DNA of 41,404 nt, from assembly GCA_001552775.1 (NCBI GenBank), contig KQ959276.1, forward strand, positions 1 to 41,404, read 5' to 3'. Numbering within the stretch: position 1 is the first letter of the stretch; every line of letters begins with the position of its first letter. The notes below the pieces were generated by a model, which made no database searches, was not told where the DNA came from, and saw nothing but the letters and a program-made list of their open reading frames with translations. Position numbers and translations under genes: made by a program. The stretch is from Bacteroidales bacterium KA00251 (GTDB lineage: Bacteria > Bacteroidota > Bacteroidia > Bacteroidales > Porphyromonadaceae). This document shows, piece after piece, positions 1-41,404 of the stretch.

Positions 1-647
1 AGGTCGTTCTTGCCAATTATTGCCATGAATACCCATTAGAGAACCGTTCTAAGGTCATTACTGTAGACACAGAGAAAGATGGAAAGCAACTCGCTTGTGA
101 TAGTCTAAAGGGGACAGAAGGTGCTTATCTATGGAATAAGCTCTTCCTCTGTGAAACACTTATTCAATACCGATCAATGACCTGCCCAGGGAGAGATCTT
201 TGGGAGGATCTTGCTGTCGTCGTACCACTTCTCTACAGAGCCCAGAAAGTCGGCTACTACCCCAAAACCGTATTGCACTATCTACATCACGGAGAAACTC
301 AATATACTGGAGGAGCCAAGCCCAGTCACATAACGATATTAAAATCTATACTCGATGACCTTGACAAAGAGCTAAGTCAAGAGAGGAAGGATAATGCCCT
401 ACATCGAGCTCTCAATAGTGCTCATATTCGTGCTTATCTCGTCTGTTGTAAGCTACCGTATCGTTACTATCAAGCAATTCGCAATTCTGGAATAAAGCCT
501 CAAGATGGAAAGATTCCACCCAGTTTTATGGAATGGAGTAAAAAAGTTATGTACCTACTCGCTTCCAATCGCACTACGAGCTTTTTGGGCTACCTACTAA
601 TCCATGGTGCTGTATGGATGAAACGTCTCCTAAGATATATCGTATAG
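1..647 (+). CDS. Glycosyltransferase family 2 protein, C-terminal part (5' end outside window)
   Basis: The frame is open from base 3 to the stop at 645-647, giving 214 residues with no start codon that must be used, so the gene begins left of the window. The visible part carries WNKLF (about residue 44-48 of the fragment) and a GRDLWEDL stretch (about 63-70), which resemble the acceptor-side region of family 2 glycosyltransferases where an EDL motif often sits near the catalytic base. The nucleotide-sugar-binding half with the DxD motif is not visible. The tail is basic and ends in a hydrophobic stretch (GYLLIHGAVWMKRLLRYIV) that could be amphipathic or membrane-peripheral. Such enzymes build surface polysaccharides; the actual substrate cannot be told. 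It converges on rpsP. Family is fairly sure, specificity unknown. Confidence 0.75.
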   Translation, partial: VVLANYCHEYPLENRSKVITVDTEKDGKQLACDSLKGTEGAYLWNKLFLCETLIQYRSMTCPGRDLWEDLAVVVPLLYRAQKVGYYPKTVLHYLHHGETQYTGGAKPSHITILKSILDDLDKELSQERKDNALHRALNSAHIRAYLVCCKLPYRYYQAIRNSGIKPQDGKIPPSFMEWSKKVMYLLASNRTTSFLGYLLIHGAVWMKRLLRYIV

Positions 648-717
648 GCTGTAATCTATACAGTGAAGATGAGTATAAGATACTCTGTATCAACAGTAAT
701 CCTACGGTGAAACATAC

Positions 718-759
718 TAAAAAAAGCGACCTTATGGGAGATTCCCCACAAGGTCGCTT
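718..759 (-). terminator. Rho-independent terminator of rpsP
   Basis: Bases 724-738 and 745-759 form a 15-bp stem with one A-C mismatch and a 6-base loop. On the minus strand it is followed by a run of T (seven A on the plus strand at 719-725). It lies about 60 bases past the rpsP stop. The plus-strand side lacks a good T run, so it probably serves rpsP rather than the convergent glycosyltransferase gene. Confidence 0.8.
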
Positions 760-820
760 CATTTGTATGTACCGATAGTCCAAGAGGACAATCAGCGTCT
801 TGAAAAAAGCTATTAAAACT

Positions 821-1420
821 TTAGTTTTCTTCTTTTGCTTCTTCCACTTTTTCTGCTACAGGCTCTTCGGTATTTTCTTCAGTAGCAGAAACTTCACTAC
901 TTATAGCGGCAGCTTCTTCTGCAGCCTTAGCAGCCTCAGCTTCTTTCTTAGCCTTTTCTTCTTCGGCAAGTTTTTCAGCTACTTCTGCAGCCTTTGCTTC
1001 GTTTATTTTGCGTTCAGCTTCGAGTCTTTTCTTTTCTTCTTCTCTTAGCTTCGCATCATCTCGAGTTTTGATATCGGAGAGCGATTGTTGCTTCTTAGCT
1101 TTCCATTCTTCAAAGCGTCTGTCTGCTTCAGCCTGATCAAAAGCCCCCTTCTTTACGCCACCTTCAAGGTGCTTACGGAGCAACACACCTTCTCTGCTTA
1201 GGATATTGCGTACTGTATCCGTTGGCTGGGCTCCTGTATTGAGCCAATAAAGAGCTCTATCAAATATTAAATCTATTGTAGCAGGATGGGTATTGGGATT
1301 ATATGTTCCGATCCTTTCAATAAACTTTCCATCTCGTGGAGCCCTGCTGTCTGCGATCACTATTCTGTAAAAGGGATATCCCTTTCTACCATGTCGCTGC
1401 AATCTAATTTTAGTTGCCAT
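821..1420 (-). CDS. rpsP: 30S ribosomal protein S16
   Basis: Small-subunit ribosomal protein S16. The N-terminal half is canonical: it begins [14 protein letters not shown], followed by [27 protein letters not shown], the S16 signature region, up to about residue 85. At 199 residues it is more than twice the length of E. coli S16 (about 82). The extra C-terminal 110 residues are almost entirely Ala, Glu and Lys, including long [10 protein letters not shown]-type runs that should form a charged helix, ending in an acidic tail. Such tails are known in S16 of Bacteroidota. The start is fixed by the conserved N-terminus. No Shine-Dalgarno site is visible. A -7-like TACCTTTG lies upstream and a terminator follows, so it looks monocistronic here. 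Confidence 0.97.
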
Positions 1421-1473
1421 TTTTTCTTGTATTCTAAATTCTCTTTATTATTACCTTATCTCGTAAGGCTTTG

Positions 1474-1481
1474 CAAAGGTA
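1474..1481 (-). promoter_or_regulatory. Probable -7 element of the rpsP promoter
   Basis: The minus strand reads TACCTTTG, an exact match to the Bacteroidota TAnnTTTG element, 54-61 bases upstream of the rpsP start codon. No TTTG -33 element is seen at the usual 19-21 base spacing, so the call rests on the -7 match alone. Confidence 0.5.
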
Positions 1482-1531
1482 CAACAAATAAATGGAATAA
1501 AGACATTCGGTAAGGCTAATCTACCTCACTA

Positions 1532-1706
1532 GAGACTGTTGCATAAAGGCGAATCGCTGTGTTGCTTCCGGGATTCGGCTTTGGTCACATACGGAGGTGT
1601 GCTCCCTTCTGACCCAACCCTCTGCGCCTTGCGCTTCATCCTTTCTGCAAGGTCTAGACAATCTTGCGAGCAAGATTGTGAGACTGTTGACTTTTGAAAC
1701 AGTCTC
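1532..1706. mobile_element. MITE-like non-autonomous element, 175 bp
   Basis: The ends are imperfect terminal inverted repeats: GAGACTGTTGCATAAA at the left, and GAGACTGTTTCAAAAG when the right end is read on the minus strand (13 of the first 16 bases match). The element is flanked by a direct CACTA repeat (1527-1531 and 1707-1711), as expected for a 5-bp target duplication. No transposase can be encoded. A perfect palindrome, ACAATCTTGC-GA-GCAAGATTGT, sits at 1658-1679. A 62-codon minus-strand frame spans the element, but it runs into both inverted repeats and is not likely to be a gene. The parent IS family is not identified; ends of this general type occur in IS5-like elements, which is only a suggestion. 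Confidence 0.75.
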
Positions 1707-1765
1707 CACTAAAAGAATCTTATTCCTCTTACGGATACTAATTCACAAAAGTGAGTATTCGTAGT

Positions 1766-1798
1766 AAAAAAGCCTTGAGAGGATTCTCTCAAGGCTTT
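1766..1798 (-). terminator. Rho-independent terminator after hutH
   Basis: A perfect 13-bp stem (1769-1781 with 1786-1798) and GATT loop, followed on the minus strand by a T run (A run at 1766-1771). It lies about 95 bases past the hutH stop and probably ends the histidine-degradation transcript. A weaker inverted repeat at 1730-1763 lies just beyond it. Confidence 0.85.
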
Positions 1799-1892
1799 AG
1801 TATAGGATATTACTCATCAAGCAATCACTTCCATAAGGCAACTAACGTGTATAGCAATAGCTATCTGTTGCTACTTTATGGAAAGCTATGAA

Positions 1893-3392
1893 TTACTTAA
1901 AATCATAGTGCAGTACAAAGTCTAGCGAGGCTTCAATCTGCTTGTACATTACCACATCCTCTTCTACTTTTGGCACCTTAGTACGATATGCTTTCATCAT
2001 ATCTTCAAGATAAGGAGAAGTCTTCAATGGACGACGGAATTCTAAGGCCTGAGCTGCATTAAGTAGCTCAATAGCAAATATTCTTTCAAGGTTGTCAATA
2101 ATAGGCAGAAGCTTAGTAGCAGCATTAGCCCCCATTGACACATGGTCTTCTTGTCCATTGCTGGATACGATACTATCACTTGCGGCAGAGAAACAGTACA
2201 TTTTATTTTTGCTAACCATAGAGGCTGCCGCATACTGAGGAATCATAAAGCCACTATTAAGCCCAGGATTAGCGACAAGGAACTCGGGAAGCCCTCTAAG
2301 TCCAAGGATAAGTTGAGCTACACGACGCTCAGAGATGTTGCCAAGCTCAGCAAGAGCTATTGCAAAAAAGTCATAAGTAATCGCAAGAGGCTGCCCGTGG
2401 AAGTTTCCTCCACTAACGACTAGATCATCTTCAGGGAATACGGTAGGATTATCTGTTACAGAGTTGATCTCTATTTCTACTACCTTCTTAGCATAGTCAA
2501 AGGCATCTCTACTTGCTCCGTGTACTTGCGGTACGCAACGGAAACTGTAGGGGTCTTGTACTTGCTCCTTAGGTTGCTGTTGTAGTTCACTTCCTTCTAA
2601 AAGCTGACGAAGGTGCCTTGCTACAGTAAGCTGTCCCTTGTGGGGGCGAATCGTATGAAGTTGGTCTGAGAAAGGTGCAGTAAGTCCATAGAAAGCATCC
2701 AAGGAAAGAGCTGCCAAGTTGTCTGCAACGGTTGCAAGTCTCTTTGCTTTTATCAAAGCATACACTCCATGAGAACTCATAAACTGAGTACCATTGAGGA
2801 GAGCTAGTCCTTCCTTGCTTCTTAGCTTAATAGTTTCAAGTCCTAATTCATTAAAGACTTCCTTAGCACATCTCTTTTCCCCTTTGTAGCGTACCTCTCC
2901 TTCTCCGATAAGGGGAAGGAATAGGTTGGCTAATGGAGCTAAGTCTCCACTTGCACCGAGGCTTCCTCTATCGTATACAATAGGCAAGACATCGTGGTTG
3001 AGCATGTCGAGAATACGCTCTACTGTAGCAACTTGTACGCCACTATGACCATATTGAAGGGCATGTGCTTTGAGTAAAAGCATTAGCCTAATGATATCTG
3101 GCTTTACTTCTTCACCAGTGCTACAAGAGTGACTCTTAACGAGGTTTTCTTGGAGAGTGGTTAGTTGCTCTGCACTTACAGAGTGTTTCCAAAGACTTCC
3201 AAAGCCTGTAGTTACTCCATAGATAGGTTTTTGAGCGCTGCCTAGCTTACTGTCGAGAAAATCGCGACAGTGCTGGATTCTTTGCTTTGCCTCCTCTGTA
3301 ATTTTTAGCAGGGGTCTATGGAGAAGATAATCTTCACAACTTTCAATTGTCAGTTGTTCGTTCCCTATGTAAAAATCCTTTTCCTTTGCCAT
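1893..3392 (-). CDS. hutH: Histidine ammonia-lyase
   Basis: Converts L-histidine to trans-urocanate and ammonia in the cytoplasm, the first step of histidine degradation. At 499 residues it has the usual family length. The motif GSLGASGDLAPL holds the Ala147-Ser148-Gly149 triad that cyclises into the MIO electrophile, and GVTTGFGSL (about 59-67) is the conserved N-terminal loop carrying the catalytic Tyr (Tyr58). QEDHVSMG and NSVTDNPTV match conserved active-site segments of the aromatic ammonia-lyase family. It is the last gene of a minus-strand cluster, 13 bases after fchA, and is followed by a terminator. No urocanase gene accompanies it. Start chosen at ATG 3392, which gives the expected N-terminus. 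Confidence 0.97.
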   Translation of the reverse strand: MAKEKDFYIGNEQLTIESCEDYLLHRPLLKITEEAKQRIQHCRDFLDSKLGSAQKPIYGVTTGFGSLWKHSVSAEQLTTLQENLVKSHSCSTGEEVKPDIIRLMLLLKAHALQYGHSGVQVATVERILDMLNHDVLPIVYDRGSLGASGDLAPLANLFLPLIGEGEVRYKGEKRCAKEVFNELGLETIKLRSKEGLALLNGTQFMSSHGVYALIKAKRLATVADNLAALSLDAFYGLTAPFSDQLHTIRPHKGQLTVARHLRQLLEGSELQQQPKEQVQDPYSFRCVPQVHGASRDAFDYAKKVVEIEINSVTDNPTVFPEDDLVVSGGNFHGQPLAITYDFFAIALAELGNISERRVAQLILGLRGLPEFLVANPGLNSGFMIPQYAAASMVSKNKMYCFSAASDSIVSSNGQEDHVSMGANAATKLLPIIDNLERIFAIELLNAAQALEFRRPLKTSPYLEDMMKAYRTKVPKVEEDVVMYKQIEASLDFVLHYDFK

Positions 3393-3405
3393 TATAGTGT
3401 TAGTA

Positions 3406-4032
3406 TTACTTACAAGCTTCTTTGGTTACCTCAATAGCATGCTTTTCCTTCGCAATCACCTCTGCCTCGAGTAGATCAGCCTCTTCTGTCATACGAGCAA
3501 CAAAGTCTGCATCTTTGATAGAAGTGAGATTGATACGAACATTAAACAAAGCACCTACGACAGCCACCTTAGCACACATCATAGCTACGCAACCATCTGT
3601 AATAGCATTTTGATTGCCTTTTATGATAACGGCTTCTATCAATGGGAGTAGCTTAGATACTCTTCGTGCTACCTCCATAGGCACTTCCGCAGCATACTTA
3701 GTGTTTTTTTGTATTTCTGCACTGCGGTGAGCCTTTTCCTCTTCTGTATCCTTAGGAAGTTTGAAAGCAGCAAACACGCGATTGTAAGCCTCGCTATCTT
3801 TATCCACATCAATTACCAATTCACTTTGTAGCTTTGCTACTTCGCAAGCGATGGTCTTCATTTCATCTTCCACTTCAGCATATTTTTTTCTACCGATAGT
3901 AAGGTTAGCAACCATTTCGGTAAGAGCAGCTGCAATAGAGCCATTAAGAGCGGAGATACTTCCTCCTCCTGGTACAGGAGCGTCCCCAGCAGTTTCCGCA
4001 AGGAATCCTTTGATTGTCTTGTCAGTAAGCAT
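3406..4032 (-). CDS. fchA: Formiminotetrahydrofolate cyclodeaminase / methenyl-THF cyclohydrolase family protein
   Basis: A 208-residue protein of the FTCD C-terminal (cyclodeaminase) family. The glycine-rich start of the fold is clear (APVPGGGSISALNGSIAAALTEMVANLT, about residues 18-45), as is the helical C-terminal half. In this context it probably deaminates 5-formimino-THF, the product of FtcD, to 5,10-methenyl-THF plus ammonia. In mammals the same two activities are fused in one protein; here ftcD and this gene are separate. It starts 8 bases after the hutI stop and is followed closely by hutH, so the three are surely co-transcribed. A plain cyclohydrolase role is the alternative. Confidence 0.9.
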   Translation of the reverse strand: MLTDKTIKGFLAETAGDAPVPGGGSISALNGSIAAALTEMVANLTIGRKKYAEVEDEMKTIACEVAKLQSELVIDVDKDSEAYNRVFAAFKLPKDTEEEKAHRSAEIQKNTKYAAEVPMEVARRVSKLLPLIEAVIIKGNQNAITDGCVAMMCAKVAVVGALFNVRINLTSIKDADFVARMTEEADLLEAEVIAKEKHAIEVTKEACK

Positions 4033-4040
4033 ACTTATTT

Positions 4041-5312
4041 TTAAAGCGTTAGTATTGTTTGATTATTGTATTCTACCCCTCCAATGACAGTAGAGGCAAC
4101 GAGATTCATGCCAAAGTGATAAGATAGGAATTTGTAGCTTGGATAACCAAGAACTACAAGGTCACCGGCTTTTCCCACTTCTAGACTACCTATTTGGCTC
4201 GCTCTGTCAAGAGCAGCAGCCCCATTAAGTGTGAGAGCAGTTAGAGTTTCTTCTGCAGTCATGCCCATATAGATGGTAGCAAGAGCATAAAGCAAAGGAA
4301 TAGAAGCTGAAAAACAGCTCCCAGGATTGAGGTCACTTGCAAGAGCTACTGCACATCCTTGGTCTATCATCTTACGAGCAGGTGCATAATTTGCTTTCAA
4401 ACTAAAAGCTGTACAGGGAAGCAATGTAGCTACTGTATTCTTTTCTGCTAGATTTTTTATGCCTTGATCTGAGATCATCAAAAGGTGATCAGCTGAGATG
4501 CAACCAAGCTCGGCAGCAAGTTCAGCCCCACCAAAGGCAACGATTTCATCCGCATGCATTTTCAACTTGAAGCCCATTTCTTTGGCTGCAGTCAGTAATG
4601 CTCTAGTTTCCTCATGATTGAAAACTCCTTTTTCTGTAAAGATATCGCATGCTTCTGCCAAATTCTCACTCTTCACACGAGGAAGCATATCTTTTATGAT
4701 ATGCTGTATAAAATCCATTGAGCGCCCTTTATACTCGGGTGGGGTATCATGAGCAGCCATAAAGGTAGAAAAGAGTCTTACGGGTTGTAGCTCCTTAAGC
4801 CTTTGAGTAGTACGAAGCTGCCTAAGCTCGGTATTGAGTTCCATGCCATAACCACTTTTAGCCTCTGCTGTGGTTACTCCCATTGCTAGCATAGCCTTGA
4901 GGTGTTGGAGAGCAGGCAATAGCAGCTCTTCTTCGGATGCTTTACGAGTACTATTCATGGTTTTGGCTATTCCACCGCCACGCTCCATAATACTCATGTA
5001 GCTATCCCCACGAAGTCGCCATTGAAATTCGTCCTCTCTATAGGAAGCAAAAACAAGATGCGTATGGCTATCTACGAAACCTGGTAATACGGCGTTACCT
5101 TTGGCGTCAAGTTTACGACAACCTTTAGTGAGTGCTTCATCAAGTTCCTTCTGAGGTCCTACAAATACGATTTTTCCCTCATGGATTACTACCGCAGCTC
5201 CCTCTATAATTCGCAAGTTGCCCATAGCTTCAGCTCCTTTTCTAGCGGAGTTTCCTATCGGTGTGGCAAGCTGTCCTATATTATAGACATAAAGATTCGC
5301 TCTATTTTCCAT
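4041..5312 (-). CDS. hutI: Imidazolonepropionase
   Basis: Hydrolyses 4-imidazolone-5-propionate to N-formimino-L-glutamate. The 423-residue protein has the amidohydrolase metal motif GFVDSHTHLVF (His83 and His85), then KMHADEI (a metal His), a late SADHLLM histidine and ASDLNPGSC with the conserved metal-site aspartate. Length and motif order fit the HutI family. It lies between ftcD (upstream, 95 bases, with a strong hairpin in the gap) and fchA (8 bases). Its substrate needs urocanase (HutU), which is not in this window. Confidence 0.96.
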   Translation of the reverse strand: MENRANLYVYNIGQLATPIGNSARKGAEAMGNLRIIEGAAVVIHEGKIVFVGPQKELDEALTKGCRKLDAKGNAVLPGFVDSHTHLVFASYREDEFQWRLRGDSYMSIMERGGGIAKTMNSTRKASEEELLLPALQHLKAMLAMGVTTAEAKSGYGMELNTELRQLRTTQRLKELQPVRLFSTFMAAHDTPPEYKGRSMDFIQHIIKDMLPRVKSENLAEACDIFTEKGVFNHEETRALLTAAKEMGFKLKMHADEIVAFGGAELAAELGCISADHLLMISDQGIKNLAEKNTVATLLPCTAFSLKANYAPARKMIDQGCAVALASDLNPGSCFSASIPLLYALATIYMGMTAEETLTALTLNGAAALDRASQIGSLEVGKAGDLVVLGYPSYKFLSYHFGMNLVASTVIGGVEYNNQTILTL

Positions 5313-5347
5313 CCTTTACAGTTGTATCTATCTCGCTCTTTTCTTTT

Positions 5348-5386
5348 ACAAACACAGCCTCCTCCATCTAAGGAGGCTGTGTTTGT
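5348..5386 (-). other. Strong intercistronic hairpin between ftcD and hutI
   Basis: Bases 5348-5363 and 5371-5386 form a perfect 16-bp stem with a 7-base loop. Neither strand has a T run after the stem, so it is not a canonical terminator. In this position it could stabilise the upstream mRNA end or set the ratio of ftcD to hutI, or terminate by another route. Confidence 0.7.
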
Positions 5387-5407
5387 CTTAAGGGTTGAGT
5401 AGTACTA

Positions 5408-6313
5408 CTACTCCATCATACGGCTTTCGAGAACTTGATCCATAGAGAAGTTTTCGATGCCTAGATAATATTCTGCACAGTCTATAAGAGCAGCCATCGG
5501 CACAAGTCCGATCACTTCACTACCAACTATTTCCACGCCATAGCGACGAGCTTCCATACGTACCATTTCATGGGCACGATAAACGGCTGTTTTTGTAAAG
5601 TCAGTGAGGTTCATAGATACTTGCACAATATGACGATCTGTAAGATCCACACCCATAGCCTTTACAAAGCGAAGTCCACCACCTATATGGCGCACTTTTT
5701 TTGCTATAGCATCAGCAATAGAAAGGTCGGAAGTATTCAAATTCACATTATAGGCAACTAGAGGCATACGTGCACCTATAGCGACCACACCGGCTGTTGG
5801 ATGAATATCTGCGGGACCAAAGTCGGGCTTCCATTCTGGTTCATGAATTTTTTCTGCCATCCCTTCAAATTGGCCTTTACGTATCTTAGCCAAGTTTTCA
5901 CGATGAGGGGCAGAAGCCGACTTTTCATAAAGGAATACTGGCACATTGTAGCGTTTTGCAACTTCTTCTGCCACTTCCTTAGAAAGAGCAATTGCTTCAT
6001 CCATATCCATATTTCGGATAGGGATAAAGGGTACAACATCCACGGCACCCATGCGGGGGTGTTGTCCTTCGTGCTTAGTCATATCAATAAGATCTACAGC
6101 GATACCAAACGCTTCAAGCATAGATTCCTTTACAGCTTCTGGTTCACCAACTATCGTTACGACAAGACGATTGTGGTCTTCATCATTGCTATAATTGAGA
6201 AGTTTTACACCTTCGCGAGTGCGAAAAGGATTGACAATTTTCTCGATTTTTGTTTTGTCTCGCCCTTCACTAAAGTTGGGCACACATTGTACGATTTTTT
6301 TTACTGTAGCCAT
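5408..6313 (-). CDS. ftcD: Glutamate formiminotransferase
   Basis: Transfers the formimino group of N-formiminoglutamate to tetrahydrofolate, releasing glutamate. The 301-residue protein starts with QCVPNFSEGRD (about 10-20), the signature of the formiminotransferase N-terminal subdomain, and continues with the HEGQHPRMGAVDVVPFIP segment and a C-terminal subdomain (NLTDFTKTAVYRAHEMV). It is a stand-alone transferase without a cyclodeaminase domain; that role is filled by the separate fchA gene. It is the first gene of the cluster, with a -7-like TATCTTTG element about 83-90 bases upstream. Confidence 0.96.
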   Translation of the reverse strand: MATVKKIVQCVPNFSEGRDKTKIEKIVNPFRTREGVKLLNYSNDEDHNRLVVTIVGEPEAVKESMLEAFGIAVDLIDMTKHEGQHPRMGAVDVVPFIPIRNMDMDEAIALSKEVAEEVAKRYNVPVFLYEKSASAPHRENLAKIRKGQFEGMAEKIHEPEWKPDFGPADIHPTAGVVAIGARMPLVAYNVNLNTSDLSIADAIAKKVRHIGGGLRFVKAMGVDLTDRHIVQVSMNLTDFTKTAVYRAHEMVRMEARRYGVEIVGSEVIGLVPMAALIDCAEYYLGIENFSMDQVLESRMME

Positions 6314-6395
6314 ATGGACTGTTTTATTAGTTTAGTCTGCATTACGAAACGGGTACCGCTTTCACAATGGAATATTCAAGCGACTACCGCTCCTG

Positions 6396-6403
6396 CAAAG
6401 ATA
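6396..6403 (-). promoter_or_regulatory. Probable -7 element for the ftcD-hutI-fchA-hutH transcript
   Basis: The minus strand reads TATCTTTG, matching TAnnTTTG, 83-90 bases upstream of the ftcD start. No clear TTTG -33 element is found at 19-21 bases. The rest of the 6314-6636 gap holds A-rich sequence and the terminator at 6546-6577, with no gene seen. Confidence 0.45.
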
Positions 6404-6545
6404 CATATTTTGCGTGACTCTTAGGCAGATCTTTAAACGCCACTTTAAATTGAGACACACCTCGTCTTTGTATAAAAAAAAACACGAGACTTTACTCAAG
6501 AGTTCTTGTACTATTAAGTAATTCTTCTTACCCTCCTAAACGAAA

Positions 6546-6577
6546 AGTACTGAAGCTGGGAAAGAGTCTTCAGTACT
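6546..6577 (-). terminator. Probable terminator after the phosphodiesterase gene
   Basis: AGTACTGAAG (6546-6555) pairs with CTTCAGTACT (6568-6577) across a 12-base loop. On the minus strand a short TTTT follows, and on the plus strand a T-rich stretch follows. The position, 60 bases after the stop at 6637, fits termination of the minus-strand run above it. Confidence 0.6.
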
Positions 6578-6636
6578 ATTTTATTTTGTTTTGAGAGGAT
6601 TTAAAGTTCTTTGATCATGGAGGGGTCTCTATATCA

Positions 6637-7143
6637 CTAGCGGGATAGCTCTATCACATTAAGATCTTTAATTGCCTTGCCGTCCACAGAAAAGGTGACT
6701 AATGTACGTACCGTTTGCCACCCTTGGAGTCCAGCAGCTCCAGGATTGATATGAAGAAGTTGAAATCGTTTATCAGACATCACTTTGAGAATGTGGCTAT
6801 GTCCAGAAATAAATAGTTTATAGGGAGTTCCTTTTCTTTCTGCCTCAAGGAGTTTTTTTGTAACTAATGCCTCATACCGTCCTGGATACCCCCCAATGTG
6901 GGTCATCATTACTGGCAAATCTTCAATATTAAACTCTGCTACTTGTGGAAATTTTTGCCTAATCTCAATGCCATCTATATTGCCATATACCGCATATAAA
7001 GGAGCAATATCCTCCAATCGTTCGGTAAGCAAGATCGATCCTATATCTCCTGCATGGAGAATAAGGTCACACTCTCGGAAATAGTATGCATACTTTTCGT
7101 CCCAATATCCGTGAGTATCACTTAGCAATCCTACACGAGTCAT
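6637..7143 (-). CDS. YfcE/MJ0936-type metallophosphoesterase
   Basis: A 168-residue calcineurin-like phosphoesterase. The dimetal motifs appear in order: SDTHG (8-12), HAGDIG (30-35), GNID (54-57), a mid-protein His (MTHIGGYPG) and GHSH (about 119-122). Length and motif spacing fit the small YfcE/MJ0936 cytoplasmic phosphodiesterase family, whose members cleave phosphodiester test substrates; the physiological substrate is generally unknown. Its ATG overlaps the TGA of the upstream lipoprotein gene (ATGA, 7140-7143), so the two are probably translationally coupled although one product is exported and the other cytoplasmic. Confidence 0.88.
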   Translation of the reverse strand: MTRVGLLSDTHGYWDEKYAYYFRECDLILHAGDIGSILLTERLEDIAPLYAVYGNIDGIEIRQKFPQVAEFNIEDLPVMMTHIGGYPGRYEALVTKKLLEAERKGTPYKLFISGHSHILKVMSDKRFQLLHINPGAAGLQGWQTVRTLVTFSVDGKAIKDLNVIELSR

Positions 7144-8450
7144 CTTTTTTCAAGTAGTTTTCTATAGCGAATATCATAGGCGTGCATAACCTCCGTTGAG
7201 GTTTCTCCTATAACTCCAGCGACTTGATTTAGTGCAGTATATACCTTCACGAAATGAATTCCCTTAAGAGCTACAGGATTTCCTTTTGAATCACGAGCAT
7301 GGCTAAGATCAAATTGAGAGCCATTAGGGTCGTTATTGGGTTTGTTGTCCACATATCCCCATTCAAAAGGATTCAACTCCCAGATTTTGCTTTCTCCTTT
7401 TGTAGTAAGTACTGCATTATTTTTTAACCTTGTACCACTGAGCGTATAGGAATCCTCTTTTATCCACGCAGGATAGTATGATTGCTTGTGATACTTATTT
7501 TGGGGAATGAATCCACTATTACCTTGATTATCTTCCCATCGTATGTACTCGGCATCAATAACTGCTGGTTCTTTAGGATCTAATACGGGCTGCTTCTTGG
7601 AGTCTGGTCGATAGTAGGTAATTGAATAATGAAATGTCGCATCTGGTTCCTTGTGCGCACTTCCATACAATTCATACCAAGGGTCATCGGGAATACCATT
7701 GTGATTGGCATCATAGGCTACCTGCACGATACCAGCTTCACTACTTTTTGGAAAGGCATTGCCCCATATTACAAGATCAGGTCCATCCAAGTTGGGAACA
7801 AGATGATCAAAACCAAAGGTAATAGAGCCACCATATGCACCAAGGGACACATAGTTTTTGTTCGTTCCACCCAACCTTTTCAGTACCACATCAAGTAGCT
7901 CTTTATAGGTCATTCCTTCTATCCACTTAGGTGCTTCGTTTACAAATTGTCCAGGTGCAGGGGTAAAGTCAAAAACTTGGGTAATATAGGGTGAATGCTT
8001 AAAGTTGCTACTTCGTACTTCAATGATATAGCTCTCCTCTATCACACGCCCACTGGTCTTAACCTTTGCAAGAATCTTATAGAATCCACTCTCTGAAACA
8101 AAAAAATAAGGTGTCTCTTCTTCCGAGAATAGTGTATATTTTGCTTCATGCTCCTCACCGTTTTTGTATTGTGCATAGCTCCACTGATATGAAGTGCCCT
8201 TAGCCTTCGTTTTTAGGAGCAACTCCTCGCAAGGGTCAAGCACATAGTCCACGGTCAAAGGCTTTGGTTGTGGTTCGTCAGGCTTATTAGGCGGTAGAAT
8301 AGGATTGCTAGGATCTTCATGACCAGGTGTCAACGGTTCTTTAGGTAAAGGCTTACATTGTACTAAAAGGAGAAGACAAAGGAGTGGAAAAATCAAAGTT
8401 AGGGATATAACCCCTTGTCTTTTTATGAGAGTCCGTAGTAGGTGATGCAT
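7140..8450 (-). CDS. Putative surface lipoprotein (PKD-like domain protein of Bacteroidota)
   Basis: A 436-residue exported protein. The N-terminus has a basic stretch (HLLRTLIKRQ), a hydrophobic core and a possible lipobox ending at Cys32 (LLLVQC; Gln at -1 is unusual). A Pro-rich linker follows (about 33-65), then a beta-rich region with TKAKGTSYQWSY (about 77-140) that resembles a PKD/Ig-like fold. The larger C-terminal domain (from about 155) includes LGAYGGSITFGFDH, WYELYGS and WGYVDN with a nearby FDLSHA-DSKGNPV segment, a pattern I associate with Bacteroidota surface proteins of unclear function, some encoded near TonB-dependent transport loci. No transporter gene is adjacent here. It overlaps the phosphodiesterase gene by 4 bases. 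Export is well supported; function is not. Confidence 0.7.
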   Translation of the reverse strand: MHHLLRTLIKRQGVISLTLIFPLLCLLLLVQCKPLPKEPLTPGHEDPSNPILPPNKPDEPQPKPLTVDYVLDPCEELLLKTKAKGTSYQWSYAQYKNGEEHEAKYTLFSEEETPYFFVSESGFYKILAKVKTSGRVIEESYIIEVRSSNFKHSPYITQVFDFTPAPGQFVNEAPKWIEGMTYKELLDVVLKRLGGTNKNYVSLGAYGGSITFGFDHLVPNLDGPDLVIWGNAFPKSSEAGIVQVAYDANHNGIPDDPWYELYGSAHKEPDATFHYSITYYRPDSKKQPVLDPKEPAVIDAEYIRWEDNQGNSGFIPQNKYHKQSYYPAWIKEDSYTLSGTRLKNNAVLTTKGESKIWELNPFEWGYVDNKPNNDPNGSQFDLSHARDSKGNPVALKGIHFVKVYTALNQVAGVIGETSTEVMHAYDIRYRKLLEKR

Positions 8451-8517
8451 TATTTCTCTAGATTTTATTTTAAGTATATACCACTCATCATAGTTTTAAG
8501 AGCAATAGAAAGTATAT

Positions 8518-9624
8518 TTAATCTTCGTCGGTAGCGATCGGAGGGAGTACTTCATTGTCGGAATTATTGCTCGCATAGTAGGTTTTTCTAAGGGGATTGC
8601 GAGTGGCCAAGTCATGTTCTCTTCGGTTCTTAAGGACATCAATAGCGGTATAGGTTGCTTCCCTAAGTGACTCTTCAGATGCAATACCTTTTCCAACAAT
8701 ATCGTATCCTACACCATGGTCTGGTGAAGTGCGTACAATGGGGAGGCCTGCTGTAAAGTTTACACCACTATCCATGTATAGAGCTTTGAATGGAGCTAAT
8801 CCTTGGTCGTGGTACATTGCCACTACCCCATCAAAGCGCATTAGCATAGATGATCCCCAAAAACCATCTGAGGGGTATGGGCCAAAGCATTTTATCGCTA
8901 AATTACTACGACACTCCTCTACTGCAGGCAAAATAATTCTTTTCTCTTCATCACCTATAAGCCCTATGTCTCCGGCATGGGGGTTGAGAGCCAACACGGC
9001 AATTCGAGGATTGTCTATTGCAAAGTCACGTATGAGACTTGAGTGAAGCTCTTTTACCTTAGCAACGATCCTCTCTTTAGTAAGGGTCTTTGAGACCTCT
9101 GACAGGGGGATATGCTCTGTAACAAGAGCTACTTTCAGTCGGTCTGCCATAAGGATCATCAATGGGCTTTGTCCTTTTTCAAGGTGACATTTAGCCCCTA
9201 GATATGCAGTATGCCCCTTATAGGGGAAACGATCGTGTGGCATAATGGACTTATTGATAGGAGCTGTAACCAGAGCATCCACTTCTCCAGCAAGAAGATC
9301 TTTCATTGCTACTTCAAGAGCTTCATAGGAAGCAATTCCCGCCTCGGGAGTAGCCTTTCCCATTTCTACAATCAAGTCATCAGACACACAGTTAATCAGG
9401 TTAGGCTCACTTTCAGATGCCTCTCTTGGATTTTCTATCCTATTCCAAGGCATCTCGTCCATTTCTAATACCTTTCTGTAATAGGCAGAGACCTTTGCAG
9501 AGCCATAGACAATTGGTGTAAATAATTTTGTGATGTCTTTTGTGGAAAGTAGCTTGAGTAGAATCTCATAGCTAATACCATTTATATCGCCATGGGTAAA
9601 GGCTATTTTTGCTTTTTCATTCAT
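8518..9624 (-). CDS. pdxA: 4-hydroxythreonine-4-phosphate dehydrogenase
   Basis: Oxidises 4-phosphohydroxy-L-threonine to an unstable product that PdxJ uses to make pyridoxine 5'-phosphate (DXP-dependent vitamin B6 route). Visible family features are FTHGDINGISYEILLK at the start, DALVTAPINKSIM, PYKGHTAYLGA (about 130) with a metal-ligand histidine, LNPHAGDIG, and MYHDQGLAPFKAL (about 270-285) with the second metal His and Asp. At 368 residues it is slightly longer than the roughly 330-residue norm because of an acidic C-terminal tail. It is 47 bases after the DUF4837 gene; the gap holds an imperfect direct repeat (ATTACTAAAGG / ATTGCTAAAGG). Confidence 0.96.
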   Translation of the reverse strand: MNEKAKIAFTHGDINGISYEILLKLLSTKDITKLFTPIVYGSAKVSAYYRKVLEMDEMPWNRIENPREASESEPNLINCVSDDLIVEMGKATPEAGIASYEALEVAMKDLLAGEVDALVTAPINKSIMPHDRFPYKGHTAYLGAKCHLEKGQSPLMILMADRLKVALVTEHIPLSEVSKTLTKERIVAKVKELHSSLIRDFAIDNPRIAVLALNPHAGDIGLIGDEEKRIILPAVEECRSNLAIKCFGPYPSDGFWGSSMLMRFDGVVAMYHDQGLAPFKALYMDSGVNFTAGLPIVRTSPDHGVGYDIVGKGIASEESLREATYTAIDVLKNRREHDLATRNPLRKTYYASNNSDNEVLPPIATDED

Positions 9625-9671
9625 TATTTATTAGGAATTACTAAAGGCTTTTTTAGAAATTGCTAAAGGAA

Positions 9672-10802
9672 TTAGCGTTTTGATGTTGCAAAGGAAGGAT
9701 CGCTGACAGTAAGATCTTCAGCTGGACTCCAGCGAATCCTTTTTATTGGTTCAGGATCAAACATTTGCTCATTTTGTGGTCGGAAAGAAAAGAGTGCCGA
9801 ATGGAGTTTGCGCACCAAGTCTCGTTTATCTTCATTGGGGTAATAAACAAATCCCTCCACATAGTAAAGAGCTGCTTCATTGGTTGAGAAGAAGGCCTGT
9901 GCAATGAACGGACCTGCCATAATATCGGGAGGAGTCATTTCCCAAAGTCCACGAAGTTCTACAATACGCTTGCCAGAAGGCAACTCTGCGAGGCGGTACT
10001 CTATAGCATAATCCGAAGTTGTCATATGGGATGAGGGGTCCGATCCTGGGATCTCTTTTCCAAGTACGGAATCTCGTAAAGCAATAAGTTGCCGAGCGGA
10101 AGGGAGAGAAGAAGATGTATCGTAGGGTACTTTGAAAATTGCAAAGTCATATCTTTTCTTCATGGCATTATTGGAAAGCCACAAGAAGTTTTCTCCTTTT
10201 TTATAAGAGAGAACGTCTTTGGGAACATTTATTCGGCAGCCAAAGATCTCTTCACAATAGTTCATAGCAGTAGGGCTATAATCTTCCACGAGGTCAGACG
10301 CCATACGATACAGCTCATTCAGTAAAAACAACTCACATATCTCTCTCCCCCTCTCCGTAATATACTTATGGTAGCTTTGCATATCGGGAGTTTGTATTGT
10401 TACCACTATTTGTCCTTTGGCATAAGGGTCGAAGGTATACTTCACAGAGGTCGTAGTGTAAATATCCTTATTATAGTCTACAATAAGAATATTTCGAGTA
10501 TTGCGAAGGAATTGACCGAAATCGTCTGAGGATACGGTTTGTACTCGCAGCCAAGACTCAGTTTGTGGCAGTGATGGCACTTCCATACGGAGCATACTTT
10601 TTGTTTGTTCGCCTATTTCTCCCTTGAGCCAGCTTGAAGGCATCACTAAAAGGACTTCACCAGGACTTCCAGCAGCCGTTATACCAGGAAGACCACTGCC
10701 TCCAGACTTGCATGAGGATAAAAGGATAAACAGTCCACCCATCATCAATACGATCCTACCCCATCGAGAGGTTAGGGTAGATACAAATCTAGGTACATTC
10801 AT
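9672..10802 (-). CDS. DUF4837 family lipoprotein
   Basis: A 376-residue exported protein with a basic N-terminus, a hydrophobic core and a lipobox LLSSC with Cys31, then a Gly/Ser linker. From GEVLLVMPSSWLKGEIGEQTKS onward it matches the arrangement I know from DUF4837 proteins of Bacteroidota, which have no established biochemical role. No transmembrane segment follows the signal, so it is probably anchored in the outer or inner membrane by lipid. It starts 2 bases after the aminotransferase-like gene and precedes pdxA, so the three are likely co-transcribed. The function is unknown. Confidence 0.8.
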   Translation of the reverse strand: MNVPRFVSTLTSRWGRIVLMMGGLFILLSSCKSGGSGLPGITAAGSPGEVLLVMPSSWLKGEIGEQTKSMLRMEVPSLPQTESWLRVQTVSSDDFGQFLRNTRNILIVDYNKDIYTTTSVKYTFDPYAKGQIVVTIQTPDMQSYHKYITERGREICELFLLNELYRMASDLVEDYSPTAMNYCEEIFGCRINVPKDVLSYKKGENFLWLSNNAMKKRYDFAIFKVPYDTSSSLPSARQLIALRDSVLGKEIPGSDPSSHMTTSDYAIEYRLAELPSGKRIVELRGLWEMTPPDIMAGPFIAQAFFSTNEAALYYVEGFVYYPNEDKRDLVRKLHSALFSFRPQNEQMFDPEPIKRIRWSPAEDLTVSDPSFATSKR

Positions 10803-10804
10803 TT

Positions 10805-11848
10805 TTACTTTTCTTCAATATAAGATTGCCAATTTCGTAAAGCTTCAACAAGCTGTTTGTTTTCTTCTTCACTTCTTGCCGTGATACTGATACAATCTTT
10901 TTCCACACCGACAAAGAGATCAGCACGACCTACTAATATGCCATATTTTTCATGCAGATAGCTACACAACGACTCTATACAGCCTTTTTTGACACGTAAG
11001 AGAAAAAAAGTAGTATCGCTAGGAAGCACTTCGAAAAAATCCAGCTCGCGAAGGGCGGTCATAAGCTCTTGTGCAGAGCGAAGCCATTTTCGTACAGGGA
11101 GTGTAAACTGAGCGGGATGAATAAGAATATACTTAGCCGCTTCTAAAGCTTCAGAAGTAACTACAGAAGGAGTATACACTCTCCATAGGGCTTGTGCTAG
11201 TACTTTTGTAGCTGTAATATAACCGATCCGCAATCCAGGGATACCATAGGGCTGACTAAAGCTCCAAATAGTCATTACATTTGGATAAATCTTGATATGG
11301 CTTGGCTTAAGCTTATTGGTAGTAGTGAAAGAGGCATAACTTTGATTTACTACAAAAGTCACTTCAGGATATTTTTTGAAGAGACGAACCATATCAGCAT
11401 GAGATAGAATATGCCCATCTGGAGGGTTGGGAGTAGTAAGGAAACAGATATCAACTCCTTCTAGGTTCCAATCATCAACACGTTGATCATAGTCTAAATA
11501 GGAAACTGGACAATCGTATAACTCACAAGCATGTTGCAAGGCTTTTAAGGAAGGTTTTGGGAAAAGTACACGACTTTTAGGAAATGCACGAAGGATAAGA
11601 TGAAACGCTGCAGTAGGACCATTGGTTACCACCACTTCTTCTTCTGTCAACTCTTGTCTGCTAGCAATCATTTTCCGCAAAGTAGCTGCATTAGGCTCGG
11701 GGTAACTTTTTAGCAATTGTGTCAAACGCTCCTTAAGGTGTGAGGAAAGAAGGTCTATATTCGCGCCATACCATATAATTGAGCTAAAATCAACAAGTTG
11801 CGACTCCTCCTTAATGGTAGATCTCTGCAAGGGTGTTTGTGGACTCAT
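10805..11848 (-). CDS. Aminotransferase class I/II-fold protein lacking key PLP residues
   Basis: A 347-residue fold-type I aminotransferase-like protein, closest by motif to the HisC/CobD group. Conserved framework is clear: VVTNGPTAAFHLI (about 74-86), TTPNPPDG (138-145, keeping the PLP-contacting Asn141), SFSQPYGIPGLRIGY (196-210) and a C-terminal ARSEEEN. Two residues that define catalysis are changed. The Schiff-base lysine expected in the SxxK position of the PGLRIGY block is Gln199 (codon CAG, one base from AAG), and the aspartate of the usual D-x-x-Y segment that contacts the pyridine nitrogen is Asn168 (NQSY). The frame is otherwise intact. It may be a pseudoenzyme, or have another role. 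It heads the run with the DUF4837 gene and pdxA. Confidence 0.82.
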   Translation of the reverse strand: MSPQTPLQRSTIKEESQLVDFSSIIWYGANIDLLSSHLKERLTQLLKSYPEPNAATLRKMIASRQELTEEEVVVTNGPTAAFHLILRAFPKSRVLFPKPSLKALQHACELYDCPVSYLDYDQRVDDWNLEGVDICFLTTPNPPDGHILSHADMVRLFKKYPEVTFVVNQSYASFTTTNKLKPSHIKIYPNVMTIWSFSQPYGIPGLRIGYITATKVLAQALWRVYTPSVVTSEALEAAKYILIHPAQFTLPVRKWLRSAQELMTALRELDFFEVLPSDTTFFLLRVKKGCIESLCSYLHEKYGILVGRADLFVGVEKDCISITARSEEENKQLVEALRNWQSYIEEK

Positions 11849-11912
11849 ATTTTTATACTCTTAAAAGTAAGAAATAGTTTTTTATATCGTAAATACTAGT
11901 AGAAAATCTGCT

Positions 11913-14900
11913 TCATAGCACACTGTAAAAAGCCTCCAACAAACGAGGACGGATACGATTTGTTTGCAAAAGCGTATTGCTACGTGAGGGATAGGTGCGA
12001 TTGGAGAGAAAGACAAAGACAATATCTTTCACAGGATCCACCCAAAAACACGTGCCAGTAAATCCTGTGTGTCCAAATGTTTGAGGAGAGGCCTCGAAAG
12101 GAATATTGGGATTTCCAGGGTACCCTTTGACAAACCCCAAGTTTCTTTTTCCTCCATTTCCTGTAGTATGGAGGAAGTTGATTGTGACTTTCTCATCAAG
12201 AACAGCAGTCTTTCCCCACCAACCTTTATCAAGAAGGAGCAATCCTACCTTTGCAAGATCAAACGCATTGGCAAAAACCGATGCATTGCCTGCTACACCT
12301 CCTAAGCATGCCGCATTTTCGTCATCTACCAGTCCCCACACTTTGCCGCGAAGAAAGCTATTCTCTTGAGAAGGAGCTATCTGACTAACAGAAAAGCGAC
12401 GTAGAGGTGTGTATAGGAAATGATGAAGAGAGAGAGGCTGTATTAGGATCTCTTCAACAAACTGATCCAGAGGTTTGTGTGCCACTCGCTCTATAATAAG
12501 CCCTAAAAGGATATAGCCAACATCGCTATAAACTGTCTTTGAAGGATGCGTCGGCACCTGCTTTTTGATACAATCTAAGACTTCTGTTGAAAAGCTATCC
12601 GCAATATAGTAAAGTGAAGAGAATTGTTTTGTATAATCCTTTTTATACTTTGGGGAGAGGTACTTTTCCGATAGTCGAAAACCATCTGGCACCCACACAG
12701 AGCGATCTATCTGCTTTAATCCTTCTCCAGCTTGATAGTAAAACAAATGCCCGTCTGGTAAAGAGGTACTATCTACTAGTTTTTCATAAAAATTGATGGT
12801 TGCGGGCAAACCACTTTCATGCAACAACAATTCTTGAATAGTAATCGCTGCAACACTACTGCCTCGTAGCTCAGGGATATATTGTGCAATGGAGTCGTTT
12901 AAACAAAGTTTTTTCTTTTCAACAAGCTTCATTATTGCAGGTACCGTTGCTACAGACTTAGTAATTGATGCAATGTCGTAAAGCGTAGTATTATTCACGT
13001 CTGGAGCATCGGTTCCTCTATAAAGTTGACCAAACGATCGGTTGTACACCAAATTTCCTTTATAAATTACGGCTATCTGACATCCTGGATAGGCTCCAAT
13101 GCGAAGACCCTCCTCTGCGATCGAATCAACTTTTGCAAACCGCTGATCAAATCCAATCTCAGGTGAGCATATAGCTTCTAAATAAGGAGCCTTGGAGGGG
13201 CGGCTTGCTGGACGGGTTATTAAGAAGCTGTCTTCTAAGCCCAATAGTTGTGCCACCACAGCTCGGCCTGCCTCTTCACAGTCTTCATTAGCAAGAAGTA
13301 CAGTTTGGGCTTTAGAAAGGGAATGCTTCCATTCAGAAAAGGGAAAAGGAGTGTTGAAAAGCGTAAAGTAAAGAGTGTGATCCTGCGCAAGTCCAGAGAC
13401 AAGACGCTGGGCTTTGCTCCCTTTTTTATCATAAACATTTACGAGGAGATACTCACAAGAGTCAAACTTTTTTTTGAGTTGTGAAAGAGAAGGGAGCTTT
13501 CTATTCGTTTCAATCTTATAAGTAACAGCGGGGTTAAATTCAAGTTCCTGAAGGCTTTCACTAAATGCTTGTTCGGCACTAGAATTTTCGCCATTAACAT
13601 GAAGGATTCCTACCCTATGCTGCTTTATTTTCTCCAAAGTATTCCCATTTTGGATAGTTTTTATCTCCGTAATAGAGGCTCTCCATAGCTTATCAGCATT
13701 TTTGCAAAGAGGCTCTCTATGTAGCTGTTTATAGAAAGTTTTCTTATCTAGTATTTCTTTGTAGGGTAGTTTCAAGTTTCCATCAAAAAGGATCCACTTT
13801 GCAGTAAGCACCTTGCGACACTTATCCTTAATTTGTTGGGCAGAGAGTACACCTTTACTTACAGCATCAAGTATATCATTATACGTCTGCTGGGGATCTA
13901 TTGGACCTAACAAAACATCGTTTCCTGCTAGTAAAGACTCTACACCAATTGAACGCCCAGCTGCATTCTTAGCCCCTGCCATTGCCAACCCATCGGTAAA
14001 GATTAGTCCTTTGAAGCCTAGTTCCTCTTGAAGTAATTGTGTGGTTATCTTTTTACTCTGCGAGGCAGGTACTCCACGCTTTTCCAATGCTGGGACGACT
14101 AGATGAGCTACCATAATGCCACTATGCCCATTTTTTATGAACTCCTTGAAGGGGAATAACTCTACTCTATCTAGTGTGGCACGACTACCATATATTGTGG
14201 GTAAGGTCTTATGCGAATCTTTGTTGGTATTGCCATGTCCAGGGAAGTGCTTGGCCACAGCCATTACACCCTTGCTTTCCAATCCTCGAGCATAAGCTTC
14301 ACCTTGTATAGCTACTAGGTGAGGGTCACTACCAAAACTCCTCGTGCCTATAACAGGATTGTGTGGGTTGTTGTTAACATCTAGGACTGGGGCAAAAGAG
14401 ACCTGCACACCAAGCAGCTTGCACTGCTCAGCCATATCTCTTCCATATTGCTCCACGAGAGAAGTAGAAGCCGTGCCTAGGCCCCAATTCCGAGGATAGC
14501 GGATAGCATCACGAAGACGCATATAGAAGCCCCACTCATTGTCAGCTGAAATTAAATAGCCTATTTCTGATGAGGACTGAAGCCTATGTGTCATGCTATA
14601 CTGATCATAAGCCTTTCCTTTCTGAAAAAGAATTCCCCCTGCATGGATACTTTGTAGCATCTGCTCAACCTCTTTTATTTTCTGAGGATCTTGGCTGGGG
14701 TATACTACAGGCATGATAAGTTGTCCAACCTGCTCTTCAAGCGACATTTGAGAAAGCTTTTTCTCTACTGTATTATGGCATTCTTCGCTATCTCCCTTCG
14801 CCCATAATGAAGGCTTTATATGCTGTGCTGAAAGAAGAATAGAGCCCAGAGATACGACACAAAGTACCCGTATCAAAAGCCCCATACTTTTCTTTAAATT

Positions 14901-14918
14901 ATATTGATTTCTCATCAC
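11913..14918 (-). CDS. GH3 beta-N-acetylhexosaminidase / serine beta-lactamase-fold fusion, exported
   Basis: A 1001-residue exported protein. Residues 1-31 are a signal peptide (basic start, then LLIRVLCVVSLGSILLSA). The first enzyme domain (about 50-390) is glycoside hydrolase family 3 of the NagZ type, with KHFPGHGNTNKDSH (223-236), whose His-Asp dyad is typical of N-acetylglucosaminidases, and the nucleophile Asp319 in FTDG. A linker region (about 430-570) resembles the GH3 C-terminal sandwich. The second enzyme domain (about 600-1001) is a penicillin-binding/beta-lactamase fold with SITK (Ser661, Lys664), YSD (807-809, in place of YxN) and HTG (960-962). Together these suggest peptidoglycan processing in the periplasm: sugar cleavage plus peptide or ester hydrolysis. 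The fusion is known in Bacteroidota; the substrate of the second domain is not certain. Confidence 0.92.
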   Translation of the reverse strand: MMRNQYNLKKSMGLLIRVLCVVSLGSILLSAQHIKPSLWAKGDSEECHNTVEKKLSQMSLEEQVGQLIMPVVYPSQDPQKIKEVEQMLQSIHAGGILFQKGKAYDQYSMTHRLQSSSEIGYLISADNEWGFYMRLRDAIRYPRNWGLGTASTSLVEQYGRDMAEQCKLLGVQVSFAPVLDVNNNPHNPVIGTRSFGSDPHLVAIQGEAYARGLESKGVMAVAKHFPGHGNTNKDSHKTLPTIYGSRATLDRVELFPFKEFIKNGHSGIMVAHLVVPALEKRGVPASQSKKITTQLLQEELGFKGLIFTDGLAMAGAKNAAGRSIGVESLLAGNDVLLGPIDPQQTYNDILDAVSKGVLSAQQIKDKCRKVLTAKWILFDGNLKLPYKEILDKKTFYKQLHREPLCKNADKLWRASITEIKTIQNGNTLEKIKQHRVGILHVNGENSSAEQAFSESLQELEFNPAVTYKIETNRKLPSLSQLKKKFDSCEYLLVNVYDKKGSKAQRLVSGLAQDHTLYFTLFNTPFPFSEWKHSLSKAQTVLLANEDCEEAGRAVVAQLLGLEDSFLITRPASRPSKAPYLEAICSPEIGFDQRFAKVDSIAEEGLRIGAYPGCQIAVIYKGNLVYNRSFGQLYRGTDAPDVNNTTLYDIASITKSVATVPAIMKLVEKKKLCLNDSIAQYIPELRGSSVAAITIQELLLHESGLPATINFYEKLVDSTSLPDGHLFYYQAGEGLKQIDRSVWVPDGFRLSEKYLSPKYKKDYTKQFSSLYYIADSFSTEVLDCIKKQVPTHPSKTVYSDVGYILLGLIIERVAHKPLDQFVEEILIQPLSLHHFLYTPLRRFSVSQIAPSQENSFLRGKVWGLVDDENAACLGGVAGNASVFANAFDLAKVGLLLLDKGWWGKTAVLDEKVTINFLHTTGNGGKRNLGFVKGYPGNPNIPFEASPQTFGHTGFTGTCFWVDPVKDIVFVFLSNRTYPSRSNTLLQTNRIRPRLLEAFYSVL

Positions 14919-14932
14919 TACACAAAAGTAGC

Positions 14933-14940
14933 GATTTATA
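14933..14940 (-). promoter_or_regulatory. Probable -7 element for the GH3/beta-lactamase-fold gene
   Basis: The minus strand reads TACTTTTG, matching TAnnTTTG, 15-22 bases upstream of the start codon, which would leave a leader of only about 8-10 bases. No -33 TTTG is seen at the usual spacing. The remainder of 14941-15179 holds no gene that I can support. Confidence 0.45.
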
Positions 14941-15179
14941 TTGATTTCACCTTTCCTACTCTATTTTGTGAGGATCCACCATGTTGACCTTTCTTTTTCA
15001 TTGTAGTCTGAAGAAATTCATGCAGTCCTTTTCCCAATCCCCCCCGAAAGACTCTTGAAGAATTCCACAAATACTTATGAACAAATGGTATAAATATAGA
15101 TCGTGTTTATTTTTGGAGGGTACCTCTTTTCACAACTTCCAACAAAGCATCTTCTCTCCTCCTGCGAAACAAAATATTC

Positions 15180-16298
15180 TTAACCTCTTTTGTGGTAGGT
15201 GAGGCGGGATAAAAGAAGCATGACAATTGAGAATAACATCATATAAAGCATCCCTTGGGTTACATCAATGAGGGTACTTCCGCGGAGATATATAGAGCGT
15301 AAATCTCTCGTATAATAGTAATTGGGCAAAAGCTTAGCAATAAATTGCGCCCATATAGGCATTCCAGATACGGGAGTAAAAACTCCTCCCATCAATAATA
15401 CGTTGATCATCAAAAAAATCACCATAAACATCAACTGTTGCAATCGAGAGGAAAAGTTTGCGACTATCAATCCTAAACCAGTAAAGGATATGGCATTTAG
15501 CAAAGAGATCGCTTCAATGGCAAGAAAACTACCTTGGGGCCACAAGCCATAAAGCACACCTGTCATTAGTACCAATATGGGCATTAGCAGTACAATGATG
15601 ATCCAATAAGGAAGCGCTTTTGAAAGAAGAATGAGAGTAGGCTTGACTGGCGTCACATTGAGTTGCTCAATTGTGCCGAATTCCTTTTCCTGAACGACCC
15701 CCACGGCTGGCATTATGATGGAAATAAGAGTCACCAAGATTCCTATCATTCCTGGGATTACAAAGTATTTATAGTTACGATTGAAGTTAAAAAGAGTCTT
15801 CTGACAAAACTCAATAGGATCCTTTGTACGCCTAGGATCCATTTTTTCCACCAATTCCTTCTGATACTCTCCTACAATAAGCTGTGAATAAGCTTGTGCA
15901 GCAGCTCCTTTGGAGGCATTGATCGAGTTTACAACCACCGACATATCTGCTTCTTCTCCAGAGTATAGTGCTCGCTCAAAACCCTTCGGCAGGGTTACAA
16001 TTACATCTACCTTACCTTTTTTCACCAGCTCAAAAGCCTCTTGATAGGAAATCGAACCACCTGCCTCATCGTCCTTTATTGACAAAAAGTAACCTGACTG
16101 AAAGAACTTTTGACAAAGCTCTTGTGATACAGCGCTGCGATCTTGATCAATCACAATAGTCTGTATGGAGTTTATATCCATATTGGTAGCAAAGGGAAGA
16201 ACGCACAATATAAAAATAGGATATAGCGTGTTCATCCAAAAAAGCATAGGAGTATTCCCTATGAGCAAAAACTCTTTGCGCAATAATTGACCAAACAT
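15180..16298 (-). CDS. ABC-2 type exporter permease (YbhR/YbhS-like)
   Basis: A 372-residue inner-membrane permease with the ABC-2 arrangement: one N-terminal membrane segment (about 18-38, MLFWMNTLYPIFILCVLPFA), a large extracytoplasmic domain (about 40-180) and five C-terminal segments from about residue 185 to 370. VQEKEFGTIEQLNVTPVKP (about 205-223) is the conserved coupling-helix region that contacts the ATPase. It ends a five-gene exporter cluster, 17 bases after the paired permease. The substrate is unknown; homologous systems export drugs or other amphipathic molecules. Confidence 0.9.
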   Translation of the reverse strand: MFGQLLRKEFLLIGNTPMLFWMNTLYPIFILCVLPFATNMDINSIQTIVIDQDRSAVSQELCQKFFQSGYFLSIKDDEAGGSISYQEAFELVKKGKVDVIVTLPKGFERALYSGEEADMSVVVNSINASKGAAAQAYSQLIVGEYQKELVEKMDPRRTKDPIEFCQKTLFNFNRNYKYFVIPGMIGILVTLISIIMPAVGVVQEKEFGTIEQLNVTPVKPTLILLSKALPYWIIIVLLMPILVLMTGVLYGLWPQGSFLAIEAISLLNAISFTGLGLIVANFSSRLQQLMFMVIFLMINVLLMGGVFTPVSGMPIWAQFIAKLLPNYYYTRDLRSIYLRGSTLIDVTQGMLYMMLFSIVMLLLSRLTYHKRG

Positions 16299-16315
16299 AT
16301 CTAGTGCCTATTTCC

Positions 16316-17557
16316 CTACTCTAGTCGATTTTTAAATGTAAGCACAGCAACCGATACAAGCAGCACAGCCATTCCCAGTAGGATATAGATTTCCATCTGC
16401 ACATCGGCCCACCCAGTCTCCATAAGCATCAACTTTTTCACCCCAGCCACAAACCAAGTGGCAGGTACAACCTGGGCAATATAGAATAAAATACGTGGCA
16501 TGCTCTCCAAGGGGAAAATCATTCCTGAAAGCATCGCTACAGGTAGCATAAGACCAGCTCCGCTAATGATAATCGCATTCAGCTGACTTTTAGTAACTGT
16601 GGAAATAAATAATCCTAAAAGAAGAGAGACTAAGATAAAAAGCATGCAAAGAAAAATAAGAGCCGATACAGACCCAAGAATCGGAACCTTTAGCACCAAA
16701 TGAGAAAGAAGAAGAATCGTGATGATATTAAAGCAACTCAGGATAAAATAAGGCATCGCCTTTGCCAATATAATAACACCAGGGTGTACAGGACTTGAAA
16801 GCAATATCTCCATTGAGCCAGATTCTTTTTCCCTCACGATACTTACACTTGTCATCATTGCACAGATAATCATCAATACAAGACCCATTACACCTGGAAC
16901 AAAATAGTATGAAGCTTTCATCTCAGGATTAAAGAGTAGCGTCACACTTGTTTTTATTCCTTGGGTAGCTTGAGTTCCTTTAGTAGATGCCTCTGCTAGA
17001 AAAAAGTCTTTAACAACTCCTCCTATAACGGAGGTGCCTGAAGCAACCAAACTGGGGTCTACGCCATCAATTGAAAGCTCCATCTGAGGGACTTCGCCAC
17101 GGATCAGTTTCTTTTCAAAATCTCCCTCAAGTCGTAAAATAGCATCGACCTTTATTTTTCGAAAAAGTTCGTCATAGTCCTTAGAAGGAGGTACTATATC
17201 TAACACTTTTAAGGATTCGTTAGCATCAAGTTTTTGAGCTAAACTACTCACAAATTCGCTCTTTTCTGGGGTAACAACCAGTAGCTTTATCTCTCCCACA
17301 TCAGTGGTGAGAGCAAATCCAAAGATAATAATTAAAACAACAGGAAGACCAAGAATGATAGCAAGCGTACGAGGATCACGAAAGATATGTAAAAACTCTT
17401 TGATGATAAAGCGTCCAAGCACTACAAACCACTTGCGTATCCTATATCGTATACGGCTCCTCATGGATTTGTTATAGCGACTTTGCACACTTTGAGGAGC
17501 TTCTTTGAGTCTCTCTTGTATGAGAAGTCTTTGACTAGGAATCTTACGGGTTGTCAT
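16316..17557 (-). CDS. ABC-2 type exporter permease (YbhS/YbhR-like)
   Basis: A 413-residue permease, partner of the downstream one. It has a basic cytoplasmic N-terminus of about 60 residues (RYNKSMRSRIRYRIRKW), a first membrane segment (TLAIILGLPVVLIIIFGFALTT), an external domain to about 210, then five membrane segments ending at about 410. VREKESGSMEILLSSPVHP is the coupling-helix motif. It starts 2 bases after the stop of the upstream ATPase gene, so it is certainly in the operon. The basic N-terminal extension is the only feature unusual for the family. Confidence 0.9.
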   Translation of the reverse strand: MTTRKIPSQRLLIQERLKEAPQSVQSRYNKSMRSRIRYRIRKWFVVLGRFIIKEFLHIFRDPRTLAIILGLPVVLIIIFGFALTTDVGEIKLLVVTPEKSEFVSSLAQKLDANESLKVLDIVPPSKDYDELFRKIKVDAILRLEGDFEKKLIRGEVPQMELSIDGVDPSLVASGTSVIGGVVKDFFLAEASTKGTQATQGIKTSVTLLFNPEMKASYYFVPGVMGLVLMIICAMMTSVSIVREKESGSMEILLSSPVHPGVIILAKAMPYFILSCFNIITILLLSHLVLKVPILGSVSALIFLCMLFILVSLLLGLFISTVTKSQLNAIIISGAGLMLPVAMLSGMIFPLESMPRILFYIAQVVPATWFVAGVKKLMLMETGWADVQMEIYILLGMAVLLVSVAVLTFKNRLE

Positions 17558-17559
17558 AG

Positions 17560-18342
17560 CTATTCCGATCGTACAGCCTTTTCTGCTAAGACAAAAAACA
17601 CCTCTTGCATATTTTTCGCTTTGTATTGCTCCTTAAGTGCAGAGGGCGATCCAAGAGCCTCTATTTTTCCATCTACCATAATTGAGACTCTGTCGCAATA
17701 TTCAGCTTCGTCCATATAGTGAGTCGTTACAAAAACAGTTATTCCCTCTTCTGTCGCATCGTATATAAGTTCCCAAAATCGTCTTCGGGTTACGGGATCT
17801 ACTCCTCCTGTAGGTTCATCCAAAAACACGATATCAGGGTGATGAAGTATCGCTGCTGTAAAGGCAACTATCTGTCGCATTCCTAACGGGAGATTCGCTA
17901 CAAGTGTTTTGCGTTTATCATAAAGATGTAAGCGACTCAATAGCTCTTGCGAACGTTTTTTGATTTCTCCTACAGACATGCCATAAATGGAGCCGTATAG
18001 TAGTAGATTGTCAATTACACTAAGTCGTTCATAGAGGGAAAATCTTTGGCTCATATAGCCAATAGATCGCTTTATCTTCTCTGCATCTTTATTAATATCA
18101 TAGCCTGCAACGAAAGCTTTCCCTTTTGAGGGTTTGGATATTCCTGTAAGCATACGCATAGCCGTTGACTTGCCAGCACCATTAGCTCCCAAAAATCCAA
18201 ATATTTCCCCACGCTGCACTTTGAAAGAGATATGATCTACCGCTACGAAGCCTCCAAAGACTTTGGTAAGCCCTTCTGCAACGATTACATCATGGGCTTC
18301 GCTACGGTCCTGCGCGATAGGATGACTAAATAGAGGTCTCAT
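17560..18342 (-). CDS. ABC exporter ATPase, equivalent to the C-terminal half of YbhF
   Basis: A 260-residue nucleotide-binding subunit. Walker A is GANGAGKST (about 53-61), Walker B IVFLDEPTGGVDP, and the H-loop is intact in VTTHYMDEAEYC. The signature motif is degenerate: LPLGMRQ stands where LSGGQ is expected, as in the C-terminal half of fused YbhF proteins. It should pair with the other ATPase of the cluster to form a heterodimer. It lies 28 bases after that gene and 2 bases before the permease. The substrate is unknown. Confidence 0.92.
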   Translation of the reverse strand: MRPLFSHPIAQDRSEAHDVIVAEGLTKVFGGFVAVDHISFKVQRGEIFGFLGANGAGKSTAMRMLTGISKPSKGKAFVAGYDINKDAEKIKRSIGYMSQRFSLYERLSVIDNLLLYGSIYGMSVGEIKKRSQELLSRLHLYDKRKTLVANLPLGMRQIVAFTAAILHHPDIVFLDEPTGGVDPVTRRRFWELIYDATEEGITVFVTTHYMDEAEYCDRVSIMVDGKIEALGSPSALKEQYKAKNMQEVFFVLAEKAVRSE

Positions 18343-18370
18343 CTTTTTCTCTCAGAAAGCTAGCTCTCAA

Positions 18371-19327
18371 TTACTCTTTTTCTTCCACTGTTTTTGCAAG
18401 GAAGTAATCTTCTATGGTTGGATCTATTGCTTTTATTGTAATATCCTTAAACCCTTTTTCTTGCATTCTACAAACAATCTCCTCCGTAGAGAGACAACTT
18501 TCGTCAAAAGTAAGGTGAAGAGTATCTCCAAAAGAGTATACCGATTGCACCCCAGTAAGACTACGAAGTTCTTTTATCATCTTCCCTTTTTGCACAGACA
18601 AAACTCCCCACAGCTTGTATGGATAGCTATTCACGAGTCCCTGTGGATTGTCTTCGCTTATTATCTTTCCATTTTGTATTAAGGCTACCCGATCGCATCG
18701 AAAAGCTTCATCCATATATGGAGTAGATACAATAATAGGCATTTTAAACTCCTTGCGTAGTCGCGTAAGGATGTCCCAAAAGACTTTTCGCGAGACAGGG
18801 TCTACACCAGTTGTAGGCTCATCTAAAAGCAGGATATCAGGTCGGTGCACCAATGCACAGCAGAGCGCTAATTTTTGCTTCATTCCTCCAGAAAGATTTC
18901 CTGCTTTTCGTTTACCAAAAGGTGCTAGCTGCTCGTAAAGATCAGAAAAAAGCTCATAGTTAGTCTCCATTTTGGTACCATAAAGAGTAGCAAAGACATT
19001 TAGATTTTCATTTACGGAAAGGTCGGAATAAAGCGAAAACTTTCCTGGCATATAGCCTATATAGTGGCGTAGCTTTCTGAAGTCTTTGTGCACATCGTAG
19101 CCTAGCACTTTCACCTCACCCTCAGTAGGAAGAAGTAGAGAGGCCAATATGCGAATAAGTGTTGTCTTTCCTGCTCCATCAGCACCAATGAGACCAAAAA
19201 GCGTACCCTTCTTAATCTGCAAAGAGACATCATCAAGTGCCTTAAAACTTGCTCCAAAAATCTTCGTCACATGGCTACAATCAACAGCAAGTAGCTCTTC
19301 TTTATTTTGATTCTCGTTGGGAGTCAT
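18371..19327 (-). CDS. ABC exporter ATPase, equivalent to the N-terminal half of YbhF
   Basis: A 318-residue nucleotide-binding subunit with Walker A GADGAGKTTL, a good signature LSGGMKQ and Walker B ILLLDEPTTGVDP. The H-loop histidine is missing: the segment reads VSTPYMDEA (Pro, codon CCA). After the ATPase core there is an extra domain of about 80 residues (VLSVQKGKMIKELRSLTGVQSVYSFG...), common in this subfamily. I chose the ATG at 19325-19327 (MTPNENQNKEELLAVD) rather than an upstream ATG at 19363, because it limits the overlap with the HlyD gene to 26 bases. The start remains uncertain. Confidence 0.9.
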   Translation of the reverse strand: MTPNENQNKEELLAVDCSHVTKIFGASFKALDDVSLQIKKGTLFGLIGADGAGKTTLIRILASLLLPTEGEVKVLGYDVHKDFRKLRHYIGYMPGKFSLYSDLSVNENLNVFATLYGTKMETNYELFSDLYEQLAPFGKRKAGNLSGGMKQKLALCCALVHRPDILLLDEPTTGVDPVSRKVFWDILTRLRKEFKMPIIVSTPYMDEAFRCDRVALIQNGKIISEDNPQGLVNSYPYKLWGVLSVQKGKMIKELRSLTGVQSVYSFGDTLHLTFDESCLSTEEIVCRMQEKGFKDITIKAIDPTIEDYFLAKTVEEKE

Positions 19328-20267
19328 TGAGTGGAGGTAATATAGCTTTCCCATACTGACCAATTTTCAGATAGCCATCGTTGGGCACTAGCACCTTAGC
19401 AGCATAGATAAGAGTCGAACGCATTGAGGAGGTCTGAATATTTTTAGGAGTAAACTCTGCTTTTTCACTGATCCAAGAGACAGTTCCTTCATAGGCACGA
19501 TCATCTTTCCCTCCCATATCATTATACACTTTCACTTTATCCCCAATCTTGATACGACTTAATTGTTCAGGGCTTAGATAGACACGAAGCTGTAAGGTAG
19601 AAAGATCAGCCATTTTGAGCAAAGGTCGCCCTGCACCCGTCAATTCTCCTTCATGCACATAGGTAGTGAGTATAGTACCATCTGTCGGAGCCACAATAGT
19701 GGAGCGAGCCATTATCTCTTTGACTTGAGCAATTTGGGAATCTAAAGATTCAGAGCCTCCTAGTGAGCCTGAGTTTTTCTTCTGCACTTGCTGTATAGCT
19801 GCGGCTTTTTGAGCTTTAGCAGCTTCCAGTTGGGTCGTAATCTGTGTAAGTCTACTTTGAGGCAATACTCCTTCTTTTACCAATCTAGAAATGCGTTGAA
19901 CCTCTTTTTCTAAAGCAGTAATCTGCACTTGTAGGGCTTCTGTCTGTATAGAAGGCGACACCACTCCTGCAGTTTGTGCAGTTTCTTGCTGAGTCTTAAT
20001 ATAGTCTAGCTGATAGGTCATCATCAAAGTGTCAATCTGAGCTATGGTATCTCCTTTATGTAGGATCTGCCCCTCTTGTACTTTCATGCAATCTACTCTA
20101 CCATCTACCATGGAGGAGACAAATATTGATTCGCCTTCAAAGATTCCTTGCACTTCTGCTGCTGAATCTTTTTTTTGGCATGAGCTAAGCATCAAAAAAA
20201 AGGGTCCAAGCAATAAAAGCACCACCAGCACTTCTCGTTTCCCTATCCTTACCATTATTTTATCCAT
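19302..20267 (-). CDS. HlyD-family membrane fusion protein, probable lipoprotein (YbhG-like)
   Basis: A 321-residue periplasmic adaptor. The N-terminus has a hydrophobic stretch ending in the lipobox MLSSC (Cys30), so it is probably lipid-anchored. It has a biotinyl-lipoyl half (EGESIFVSSMVDGRVDCMKVQEGQILHKGDTIAQID), a coiled-coil hairpin (about 80-175, with repeated Gln/Lys/Glu) and a returning lipoyl half with TIVAPTDGTILTTYVHEGELTGAG, followed by a beta-barrel. It should bridge the inner-membrane ABC complex to an outer-membrane TolC-type channel. No channel gene is in this cluster, so one elsewhere must be used. First gene of the exporter operon. Confidence 0.92.
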   Translation of the reverse strand: MDKIMVRIGKREVLVVLLLLGPFFLMLSSCQKKDSAAEVQGIFEGESIFVSSMVDGRVDCMKVQEGQILHKGDTIAQIDTLMMTYQLDYIKTQQETAQTAGVVSPSIQTEALQVQITALEKEVQRISRLVKEGVLPQSRLTQITTQLEAAKAQKAAAIQQVQKKNSGSLGGSESLDSQIAQVKEIMARSTIVAPTDGTILTTYVHEGELTGAGRPLLKMADLSTLQLRVYLSPEQLSRIKIGDKVKVYNDMGGKDDRAYEGTVSWISEKAEFTPKNIQTSSMRSTLIYAAKVLVPNDGYLKIGQYGKAILPPLNDSQRESK

Positions 20268-20299
20268 TAGCTAATGAGTCTTCTGCTTTTCGCTTTATA

Positions 20300-20307
20300 C
20301 AAAGATA
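20300..20307 (-). promoter_or_regulatory. Probable -7 element of the ABC exporter operon
   Basis: The minus strand reads TATCTTTG, matching TAnnTTTG, 33-40 bases upstream of the HlyD-like start. No TTTG -33 element at 19-21 bases. No regulator gene is next to the operon. Confidence 0.45.
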
Positions 20308-20807
20308 TCGCTTTTTTCTCTTCTATAAGTGAGGTTAAAAAGAAGGGGCGCAATCATTGTTTCATCAGAGTAGACACACAAAGGATCTCGCATACTTTAA
20401 CAACAAGATAACGAATAAAATACAAGCATAAACAACTTCAGTTCGTTGCTCTATGTCAAAAAGAAATTTTGCTTTTTTTGTGTAGGATAATACTTCCTCT
20501 CTAAAAAAAATCTTCAAGACTTTTGGGAAGATTTATTCCGTGGCTTCCCCCCCAGATAACTTTATAACGTTTTGACGAAACCTTCCCGAAGATCCAGGCA
20601 AAATCAACAGCACTTTTTTCACCGCCCAATAAGAACCAATAAGAACTGAAGAAATACCTATGTATCGCCCTTTTACTGTAACTTTGTCTTAAGGAAGATC
20701 ATTGGTGCAAACTCCCAACTCAAAATGGAAAGCATCTTCCATTATACAAAGAGTTTTGCCACTCTTTATAAGTTATAGGTATCCATATTAAGCACATAGT
20801 GAGGTTC
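20308..20807. other. Divergent intergenic region between the exporter operon and murF
   Basis: About 500 bases with no gene I can support. It holds a perfect 8-bp hairpin (AAATCTTC 20508-20515 with GAAGATTT 20527-20534) whose sequence resembles the repeat at the right edge of the window. A plus-strand TAACTTTG (20679-20686) could be a -7 element for murF, about 120 bases from its start, without a recognisable -33 element. Confidence 0.4.
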
Positions 20808-22160
20808 ATGAAAAATCAAATTCTCACCGAAGAGCAGCTCCAACAGCTTTACTCGCTTTTTTTAGAGAGCGACGGTATATGTACTGACACTCGGTCTATC
20901 AAGCCCAATCAACTCTTCTTTGCATTAAAAGGAGAGCGATTTGATGGAAATCGCTTTGCCTCCCTTGCTCTGCAAAAGGGAGCCTTAAGTGCTATAGTAA
21001 GCGATCCGACCCTCTCCTCACAAGAGGGGAAATTGTTTTTTGTACAAGATACACTACAAGCTCTTTCTGAGTTGGCATACTTTCACCGTAAGCAACTTGC
21101 AACTCCTCTGATCATGATCACAGGGACCAATGGTAAAACAACTACCAAGGAACTTACTACTCAAGTATTGAAAAAGAAGTTTAAGGTGCTTGCCACAGAA
21201 GGGAATCTCAACAACCACATTGGAGTACCTCTTATGCTCCTCCGTCTTTCAAAAAGCGACAAGATAGCTATAATAGAAGCTGGTGCCTCTCACGAAGGAG
21301 AGATTGCCCACCTCGCCTCTATTGCAGCACCAAACTATGGGATTATCACCAATATTGGGCGTGCCCACCTTGAAGGATTCGGCTCATTTGAAGGAGTAGT
21401 TCGCACAAAAACTGAACTTTACCGCTATTTAGAGGCACATCAAGGGTCCGCTTTTGTGCATCACTCAGATGCTTTGCTTTGTCGGCACGCAAATGGACTT
21501 AAGACTATTTTCTATGGAGAATCACAAGGAGATTTTATCTCCGGCACTCCTCTTTCTCAAAAGGAAGCTTTATACTTCTCATTTACGCTCTCAAAGGGCA
21601 ATCAATCCATACCTGTAACGACAAAGCTAGTAGGCGAATATAATCTTCCCAATGCTCTTGCAGCAGCCGCAGTAGGTAGTTACTTTGGCATTAGCCTAGA
21701 AGAGATTGCAGAAGCCCTTGCTAGCTATACACCGAGCAACCATCGATCCCAGCTAATTCCACTCACCTCTCTCTCCAATCGCCTGATTGTAGACGTATAC
21801 AATGCCAACCCTTCTTCAATGAAAGTGGCAATAGACAACTTTTTCTCCACAACGACTGCTCTTCCTCGTACTCTCATCATTGGAGACATGCTTGAACTAG
21901 GGGAAGCCTCTAGGCAGGAGCATGAAACCCTCCTTCTACAGGTGGAAGAGCATACACAAATGCTCTCTTCTGCTGAAACTTACTTTGTAGGGAGGGAATT
22001 CGCTTCTGTCAAAGCCTCATCTGTACTCTCTTCCTCCCATTTTTTTACAGATACAGAAGAGCTTCTTCAGCATCTTAAAGCATGCCCTCTCACCAATCAC
22101 TTTATCTTACTCAAGGCCTCTCATGGATTGCACCTTGAATCCATTTTGTCCATCCTATAA
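20808..22160 (+). CDS. murF: UDP-N-acetylmuramoyl-tripeptide--D-alanyl-D-alanine ligase
   Basis: Adds D-Ala-D-Ala to the UDP-MurNAc-tripeptide in the last cytoplasmic step of peptidoglycan precursor synthesis. The 450-residue protein has the Mur-ligase P-loop GTNGKTTT (about 106-113), an N-terminal uridine-binding domain with CTDTRSIKPNQLFFALKGERFDGN that is typical of MurF, NNHIGVPL, and the C-terminal domain with VDVYNANPSSM. I start at ATG 20808; a GTG at 20799 would add only three residues. The gene is followed after 2 bases by rpoN on the same strand. No other division or cell-wall genes accompany it. Confidence 0.96.
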   Translation: MKNQILTEEQLQQLYSLFLESDGICTDTRSIKPNQLFFALKGERFDGNRFASLALQKGALSAIVSDPTLSSQEGKLFFVQDTLQALSELAYFHRKQLATPLIMITGTNGKTTTKELTTQVLKKKFKVLATEGNLNNHIGVPLMLLRLSKSDKIAIIEAGASHEGEIAHLASIAAPNYGIITNIGRAHLEGFGSFEGVVRTKTELYRYLEAHQGSAFVHHSDALLCRHANGLKTIFYGESQGDFISGTPLSQKEALYFSFTLSKGNQSIPVTTKLVGEYNLPNALAAAAVGSYFGISLEEIAEALASYTPSNHRSQLIPLTSLSNRLIVDVYNANPSSMKVAIDNFFSTTTALPRTLIIGDMLELGEASRQEHETLLLQVEEHTQMLSSAETYFVGREFASVKASSVLSSSHFFTDTEELLQHLKACPLTNHFILLKASHGLHLESILSIL

Positions 22161-22162
22161 GT

Positions 22163-23587
22163 ATGAATAAGCAATCCCTTCAGCAAAACCAACGACAATC
22201 TCTTTCTTCTAGACAGATTTTTCAGATTAAACTCTTGGAGCTTCCTCTGTCAAAACTAGAAGAGCGCATTAAAGAAGAGCTTATCGTAAACCCCGCTCTT
22301 GAGCAGGTACGAGAAGACCCTAATGAACCATCTAAAGAGGAAGAGCTAAAGAGTGCTGAAGAGACCATTGCCGATGACTACCTCACAGAAGATGACATCC
22401 CAGACTACAAACTGAAGATCCTACAAGATCAACGAGAAGAAATGGGTGAGATACCCTTGCAAAGTGATAGCAAAAGCCTACAGCAATACCTCACCGAGCA
22501 GCTTAATATGCTCAATCTTGAAAAGAAAGAGCAGCTTATTGCAGAACAAATTATAGGTAACCTTAGCGAAGATGGCTATCTCCGCGCTAGTACTCGTGAA
22601 ATCGAAGACTACCTTCTATTCAACGAAAATCTAAGTTGTAACAAAGAAGAATTGGAAAAAGCTCTTCAGAAGGTACAATCACTTGACCCTCCAGGAGTAG
22701 CTGCAAGAGACCTCCAAGAGTCCCTATTGATTCAACTTCGAAGACTACCTGAAAGCAAAGAGCGAGAATTGGCTCTCAAGGTAACAAAGGATTATTTTGA
22801 AGATCTTGGGAATCGCCGTTATGAACAAATTTGTAGCAAGCTTAAACTTACAACTGAAGAATTCAAGGCCGTACAACACACGATTACTTCACTCAATCCG
22901 AAACCAGGGAATGGTTTTGGAAGTGATTTTAGTGCTATGGCCTCTCGTATTACACCCGATTTTATAGTTCGTCTTTCTGAGAACGGATTTAGAGTATGGC
23001 TCAACGAAGAGGGACGAATTCCACAACTAAGAGTTAATCCTGGTTTTTTGCAACTTTCTGAAGAAAAAATAGAAGAAAACAAAGAGAAAAAAGAAGAACA
23101 AAGCTACGCCAAACAGCAAGTCTCCCAAGCAAAGTGGTTTATTGAAGCTATTGAAATGCGTCGCAATACCCTCCTTCGTTGCATGGAAGTGATAGTTTCT
23201 CTACAAGCCGATTTCTTTAGAAGTGGAGATGTGCATGACATTAAGCCTATGATCTTGCAAGACGTAGCAGAGCGCACGGGGCACGACGTCAGTACCATCA
23301 GTCGCATTAGCAATGAAAAGTTCGTCGAATGCGACTATGGCATATATGCTCTGAAGTTTTTCTTTAATGAAGGTGGTCAAAAAGAAGATGGTAACGAGAT
23401 CTCTTCCCTATCTATTAAGGCACTACTTCAAGAGATTGTAGATGGAGAAAACAAGAAAAAACCCCTCACCGATGAAAAGATTGCTCAAATCATGACCGAA
23501 AAAGGTGTCGCTATTGCAAGAAGAACTTTGGCAAAATATCGAGAACAATTGGGGATATTGCCTGCACGCCTTCGTAGGAAACTTTAG
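22163..23587 (+). CDS. rpoN: RNA polymerase sigma-54 factor
   Basis: The 474-residue alternative sigma factor that directs RNA polymerase to -24/-12 promoters and needs an enhancer-binding ATPase. The Gln/Leu-rich activator-interacting region I is at the N-terminus (QSLQQNQRQSLSSRQIFQIKLLELPLSKLEERI), followed by an acidic region II (about 55-100), the core-binding domain (LDPPGVAARDLQESLLIQL, about 170-190), the helix-turn-helix region (DVAERTGHDVSTISRISNEKFVE) and a complete RpoN box ARRTLAKYRE (about 452-461). It starts 2 bases after the murF stop (TAA-gt-ATG), so translation is probably coupled. No enhancer-binding protein gene is in the window. Confidence 0.97.
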   Translation: MNKQSLQQNQRQSLSSRQIFQIKLLELPLSKLEERIKEELIVNPALEQVREDPNEPSKEEELKSAEETIADDYLTEDDIPDYKLKILQDQREEMGEIPLQSDSKSLQQYLTEQLNMLNLEKKEQLIAEQIIGNLSEDGYLRASTREIEDYLLFNENLSCNKEELEKALQKVQSLDPPGVAARDLQESLLIQLRRLPESKERELALKVTKDYFEDLGNRRYEQICSKLKLTTEEFKAVQHTITSLNPKPGNGFGSDFSAMASRITPDFIVRLSENGFRVWLNEEGRIPQLRVNPGFLQLSEEKIEENKEKKEEQSYAKQQVSQAKWFIEAIEMRRNTLLRCMEVIVSLQADFFRSGDVHDIKPMILQDVAERTGHDVSTISRISNEKFVECDYGIYALKFFFNEGGQKEDGNEISSLSIKALLQEIVDGENKKKPLTDEKIAQIMTEKGVAIARRTLAKYREQLGILPARLRRKL

Positions 23588-23786
23588 GTAGATCGGTAGC
23601 ATTCAATCGTCAGCTACTCCTTCTTCCCTAACCTTTTAAACATCCTTATCGCTTCTACGCTTAAACACTCTCCCGATTTTGCTCTTATATACAAGCCTTT
23701 AAACAAGGTATAAATGGCCGTAAATGCAAGCATGTATACCTATAAATTGCGATAGTTTCAACGTACAATGAGCTAGAAAAGAGCCT

Positions 23787-23794
23787 TATCTTTG
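23787..23794 (+). promoter_or_regulatory. -7 element directly before feoAB (possible leaderless mRNA)
   Basis: TATCTTTG ends only 4 bases before the feoAB ATG at 23799. Since transcription in this phylum typically starts about 5-8 bases after the element, the mRNA could begin at or within 1-3 bases of the start codon. No -33 TTTG lies at the usual distance, so the promoter itself needs proof. The rest of the 23588-23786 gap shows no clear terminator or gene. Confidence 0.45.
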
Positions 23795-23798
23795 TAGT

Positions 23799-26330
23799 AT
23801 GAAATTATCTGAACTGAAGACAGGAGAAATAGGTCTTATAAAAGAAGTAAAAGGAGAGGGATCTTTTCGCAAAAGAATCCTAGAAATGGGCTTCGTGGCA
23901 GGGAAGGAAGTGAAGGTAATACTTAATGCTCCACTCAACGATCCCGTTTACTATCGTCTCATGGGTTACAACGTCTCTCTGAGACGCAAAGATGCTGAGT
24001 TGGTAGATGTAGTGAAAATTACCCCTGAAGAAAGTATAGACTTCTCCCCCAACGTCTCCTTGGAGGAAAATGATACACCCTCAACGATAAGTTTCTCCAA
24101 TTTGAAGAAAGAAGAAGTCGAGCGGCATAGTATCCTCTCCCGAAAAGAACGCAAAAAGATTAGAGTTGCACTCGTTGGCAATCCGAATAGCGGAAAGACT
24201 TCTATCTTCAATATAGCTAGTGGCAAAAGCGAAAAAGTCGGCAACTATAGTGGTGTAACAGTAGAAGCTCACACGGCACACTTTGATTTTGGAGACTATT
24301 ACATCGAGATTGTTGACCTTCCAGGTAGCTATTCTTTGTCTCCTTATAGCCCAGAAGAGCTTTTTATTCGCGACTATCTTTCGTCTCCTTCCACTCGGCC
24401 AGATGTAGTAATTGATGTCGTAGATACTACCAACATTGAGCGTAGTCTATATCTTACAGTACAGTTGAAAGAATTGGGGCTTCCTCTTGTGGTGGCTCTT
24501 AACATGTACGATGAGTTTTGCAAAAGCAAGGCTAAACTGCAAATCTCTAAGCTCTCCGATCTCTTTGATACGCCACTAGTTCCTACCATTGGTCGCAATG
24601 CATACGGAGTAGACGAGCTCTTATCTCGGGTTGTAAGTCTATACGAAAAACAGAAGAATCCTCATTTTGAATATCGCGATATCTGTATCTCTTACGGCTC
24701 TCTACTAGAGCCAAGAGTGCAACGCCTAACTGATGAAATCGCTACCACTCTAGGAGCCGTTACCAACCTGCCTCCACGTTACCTTGCTGTCCGCCTTCTC
24801 GAAGAGGATAAAGAGGTGCATCGCTACATATCCTCTCTTCCCAATGGAGATACAATCCTTTCTTTTACAAAGGGGCTCCTAGAGGAAGCACAAAACTTAC
24901 TAGGTCATCAAAAGGTTGAAACGCTGATTACAGACCAACGCTATGGTTTTATTGCTGGAGCTCTTCGTGAAACTCTTCAAGTGCATCGCACCACTCAAAA
25001 GACCTTAACGGACAAAATCGACCATATTCTTCTTCATAGGGTATGGGGCTTCCCTATTTTCATCCTCTTTCTTCTCTTGATGTTTCAGTGCACCTTTACT
25101 CTTGGTGCATTTCCTCAAGCATGGATTGAGAGTTTAGTTGCGTGGATTGGTGGTGGACTAGCTAGCGTCATGCCCAAGGGCCCCTTTACCGATCTTTTAG
25201 TAGATGGTATTATTGGTGGAGTAGGAGGAGTCATCGTCTTTCTCCCTCAGATTATTATTCTTTACTTCTTCATATCCTTGATGGAAGATACGGGCTATAT
25301 GGCTCGAGCTACCTTCCTTATGGATAGGCTAATGCATGGGATGGGGCTACATGGAAAGAGTTTTATACCATTGATCATGGGGTTTGGATGTAATGTGCCA
25401 GCTATTATGGCTACCCGTACCATAGAAAGCAAGCAAAGTAGACTTATTACGATTCTCGTAAACCCATTAATGAGCTGCAGTGCTCGCCTTCCTGTGTACA
25501 TTTTACTGGCAGGAGCTTTCTTCCCTCACCGAGCTGGGTTGGTACTATTTTCACTCTATGCACTAGGGATTCTACTGGCAATAGCGATGGCTTGGATCTT
25601 TCGGAAAGCCATGTTTAAGAAAGAGGATCTTCCTTTTGTTATGGAGCTTCCACCCTATCGACTCCCGACTAAAAAAGCGGTAGCTATTCATATGTGGGAT
25701 AGGAGCAAAATGTATCTTACCAAGATGGGAACCGTGATACTTGCCGCTTCTATCGTAATTTGGCTTTTGGGCTACTTCCCAAGAAAAAGCATCGTGGCAG
25801 AGAAGGAGTACCAAATCGCTCAAGTGGAAAAGCAAATCTCCTTAGATGAAACGGCAAAGAGTGAGCAAATTGCTGCTCTAGAATCTCATTATGCACAAAA
25901 GCAACAAGAGCAATCTTACCTAGGAAAAATAGGGAAAGGACTACAGCCCGTGCTTTCTCCACTAGGATTTGATTGGAAAATGAGTATTGCAATTGCCTCT
26001 GGACTCCCCGCAAAAGAGGTTGTGGTAAGTACACTAGGTGTAATTTACACAGGCAATGGAGATGATAGCGATGCCGCTACCACTATGATTTCCGAGAAGT
26101 TGCAGCAAGATGTAGATGCCCATGGCAACAAAGTATTTACACCACTTGTGGCTCTCACCTTTATGATCTTTGTGCTGATCTACTTCCCCTGTATTGCTAC
26201 TGTAACTGCTATCGGCAGAGAGGCTGGGAGTTGGAAGTGGACCCTCTTTGTAATCGCGTACACCTGCGTACTAGCATGGATCGTCTCCTTTATCGTTTAT
26301 CAAGGAGGTTTATTGCTAGGATTTAGTTAA
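23799..26330 (+). CDS. feoB: FeoA-FeoB fusion, ferrous iron transporter
   Basis: Ferrous iron uptake protein of the inner membrane. The 843 residues contain a FeoA SH3-like domain first (about 1-75, MKLSELKTGEIGLIKEVKG), a linker, and a GTPase domain with G1 GNPNSGKT (127-134), a switch-I Thr in SGVTVE, G3 DLPG (173-176) and G4 NMYD (235-238), then a helical regulatory domain and the membrane part (from about 410). The membrane part shows the conserved gate motifs MEDTGYMARATFLMDRLMHGMGLHGKSFIPLIMGFGCNVPAIMATRTIES and PLMSCSARLPVY. FeoA-FeoB fusion is common in Bacteroidota. It is followed by a small Cys-rich protein gene. The start is fixed by the conserved FeoA N-terminus. Confidence 0.97.
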   Translation: MKLSELKTGEIGLIKEVKGEGSFRKRILEMGFVAGKEVKVILNAPLNDPVYYRLMGYNVSLRRKDAELVDVVKITPEESIDFSPNVSLEENDTPSTISFSNLKKEEVERHSILSRKERKKIRVALVGNPNSGKTSIFNIASGKSEKVGNYSGVTVEAHTAHFDFGDYYIEIVDLPGSYSLSPYSPEELFIRDYLSSPSTRPDVVIDVVDTTNIERSLYLTVQLKELGLPLVVALNMYDEFCKSKAKLQISKLSDLFDTPLVPTIGRNAYGVDELLSRVVSLYEKQKNPHFEYRDICISYGSLLEPRVQRLTDEIATTLGAVTNLPPRYLAVRLLEEDKEVHRYISSLPNGDTILSFTKGLLEEAQNLLGHQKVETLITDQRYGFIAGALRETLQVHRTTQKTLTDKIDHILLHRVWGFPIFILFLLLMFQCTFTLGAFPQAWIESLVAWIGGGLASVMPKGPFTDLLVDGIIGGVGGVIVFLPQIIILYFFISLMEDTGYMARATFLMDRLMHGMGLHGKSFIPLIMGFGCNVPAIMATRTIESKQSRLITILVNPLMSCSARLPVYILLAGAFFPHRAGLVLFSLYALGILLAIAMAWIFRKAMFKKEDLPFVMELPPYRLPTKKAVAIHMWDRSKMYLTKMGTVILAASIVIWLLGYFPRKSIVAEKEYQIAQVEKQISLDETAKSEQIAALESHYAQKQQEQSYLGKIGKGLQPVLSPLGFDWKMSIAIASGLPAKEVVVSTLGVIYTGNGDDSDAATTMISEKLQQDVDAHGNKVFTPLVALTFMIFVLIYFPCIATVTAIGREAGSWKWTLFVIAYTCVLAWIVSFIVYQGGLLLGFS

Positions 26331-26353
26331 AAGTCATCAGAAAAGTGTAAATC

Positions 26354-26542
26354 ATGGATTGGCAATTAATATTGGTCTATTTCATTGCAGCAGTTACCCT
26401 ACTCTTCATCCTTCGCTGGATAGTGCACATTATCTCCCAATCAAAGGGGCGAAAAAAAGGGGGGTGTATGGGATGTAGTGGCTGTGGTTGCAATTCATTA
26501 AAAGAGACACACAGAGTGAATAACTCTTGCAATAAGGGCTGA
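26354..26542 (+). CDS. FeoB-associated Cys-rich membrane protein
   Basis: A 62-residue protein, 23 bases after feoAB. It has one N-terminal membrane segment (ILVYFIAAVTLLFILRWIVHII, about 5-26), a basic stretch (KGRKKGG) and a Cys cluster CMGCSGCGCN (about 37-46) plus a late Cys. Size, topology, cysteines and position match the small Cys-rich membrane proteins often encoded beside feoB; they are thought to assist iron transport or sense iron or redox state, but the mechanism is not established. The terminator after it closes the operon. Confidence 0.85.
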   Translation: MDWQLILVYFIAAVTLLFILRWIVHIISQSKGRKKGGCMGCSGCGCNSLKETHRVNNSCNKG

Positions 26543-26579
26543 TGGCTTTTGCCCCTCTTCTTAAAGTTGTTCTATACAG

Positions 26580-26615
26580 AAAAAGAGTCTTATCAAGATA
26601 AGGCTCTTTTTTATA
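26580..26615 (+). terminator. Rho-independent terminator of the feo operon
   Basis: A 14-bp stem (26580-26593 with 26598-26611, including one G-T pair) and a CAAG loop, with a T run on the 3' side of the plus strand. It lies 38 bases past the small Cys-rich gene. Confidence 0.85.
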
Positions 26616-26751
26616 GGTTTACCATTTACTCCCCCTTATTTTATCACCTTTACTGTCCTTCTATTTGCACAAGAAATGCTTATCCTGCTTAATTGGAGAA
26701 AATACCGCTCTTCTAGCTAGTCTAATTGCAGTGAAAGAAGCATTCGCCTCC

Positions 26752-26805
26752 CCTCTAAAATGAGTGCTACTAAGCAGAGAAGATCATTGTGCACTCTTTT
26801 AGAGG
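26752..26805. repeat. Long inverted repeat in the feo/tRNA intergenic region
   Basis: The left arm (26752-26767, CCTCTAAAATGAGTGC) pairs with the right arm (26791-26805, GCACTCTTTTAGAGG) over 15 bp with one bulged T and a 23-base loop. There is no T run on either side close enough to make it a standard terminator. The surrounding 26616-26816 has no gene I can support. Confidence 0.6.
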
Positions 26806-26816
26806 TAGGATTGTTC

Positions 26817-26858
26817 AAAAAAAATGAGTCCCCACAACCACCCAGGCTGCAGAGACTC
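26817..26858 (-). terminator. Probable terminator of the tRNA-Leu(GAG) transcript
   Basis: GAGTC (26826-26830) pairs with GACTC (26854-26858), with an inner stem CAGCC/GGTTG on the minus strand, followed on that strand by a run of eight T. It lies 33 bases downstream of tRNA-Leu(GAG). Confidence 0.65.
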
Positions 26859-26891
26859 CAAACAAAACACTGTTAGAAATTATGAAACACG

Positions 26892-26976
26892 TACGTGAGA
26901 TGAGATTTGAACTCATACACCGTAAACCGGCACTACCCCCTCAAAGTAGCGTGTCTACCAATTCCACCACTCACGC
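26892..26976 (-). tRNA. tRNA-Leu(GAG)
   Basis: An 85-base class II tRNA on the minus strand. The acceptor stem is GCGTGAG with CTCACGT, ending in a terminal G-T pair, and the discriminator is A. The anticodon arm CTACT-TTGAGGG-GGTAG gives GAG. The long variable arm and a T arm with TTCAAAT fit leucine tRNA. CCA is not encoded. It is 89 bases downstream of tRNA-Leu(CAG), with which it may share a transcript. Confidence 0.93.
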
Positions 26977-27065
26977 ATATTAGAGTTTCTCATCTACCTC
27001 CATCGACTTTCTCACTTGCAACGACCTAGAAGTATCTAGATTCACCGCAACTGTGTAGCAACTAG

Positions 27066-27147
27066 TGCCCAAGACAGGACTCGAACCTGCACGTCGCAAA
27101 ACACTCGCACCTGAAACGAGCGCGTCTACCAATTCCGCCACTTGGGC
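27066..27147 (-). tRNA. tRNA-Leu(CAG)
   Basis: An 82-base class II tRNA with a perfect 7-bp acceptor stem (GCCCAAG/CTTGGGC) and discriminator A. The anticodon arm CTCGT-TTCAGGT-GCGAG gives CAG. The variable arm is long and the T loop is TTCGAGT. CCA is not encoded. I see no TAnnTTTG promoter directly upstream, so it may depend on the tRNA-Asp promoter. Confidence 0.94.
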
Positions 27148-27314
27148 TCTTGTTCTGTCTCATCCTCAAGAAGCACGCTCCTCATGCCACTATTTACTCG
27201 TTAGCATTACAAGGACTATACTCCTTTGGGTAAATGATTACTCACACAATATATAGACTCATCATTGAGTGTGAAAATCTGAATCTCCTATCCAGACGAC
27301 TCACCTCAAGTCAA

Positions 27315-27349
27315 ATATAAAAGGGAGGCATCTTTTATTTAGTCTCCCT
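27315..27349 (-). terminator. Possible terminator or processing hairpin after tRNA-Asp
   Basis: AGGGAG (27322-27327) pairs with CTCCCT (27344-27349) across a 16-base loop, followed on the minus strand by TTTTATATTTG. It sits 10 bases downstream of tRNA-Asp. Termination here would leave the two leucine tRNAs needing their own promoter, which is not visible, so partial readthrough is possible. The rest of 27148-27314 shows no gene. Confidence 0.5.
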
Positions 27350-27358
27350 AATTATAAG

Positions 27359-27432
27359 CGGTGCGGACGGGACTCGAACCCGCGACCCCCTGCGTGACAG
27401 GCAGGTATTCTAACCAACTGAACTACCGCACC
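27359..27432 (-). tRNA. tRNA-Asp(GTC)
   Basis: A 74-base tRNA with acceptor stem GGTGCGG/CCGCACC and discriminator G, the expected identity base for aspartate. The anticodon arm CCTGC-CTGTCAC-GCAGG gives GTC. T stem and loop are perfect (GCGGG-TTCGAGT-CCCGT, one G-T pair). CCA is not encoded. A full -33/-7 promoter lies upstream. Confidence 0.96.
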
Positions 27433-27518
27433 AATTGCTTTTTGCATCACCACTCTGAACACGCTCTTTCAAGTGGCAGAGCCTCATTCTCTGAAGACCC
27501 CCTTTCTGAATGCGTTTA

Positions 27519-27549
27519 CAAAGGTAACACATTATTTCGAATCTGCAAA
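27519..27549 (-). promoter_or_regulatory. Promoter of tRNA-Asp (complete Bacteroidota type)
   Basis: On the minus strand, TTTG (27546-27549) and TACCTTTG (27519-27526) are separated by exactly 19 bases, matching the TTTG-N19-21-TAnnTTTG consensus at both elements. The 3' end of the -7 element is about 86 bases from the mature 5' end of tRNA-Asp. Confidence 0.8.
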
Positions 27550-27637
27550 CTTTTCTTGCATCTTTCTTATAATTTATTTTCATCGTATTGCATAACTAAT
27601 TGATAATAAGCAAACAAAAAGACTGTTTTAAATAGAC

Positions 27638-27686
27638 GAAAATGGAAAGAAAAAGAGCCCCTATCCTTGCTCTTACCTCCATTTTC
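27638..27686. repeat. Inverted repeat in the tRNA-Asp/rluB gap
   Basis: GAAAATGGA (27638-27646) is complementary to TCCATTTTC (27678-27686), and inside it AGAGC (27654-27658) to GCTCT (27669-27673). Unexplained. The stretch 27550-27960 contains no gene I can support. Confidence 0.45.
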
Positions 27687-27992
27687 CTTGCATTACACAC
27701 TTTCATTGAATTCTCGGGAGCTTTTTCTGAAAAACATCAAGACCTTTTACATATTATCATAGGTACATTTAGAGAAACCCTCTAAATCCCCTAGAAGCTC
27801 TCCATAAAATAAGACCCTAGATTATGATTAAACCTTTTCACGAATAGCATTGAGCTTGCTCTTCAACGATTCTACTATAAAAGTGGAATCGTTTTGTAAA
27901 CTTTAGATTCAAAAAGAAGCTCTTTTCTACAACAAGGATTCTACAAGGCCAAAGAGAATATGATTTTAGCGACCTATCTCTTTTTTTTTACT

Positions 27993-28277
27993 TACTTTTG
28001 TGGTGTAGTTAAGAAGAGTTCCGAAGCTTCTTTGAGAAACGAAGCTTATTGTTACGGAAAAGATCCTAAGGAAATTGCAACAAAAGCTCACAAAGTGAAT
28101 ATAATCGATAGTTCGACATCACAAATTAGTTTGACAAAAAAACAAGTCGCCTTAAACGAAATGATCCTTTGTGTACAAAACAATAGTTTAAGAGGCAACC
28201 CAAATATCATATAGCTGCAAACGACTCTTCTTATACACACGACAAAAGAAGTGAAGAAACATTTGAAAAGCAGGAAC
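27993..28277 (+). promoter_or_regulatory. Possible promoter and structured leader of the rluB-type gene
   Basis: TACTTTTG (27993-28000) matches TAnnTTTG and would start a leader of about 270 bases. The leader contains a nested hairpin: AAGCTTC (28024-28030) with GAAGCTT (28041-28047), enclosed by TTCCG (28019-28023) with CGGAA (28055-28059). An 84-codon frame at 27960-28214 overlaps, but it begins upstream of the predicted transcription start and resembles nothing I know, so I do not call it a gene. Confidence 0.35.
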
Positions 28278-29732
28278 ATGCAAGAACCCGAAAACCCTCG
28301 CAAAAGAAGTCGTATCCGCACAAAGGTACAGAATACTTCGTCCCGACACGCCTTCTCTCTTAGCAATGGAAAGGGTGGAGAGTCAATTGTAAGAGTTGAT
28401 GTCGCTGAAAGCGACAAAAACGACAAGAGTACCTCTTCCAGCGAATTATCCCATTTTGAACAGTTTGTGAGAGACCATGAAAATAGGTTGTCTCAAAACG
28501 TTGCAAGCCCTAGTCCTCATAGAGAAAAGACTGCTCAAGAGGTAAAAATGACTAAGACACCAGAACAAGAAAGCTACAAGAGACCTCCCCTATTGGAGGA
28601 GAGAAGTACTTCGCAAAAAGACTTTTCTTCCCCACGAGACTTAGATCCCTCAAGAGAAGAGGAAAAATCTGGGTACAGCAAATCTTCCCAAAGTTTTCGC
28701 ACGCCACGTTATAGAAGAAGTCCTGCAATGGCTCCTCGCTTTGCTACATCAGGAAATGCTAACAACGACTTCCCTGAAGAGGGAAAAGGTCGCTATGAAA
28801 TCCCAGAAGTACAAGCAATTACTGCAAGAGATTTTCAAGATACCCCTTCCTATAACAATAAAAGGAAAAACGATAAATACAGCATCTCGTCCCGCCGTGG
28901 CAACTATCGTAACTTTAAGGAAAAGGGAAAAAGACGTAGTGGCTCCCAACCTTTTGAGATTCAGCCTGCAGCCAATTTTGTACCTTCATATCCTGAAGAA
29001 AAAATCAATAGTACAGAGCCCATTCGACTCAATAAATACCTCGCTAACTCGGGGCTATGCTCTAGAAGGAATGCGGACCTTCTTATAGCAGAGGGCAAAA
29101 TAAAGGTCAATGGTGAAGTAGTCACCACCATGGGTGTGGAGATAACTCGCCAAGACATTGTGGAGTACAATGGCAAAAGAGTAGAAATAGAGCCTCGTAT
29201 CTATGTGCTACTCAATAAACCAAAAAACTGCATGACCACTAGCGACGACCCTGAAGGACGAATGACTGTGCTAGATCTTGTTAAAAATGCCTGCAGTGAA
29301 AGAATATATCCTGTAGGACGACTTGACAGAAACACAACTGGGGTACTCCTACTTACCAACGACGGAGATATGATGGCAAAACTGCTTCATCCCTCTTTCC
29401 GTAAAAAGAAAATCTATCAGGTTACTCTTGATAGACCTGTAGAGGTGGAGCACATGCAGCAAATTGCCCAGGGAATAGAGCTACCCGATGGGGAAATCCA
29501 TGCAGATGCAATAAGCTACGTTGATGAAACAGATTTTTCTATTGTTGGCATTGAGCTTCATAGTGGTAGGAATCGTATCGTAAGAAGAATCTTTGAGCAC
29601 TTCGGATACAAGATCTATAAGCTAGACAGAGTATACTTTGCTGGACTGACCAAGAGAAACTTACCACGAGGACGCTGGAGATATCTCACAGAGGAAGAGG
29701 TAAGTCGACTACGAATGGGCAACTACGAATAA
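28278..29732 (+). CDS. rluB: RluB/RsuA-family rRNA pseudouridine synthase with long disordered N-terminus
   Basis: Converts a uridine in rRNA to pseudouridine; RluB acts on 23S helix 89 in E. coli. From about residue 247 there is an S4 RNA-binding domain (RLNKYLANSGLCSRRNADLLIAEGKIKVNGEVV), then the catalytic domain with GRLDRNTTGVLLLTNDGD, catalytic Asp350, and the C-terminal RIVRRIFEHFGYKI. Residues 1-245 are highly charged and rich in Ser, Arg, Lys, Pro and Glu, with no visible domain, likely disordered and RNA-binding. I start at ATG 28278 (MQEPENPRKRSR); an in-frame GTG at 28251 would add nine residues. RluB is preferred over RluE/RsuA on S4 and motif grounds, but the target is not proven. 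asnS follows after 75 bases. Confidence 0.88.
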   Translation: MQEPENPRKRSRIRTKVQNTSSRHAFSLSNGKGGESIVRVDVAESDKNDKSTSSSELSHFEQFVRDHENRLSQNVASPSPHREKTAQEVKMTKTPEQESYKRPPLLEERSTSQKDFSSPRDLDPSREEEKSGYSKSSQSFRTPRYRRSPAMAPRFATSGNANNDFPEEGKGRYEIPEVQAITARDFQDTPSYNNKRKNDKYSISSRRGNYRNFKEKGKRRSGSQPFEIQPAANFVPSYPEEKINSTEPIRLNKYLANSGLCSRRNADLLIAEGKIKVNGEVVTTMGVEITRQDIVEYNGKRVEIEPRIYVLLNKPKNCMTTSDDPEGRMTVLDLVKNACSERIYPVGRLDRNTTGVLLLTNDGDMMAKLLHPSFRKKKIYQVTLDRPVEVEHMQQIAQGIELPDGEIHADAISYVDETDFSIVGIELHSGRNRIVRRIFEHFGYKIYKLDRVYFAGLTKRNLPRGRWRYLTEEEVSRLRMGNYE

Positions 29733-29807
29733 CACAATATGAAAGTGCACTCTAAGACTTTATAATCTCTCTACAAGCTAATAAAAAAACAACTATCCCT
29801 TAATATT

Positions 29808-31208
29808 ATGGTAAGAACACTAATCAAAGAACTCTTTTCATCAACACCCTCACTCAATGAAAAGATTCTCGTGAAAGGATGGGTAAGAACACGAAGAGGC
29901 AACAAGAACGTCTCTTTTATTGCCCTCAACGATGGGAGTACCATCCGCAACTTACAGATTGTAATCACACAAGATAAATTTTCTGCCGAGCTTATCAGTT
30001 CTATTACCACTGGCAGCTCTATCGGTGTAATAGGCACTTTAGTTGCTTCGCAAGGAGCTGGTCAAACAATAGAATTACAAGCCGAAGAGGTAACGGTATA
30101 TGGCACTTGCGATCCTAATCAATACCCTCTTCAGAAAAAAGGACACTCGCTTGAATTCCTTAGAGAAAAAGCCTATTTACGGCCTCGTACAAATACCTTT
30201 GGAGCTGTATTGAGAATCCGTCACAACATGGCGATTGCAATCCACAGCTTCTTCCATAAAAAAGGTTTTTACTATGTGCACACACCCATTATCACCTCTA
30301 GTGATGCTGAGGGTGCAGGGCAAATGTTTCGAGTAACAACCCTTGATATGGAAAAAGTACCCCTTACCAAAGAGGGAAAAGTGGACTACAAGAAAGACTT
30401 CTTTGGCAAGTCTACTTCGCTTACGGTATCTGGTCAACTTGAAGGGGAGCTTTGTGCCCTTGCTCTAGGAGGAGTATACACTTTCGGTCCCACTTTCCGT
30501 GCAGAAAACTCCAATACGCCACGTCACTTGGCAGAGTTTTGGATGATTGAGCCAGAAGTTGCCTTCAACGACAATCACGACAATATGGATCTCGCTGAAG
30601 CCTTCACCAAGCATTGCGTACAATGGGCTCTTGATCATTGTATGGACGATCTTACTTTCCTTGCCGAGCATTTTGACGACAAGCTGATCGAGCGCCTCCA
30701 CTTTGTTCTAGAAAAGCCTTTTGATAGAATCACCTACACGCAAGGAATAGAGATTCTCACTGAAGCTATAGAAAATGGGAAAACTTTTGAATTCCCCGTA
30801 TACTGGGGAGCCGATCTCTCTAGTGAGCACGAACGCTATCTCGTAGAGGAGTACTTCCACAATCCCGTAATCATGACAGACTACCCCAAGGAGATTAAAG
30901 CATTTTACATGAAGCTAAACGACGATGGAAAAACGGTACGAGGAATGGATGTACTCTTTCCTCAAATTGGTGAAATCATCGGGGGTAGCGAACGCGAAGA
31001 AGATTACGACAAGCTAAAGAAACATGCAGAAGAGATGGGGGTCCCCGAAAAGGATATTTGGTGGTACCTCGACACACGTCGATTCGGGTCTGTACCTCAT
31101 GCAGGATTTGGATTAGGCTTTGAGCGTCTGCTCCTCTTTGTTACGGGTATGACCAACATTAGAGATGTGATCCCCTTCCCTCGCACTCCCAATAACGCCG
31201 AATACTAA
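29808..31208 (+). CDS. asnS: Asparagine--tRNA ligase
   Basis: Class IIb aminoacyl-tRNA synthetase, 466 residues, the normal length. The N-terminal OB-fold anticodon-binding domain ([34 protein letters not shown]) is followed by the catalytic core: [14 protein letters not shown] (motif 1 region), [21 protein letters not shown] (motif 2) and [15 protein letters not shown] (motif 3). The [18 protein letters not shown] segment separates AsnRS from AspRS. A strong terminator follows immediately. It is probably transcribed with the pseudouridine synthase gene. Confidence 0.97.
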
Positions 31209-31228
31209 AATAGCTCCCCATAAAACAC

Positions 31229-31261
31229 AAAAAGGCACTCTTTCACAGAGTGCCTTTTTTT
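31229..31261 (+). terminator. Bidirectional terminator between asnS and the exported nuclease-like gene
   Basis: A 13-bp stem (31229-31241 with 31247-31259) and TTCAC loop with A run before and T run after, so it can end transcription from both convergent genes: 21 bases past the asnS stop and 27 bases past the minus-strand gene. Confidence 0.9.
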
Positions 31262-31287
31262 ATGCTAGCAGAGAGAGAAGGTTGCTA

Positions 31288-32331
31288 TTATTTAACCTCC
31301 CTTACAATATAGATATATACTGGTAAGTGGTCGCTATAGCCTGCTTCATCAAATACACCTCTTACAAGCGAGCGTCGGGGATATCCTTTGTATCGGCCAC
31401 TTTGCTGTACAAGATAATCTTTTCTGAAAATGAAACCTCGATTTCCCTCTTTATTGCAATATAGTTTAAAGGTAGAAAGATCCTCACCCAATAGCGATCC
31501 GCTTACTGCAATGATGTCGAATAAGTTCCATGTATCACGATAAGCAAGTGTACCCAAGCCTCGATTATACAAGCGAAGCATAGGGGTATACAGTTCGCTG
31601 TAGTCCACCTTGTCTGGATTATCTTTAATCTTAAGACCATTGCGTACAGAGGGACTAATAGGGTCGTCATTGAAGTCTCCCATCAAAATAGCCTTGCTAT
31701 TGGGATATGCTTGTAGCAAAGAGTCTGCCACACTTTTCATAATCTCTGCAGCTCTCAATCTTTTGGGAGCAGAAATCGCTTCACCACCAGCCCGGCTTGG
31801 CCAGTGAGCCACCAATATGTGGAAAGTCTCACCGGCAATAGTACCAGTGGTGTATAAAATATCACGCGTTTTCCAGTTGGGATTATCTTCAAAAACGACA
31901 GGACGCACACCACTACTCTGTAGTTTAAAAATAGCCGGATTGTATAGGAGTGCACAGTCAATACCGCGTTTATCGGGAGAGTCGTAATGGACAATACTAT
32001 ACTTGTGGGAAGCGATTGAAGGTTGCTTGATTAAGTCTTCCAAGACACCGCGATTTTCCACTTCTGCTAGTCCAATAAGAGCTGGTCCTGCTCCTGCAAT
32101 TTCACTAATTACATGAGCAATGTTCTGCAGTTTTTGTTGATACTTTTCAGGTACCCATTGATTTGAACCTTCGGGAGTAAAGTCGCGATCATTATTTTTC
32201 CCCTTTACAGTATCAAATAGGTTTTCAACATTGTAGAAAGCTATAGGTATCTTTACAAGCTTAGCCTTCTGAGCTACAAGCTGCGTGGCTACTAGAGCCA
32301 AAATAAGAAATAGGTAAACTGTTTTCTTCAT
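31288..32331 (-). CDS. Exported endonuclease/exonuclease/phosphatase-family protein
   Basis: A 347-residue EEP-superfamily protein with a cleavable signal peptide (MKKTVYLFLILALVATQLVAQ). Active-site motifs appear in order: FYNVENLFD (metal Asn and start), LAEVENR (metal Glu), LVAHWPS (catalytic His region), GDFNDDP (Asp/Asn pair) and SDHLPVYI (C-terminal Asp-His). It therefore probably hydrolyses phosphodiesters or phosphomonoesters in the periplasm or outside the cell; DNase activity for nutrient or phosphate capture is plausible but not proven. Single gene, with a TACCTTTG -7 element 23-30 bases upstream. Confidence 0.88.
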   Translation of the reverse strand: MKKTVYLFLILALVATQLVAQKAKLVKIPIAFYNVENLFDTVKGKNNDRDFTPEGSNQWVPEKYQQKLQNIAHVISEIAGAGPALIGLAEVENRGVLEDLIKQPSIASHKYSIVHYDSPDKRGIDCALLYNPAIFKLQSSGVRPVVFEDNPNWKTRDILYTTGTIAGETFHILVAHWPSRAGGEAISAPKRLRAAEIMKSVADSLLQAYPNSKAILMGDFNDDPISPSVRNGLKIKDNPDKVDYSELYTPMLRLYNRGLGTLAYRDTWNLFDIIAVSGSLLGEDLSTFKLYCNKEGNRGFIFRKDYLVQQSGRYKGYPRRSLVRGVFDEAGYSDHLPVYIYIVREVK

Positions 32332-32353
32332 GATTGATTACTTGTCTTCTATG

Positions 32354-32361
32354 CAAAGGTA
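32354..32361 (-). promoter_or_regulatory. Probable -7 element of the exported EEP-family gene
   Basis: The minus strand reads TACCTTTG, giving a leader of about 16 bases. A possible -33 TTTG lies only 15 bases further upstream (32377-32380), which is shorter than usual. The stretch 32381-32671 is A-rich with no gene visible. Confidence 0.5.
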
Positions 32362-32671
32362 GTAATATTTGTAGAGCAAAGTAGCGACTCTTTTTTTTGC
32401 AGAATCACACCTTCCCTTAGACACCGTATCCCCTCTAGAAGAGAAAAGAGACCTTCTTTAATCCCAATAGCATAGATAAAGTACACATCCAGAAAAGTAG
32501 AGCAACGCCATCCCACTCCACATGCGATTAGAGTGAAAAGCTCTACAATGCTTTTGAAGCGCACAACGAAAAAAATACAAGAAATAACTTGAATACTAAA
32601 GAGTTGAATATAAAATTAAGCTTCACAAATAAGCAAATAGCAAGAAGAAAAATCAAGAATGAAGCTAGAAA

Positions 32672-32703
32672 TTTGGCAGGCAGAGAATAATATCGTACCT
32701 TTG
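32672..32703 (+). promoter_or_regulatory. Promoter of the SRP RNA / tRNA-Thr transcript
   Basis: TTTG (32672-32675) and TACCTTTG (32696-32703) are separated by 20 bases, a complete match to the phylum consensus. Transcription should begin near 32709-32711, about 25 bases before the SRP RNA stem. Confidence 0.82.
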
Positions 32704-32735
32704 CAAGTGCAAACTCTTAGAGAAGAGTTCCGATA

Positions 32736-32836
32736 CGGGTGAGTCCTACACGACCAGCTCCTTGTGAATCCCCCAGGGCTTGACCGCAGCAAGGGTAGCA
32801 GGTCGTAGCGGTGCGATGCAGGTTGCTCACCTACCC
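32736..32836 (+). ncRNA. ffs: Signal recognition particle RNA, small bacterial type (4.5S)
   Basis: A roughly 101-base RNA that binds Ffh and targets membrane and secreted proteins. The conserved domain is clear: TTGTGAATCCCCCAGG on the 5' side and CAGCAAGGGTA on the 3' side around the apical loop (about 32777-32807), followed by GTAGCGGTGCG. The outer stem pairs CGGGTGAG (from 32736) with CTCACCTACCCG (ending at 32836/32837). The apical loop region reads GGGCTTGACC where the more common form is a GGAA tetraloop. A 7-bp hairpin (AACTCTT 32712-32718 with AAGAGTT 32723-32729) lies in the leader and is probably removed. The 3' end touches the tRNA-Thr gene; a cut by RNase P may make it. Exact ends are estimated. 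Confidence 0.88.
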
Positions 32837-32910
32837 GCCTCTTTAGCTCAGTTGGCCAGAGCACGTGATTTGTAATCTCGGGGTCGTTGGTTCGAATCCG
32901 ACAAGAGGCT
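32837..32910 (+). tRNA. tRNA-Thr(TGT)
   Basis: A 74-base tRNA with acceptor stem GCCTCTT/AAGAGGC and discriminator T. The D arm is GCTC/GAGC, the anticodon arm CGTGA-TTTGTAA-TCTCG gives TGT, and the T arm is GTTGG-TTCGAAT-CCGAC. The anticodon stem has a T-T mismatch at pair 29-41. CCA is not encoded. There is no spacer between the SRP RNA and the first base. A terminator follows 7 bases after the end. Confidence 0.94.
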
Positions 32911-32916
32911 CTTATG

Positions 32917-32948
32917 AAAGCACTCCTTTTAGTAAGGGGTGCTTTTTT
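32917..32948 (+). terminator. Terminator of the SRP RNA / tRNA-Thr transcript
   Basis: A 12-bp stem (32917-32928 with 32934-32945, one T-G pair) with a 5-base loop and a T run through 32948. The following gap to 33173 contains an isolated 8-bp hairpin (GACTCTCC 33086-33093 with GGAGAGTC 33117-33124) and C/G runs, but no gene. Confidence 0.85.
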
Positions 32949-33173
32949 ATTTTCAGATTTAACTTATCCAACGAGTACTATAATCATTATGCAGGGTAAC
33001 TCCTAGATGAGAAAATCCTAGTTCCTCCCCCCCACAAAATAGGACAAAACACACCTCTAGGGGGGCAACGAAATAAACAAAAAGAGACTCTCCTCAACTG
33101 CAAGAAGAGATCGACTGGAGAGTCCCTCAGCAAACAAAAGAAGACTCAACAAAAAGAAAGGAATAAAAGGGAG

Positions 33174-33218
33174 AAAAAAAAGCGAGATGGTAAATAAGGA
33201 CATCACCATCTCGCTTTT
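33174..33218 (-). terminator. Terminator of tRNA-Leu(TAG)
   Basis: A 14-bp stem (33178-33191 with 33205-33218) and a 13-base loop; the minus strand continues into a T run (A run 33174-33181). It begins 28 bases downstream of the tRNA. Confidence 0.85.
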
Positions 33219-33245
33219 GCATGAAAGTATTATTCAACGACAAAG

Positions 33246-33327
33246 TGCGGTCGGGGGGACTCGAACCCCCATGCCTCGCAGCAATAGATCCTAAGTCTAT
33301 CGTGTCTACCAGTTTCACCACGACCGC
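33246..33327 (-). tRNA. tRNA-Leu(TAG)
   Basis: An 82-base class II tRNA with acceptor stem GCGGTCG/CGACCGC and discriminator A. The anticodon arm ATAGA-CTTAGGA-TCTAT gives TAG. The variable arm is long and the T arm is GGGGG-TTCGAGT-CCCCC. CCA is not encoded. It has its own promoter and terminator, so it is a single-gene unit. Confidence 0.95.
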
Positions 33328-33348
33328 CTGTGCCACTCTTGCACTTTG

Positions 33349-33379
33349 CAAAGGTAGTACATTCTTTTGAAACTACAAA
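33349..33379 (-). promoter_or_regulatory. Promoter of tRNA-Leu(TAG)
   Basis: On the minus strand, TTTG (33376-33379) and TACCTTTG (33349-33356) are separated by 19 bases, the same arrangement as the tRNA-Asp promoter. The -7 element is 22-29 bases from the mature tRNA 5' end. Confidence 0.82.
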
Positions 33380-33830
33380 AGGTATTCCTGTTCCAAACTG
33401 AATAATAGGGGAATAAAGTAGTAAAAAGAGTAGAGAAAGAAAACGGAACTCGGTTGGAGAGGTATTGAAGGAATAAGGAGCAGAATTTAGTATCCAAAGA
33501 GATTGTATATTATAGAATATCATGGAGCACAACAGGATACTATAGGATACTATCATTCTGCTTGATAAAGTGCAATAAAAAAGTAGCAACAATAATGTAA
33601 AAATGTAGGAGGGAAGAAGGGGAAGAAGGGGAAGAAGGGGTGAAGAAAAAGGCTCGCTTTAAGCCCCGTAATCTCGGCTTCCCCTTGGTTGCTTGAGTGG
33701 CTGAAGAAGTCTTAGAGCTTACCTTCCTCTTTGAGCTTTTCAAAAGCGCCCTTACGATACCCATAAAGGTATAGGCATCGTTAAAAACTTGTTGTCAATA
33801 TCGAGTTGTCTCGCCTATAGGTTAGGCGGA
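33380..33830. other. Intergenic region downstream of uvrB
   Basis: About 450 bases. It holds the GAAGAAGGG tandem repeat (33612-33640), a 6-bp hairpin CGCCTA/TAGGCG (33812-33828) directly after the uvrB stop that lacks a T run, and a 74-codon minus-strand frame (33540-33764) whose C-terminal half is encoded by the repeat. I do not see convincing evidence for a gene. Confidence 0.4.
33612..33640. repeat. Tandem repeat, 9-bp unit GAAGAAGGG, about three copies
   Basis: The unit GGAAGAAGG recurs with period 9 from 33612 to 33640, and a partial GAAGAA follows after one T. Copy number in such arrays may vary between strains. The minus strand would encode a Ser-Pro-Ser repeat if translated. Confidence 0.75.
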
Positions 33831-36005
33831 TTATGGCTTTTCTCCTAGTGTATCTAGGATTTCCTCAATGGCATTAGCTTCATCTCTCAAGCGTGCAGCA
33901 TCTAGGAAATCCAGTCGCTTTGCCGCAGCATACATCTCTTTTCGAGTAGTATTGAGTAAGATTTTCAGTTTGTCGGGCGATAATAGGCTAACTAATGGGT
34001 CTAGTACAGTGGCACGTTCTTCTTCGCTATAAGATTTTAAGTTAAGTGGCGTCTTATCTACCTGCTTGGGTTCATTACGCCACACAGCCTCGCGCTGTGT
34101 AGCGGCAGTACCTGTTGAGCTTTTCTTCACTCCTTTAGTAAGAGCAGAATGAAGAGCCTTTGCTTGAGGCGAATCAGAAGAAGTAAGTTCAACCTGCGTT
34201 TCCTTTTGTTCCTCTACGATACTAAAGCTACTTTTAATAGCAGCTCGCGGAGTTATGTGGTGTGCTTTGTTGTAGGCGAGTTGCTTTTCTCGTCGACGGT
34301 TTGTATCATCAATGGTTTGTTGCATACTCTCCGTGATTTTATCAGCATAAAAAATCACTTTGCCCTCGACATGGCGAGCAGCACGACCAGCAGTCTGTGT
34401 AAGGGAGCGGTGCGAGCGAAGGAAGCCTTCTTTGTCGGCATCGAAGATCGCGACAAGAGAAACCTCGGGGAGGTCTAGCCCTTCACGAAGTAGATTTACA
34501 CCTACGAGTACATCAAAGATTCCTTTTCTGAGGTCGTCCAATATTTCCACACGATCGAGCGTCTCCACATCACTATGAATATAGGCTGTAGCAATACCAT
34601 TTCGCTGTAGGTATTCACTTAGTTCTTCGGCCATTCTCTTGGTAAGTGTAGTTACGAGTACTCGTTGTTGCCTTTCTTTACGGAGCCTTATTTCCTCCAT
34701 GAGGTCATCGACTTGGTTTTCTGTAGGACGCACCTCTATAATGGGATCAGGTACCCCCGTTGGTCGAATAATTTGCTCGACGACTACCCCCTCACTTCGT
34801 GCCAATTCATACTCTGCAGGGGTAGCACTCACAAAGATTGTAGTGCCTGTCATTCGCTCAAACTCTTCAAAGGTAAGAGGGCGATTGTCTAGAGCTGCTG
34901 GCAATCTAAATCCATACTCAACGAGATTGAGTTTACGCGAGCGGTCTCCTCCATACATAGCTTTAATCTGAGGCATCGTGACGTGACTTTCATCCACCAC
35001 GAGTAAAAAGTCTTTTGGAAAGTAATCGAGTAAGCAAAAGGGTCGTTGGCCGGGGAGCCTACCATCAAAGTATCTGGAGTAGTTTTCAATTCCAGTACAA
35101 TAGCCTATTTCGTCGATCATTTCTACATCATAGTTTACACGCTCTGTCAGTCTTTCGGCCTCAATTCGTTTTCCCTCTTCTTCTAGCTCTCTCACCCTTG
35201 TCGCGAGGTCTTTTTTGATCTCTTTTAGGGCAAAGGCAGTTTGCTCCTTACTGGTAGTAAATAGGTTTGCTGGATATATCTGCAAGTCGCTAAGGCTCCC
35301 CTTCACCTCTCCAGTTATGGGCTGTATCACTTCTATGGAATCGATTTCGTCGTCCCAGAAGACAACCCGATAGGCAATGCCGTTGTAGCCCTCCACAGCG
35401 GGGAATATATCGATCGTATCTCCTTTTACACGGAAGGTACCGCTTTCAAATTGTGTCTTCACGTGGGCATAGTAAGCTTCACTAAGCATACGCATAAGCT
35501 CTCCTCTTGCAATACGTTGCCCCACTTGTAGCGAAATAATGCAGGAAGCAAACACGCGAGGATCTGCCATACCATAAAGACACGATACGGAGGAGACCAC
35601 AATTACATCACGTCGTCCACTAAGCAGGGAGGCTGTAGCACGCAAACGAAGTTTCTCAATATCTTCATTGATCGCCATATCCTTAGCAATGTAGGTATCT
35701 GTAGTAGTAATATAGGCTTCGGGCTGATAGTAATCGTAATAGGAGACAAAGTACTCCACAGCATTGTCTGGGAAGAAAGACTTGAATTCGCCATAAAGTT
35801 GGGCAGCAAGTGTTTTGTTGTGGCTTACTACAAGTGTAGGGCGATTGAGCTGTGCCACGACATTAGCCACGGTAAAGGTTTTTCCACTCCCTGTTACTCC
35901 AAGGAGAGTCTGAGCCTCTACGCCCTGCTCTATACCCTCTACCAATTGCTTGATAGCCTCTGGCTGATCGCCAGTAGGCTCGTATTGCGAAGTTAGTCTA
36001 TACAT
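33831..36005 (-). CDS. uvrB: UvrABC system protein B (excinuclease subunit B)
   Basis: Nucleotide excision repair helicase-like subunit that verifies damage with UvrA and loads UvrC. The 724 residues show Walker A GVTGSGKT (36-43), the damage-probing beta-hairpin SYYDYYQPEAYI (about 91-102), DESH of motif II, later helicase motifs (RVLVTTLTKRMAEEL, GVNLLREGLDLPEVSLVAI, QTAGRAARH) and the C-terminal UVR domain (AAAKRLDFLDAARLRDE) that binds UvrC. It is about 50 residues longer than typical UvrB. The excess is a Ser/Thr/Lys-rich stretch between the helicase core and the UVR domain (about 625-695). Single gene. Confidence 0.97.
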   Translation of the reverse strand: MYRLTSQYEPTGDQPEAIKQLVEGIEQGVEAQTLLGVTGSGKTFTVANVVAQLNRPTLVVSHNKTLAAQLYGEFKSFFPDNAVEYFVSYYDYYQPEAYITTTDTYIAKDMAINEDIEKLRLRATASLLSGRRDVIVVSSVSCLYGMADPRVFASCIISLQVGQRIARGELMRMLSEAYYAHVKTQFESGTFRVKGDTIDIFPAVEGYNGIAYRVVFWDDEIDSIEVIQPITGEVKGSLSDLQIYPANLFTTSKEQTAFALKEIKKDLATRVRELEEEGKRIEAERLTERVNYDVEMIDEIGYCTGIENYSRYFDGRLPGQRPFCLLDYFPKDFLLVVDESHVTMPQIKAMYGGDRSRKLNLVEYGFRLPAALDNRPLTFEEFERMTGTTIFVSATPAEYELARSEGVVVEQIIRPTGVPDPIIEVRPTENQVDDLMEEIRLRKERQQRVLVTTLTKRMAEELSEYLQRNGIATAYIHSDVETLDRVEILDDLRKGIFDVLVGVNLLREGLDLPEVSLVAIFDADKEGFLRSHRSLTQTAGRAARHVEGKVIFYADKITESMQQTIDDTNRRREKQLAYNKAHHITPRAAIKSSFSIVEEQKETQVELTSSDSPQAKALHSALTKGVKKSSTGTAATQREAVWRNEPKQVDKTPLNLKSYSEEERATVLDPLVSLLSPDKLKILLNTTRKEMYAAAKRLDFLDAARLRDEANAIEEILDTLGEKP

Positions 36006-36010
36006 ATTCT

Positions 36011-36065
36011 CTTCTTATGGTGCTTATAAGAAGATGGCGTCTCCCCATCTCTTCTCACAAAGGTA
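36011..36065 (-). promoter_or_regulatory. uvrB -7 element and leader hairpin
   Basis: The minus strand has TACCTTTG at 36058-36065, 53-60 bases upstream of the start, with no -33 TTTG at standard spacing. The leader contains a perfect 8-bp hairpin (CTTCTTAT 36011-36018 with ATAAGAAG 36026-36033) only 5 bases before the ATG, which could limit initiation. I see no clear SOS box. Confidence 0.45.
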
Positions 36066-36139
36066 CAGCTTTAAAGGAGAGTATGCCCTGCAAGATCCCT
36101 TCAAGTCCTTATTTTCGCTCTATAGTCTAACTATTTTGG

Positions 36140-36147
36140 TATCTTTG
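36140..36147 (+). promoter_or_regulatory. Possible -7 element of the MATE transporter gene
   Basis: TATCTTTG matches TAnnTTTG and would give a leader of about 170 bases before the start at 36327. No -33 element at 19-21 bases, and no recognised riboswitch fold in the leader. Confidence 0.35.
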
Positions 36148-36326
36148 TCTAAAGAAATAGCTGTGCTCTGGAGTCCTTTTGACGAAGGGTTTGTCAATCT
36201 GTAGGAGCTTTTATTTAGGGTACAAGTGAGCTATAATACTCTTTACATCTAGAGAGAGAGTGCCCCCCTCCTTTGTCAAGAGCCTCAATCCTTGAAAAGA
36301 GTATCTGGTACTAAAAGGAAACTGAC

Positions 36327-37715
36327 ATGCAACAAAATAAACGACTTTATGCCTTGGAGCACGAAAAGGTTTCCAAGTTACTTCTTCGCTACTCTATTCC
36401 AGCAGTAGTGGGTGCAATGGTCAATGCCCTATACAATATTGTAGACCGTATCTTTATCGGGCAAGGAGTGGGCGATGAAGCGATTGCGGGTCTAGCCATT
36501 ACATTTCCCATTCTTCTTTTTTCACAAGCTTTTGGCATGCTTGTGGGGAGCGGTGCCTCGGTGCGAATCGCTATTCTTTTGGGGAGAAAAGACCAAGCAA
36601 TGGCAGAAAAGGTTTTGGGCAACTCTCTCTACCTTACTTTCTTTTTCAACCTTGTCGTTTGTCTTTTAGGCTATCTCTACATGGAGCCTTTACTCCGACT
36701 CTTTGGAGCGACCAATACCATCCTACCTTATGCCAAAGAGTACCTAATGATCGCACTTGGCTTTAATATCTTTGCCGACCTTTCGTTTAGCTACAATGCC
36801 GTGATTCGCTCTACAGGCTACCCCACTAAGGCTATGCTGTCGATGATTCTTGGAGCTTTGCTCAACTGTGTTCTCGACCCCCTCTTTATCTTTGGTTTTA
36901 AGTGGGGAATTGCAGGAGCAGCTTGGGCAACTAATATTTCTATGGTGGTAACTGCCCTTTTTGTAATGAGCCACTTCTTCAACTCCAAGTCTGTTGTCAC
37001 CTTCCGCAAGGAGTCTTTTGCCTTCTCTTGGGTATCCATGAAAAGCATTCTAGCCATTGGCGTCTCGCCCTTTGCCATGATGCTGGTCAATAGCGTAATC
37101 AATATTGTGATCAATAGGAGCTTCAACCTCTATGGAAGTAGTGAATTTGAAACTACAAACGCCATTGCTGCCTATGGGATTATCATCGGTATTTCCCAAC
37201 TTTTTATACAGTTTATGGTCGGTGTCTCTCAAGGGGGGCAACCTATTATGAGCTACAACCTAGGTGCAGGACAAGCCTTGCGCTCAATCAAAGCCTATCA
37301 ATATGCAGTCTATGTGAATGTGCTGATGGCCTTTGTAGGCTTGTCCATTGCCCTTTTTGCCCCCGATCTATTTGTTCGCCCCTTCAATCCTGGAGAGGGT
37401 TTAATGAAGCTAACCAACACTGCTATTGGTATCGTCTTTCTCTCCTATCCTTTTGTAGGATTGCAAATTACCACGGTGCAGTTTTTCCAAAGTTTAGGGC
37501 TTGCTGGCAAAGCTATGTTCATTACCCTCACACGCCAAGTTATCTTTCTTATCCCTGGCCTTATACTCATTCCACGAATAGCCTCACTAGGACTAAGAGG
37601 AGTATGGATCGCCATGCCAATTGCCGATGGACTCTCTGGGCTTACCGCCCTCACTATGGTACTGATCTTTTTACCGAAGATTCGCAAAAAGCAGCTTGAG
37701 AAAGTCTTGTCGTAA
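36327..37715 (+). CDS. MATE family efflux transporter
   Basis: A 462-residue inner-membrane protein with about twelve hydrophobic segments in two similar halves, the MATE (NorM/DinF superfamily) layout. The start region is typical (KVSKLLLRYSIPAVVGAMVNALYNIVDRIFIGQGVG), and the second half repeats the pattern (SPFAMMLVNSVINIVINRSF, then VGVSQGGQPIMSYNLGAG, a conserved MATE motif). Members exchange Na+ or H+ for cationic drugs or metabolites; the substrate cannot be predicted. It stands alone, with a strong terminator after it. Confidence 0.94.
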   Translation: MQQNKRLYALEHEKVSKLLLRYSIPAVVGAMVNALYNIVDRIFIGQGVGDEAIAGLAITFPILLFSQAFGMLVGSGASVRIAILLGRKDQAMAEKVLGNSLYLTFFFNLVVCLLGYLYMEPLLRLFGATNTILPYAKEYLMIALGFNIFADLSFSYNAVIRSTGYPTKAMLSMILGALLNCVLDPLFIFGFKWGIAGAAWATNISMVVTALFVMSHFFNSKSVVTFRKESFAFSWVSMKSILAIGVSPFAMMLVNSVINIVINRSFNLYGSSEFETTNAIAAYGIIIGISQLFIQFMVGVSQGGQPIMSYNLGAGQALRSIKAYQYAVYVNVLMAFVGLSIALFAPDLFVRPFNPGEGLMKLTNTAIGIVFLSYPFVGLQITTVQFFQSLGLAGKAMFITLTRQVIFLIPGLILIPRIASLGLRGVWIAMPIADGLSGLTALTMVLIFLPKIRKKQLEKVLS

Positions 37716-37733
37716 GGCATAGGACAGCAACAG

Positions 37734-37769
37734 AAAAAGGATGCATGCAATACCATGCATCCTTTTTTT
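37734..37769 (+). terminator. Terminator of the MATE transporter gene, probably bidirectional
   Basis: A 14-bp perfect stem (37734-37747 with 37754-37767), CAATAC loop, A run before and T run after. It lies 19 bases past the stop. The convergent pfp gene ends at 37914, so it could also stop pfp transcripts; 37770-37913 shows nothing else. Confidence 0.88.
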
Positions 37770-37913
37770 GTGGCAGAAAGGCAACCTTCTCTAGAGAGAA
37801 AAATTCGGTAGTCTCAGCAAGAAAAGTCCATTTTTACTCCCTCAAAAAGCTATCGGGAAGGAGAGGAAAAAGTGTGTCAAATCATGTTTCCCAGGTTACT
37901 TTACAGAACAGCT

Positions 37914-39713
37914 CTAGAAAGGTTCACTATTTTCATAAGCCGATAGTCCTTGCTCGAGGCGAAGTGTAATCGTAGTATTGTCGCAGATCGCCGAAGGACC
38001 AAAAAACTGTAGCGGACCTGGATAGCGAAATGCTACCCCACTAGCCCACTCCTTGCGATGGTGACGAAAGTAACGCATAGGCGCACCTTTCAAATCCACT
38101 ACGGCTTTGCCGATAACTGGCTTAATCTCGCCTCCTCGCTCTTCAAAGTCCATCATTGCGGTAAGTGGCAAGCCTGTCGGCACCCAGTCCGTGGGGTGAG
38201 CGATCAAGTTGCGAAGAGTAGCCAAATAGGCGGTCTTACCTTGCACGATGAGCTCCGTAGCACAGAGTCCTAGGCTGTAGCAGTAAGAGGCATCAAAGTT
38301 GCTCGGCATAGAGCTTCTACCTTCGTATCCAAAGAAGTGCGTCAGTACGGAAAAGCTTCCCTCATAGAGTCCTTCGCTACGTCGCTTTTCCAGCTCTGCC
38401 TTCACCATATCGGCAAGTAATTGCTCGGTAGGGATTCGGGAAACTTGTACATTGCCATGGGGGTCGCGTTCGGTAGCCAAACTCAATGCTATGTCCATAG
38501 GGAGCATGAGAAAAAGCTCGGAATTTTCACGCGAGAGACGGCTTGCAATCTCCTGTACTCTATGGCGATCGTCGTCGCATGCCGTCTTGGCTTCGTGCTC
38601 CTGCTGGTGGCTAGCTTTGGCTATCTCCTCACGAATCGGCGCTGTGGTCTCTAGAGGAATTCGATTCAGCTCTTGGATCAGCTCTTTTACCCCTGGTAAA
38701 AACTCTATAAGACCCTCGGGGATGAGTATCGTACCAAATGTAAGCCCCTTGGCAGAGCGCTCCTGTATGACATCGGCAATCTGACCGATAAGTAGGGAGA
38801 GGGTTATCTTTCTTGCTTTTACCTCTTCACTGATAATCGCCATCGTGGGCTGACACATAAGGGCACACTCGAGTGTAAGGTGCGAAGCCGAACGCCCCAT
38901 CAACTTGATAAAGTGGTAATATTTCTTCGCTGAAAAGCAGTCTCTCTGAATGTTGCCCACAAGCTCGGCATACACCTTCACACAGGTATCAAAGCCAAAG
39001 GAGGTCTCTACATACTCATTTTTGAGGTCGCCATCGATGGTCTTGGGGCAACCGATCACCTGCAAGGGATCGCCTATGCTCAGAGCATACTCTGCAAGGA
39101 GGTTGGCATTGGTATTGGAGTCGTCGCCTCCTATGATCACTAATGCATTGAGGGCTAAATCGTGAGCCACTTGCAACACCTTTTGGAGATCCTCTTGCTT
39201 CTCCAACTTAGTACGGTCGGAGCCAATCATATCAAACCCTCCACTGTTGCGGTATTGCTGAATCAGCTCGCCAGTAAGCTCTTTATACTCTCCTCTAAGC
39301 AAGCCTCCAGGCCCCATAAGGAATCCATATAGACGACTTTGTGCCGAGTGTCGCTTGAGAGCATCGTATATTCCCGCTACCACATTGTGTCCTCCAGGAG
39401 CTTGCCCCCCAGAAAAAAGGACTCCAACATGAAGGGGTCTTTCGCTCTGAAAAAGCGTTTGTCTAGTGCCTTTTGCTCCACTTCGCAGACTGGGATCAAA
39501 GTAGATCGTAGGATCGCTCAAGTGCGACTCCTCAAGCATCTTGAAGGTGAGTAGAGGAAGGCCAAAAGTATGGGGAAAGCGTGCCTTTACCATTTCATAG
39601 TCGTCCTCGGGGTAATCAAAAGGAGTCTCCATGAGCTCGTAGCCCACTTTGAAGGTAGCAGGCATCTGAGGCTTGTATTGCTGTCGCAGTTTATCGAGTC
39701 TTATATAGGTCAT
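37914..39713 (-). CDS. pfp: Diphosphate--fructose-6-phosphate 1-phosphotransferase
   Basis: Phosphorylates fructose-6-phosphate with pyrophosphate, a reversible glycolytic step. The 599-residue protein belongs to the long PPi-PFK group. SGGQAPGGHN (101-110) replaces the ATP-PFK loop, GGDDS (195-199) has Asp where ATP enzymes have Gly (GGDGS), and PKTIDGD (223-229) contains the Lys associated with PPi use. MGRSASH (about 272) is the substrate-binding region. These positions support PPi rather than ATP as donor. Length is slightly above the family's usual 550. It lies between the MATE gene and the dehydrogenase gene and is transcribed away from the latter's terminator. Confidence 0.95.
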   Translation of the reverse strand: MTYIRLDKLRQQYKPQMPATFKVGYELMETPFDYPEDDYEMVKARFPHTFGLPLLTFKMLEESHLSDPTIYFDPSLRSGAKGTRQTLFQSERPLHVGVLFSGGQAPGGHNVVAGIYDALKRHSAQSRLYGFLMGPGGLLRGEYKELTGELIQQYRNSGGFDMIGSDRTKLEKQEDLQKVLQVAHDLALNALVIIGGDDSNTNANLLAEYALSIGDPLQVIGCPKTIDGDLKNEYVETSFGFDTCVKVYAELVGNIQRDCFSAKKYYHFIKLMGRSASHLTLECALMCQPTMAIISEEVKARKITLSLLIGQIADVIQERSAKGLTFGTILIPEGLIEFLPGVKELIQELNRIPLETTAPIREEIAKASHQQEHEAKTACDDDRHRVQEIASRLSRENSELFLMLPMDIALSLATERDPHGNVQVSRIPTEQLLADMVKAELEKRRSEGLYEGSFSVLTHFFGYEGRSSMPSNFDASYCYSLGLCATELIVQGKTAYLATLRNLIAHPTDWVPTGLPLTAMMDFEERGGEIKPVIGKAVVDLKGAPMRYFRHHRKEWASGVAFRYPGPLQFFGPSAICDNTTITLRLEQGLSAYENSEPF

Positions 39714-39790
39714 AGTGTAGGGGGGGATAAGCGAATCAAATCAACTCTCTCTGTCAAGGATAAACAACTAAGAGGAGGAAGCACACTCAT

Positions 39791-39835
39791 AAAAAGAGAA
39801 ATGCCGAAGGCGTATTCCCTTCGGCATCTCTTTTT
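39791..39835 (-). terminator. Terminator after the carboxy(nor)spermidine-dehydrogenase-like gene
   Basis: ATGCCGAAGG (39801-39810) pairs with CCTTCGGCAT (39818-39827), extended by GAG/CTC and an A/T run with a two-base bulge. On the minus strand a T run follows. It starts 4 bases past the stop at 39839. Confidence 0.85.
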
Positions 39836-39838
39836 CTT

Positions 39839-41038
39839 TTATTTCTCAAATTCGATGTCTACATCGATGGCATCGTGCCAAGGGAGCCCTTGCTTAGCGA
39901 GTTCTTCTAGGAACGGATCGGGATTAAATTCTTCCACATTTTTCACTCCAGGTCCTTGCCAAATACCTTTTGCAAACATCATAGCACCTGTCGTGGCCGG
40001 TACACCTGTCGTGTAGCTAACAGCTTGTGTGCCTGTTTCTCTAAAGGCGGCCTGATGGCTACAGTTATTCCAAATGTAGTAGGTTCTCTCCTTGCCATCT
40101 TTTATTCCACGGATACGGCATCCGATAGAGGTTTCGCCCGTATAGTTGCTGCCTAGCTCTTCTGGTTTGGGCAGTACTGCCTTGAGAAACTGTATCGGTA
40201 CGATCTTCTGTCCATTGTAGTCTATTGGCTCAATGCTACTCATGCCGATATTTTGGATCACGCGAAGGTGGGTGAGGTACTCTTCGCCAAAGGTCATCCA
40301 AAAGCGTGCGCGCTTGATGGTCGGGAAGTTTTTAACGAGCGACTCCAGTTCTTCATGATAGAGCAGATAGCTTTCTCGCTGTCCTATGCCTGGGTAGTGA
40401 ATCGGGCAGTGGATTTCTTGAGGCTCCGTTTCGATCCACTGACCATTTTTATAATATTTCCCCTTTTGGGTAATTTCGCGAATGTTGATCTCAGGGTTAA
40501 AGTTGGTGGCAAAAGCTTTGTGATGGTCGCCTCCGTTGCAGTCTACAATATCGAGGTAGTGAATTTCGTCAAAGATATGCTTAGCAGCATAAGCGGTGAA
40601 CACACTGGTTACCCCAGGGTCGAAGCCACAACCAAGAATTGCCGTCAAGTTGGCTGCTTTAAAGCGATCTTGGTAAGCCCACTGCCATCCGTAGCAATAC
40701 TTCGCTTCATCTAGGGGCTCGTAGTTGGCGGTGTCGAGATAGTTTACGCCAGCCTCTAGACAAGCATCCATAATGGTAAGGTCTTGATAAGGTAAAGCCA
40801 CATTAATTACCAAATCGGGCTTAAACTGCTTCATTAGCGCTACCAGTTCGGGCACCTTGTCGGCATCTACCTGTGCAGTCTGCACCTTCACCTCTTTAAT
40901 CTCACTAGCGATCTTATCGCATTTGGACTTGGTGCGACTCGCCAGCATAATGTCAGTAAATAGGTCGCTATTACTAGCGACTTTCTTTGCCACTACTGTG
41001 CCTACACCACCAGCACCTATTATCAGTACTCTTGCCAT
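39839..41038 (-). CDS. Saccharopine dehydrogenase family protein, probable carboxy(nor)spermidine dehydrogenase
   Basis: A 399-residue NADP-type oxidoreductase. The Rossmann fold starts at residue 2 with VLIIGAGGVG (GxGGxG, 8-13), followed by SRTKSKCDKIA as the cofactor-2'-phosphate side. NYLDTANYEP, ILGCGFDPGVTSVFTAYA and DIVDCNGGDHH fit the subgroup that makes carboxynorspermidine or carboxyspermidine from aspartate semialdehyde and a diamine, the polyamine route found in many Bacteroidota. A plain lysine or saccharopine dehydrogenase is the alternative. The matching decarboxylase is not in this window. A -7-like TATCTTTG lies 91-98 bases upstream (minus strand 41129-41136). Confidence 0.8.
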   Translation of the reverse strand: MARVLIIGAGGVGTVVAKKVASNSDLFTDIMLASRTKSKCDKIASEIKEVKVQTAQVDADKVPELVALMKQFKPDLVINVALPYQDLTIMDACLEAGVNYLDTANYEPLDEAKYCYGWQWAYQDRFKAANLTAILGCGFDPGVTSVFTAYAAKHIFDEIHYLDIVDCNGGDHHKAFATNFNPEINIREITQKGKYYKNGQWIETEPQEIHCPIHYPGIGQRESYLLYHEELESLVKNFPTIKRARFWMTFGEEYLTHLRVIQNIGMSSIEPIDYNGQKIVPIQFLKAVLPKPEELGSNYTGETSIGCRIRGIKDGKERTYYIWNNCSHQAAFRETGTQAVSYTTGVPATTGAMMFAKGIWQGPGVKNVEEFNPDPFLEELAKQGLPWHDAIDVDIEFEK

Positions 41039-41350
41039 ACTTTTTTATCTATCGATTAAACATTCTTTTATTAGGAGCAGCCTTCCTCCTCTTTGGTCGA
41101 GGAAGTACACAAAGCTCTTTCTCTCTAGCAAAGATAAGATATTTTGCCTGATTGACCATCTGTACCACCCTTTGACGCATTGATACTGCGGTAAGAAAGG
41201 CTTGCAGACGAGCTACGCAAAGAAAAAGTCGGTTCAAAAGCAAGTCGCCAGGGAGACTATCGCAATCCTAGCCCCCCATTCGGGTACTCCTACACCCCTC
41301 TCTCGCAATCATCCACTACCCTTCTTTTAAAAGCCGACAGTCTTTCTCTG
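41039..41350. other. Intergenic region right of the dehydrogenase gene
   Basis: Contains the TATCTTTG -7-like element (41129-41136, minus strand) and a 64-codon minus-strand frame (41049-41243) rich in Arg and Lys that resembles no known protein. No gene that I can support. Confidence 0.4.
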
Positions 41351-41368
41351 AAAAGATACGTATCTTTT
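41351..41368. repeat. Perfect 18-bp palindrome
   Basis: AAAAGATACGTATCTTTT is self-complementary over its whole length. It could be an operator half-site pair for a dimeric protein or a recombination/insertion boundary. It lies directly before the tandem repeat at the right edge. Confidence 0.7.
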
Positions 41369-41370
41369 TT

Positions 41371-41404
41371 CCAATTCTTCCGAGACTTTTCCCCAATTCT
41401 TCCG
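41371..41404. repeat. Start of a tandem repeat, 22-bp period (truncated by window end)
   Basis: CCAATTCTTCCG occurs at 41371-41382 and again at 41393-41404, separated by GAGACTTTTC. Two copies are visible before the sequence ends, so the array may continue outside the window. Confidence 0.7.

Follow-up and report, generated by a model that had tools for sequence, protein, structure and literature searches.

A probable CobD-derived pseudoenzyme in Porphyromonadaceae, conserved after loss of its PLP-binding lysine

INTRODUCTION

The window analyzed here, the whole stretch of 41,404 nucleotides of Bacteroidales bacterium KA00251 (contig KQ959276.1), carries an uninterrupted gene for an aminotransferase-fold protein in which glutamine stands where the PLP-binding lysine should be (Table 1). 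What could such a protein be kept for? A sequence-only reading of the locus had proposed selection for something other than transamination and, as speculation with the gene pdxA close by, a PLP-related role. We considered the question by comparing the gene with its relatives in Porphyromonadaceae and Tannerellaceae.

Table 1. Coordinates of the gene, its altered positions and its neighbours in the window
Feature	Position	Strand	Basis or remark
pseudo-CobD (Lys-less, CobD-derived), 347 aa	10805..11848	(-)	ORF, profile search, alignment, tree
Gln199, codon CAG, replaces PLP-binding lysine	11252..11254	(-)	sequence and alignment column
Asn168, codon AAT, replaces pyridine-nitrogen aspartate	11345..11347	(-)	sequence and alignment
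Ser321, codon AGT, replaces conserved arginine	10886..10888	(-)	sequence and alignment
HPAQFTLPVRKWLR, residues 244-257 of pseudo-CobD	11078..11119	(-)	alignment A1, 24 rows
GH3 (NagZ-like) + beta-lactamase-fold domain gene, upstream	11913..14918	(-)	signal-peptide-like start by eye
DUF4837 protein gene	9672..10802	(-)	pseudo-CobD neighbour in window only
pdxA	8518..9624	(-)	pseudo-CobD neighbour in window only

RESULTS

Catalytic residues missing from the window protein

The main observations of the sequence-only reading were borne out: the frame runs through 347 codons with zero internal stops, Asn141 is retained, the codon of Asn168 is read at 11347-11345, and Gln199 falls on the lysine column in the alignments both to 3fkd and to the set of 141 rows. 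A replacement lysine was looked for in the segment at this position, SFSQPYGIPGLRIGY, which is lysine-free. Scoring of features revealed further losses: Ser321 takes the place of an arginine that we take to bind carboxylate in this family, Ile24 that of an Asn invariant in CobD, and the N-terminal GHGD-type motif of CobD is gone. With Gln in place of Lys the internal aldimine cannot form; as Asp168, Arg321 and the N-terminal motif are missing along with the lysine, decarboxylation of threonine phosphate by the window protein is very unlikely.

The closest curated families were CobD (TIGR01140, 167.7 bits) and histidinol-phosphate aminotransferase HisC (TIGR01141, 142.6 bits), both scores being below the respective cut-offs of 290.55 and 276.55 bits. 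The first cut-off discriminates poorly: in seven other genomes the likely CobDs reach 251-275 bits and also miss it, and among the CobDs in this search only that of G025 passes. For HisC, the low score comes together with the missing lysine. What the window protein has in common with CobD is descent, as seen in the tree, and the predicted fold; loss of catalytic residues with frame and predicted fold intact is the pattern of a fold-type I pseudoenzyme. Salmonella enterica CobD (1lc5, 1lc7, 1lc8, 1lkc), which we take to be an active lysine enzyme of B12 synthesis, differs from the window protein in having the Lys, the Asp, the Arg and the N-terminal His motif.

Two CobD lineages

A tree was built for 118 proteins with column 199 removed. 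It leaves out 23 of the 141 aligned rows (four identical ones, 17 named copies whose genomes were already represented, and the fragments L187 and L188); the distant L050 was omitted from all sets, the frame-broken L008 from alignment A1, and the matches left unaligned include several second copies. Proteins related to the window protein formed a lineage, GH3-linked after its usual neighbour, with SH-aLRT 99, sister (SH-aLRT 99) to another CobD lineage in which 39 of 44 rows adjoin cbiB. Four Porphyromonas genomes (G001, G004, G012 and G015) have the Lys-bearing member of this other lineage apart from cbiB; in the remaining row, L216, the contig ends too soon. Thus, by tree and distribution, the window protein belongs to a lineage of threonine-phosphate decarboxylase: the aminotransferase fold named in the sequence-only reading was correct, and the family is now narrowed to a CobD-derived one.

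Within the GH3-linked lineage, orthologues from Porphyromonadaceae and Tannerellaceae formed two groups. G047, from another family, appeared beside Tannerellaceae in the 118-protein tree and beside Porphyromonadaceae in a smaller tree; it keeps the lysine and misses only Tyr171. The window row sits on a long branch (0.93-0.95) and has no close relative.

The lineage in Tannerellaceae

We searched 59 Tannerellaceae genomes, drawn from a larger group, with a presence threshold of E 1e-30. Gene cbiB was present in 35 of them, 29 with the GH3-linked type, two of these copies being fragments, and six with cbiB-linked CobD; at this threshold none of the 35 had both types and none had neither. Stretches around cbiB were read in 31 of the 35 genomes: a CobD-like ORF was seen in all six linked stretches and, within about 1.5 kb of cbiB, in none of the 25 unlinked ones. 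Ten of the 24 genomes without cbiB also had the GH3-linked type. The lysine was kept in 38 of 39 GH3-linked copies. Given this distribution and these residues, the GH3-linked lineage very probably supplies a working CobD in Tannerellaceae.

The one exception, G376, has Ser at the lysine position; no cbiB was detected in this genome (87% complete), and its copy L262 (= L150) has no GH3 neighbour in the stretch read. It is possibly a further independent loss of the lysine.

We asked whether the RKW motif of segment 244-257 characterises the entire lineage, and it does not: of the 39 Tannerellaceae genomes picked up with a whole-protein profile, RKW was present in 31, and W255 in all 39. A Tannerellaceae subgroup (L264-L270 and L197) has a diverged HPAQF/RKW segment with Trp kept, along with the lysine and the GH3 neighbour. 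An earlier set of 50 Tannerellaceae loci had been collected via the RKW motif and is biased toward it, and columns that looked family-specific in the alignment were for this reason given no weight.

Repeated loss of the lysine in Porphyromonadaceae

Orthologues were present in 24 of the 38 Porphyromonadaceae genomes searched. Residue 199 was His in seven copies, Gln in six, Arg in four, Asn in one, Tyr in one and Lys in five; thus, 19 of 24 copies were without the lysine. In the alignment, Lys occupied this column in 44/44 rows of the other CobD lineage, 50/51 rows of Tannerellaceae and 5/23 rows of Porphyromonadaceae. Since the column is rich in Lys elsewhere and poor in it here, and since more active-site residues are gone from the same protein, the comparison indicates that neither chance nor a sequencing error accounts for Q199. 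Counted on the tree, where support is modest at some inner forks, the Lys/non-Lys state requires at least five changes, or seven losses if Lys is never regained, and the residue states at 199 require nine changes. Mapping of K/Q at this position on the tree, which the sequence-only reading had called for, therefore shows the lysine loss to be repeated and lineage-wide, not one odd mutation.

Erosion reaches beyond the lysine. Eleven catalytic or substrate features were scored, Lys counted; all 24 Porphyromonadaceae copies lack at least two of them, and each of the five copies with Lys (L015, L016, L017, L019, L022) lacks three or four of the others. All eleven were present in 44 of the 49 rows from Tannerellaceae and in 37 of the 44 from the other CobD lineage. 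In the remaining rows the N-terminal motif alone is missing, perhaps through the choice of start codon; the exception is a single Tannerellaceae row, which has Ser for Lys. The phosphate cup persists in Porphyromonadaceae (23 rows, L008 and L014 omitted): G77 and S196 in 23/23, R207 in 21/23 and N141 in 22/23. D168 is kept in 20/23 and Tyr171 in 14/23; R321 is gone in 4/23. Alignment A1 has 22 invariant columns; H244, P245, A246, P251, R253, W255 and R257 are invariant across its 24 rows, and K254 is present in at least 90%.

The B12 pathway in carriers

Another CobD coexists with the orthologue in 17 of the 24 Porphyromonadaceae carriers; in the other seven the searches turned up no further CobD and no cbiB. 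Two of these seven, G018 and G036, have CobS and are fragmented assemblies; no weight is placed on them. In the other five, CbiB and CobS were both not found: G000, the window genome (95% complete), G011 (88%, copy frame-broken), G024 (98%), G028 (100%) and G035 (90%). The nucleotide-loop branch of B12 synthesis thus seems to be absent from the window genome and, given these five carriers, the job retained by the Lys-less protein is probably not B12 synthesis.

No copy was found in 14 of the 38 family genomes (four of them <90% complete), so the gene is dispensable for the group; 11 of these 14 genomes have a CobD.

DISCUSSION

A probable CobD-derived pseudoenzyme

We consider it likely that the window protein is a CobD-derived pseudoenzyme, selected for a non-catalytic role with fold and phosphate cup kept. 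The GH3-linked gene would be a second CobD lineage whose Tannerellaceae copy, usually the sole CobD found, presumably makes (R)-1-aminopropan-2-ol phosphate for assembly of the B12 nucleotide loop. In Porphyromonadaceae either another CobD would cover this step or no pathway was found; bit by bit, the superfluous copy could then have given up Schiff-base chemistry and the binding of substrate, with the fold and the cup (G77, S196, R207, N141) staying in place. The retained cup suggests that a phosphate-bearing ligand may still be bound. Entry 3eia is, by its title, a crystal structure of LL-diaminopimelate aminotransferase in a K-to-Q form with L-Glu bound; together with the kept cup, this favours a non-catalytic ligand-binding or partner protein. 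Most likely it would be a cytosolic dimer that holds PLP/PMP, or some other phosphorylated ligand, without turning it over, and that acts as sensor, scaffold or partner protein. Counting against the pseudoenzyme reading are the five copies that keep Lys, the dispensability of the gene for the group, the long, isolated branch of the window row, the single unsaturated control pair behind the dN/dS yardstick, the absence of the GH3 neighbour in the 11 g2 loci and the P. gingivalis clade, in which, of the 11 features, only Lys and Asn24 are gone.

Pseudoenzymes as such are a known kind of thing. Among the open-access papers searched we found none dealing, by title or abstract, with lysine loss in CobD, and none on a family of CobD-derived pseudoenzymes whose sister lineage is intact.

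A possible change of chemistry

One could argue that the protein is an active enzyme that works through PMP or PLP and forms no internal aldimine, in the manner described in PMC8987622 for the ColD/E1 nucleotide-sugar 3-dehydratases, enzymes of the same fold in which a catalytic His in place of Lys works with PMP. His is indeed found in seven of the 24 Porphyromonadaceae copies, including that of P. gingivalis, where most of the pocket is kept, and a changed activity is possible in that clade, judging from its residues. In the ColD/E1 dehydratases, however, which are active with PMP, the His is conserved, whereas the replacement residue varies among the orthologues (Q, H, R, N, Y, K) and is Gln in the window; for the orthologues to share one chemistry without lysine, the replacement would have to be conserved, and such a chemistry is therefore disfavoured. 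The loss of D168 in 3/23 rows and that of R321 speak against it as well. For the window protein we regard changed chemistry as unlikely.

The P. gingivalis orthologue (L005, 1462-2487) touches on existing labels. Over 342 aligned residues the G025 protein differs at a single one from 3FKD, the P. gingivalis structure labelled 'L-threonine-O-3-phosphate decarboxylase'. 3FKD has His at the lysine position where the window protein has Gln; its G025 twin keeps D168, R321, Y49 and GHGD, unlike the window protein, from which D168, R321 and GHGD are gone. A distinct CobD that keeps Lys adjoins cbiB in the P. gingivalis genome (L032). Going downstream from the orthologue in G025, the second ORF encodes a sigma-54 regulator and the third a histidine kinase; PMC5581868 presents PGN_0012/PGN_0013 as a two-component pair, and PMC8050853 presents PGN_0012 as a response regulator. 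From this match of gene order we infer that the orthologue is PGN_0010 of ATCC 33277. The decarboxylase label of 3FKD, and the name 'CobC' under which PGN_0010 enters pathway inference for P. gingivalis, are probably wrong.

Neighbouring genes

The sequence-only reading had placed the gene in a tight run with the DUF4837 gene and pdxA and had suggested a PLP carrier, sensor or assembly partner. The run, with GH3 at its head, is there in the window, and the retained cup and N141 would suit such a role. As a conserved context it fails: pdxA/DUF4837 neighbours were seen in 0 of 24 other loci, some flanks being cut by contig ends. This removes conserved context as an argument for a link to PLP synthesis, while the notion of a selected protein other than an aminotransferase stands; we give a pdxA-coupled role little credence.

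The neighbour that does recur is a GH3 gene, with or without the beta-lactamase domain. It is upstream-adjacent in all 13 carriers of genus g1 and in G047, and near the orthologue in 40 of the 50 motif-found Tannerellaceae loci and in 34 of the 39 found by the whole-protein profile; it was not near the gene in any of the 11 g2 loci. As a GH3 relative is present in 37 of 38 family genomes, with or without the orthologue, the adjacency may be inherited gene order.

Several features of the flanks were seen besides. A GH20 hexosaminidase adjoins the gene in six of the 11 g2 loci (L069, L071, L072, L074, L075, L076), and also in L157/L290, so that two unrelated hexosaminidase families, GH3 and GH20, flank one gene. 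The GH3 neighbour measures only about 437 aa in P. uenonis and species close to it (L060-L064); in L060 Pfam detects no beta-lactamase domain in it, and downstream lie genes similar to RseC and Rnf. A downstream gene common to P. gingivalis and Parabacteroides was considered and rejected, a 256-aa phosphatase and a 245-aa acyltransferase being unrelated.

Decay or a dead subunit, two unlikely readings

A redundant CobD copy drifting under little selection, a relic on its way out, would account for the scattered losses in the active site, the long branch of the window row, the genomes with no copy found and the one frame-broken copy, that of P. gingivicanis (L059). Decay in sister strains was among the findings that would count against the sequence-only reading, and the data go the other way. 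Frames are intact in 23 of the 24 Porphyromonadaceae copies; the GH3 gene adjacent to the broken copy is also broken in several places, and assembly error is the likely cause. Thirteen pairs of pseudo-CobD genes were run, of which four were saturated (no NG86 dS) and two more had dS >1.5; NG86 dN/dS was 0.054-0.098 in the nine pairs giving values (eight Lys-less, one Lys-bearing; seven with dS <1.5), and YN00 dN/dS was 0.029-0.100 in eight pairs. Against this overall range of 0.03-0.10, the other CobD lineage gave 0.10-0.16, a control with only one unsaturated pair (nine pairs run, four giving values, three of these with dS >1.5). Purifying selection, as measured on pairs of relatives of the window gene, thus acts in these relatives despite the loss of residues. 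PMC2689231 lists PGN0010 'CobC' among the proteins detected in P. gingivalis, lowered in a mixed community. With this expression, the invariant columns, the frame counts and the dN/dS values against it, neutral decay is disfavoured, and we hold a relic to be very improbable.

In fold-type I enzymes, which are dimers, the two subunits share active sites. The protein might thus be a dead subunit paired with an active paralogue, for which the second CobD of 17 carriers could serve and for which LCB1, likewise a fold-type I protein without the PLP lysine (PMC3794620), working with active LCB2 in serine palmitoyltransferase, offers a model, but this is the least probable of the explanations, as no other CobD was found in seven of the 24 carriers, several of which have no paralogous partner found, and as a heterodimer with another CobD is disfavoured in particular for G000 and G024, where no second TIGR01140 relative was found at 1e-15.

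Implications

Returning to the CobD-derived pseudoenzyme, one could speculate, quite tentatively and with doubt, that the ancestor was a B12 decarboxylase with a second job at a cell-envelope (hexosaminidase) locus; it might have been released from catalysis once another CobD was present, and been converted several times in parallel to a non-catalytic sensor or partner for a phosphate ligand, outliving the nucleotide-loop pathway in some Porphyromonas.

The current enzyme label of the Lys-less Porphyromonas protein is probably wrong. Beyond annotation, the lineage offers a natural experiment: the orthologue has its catalytic set intact where it is the sole CobD found, in Tannerellaceae, and is stripped of catalytic residues yet conserved beside another CobD, or where no B12 nucleotide-loop pathway was found, in Porphyromonadaceae. 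A strongly selected PLP-fold protein without the lysine makes other uses of this fold directly testable.
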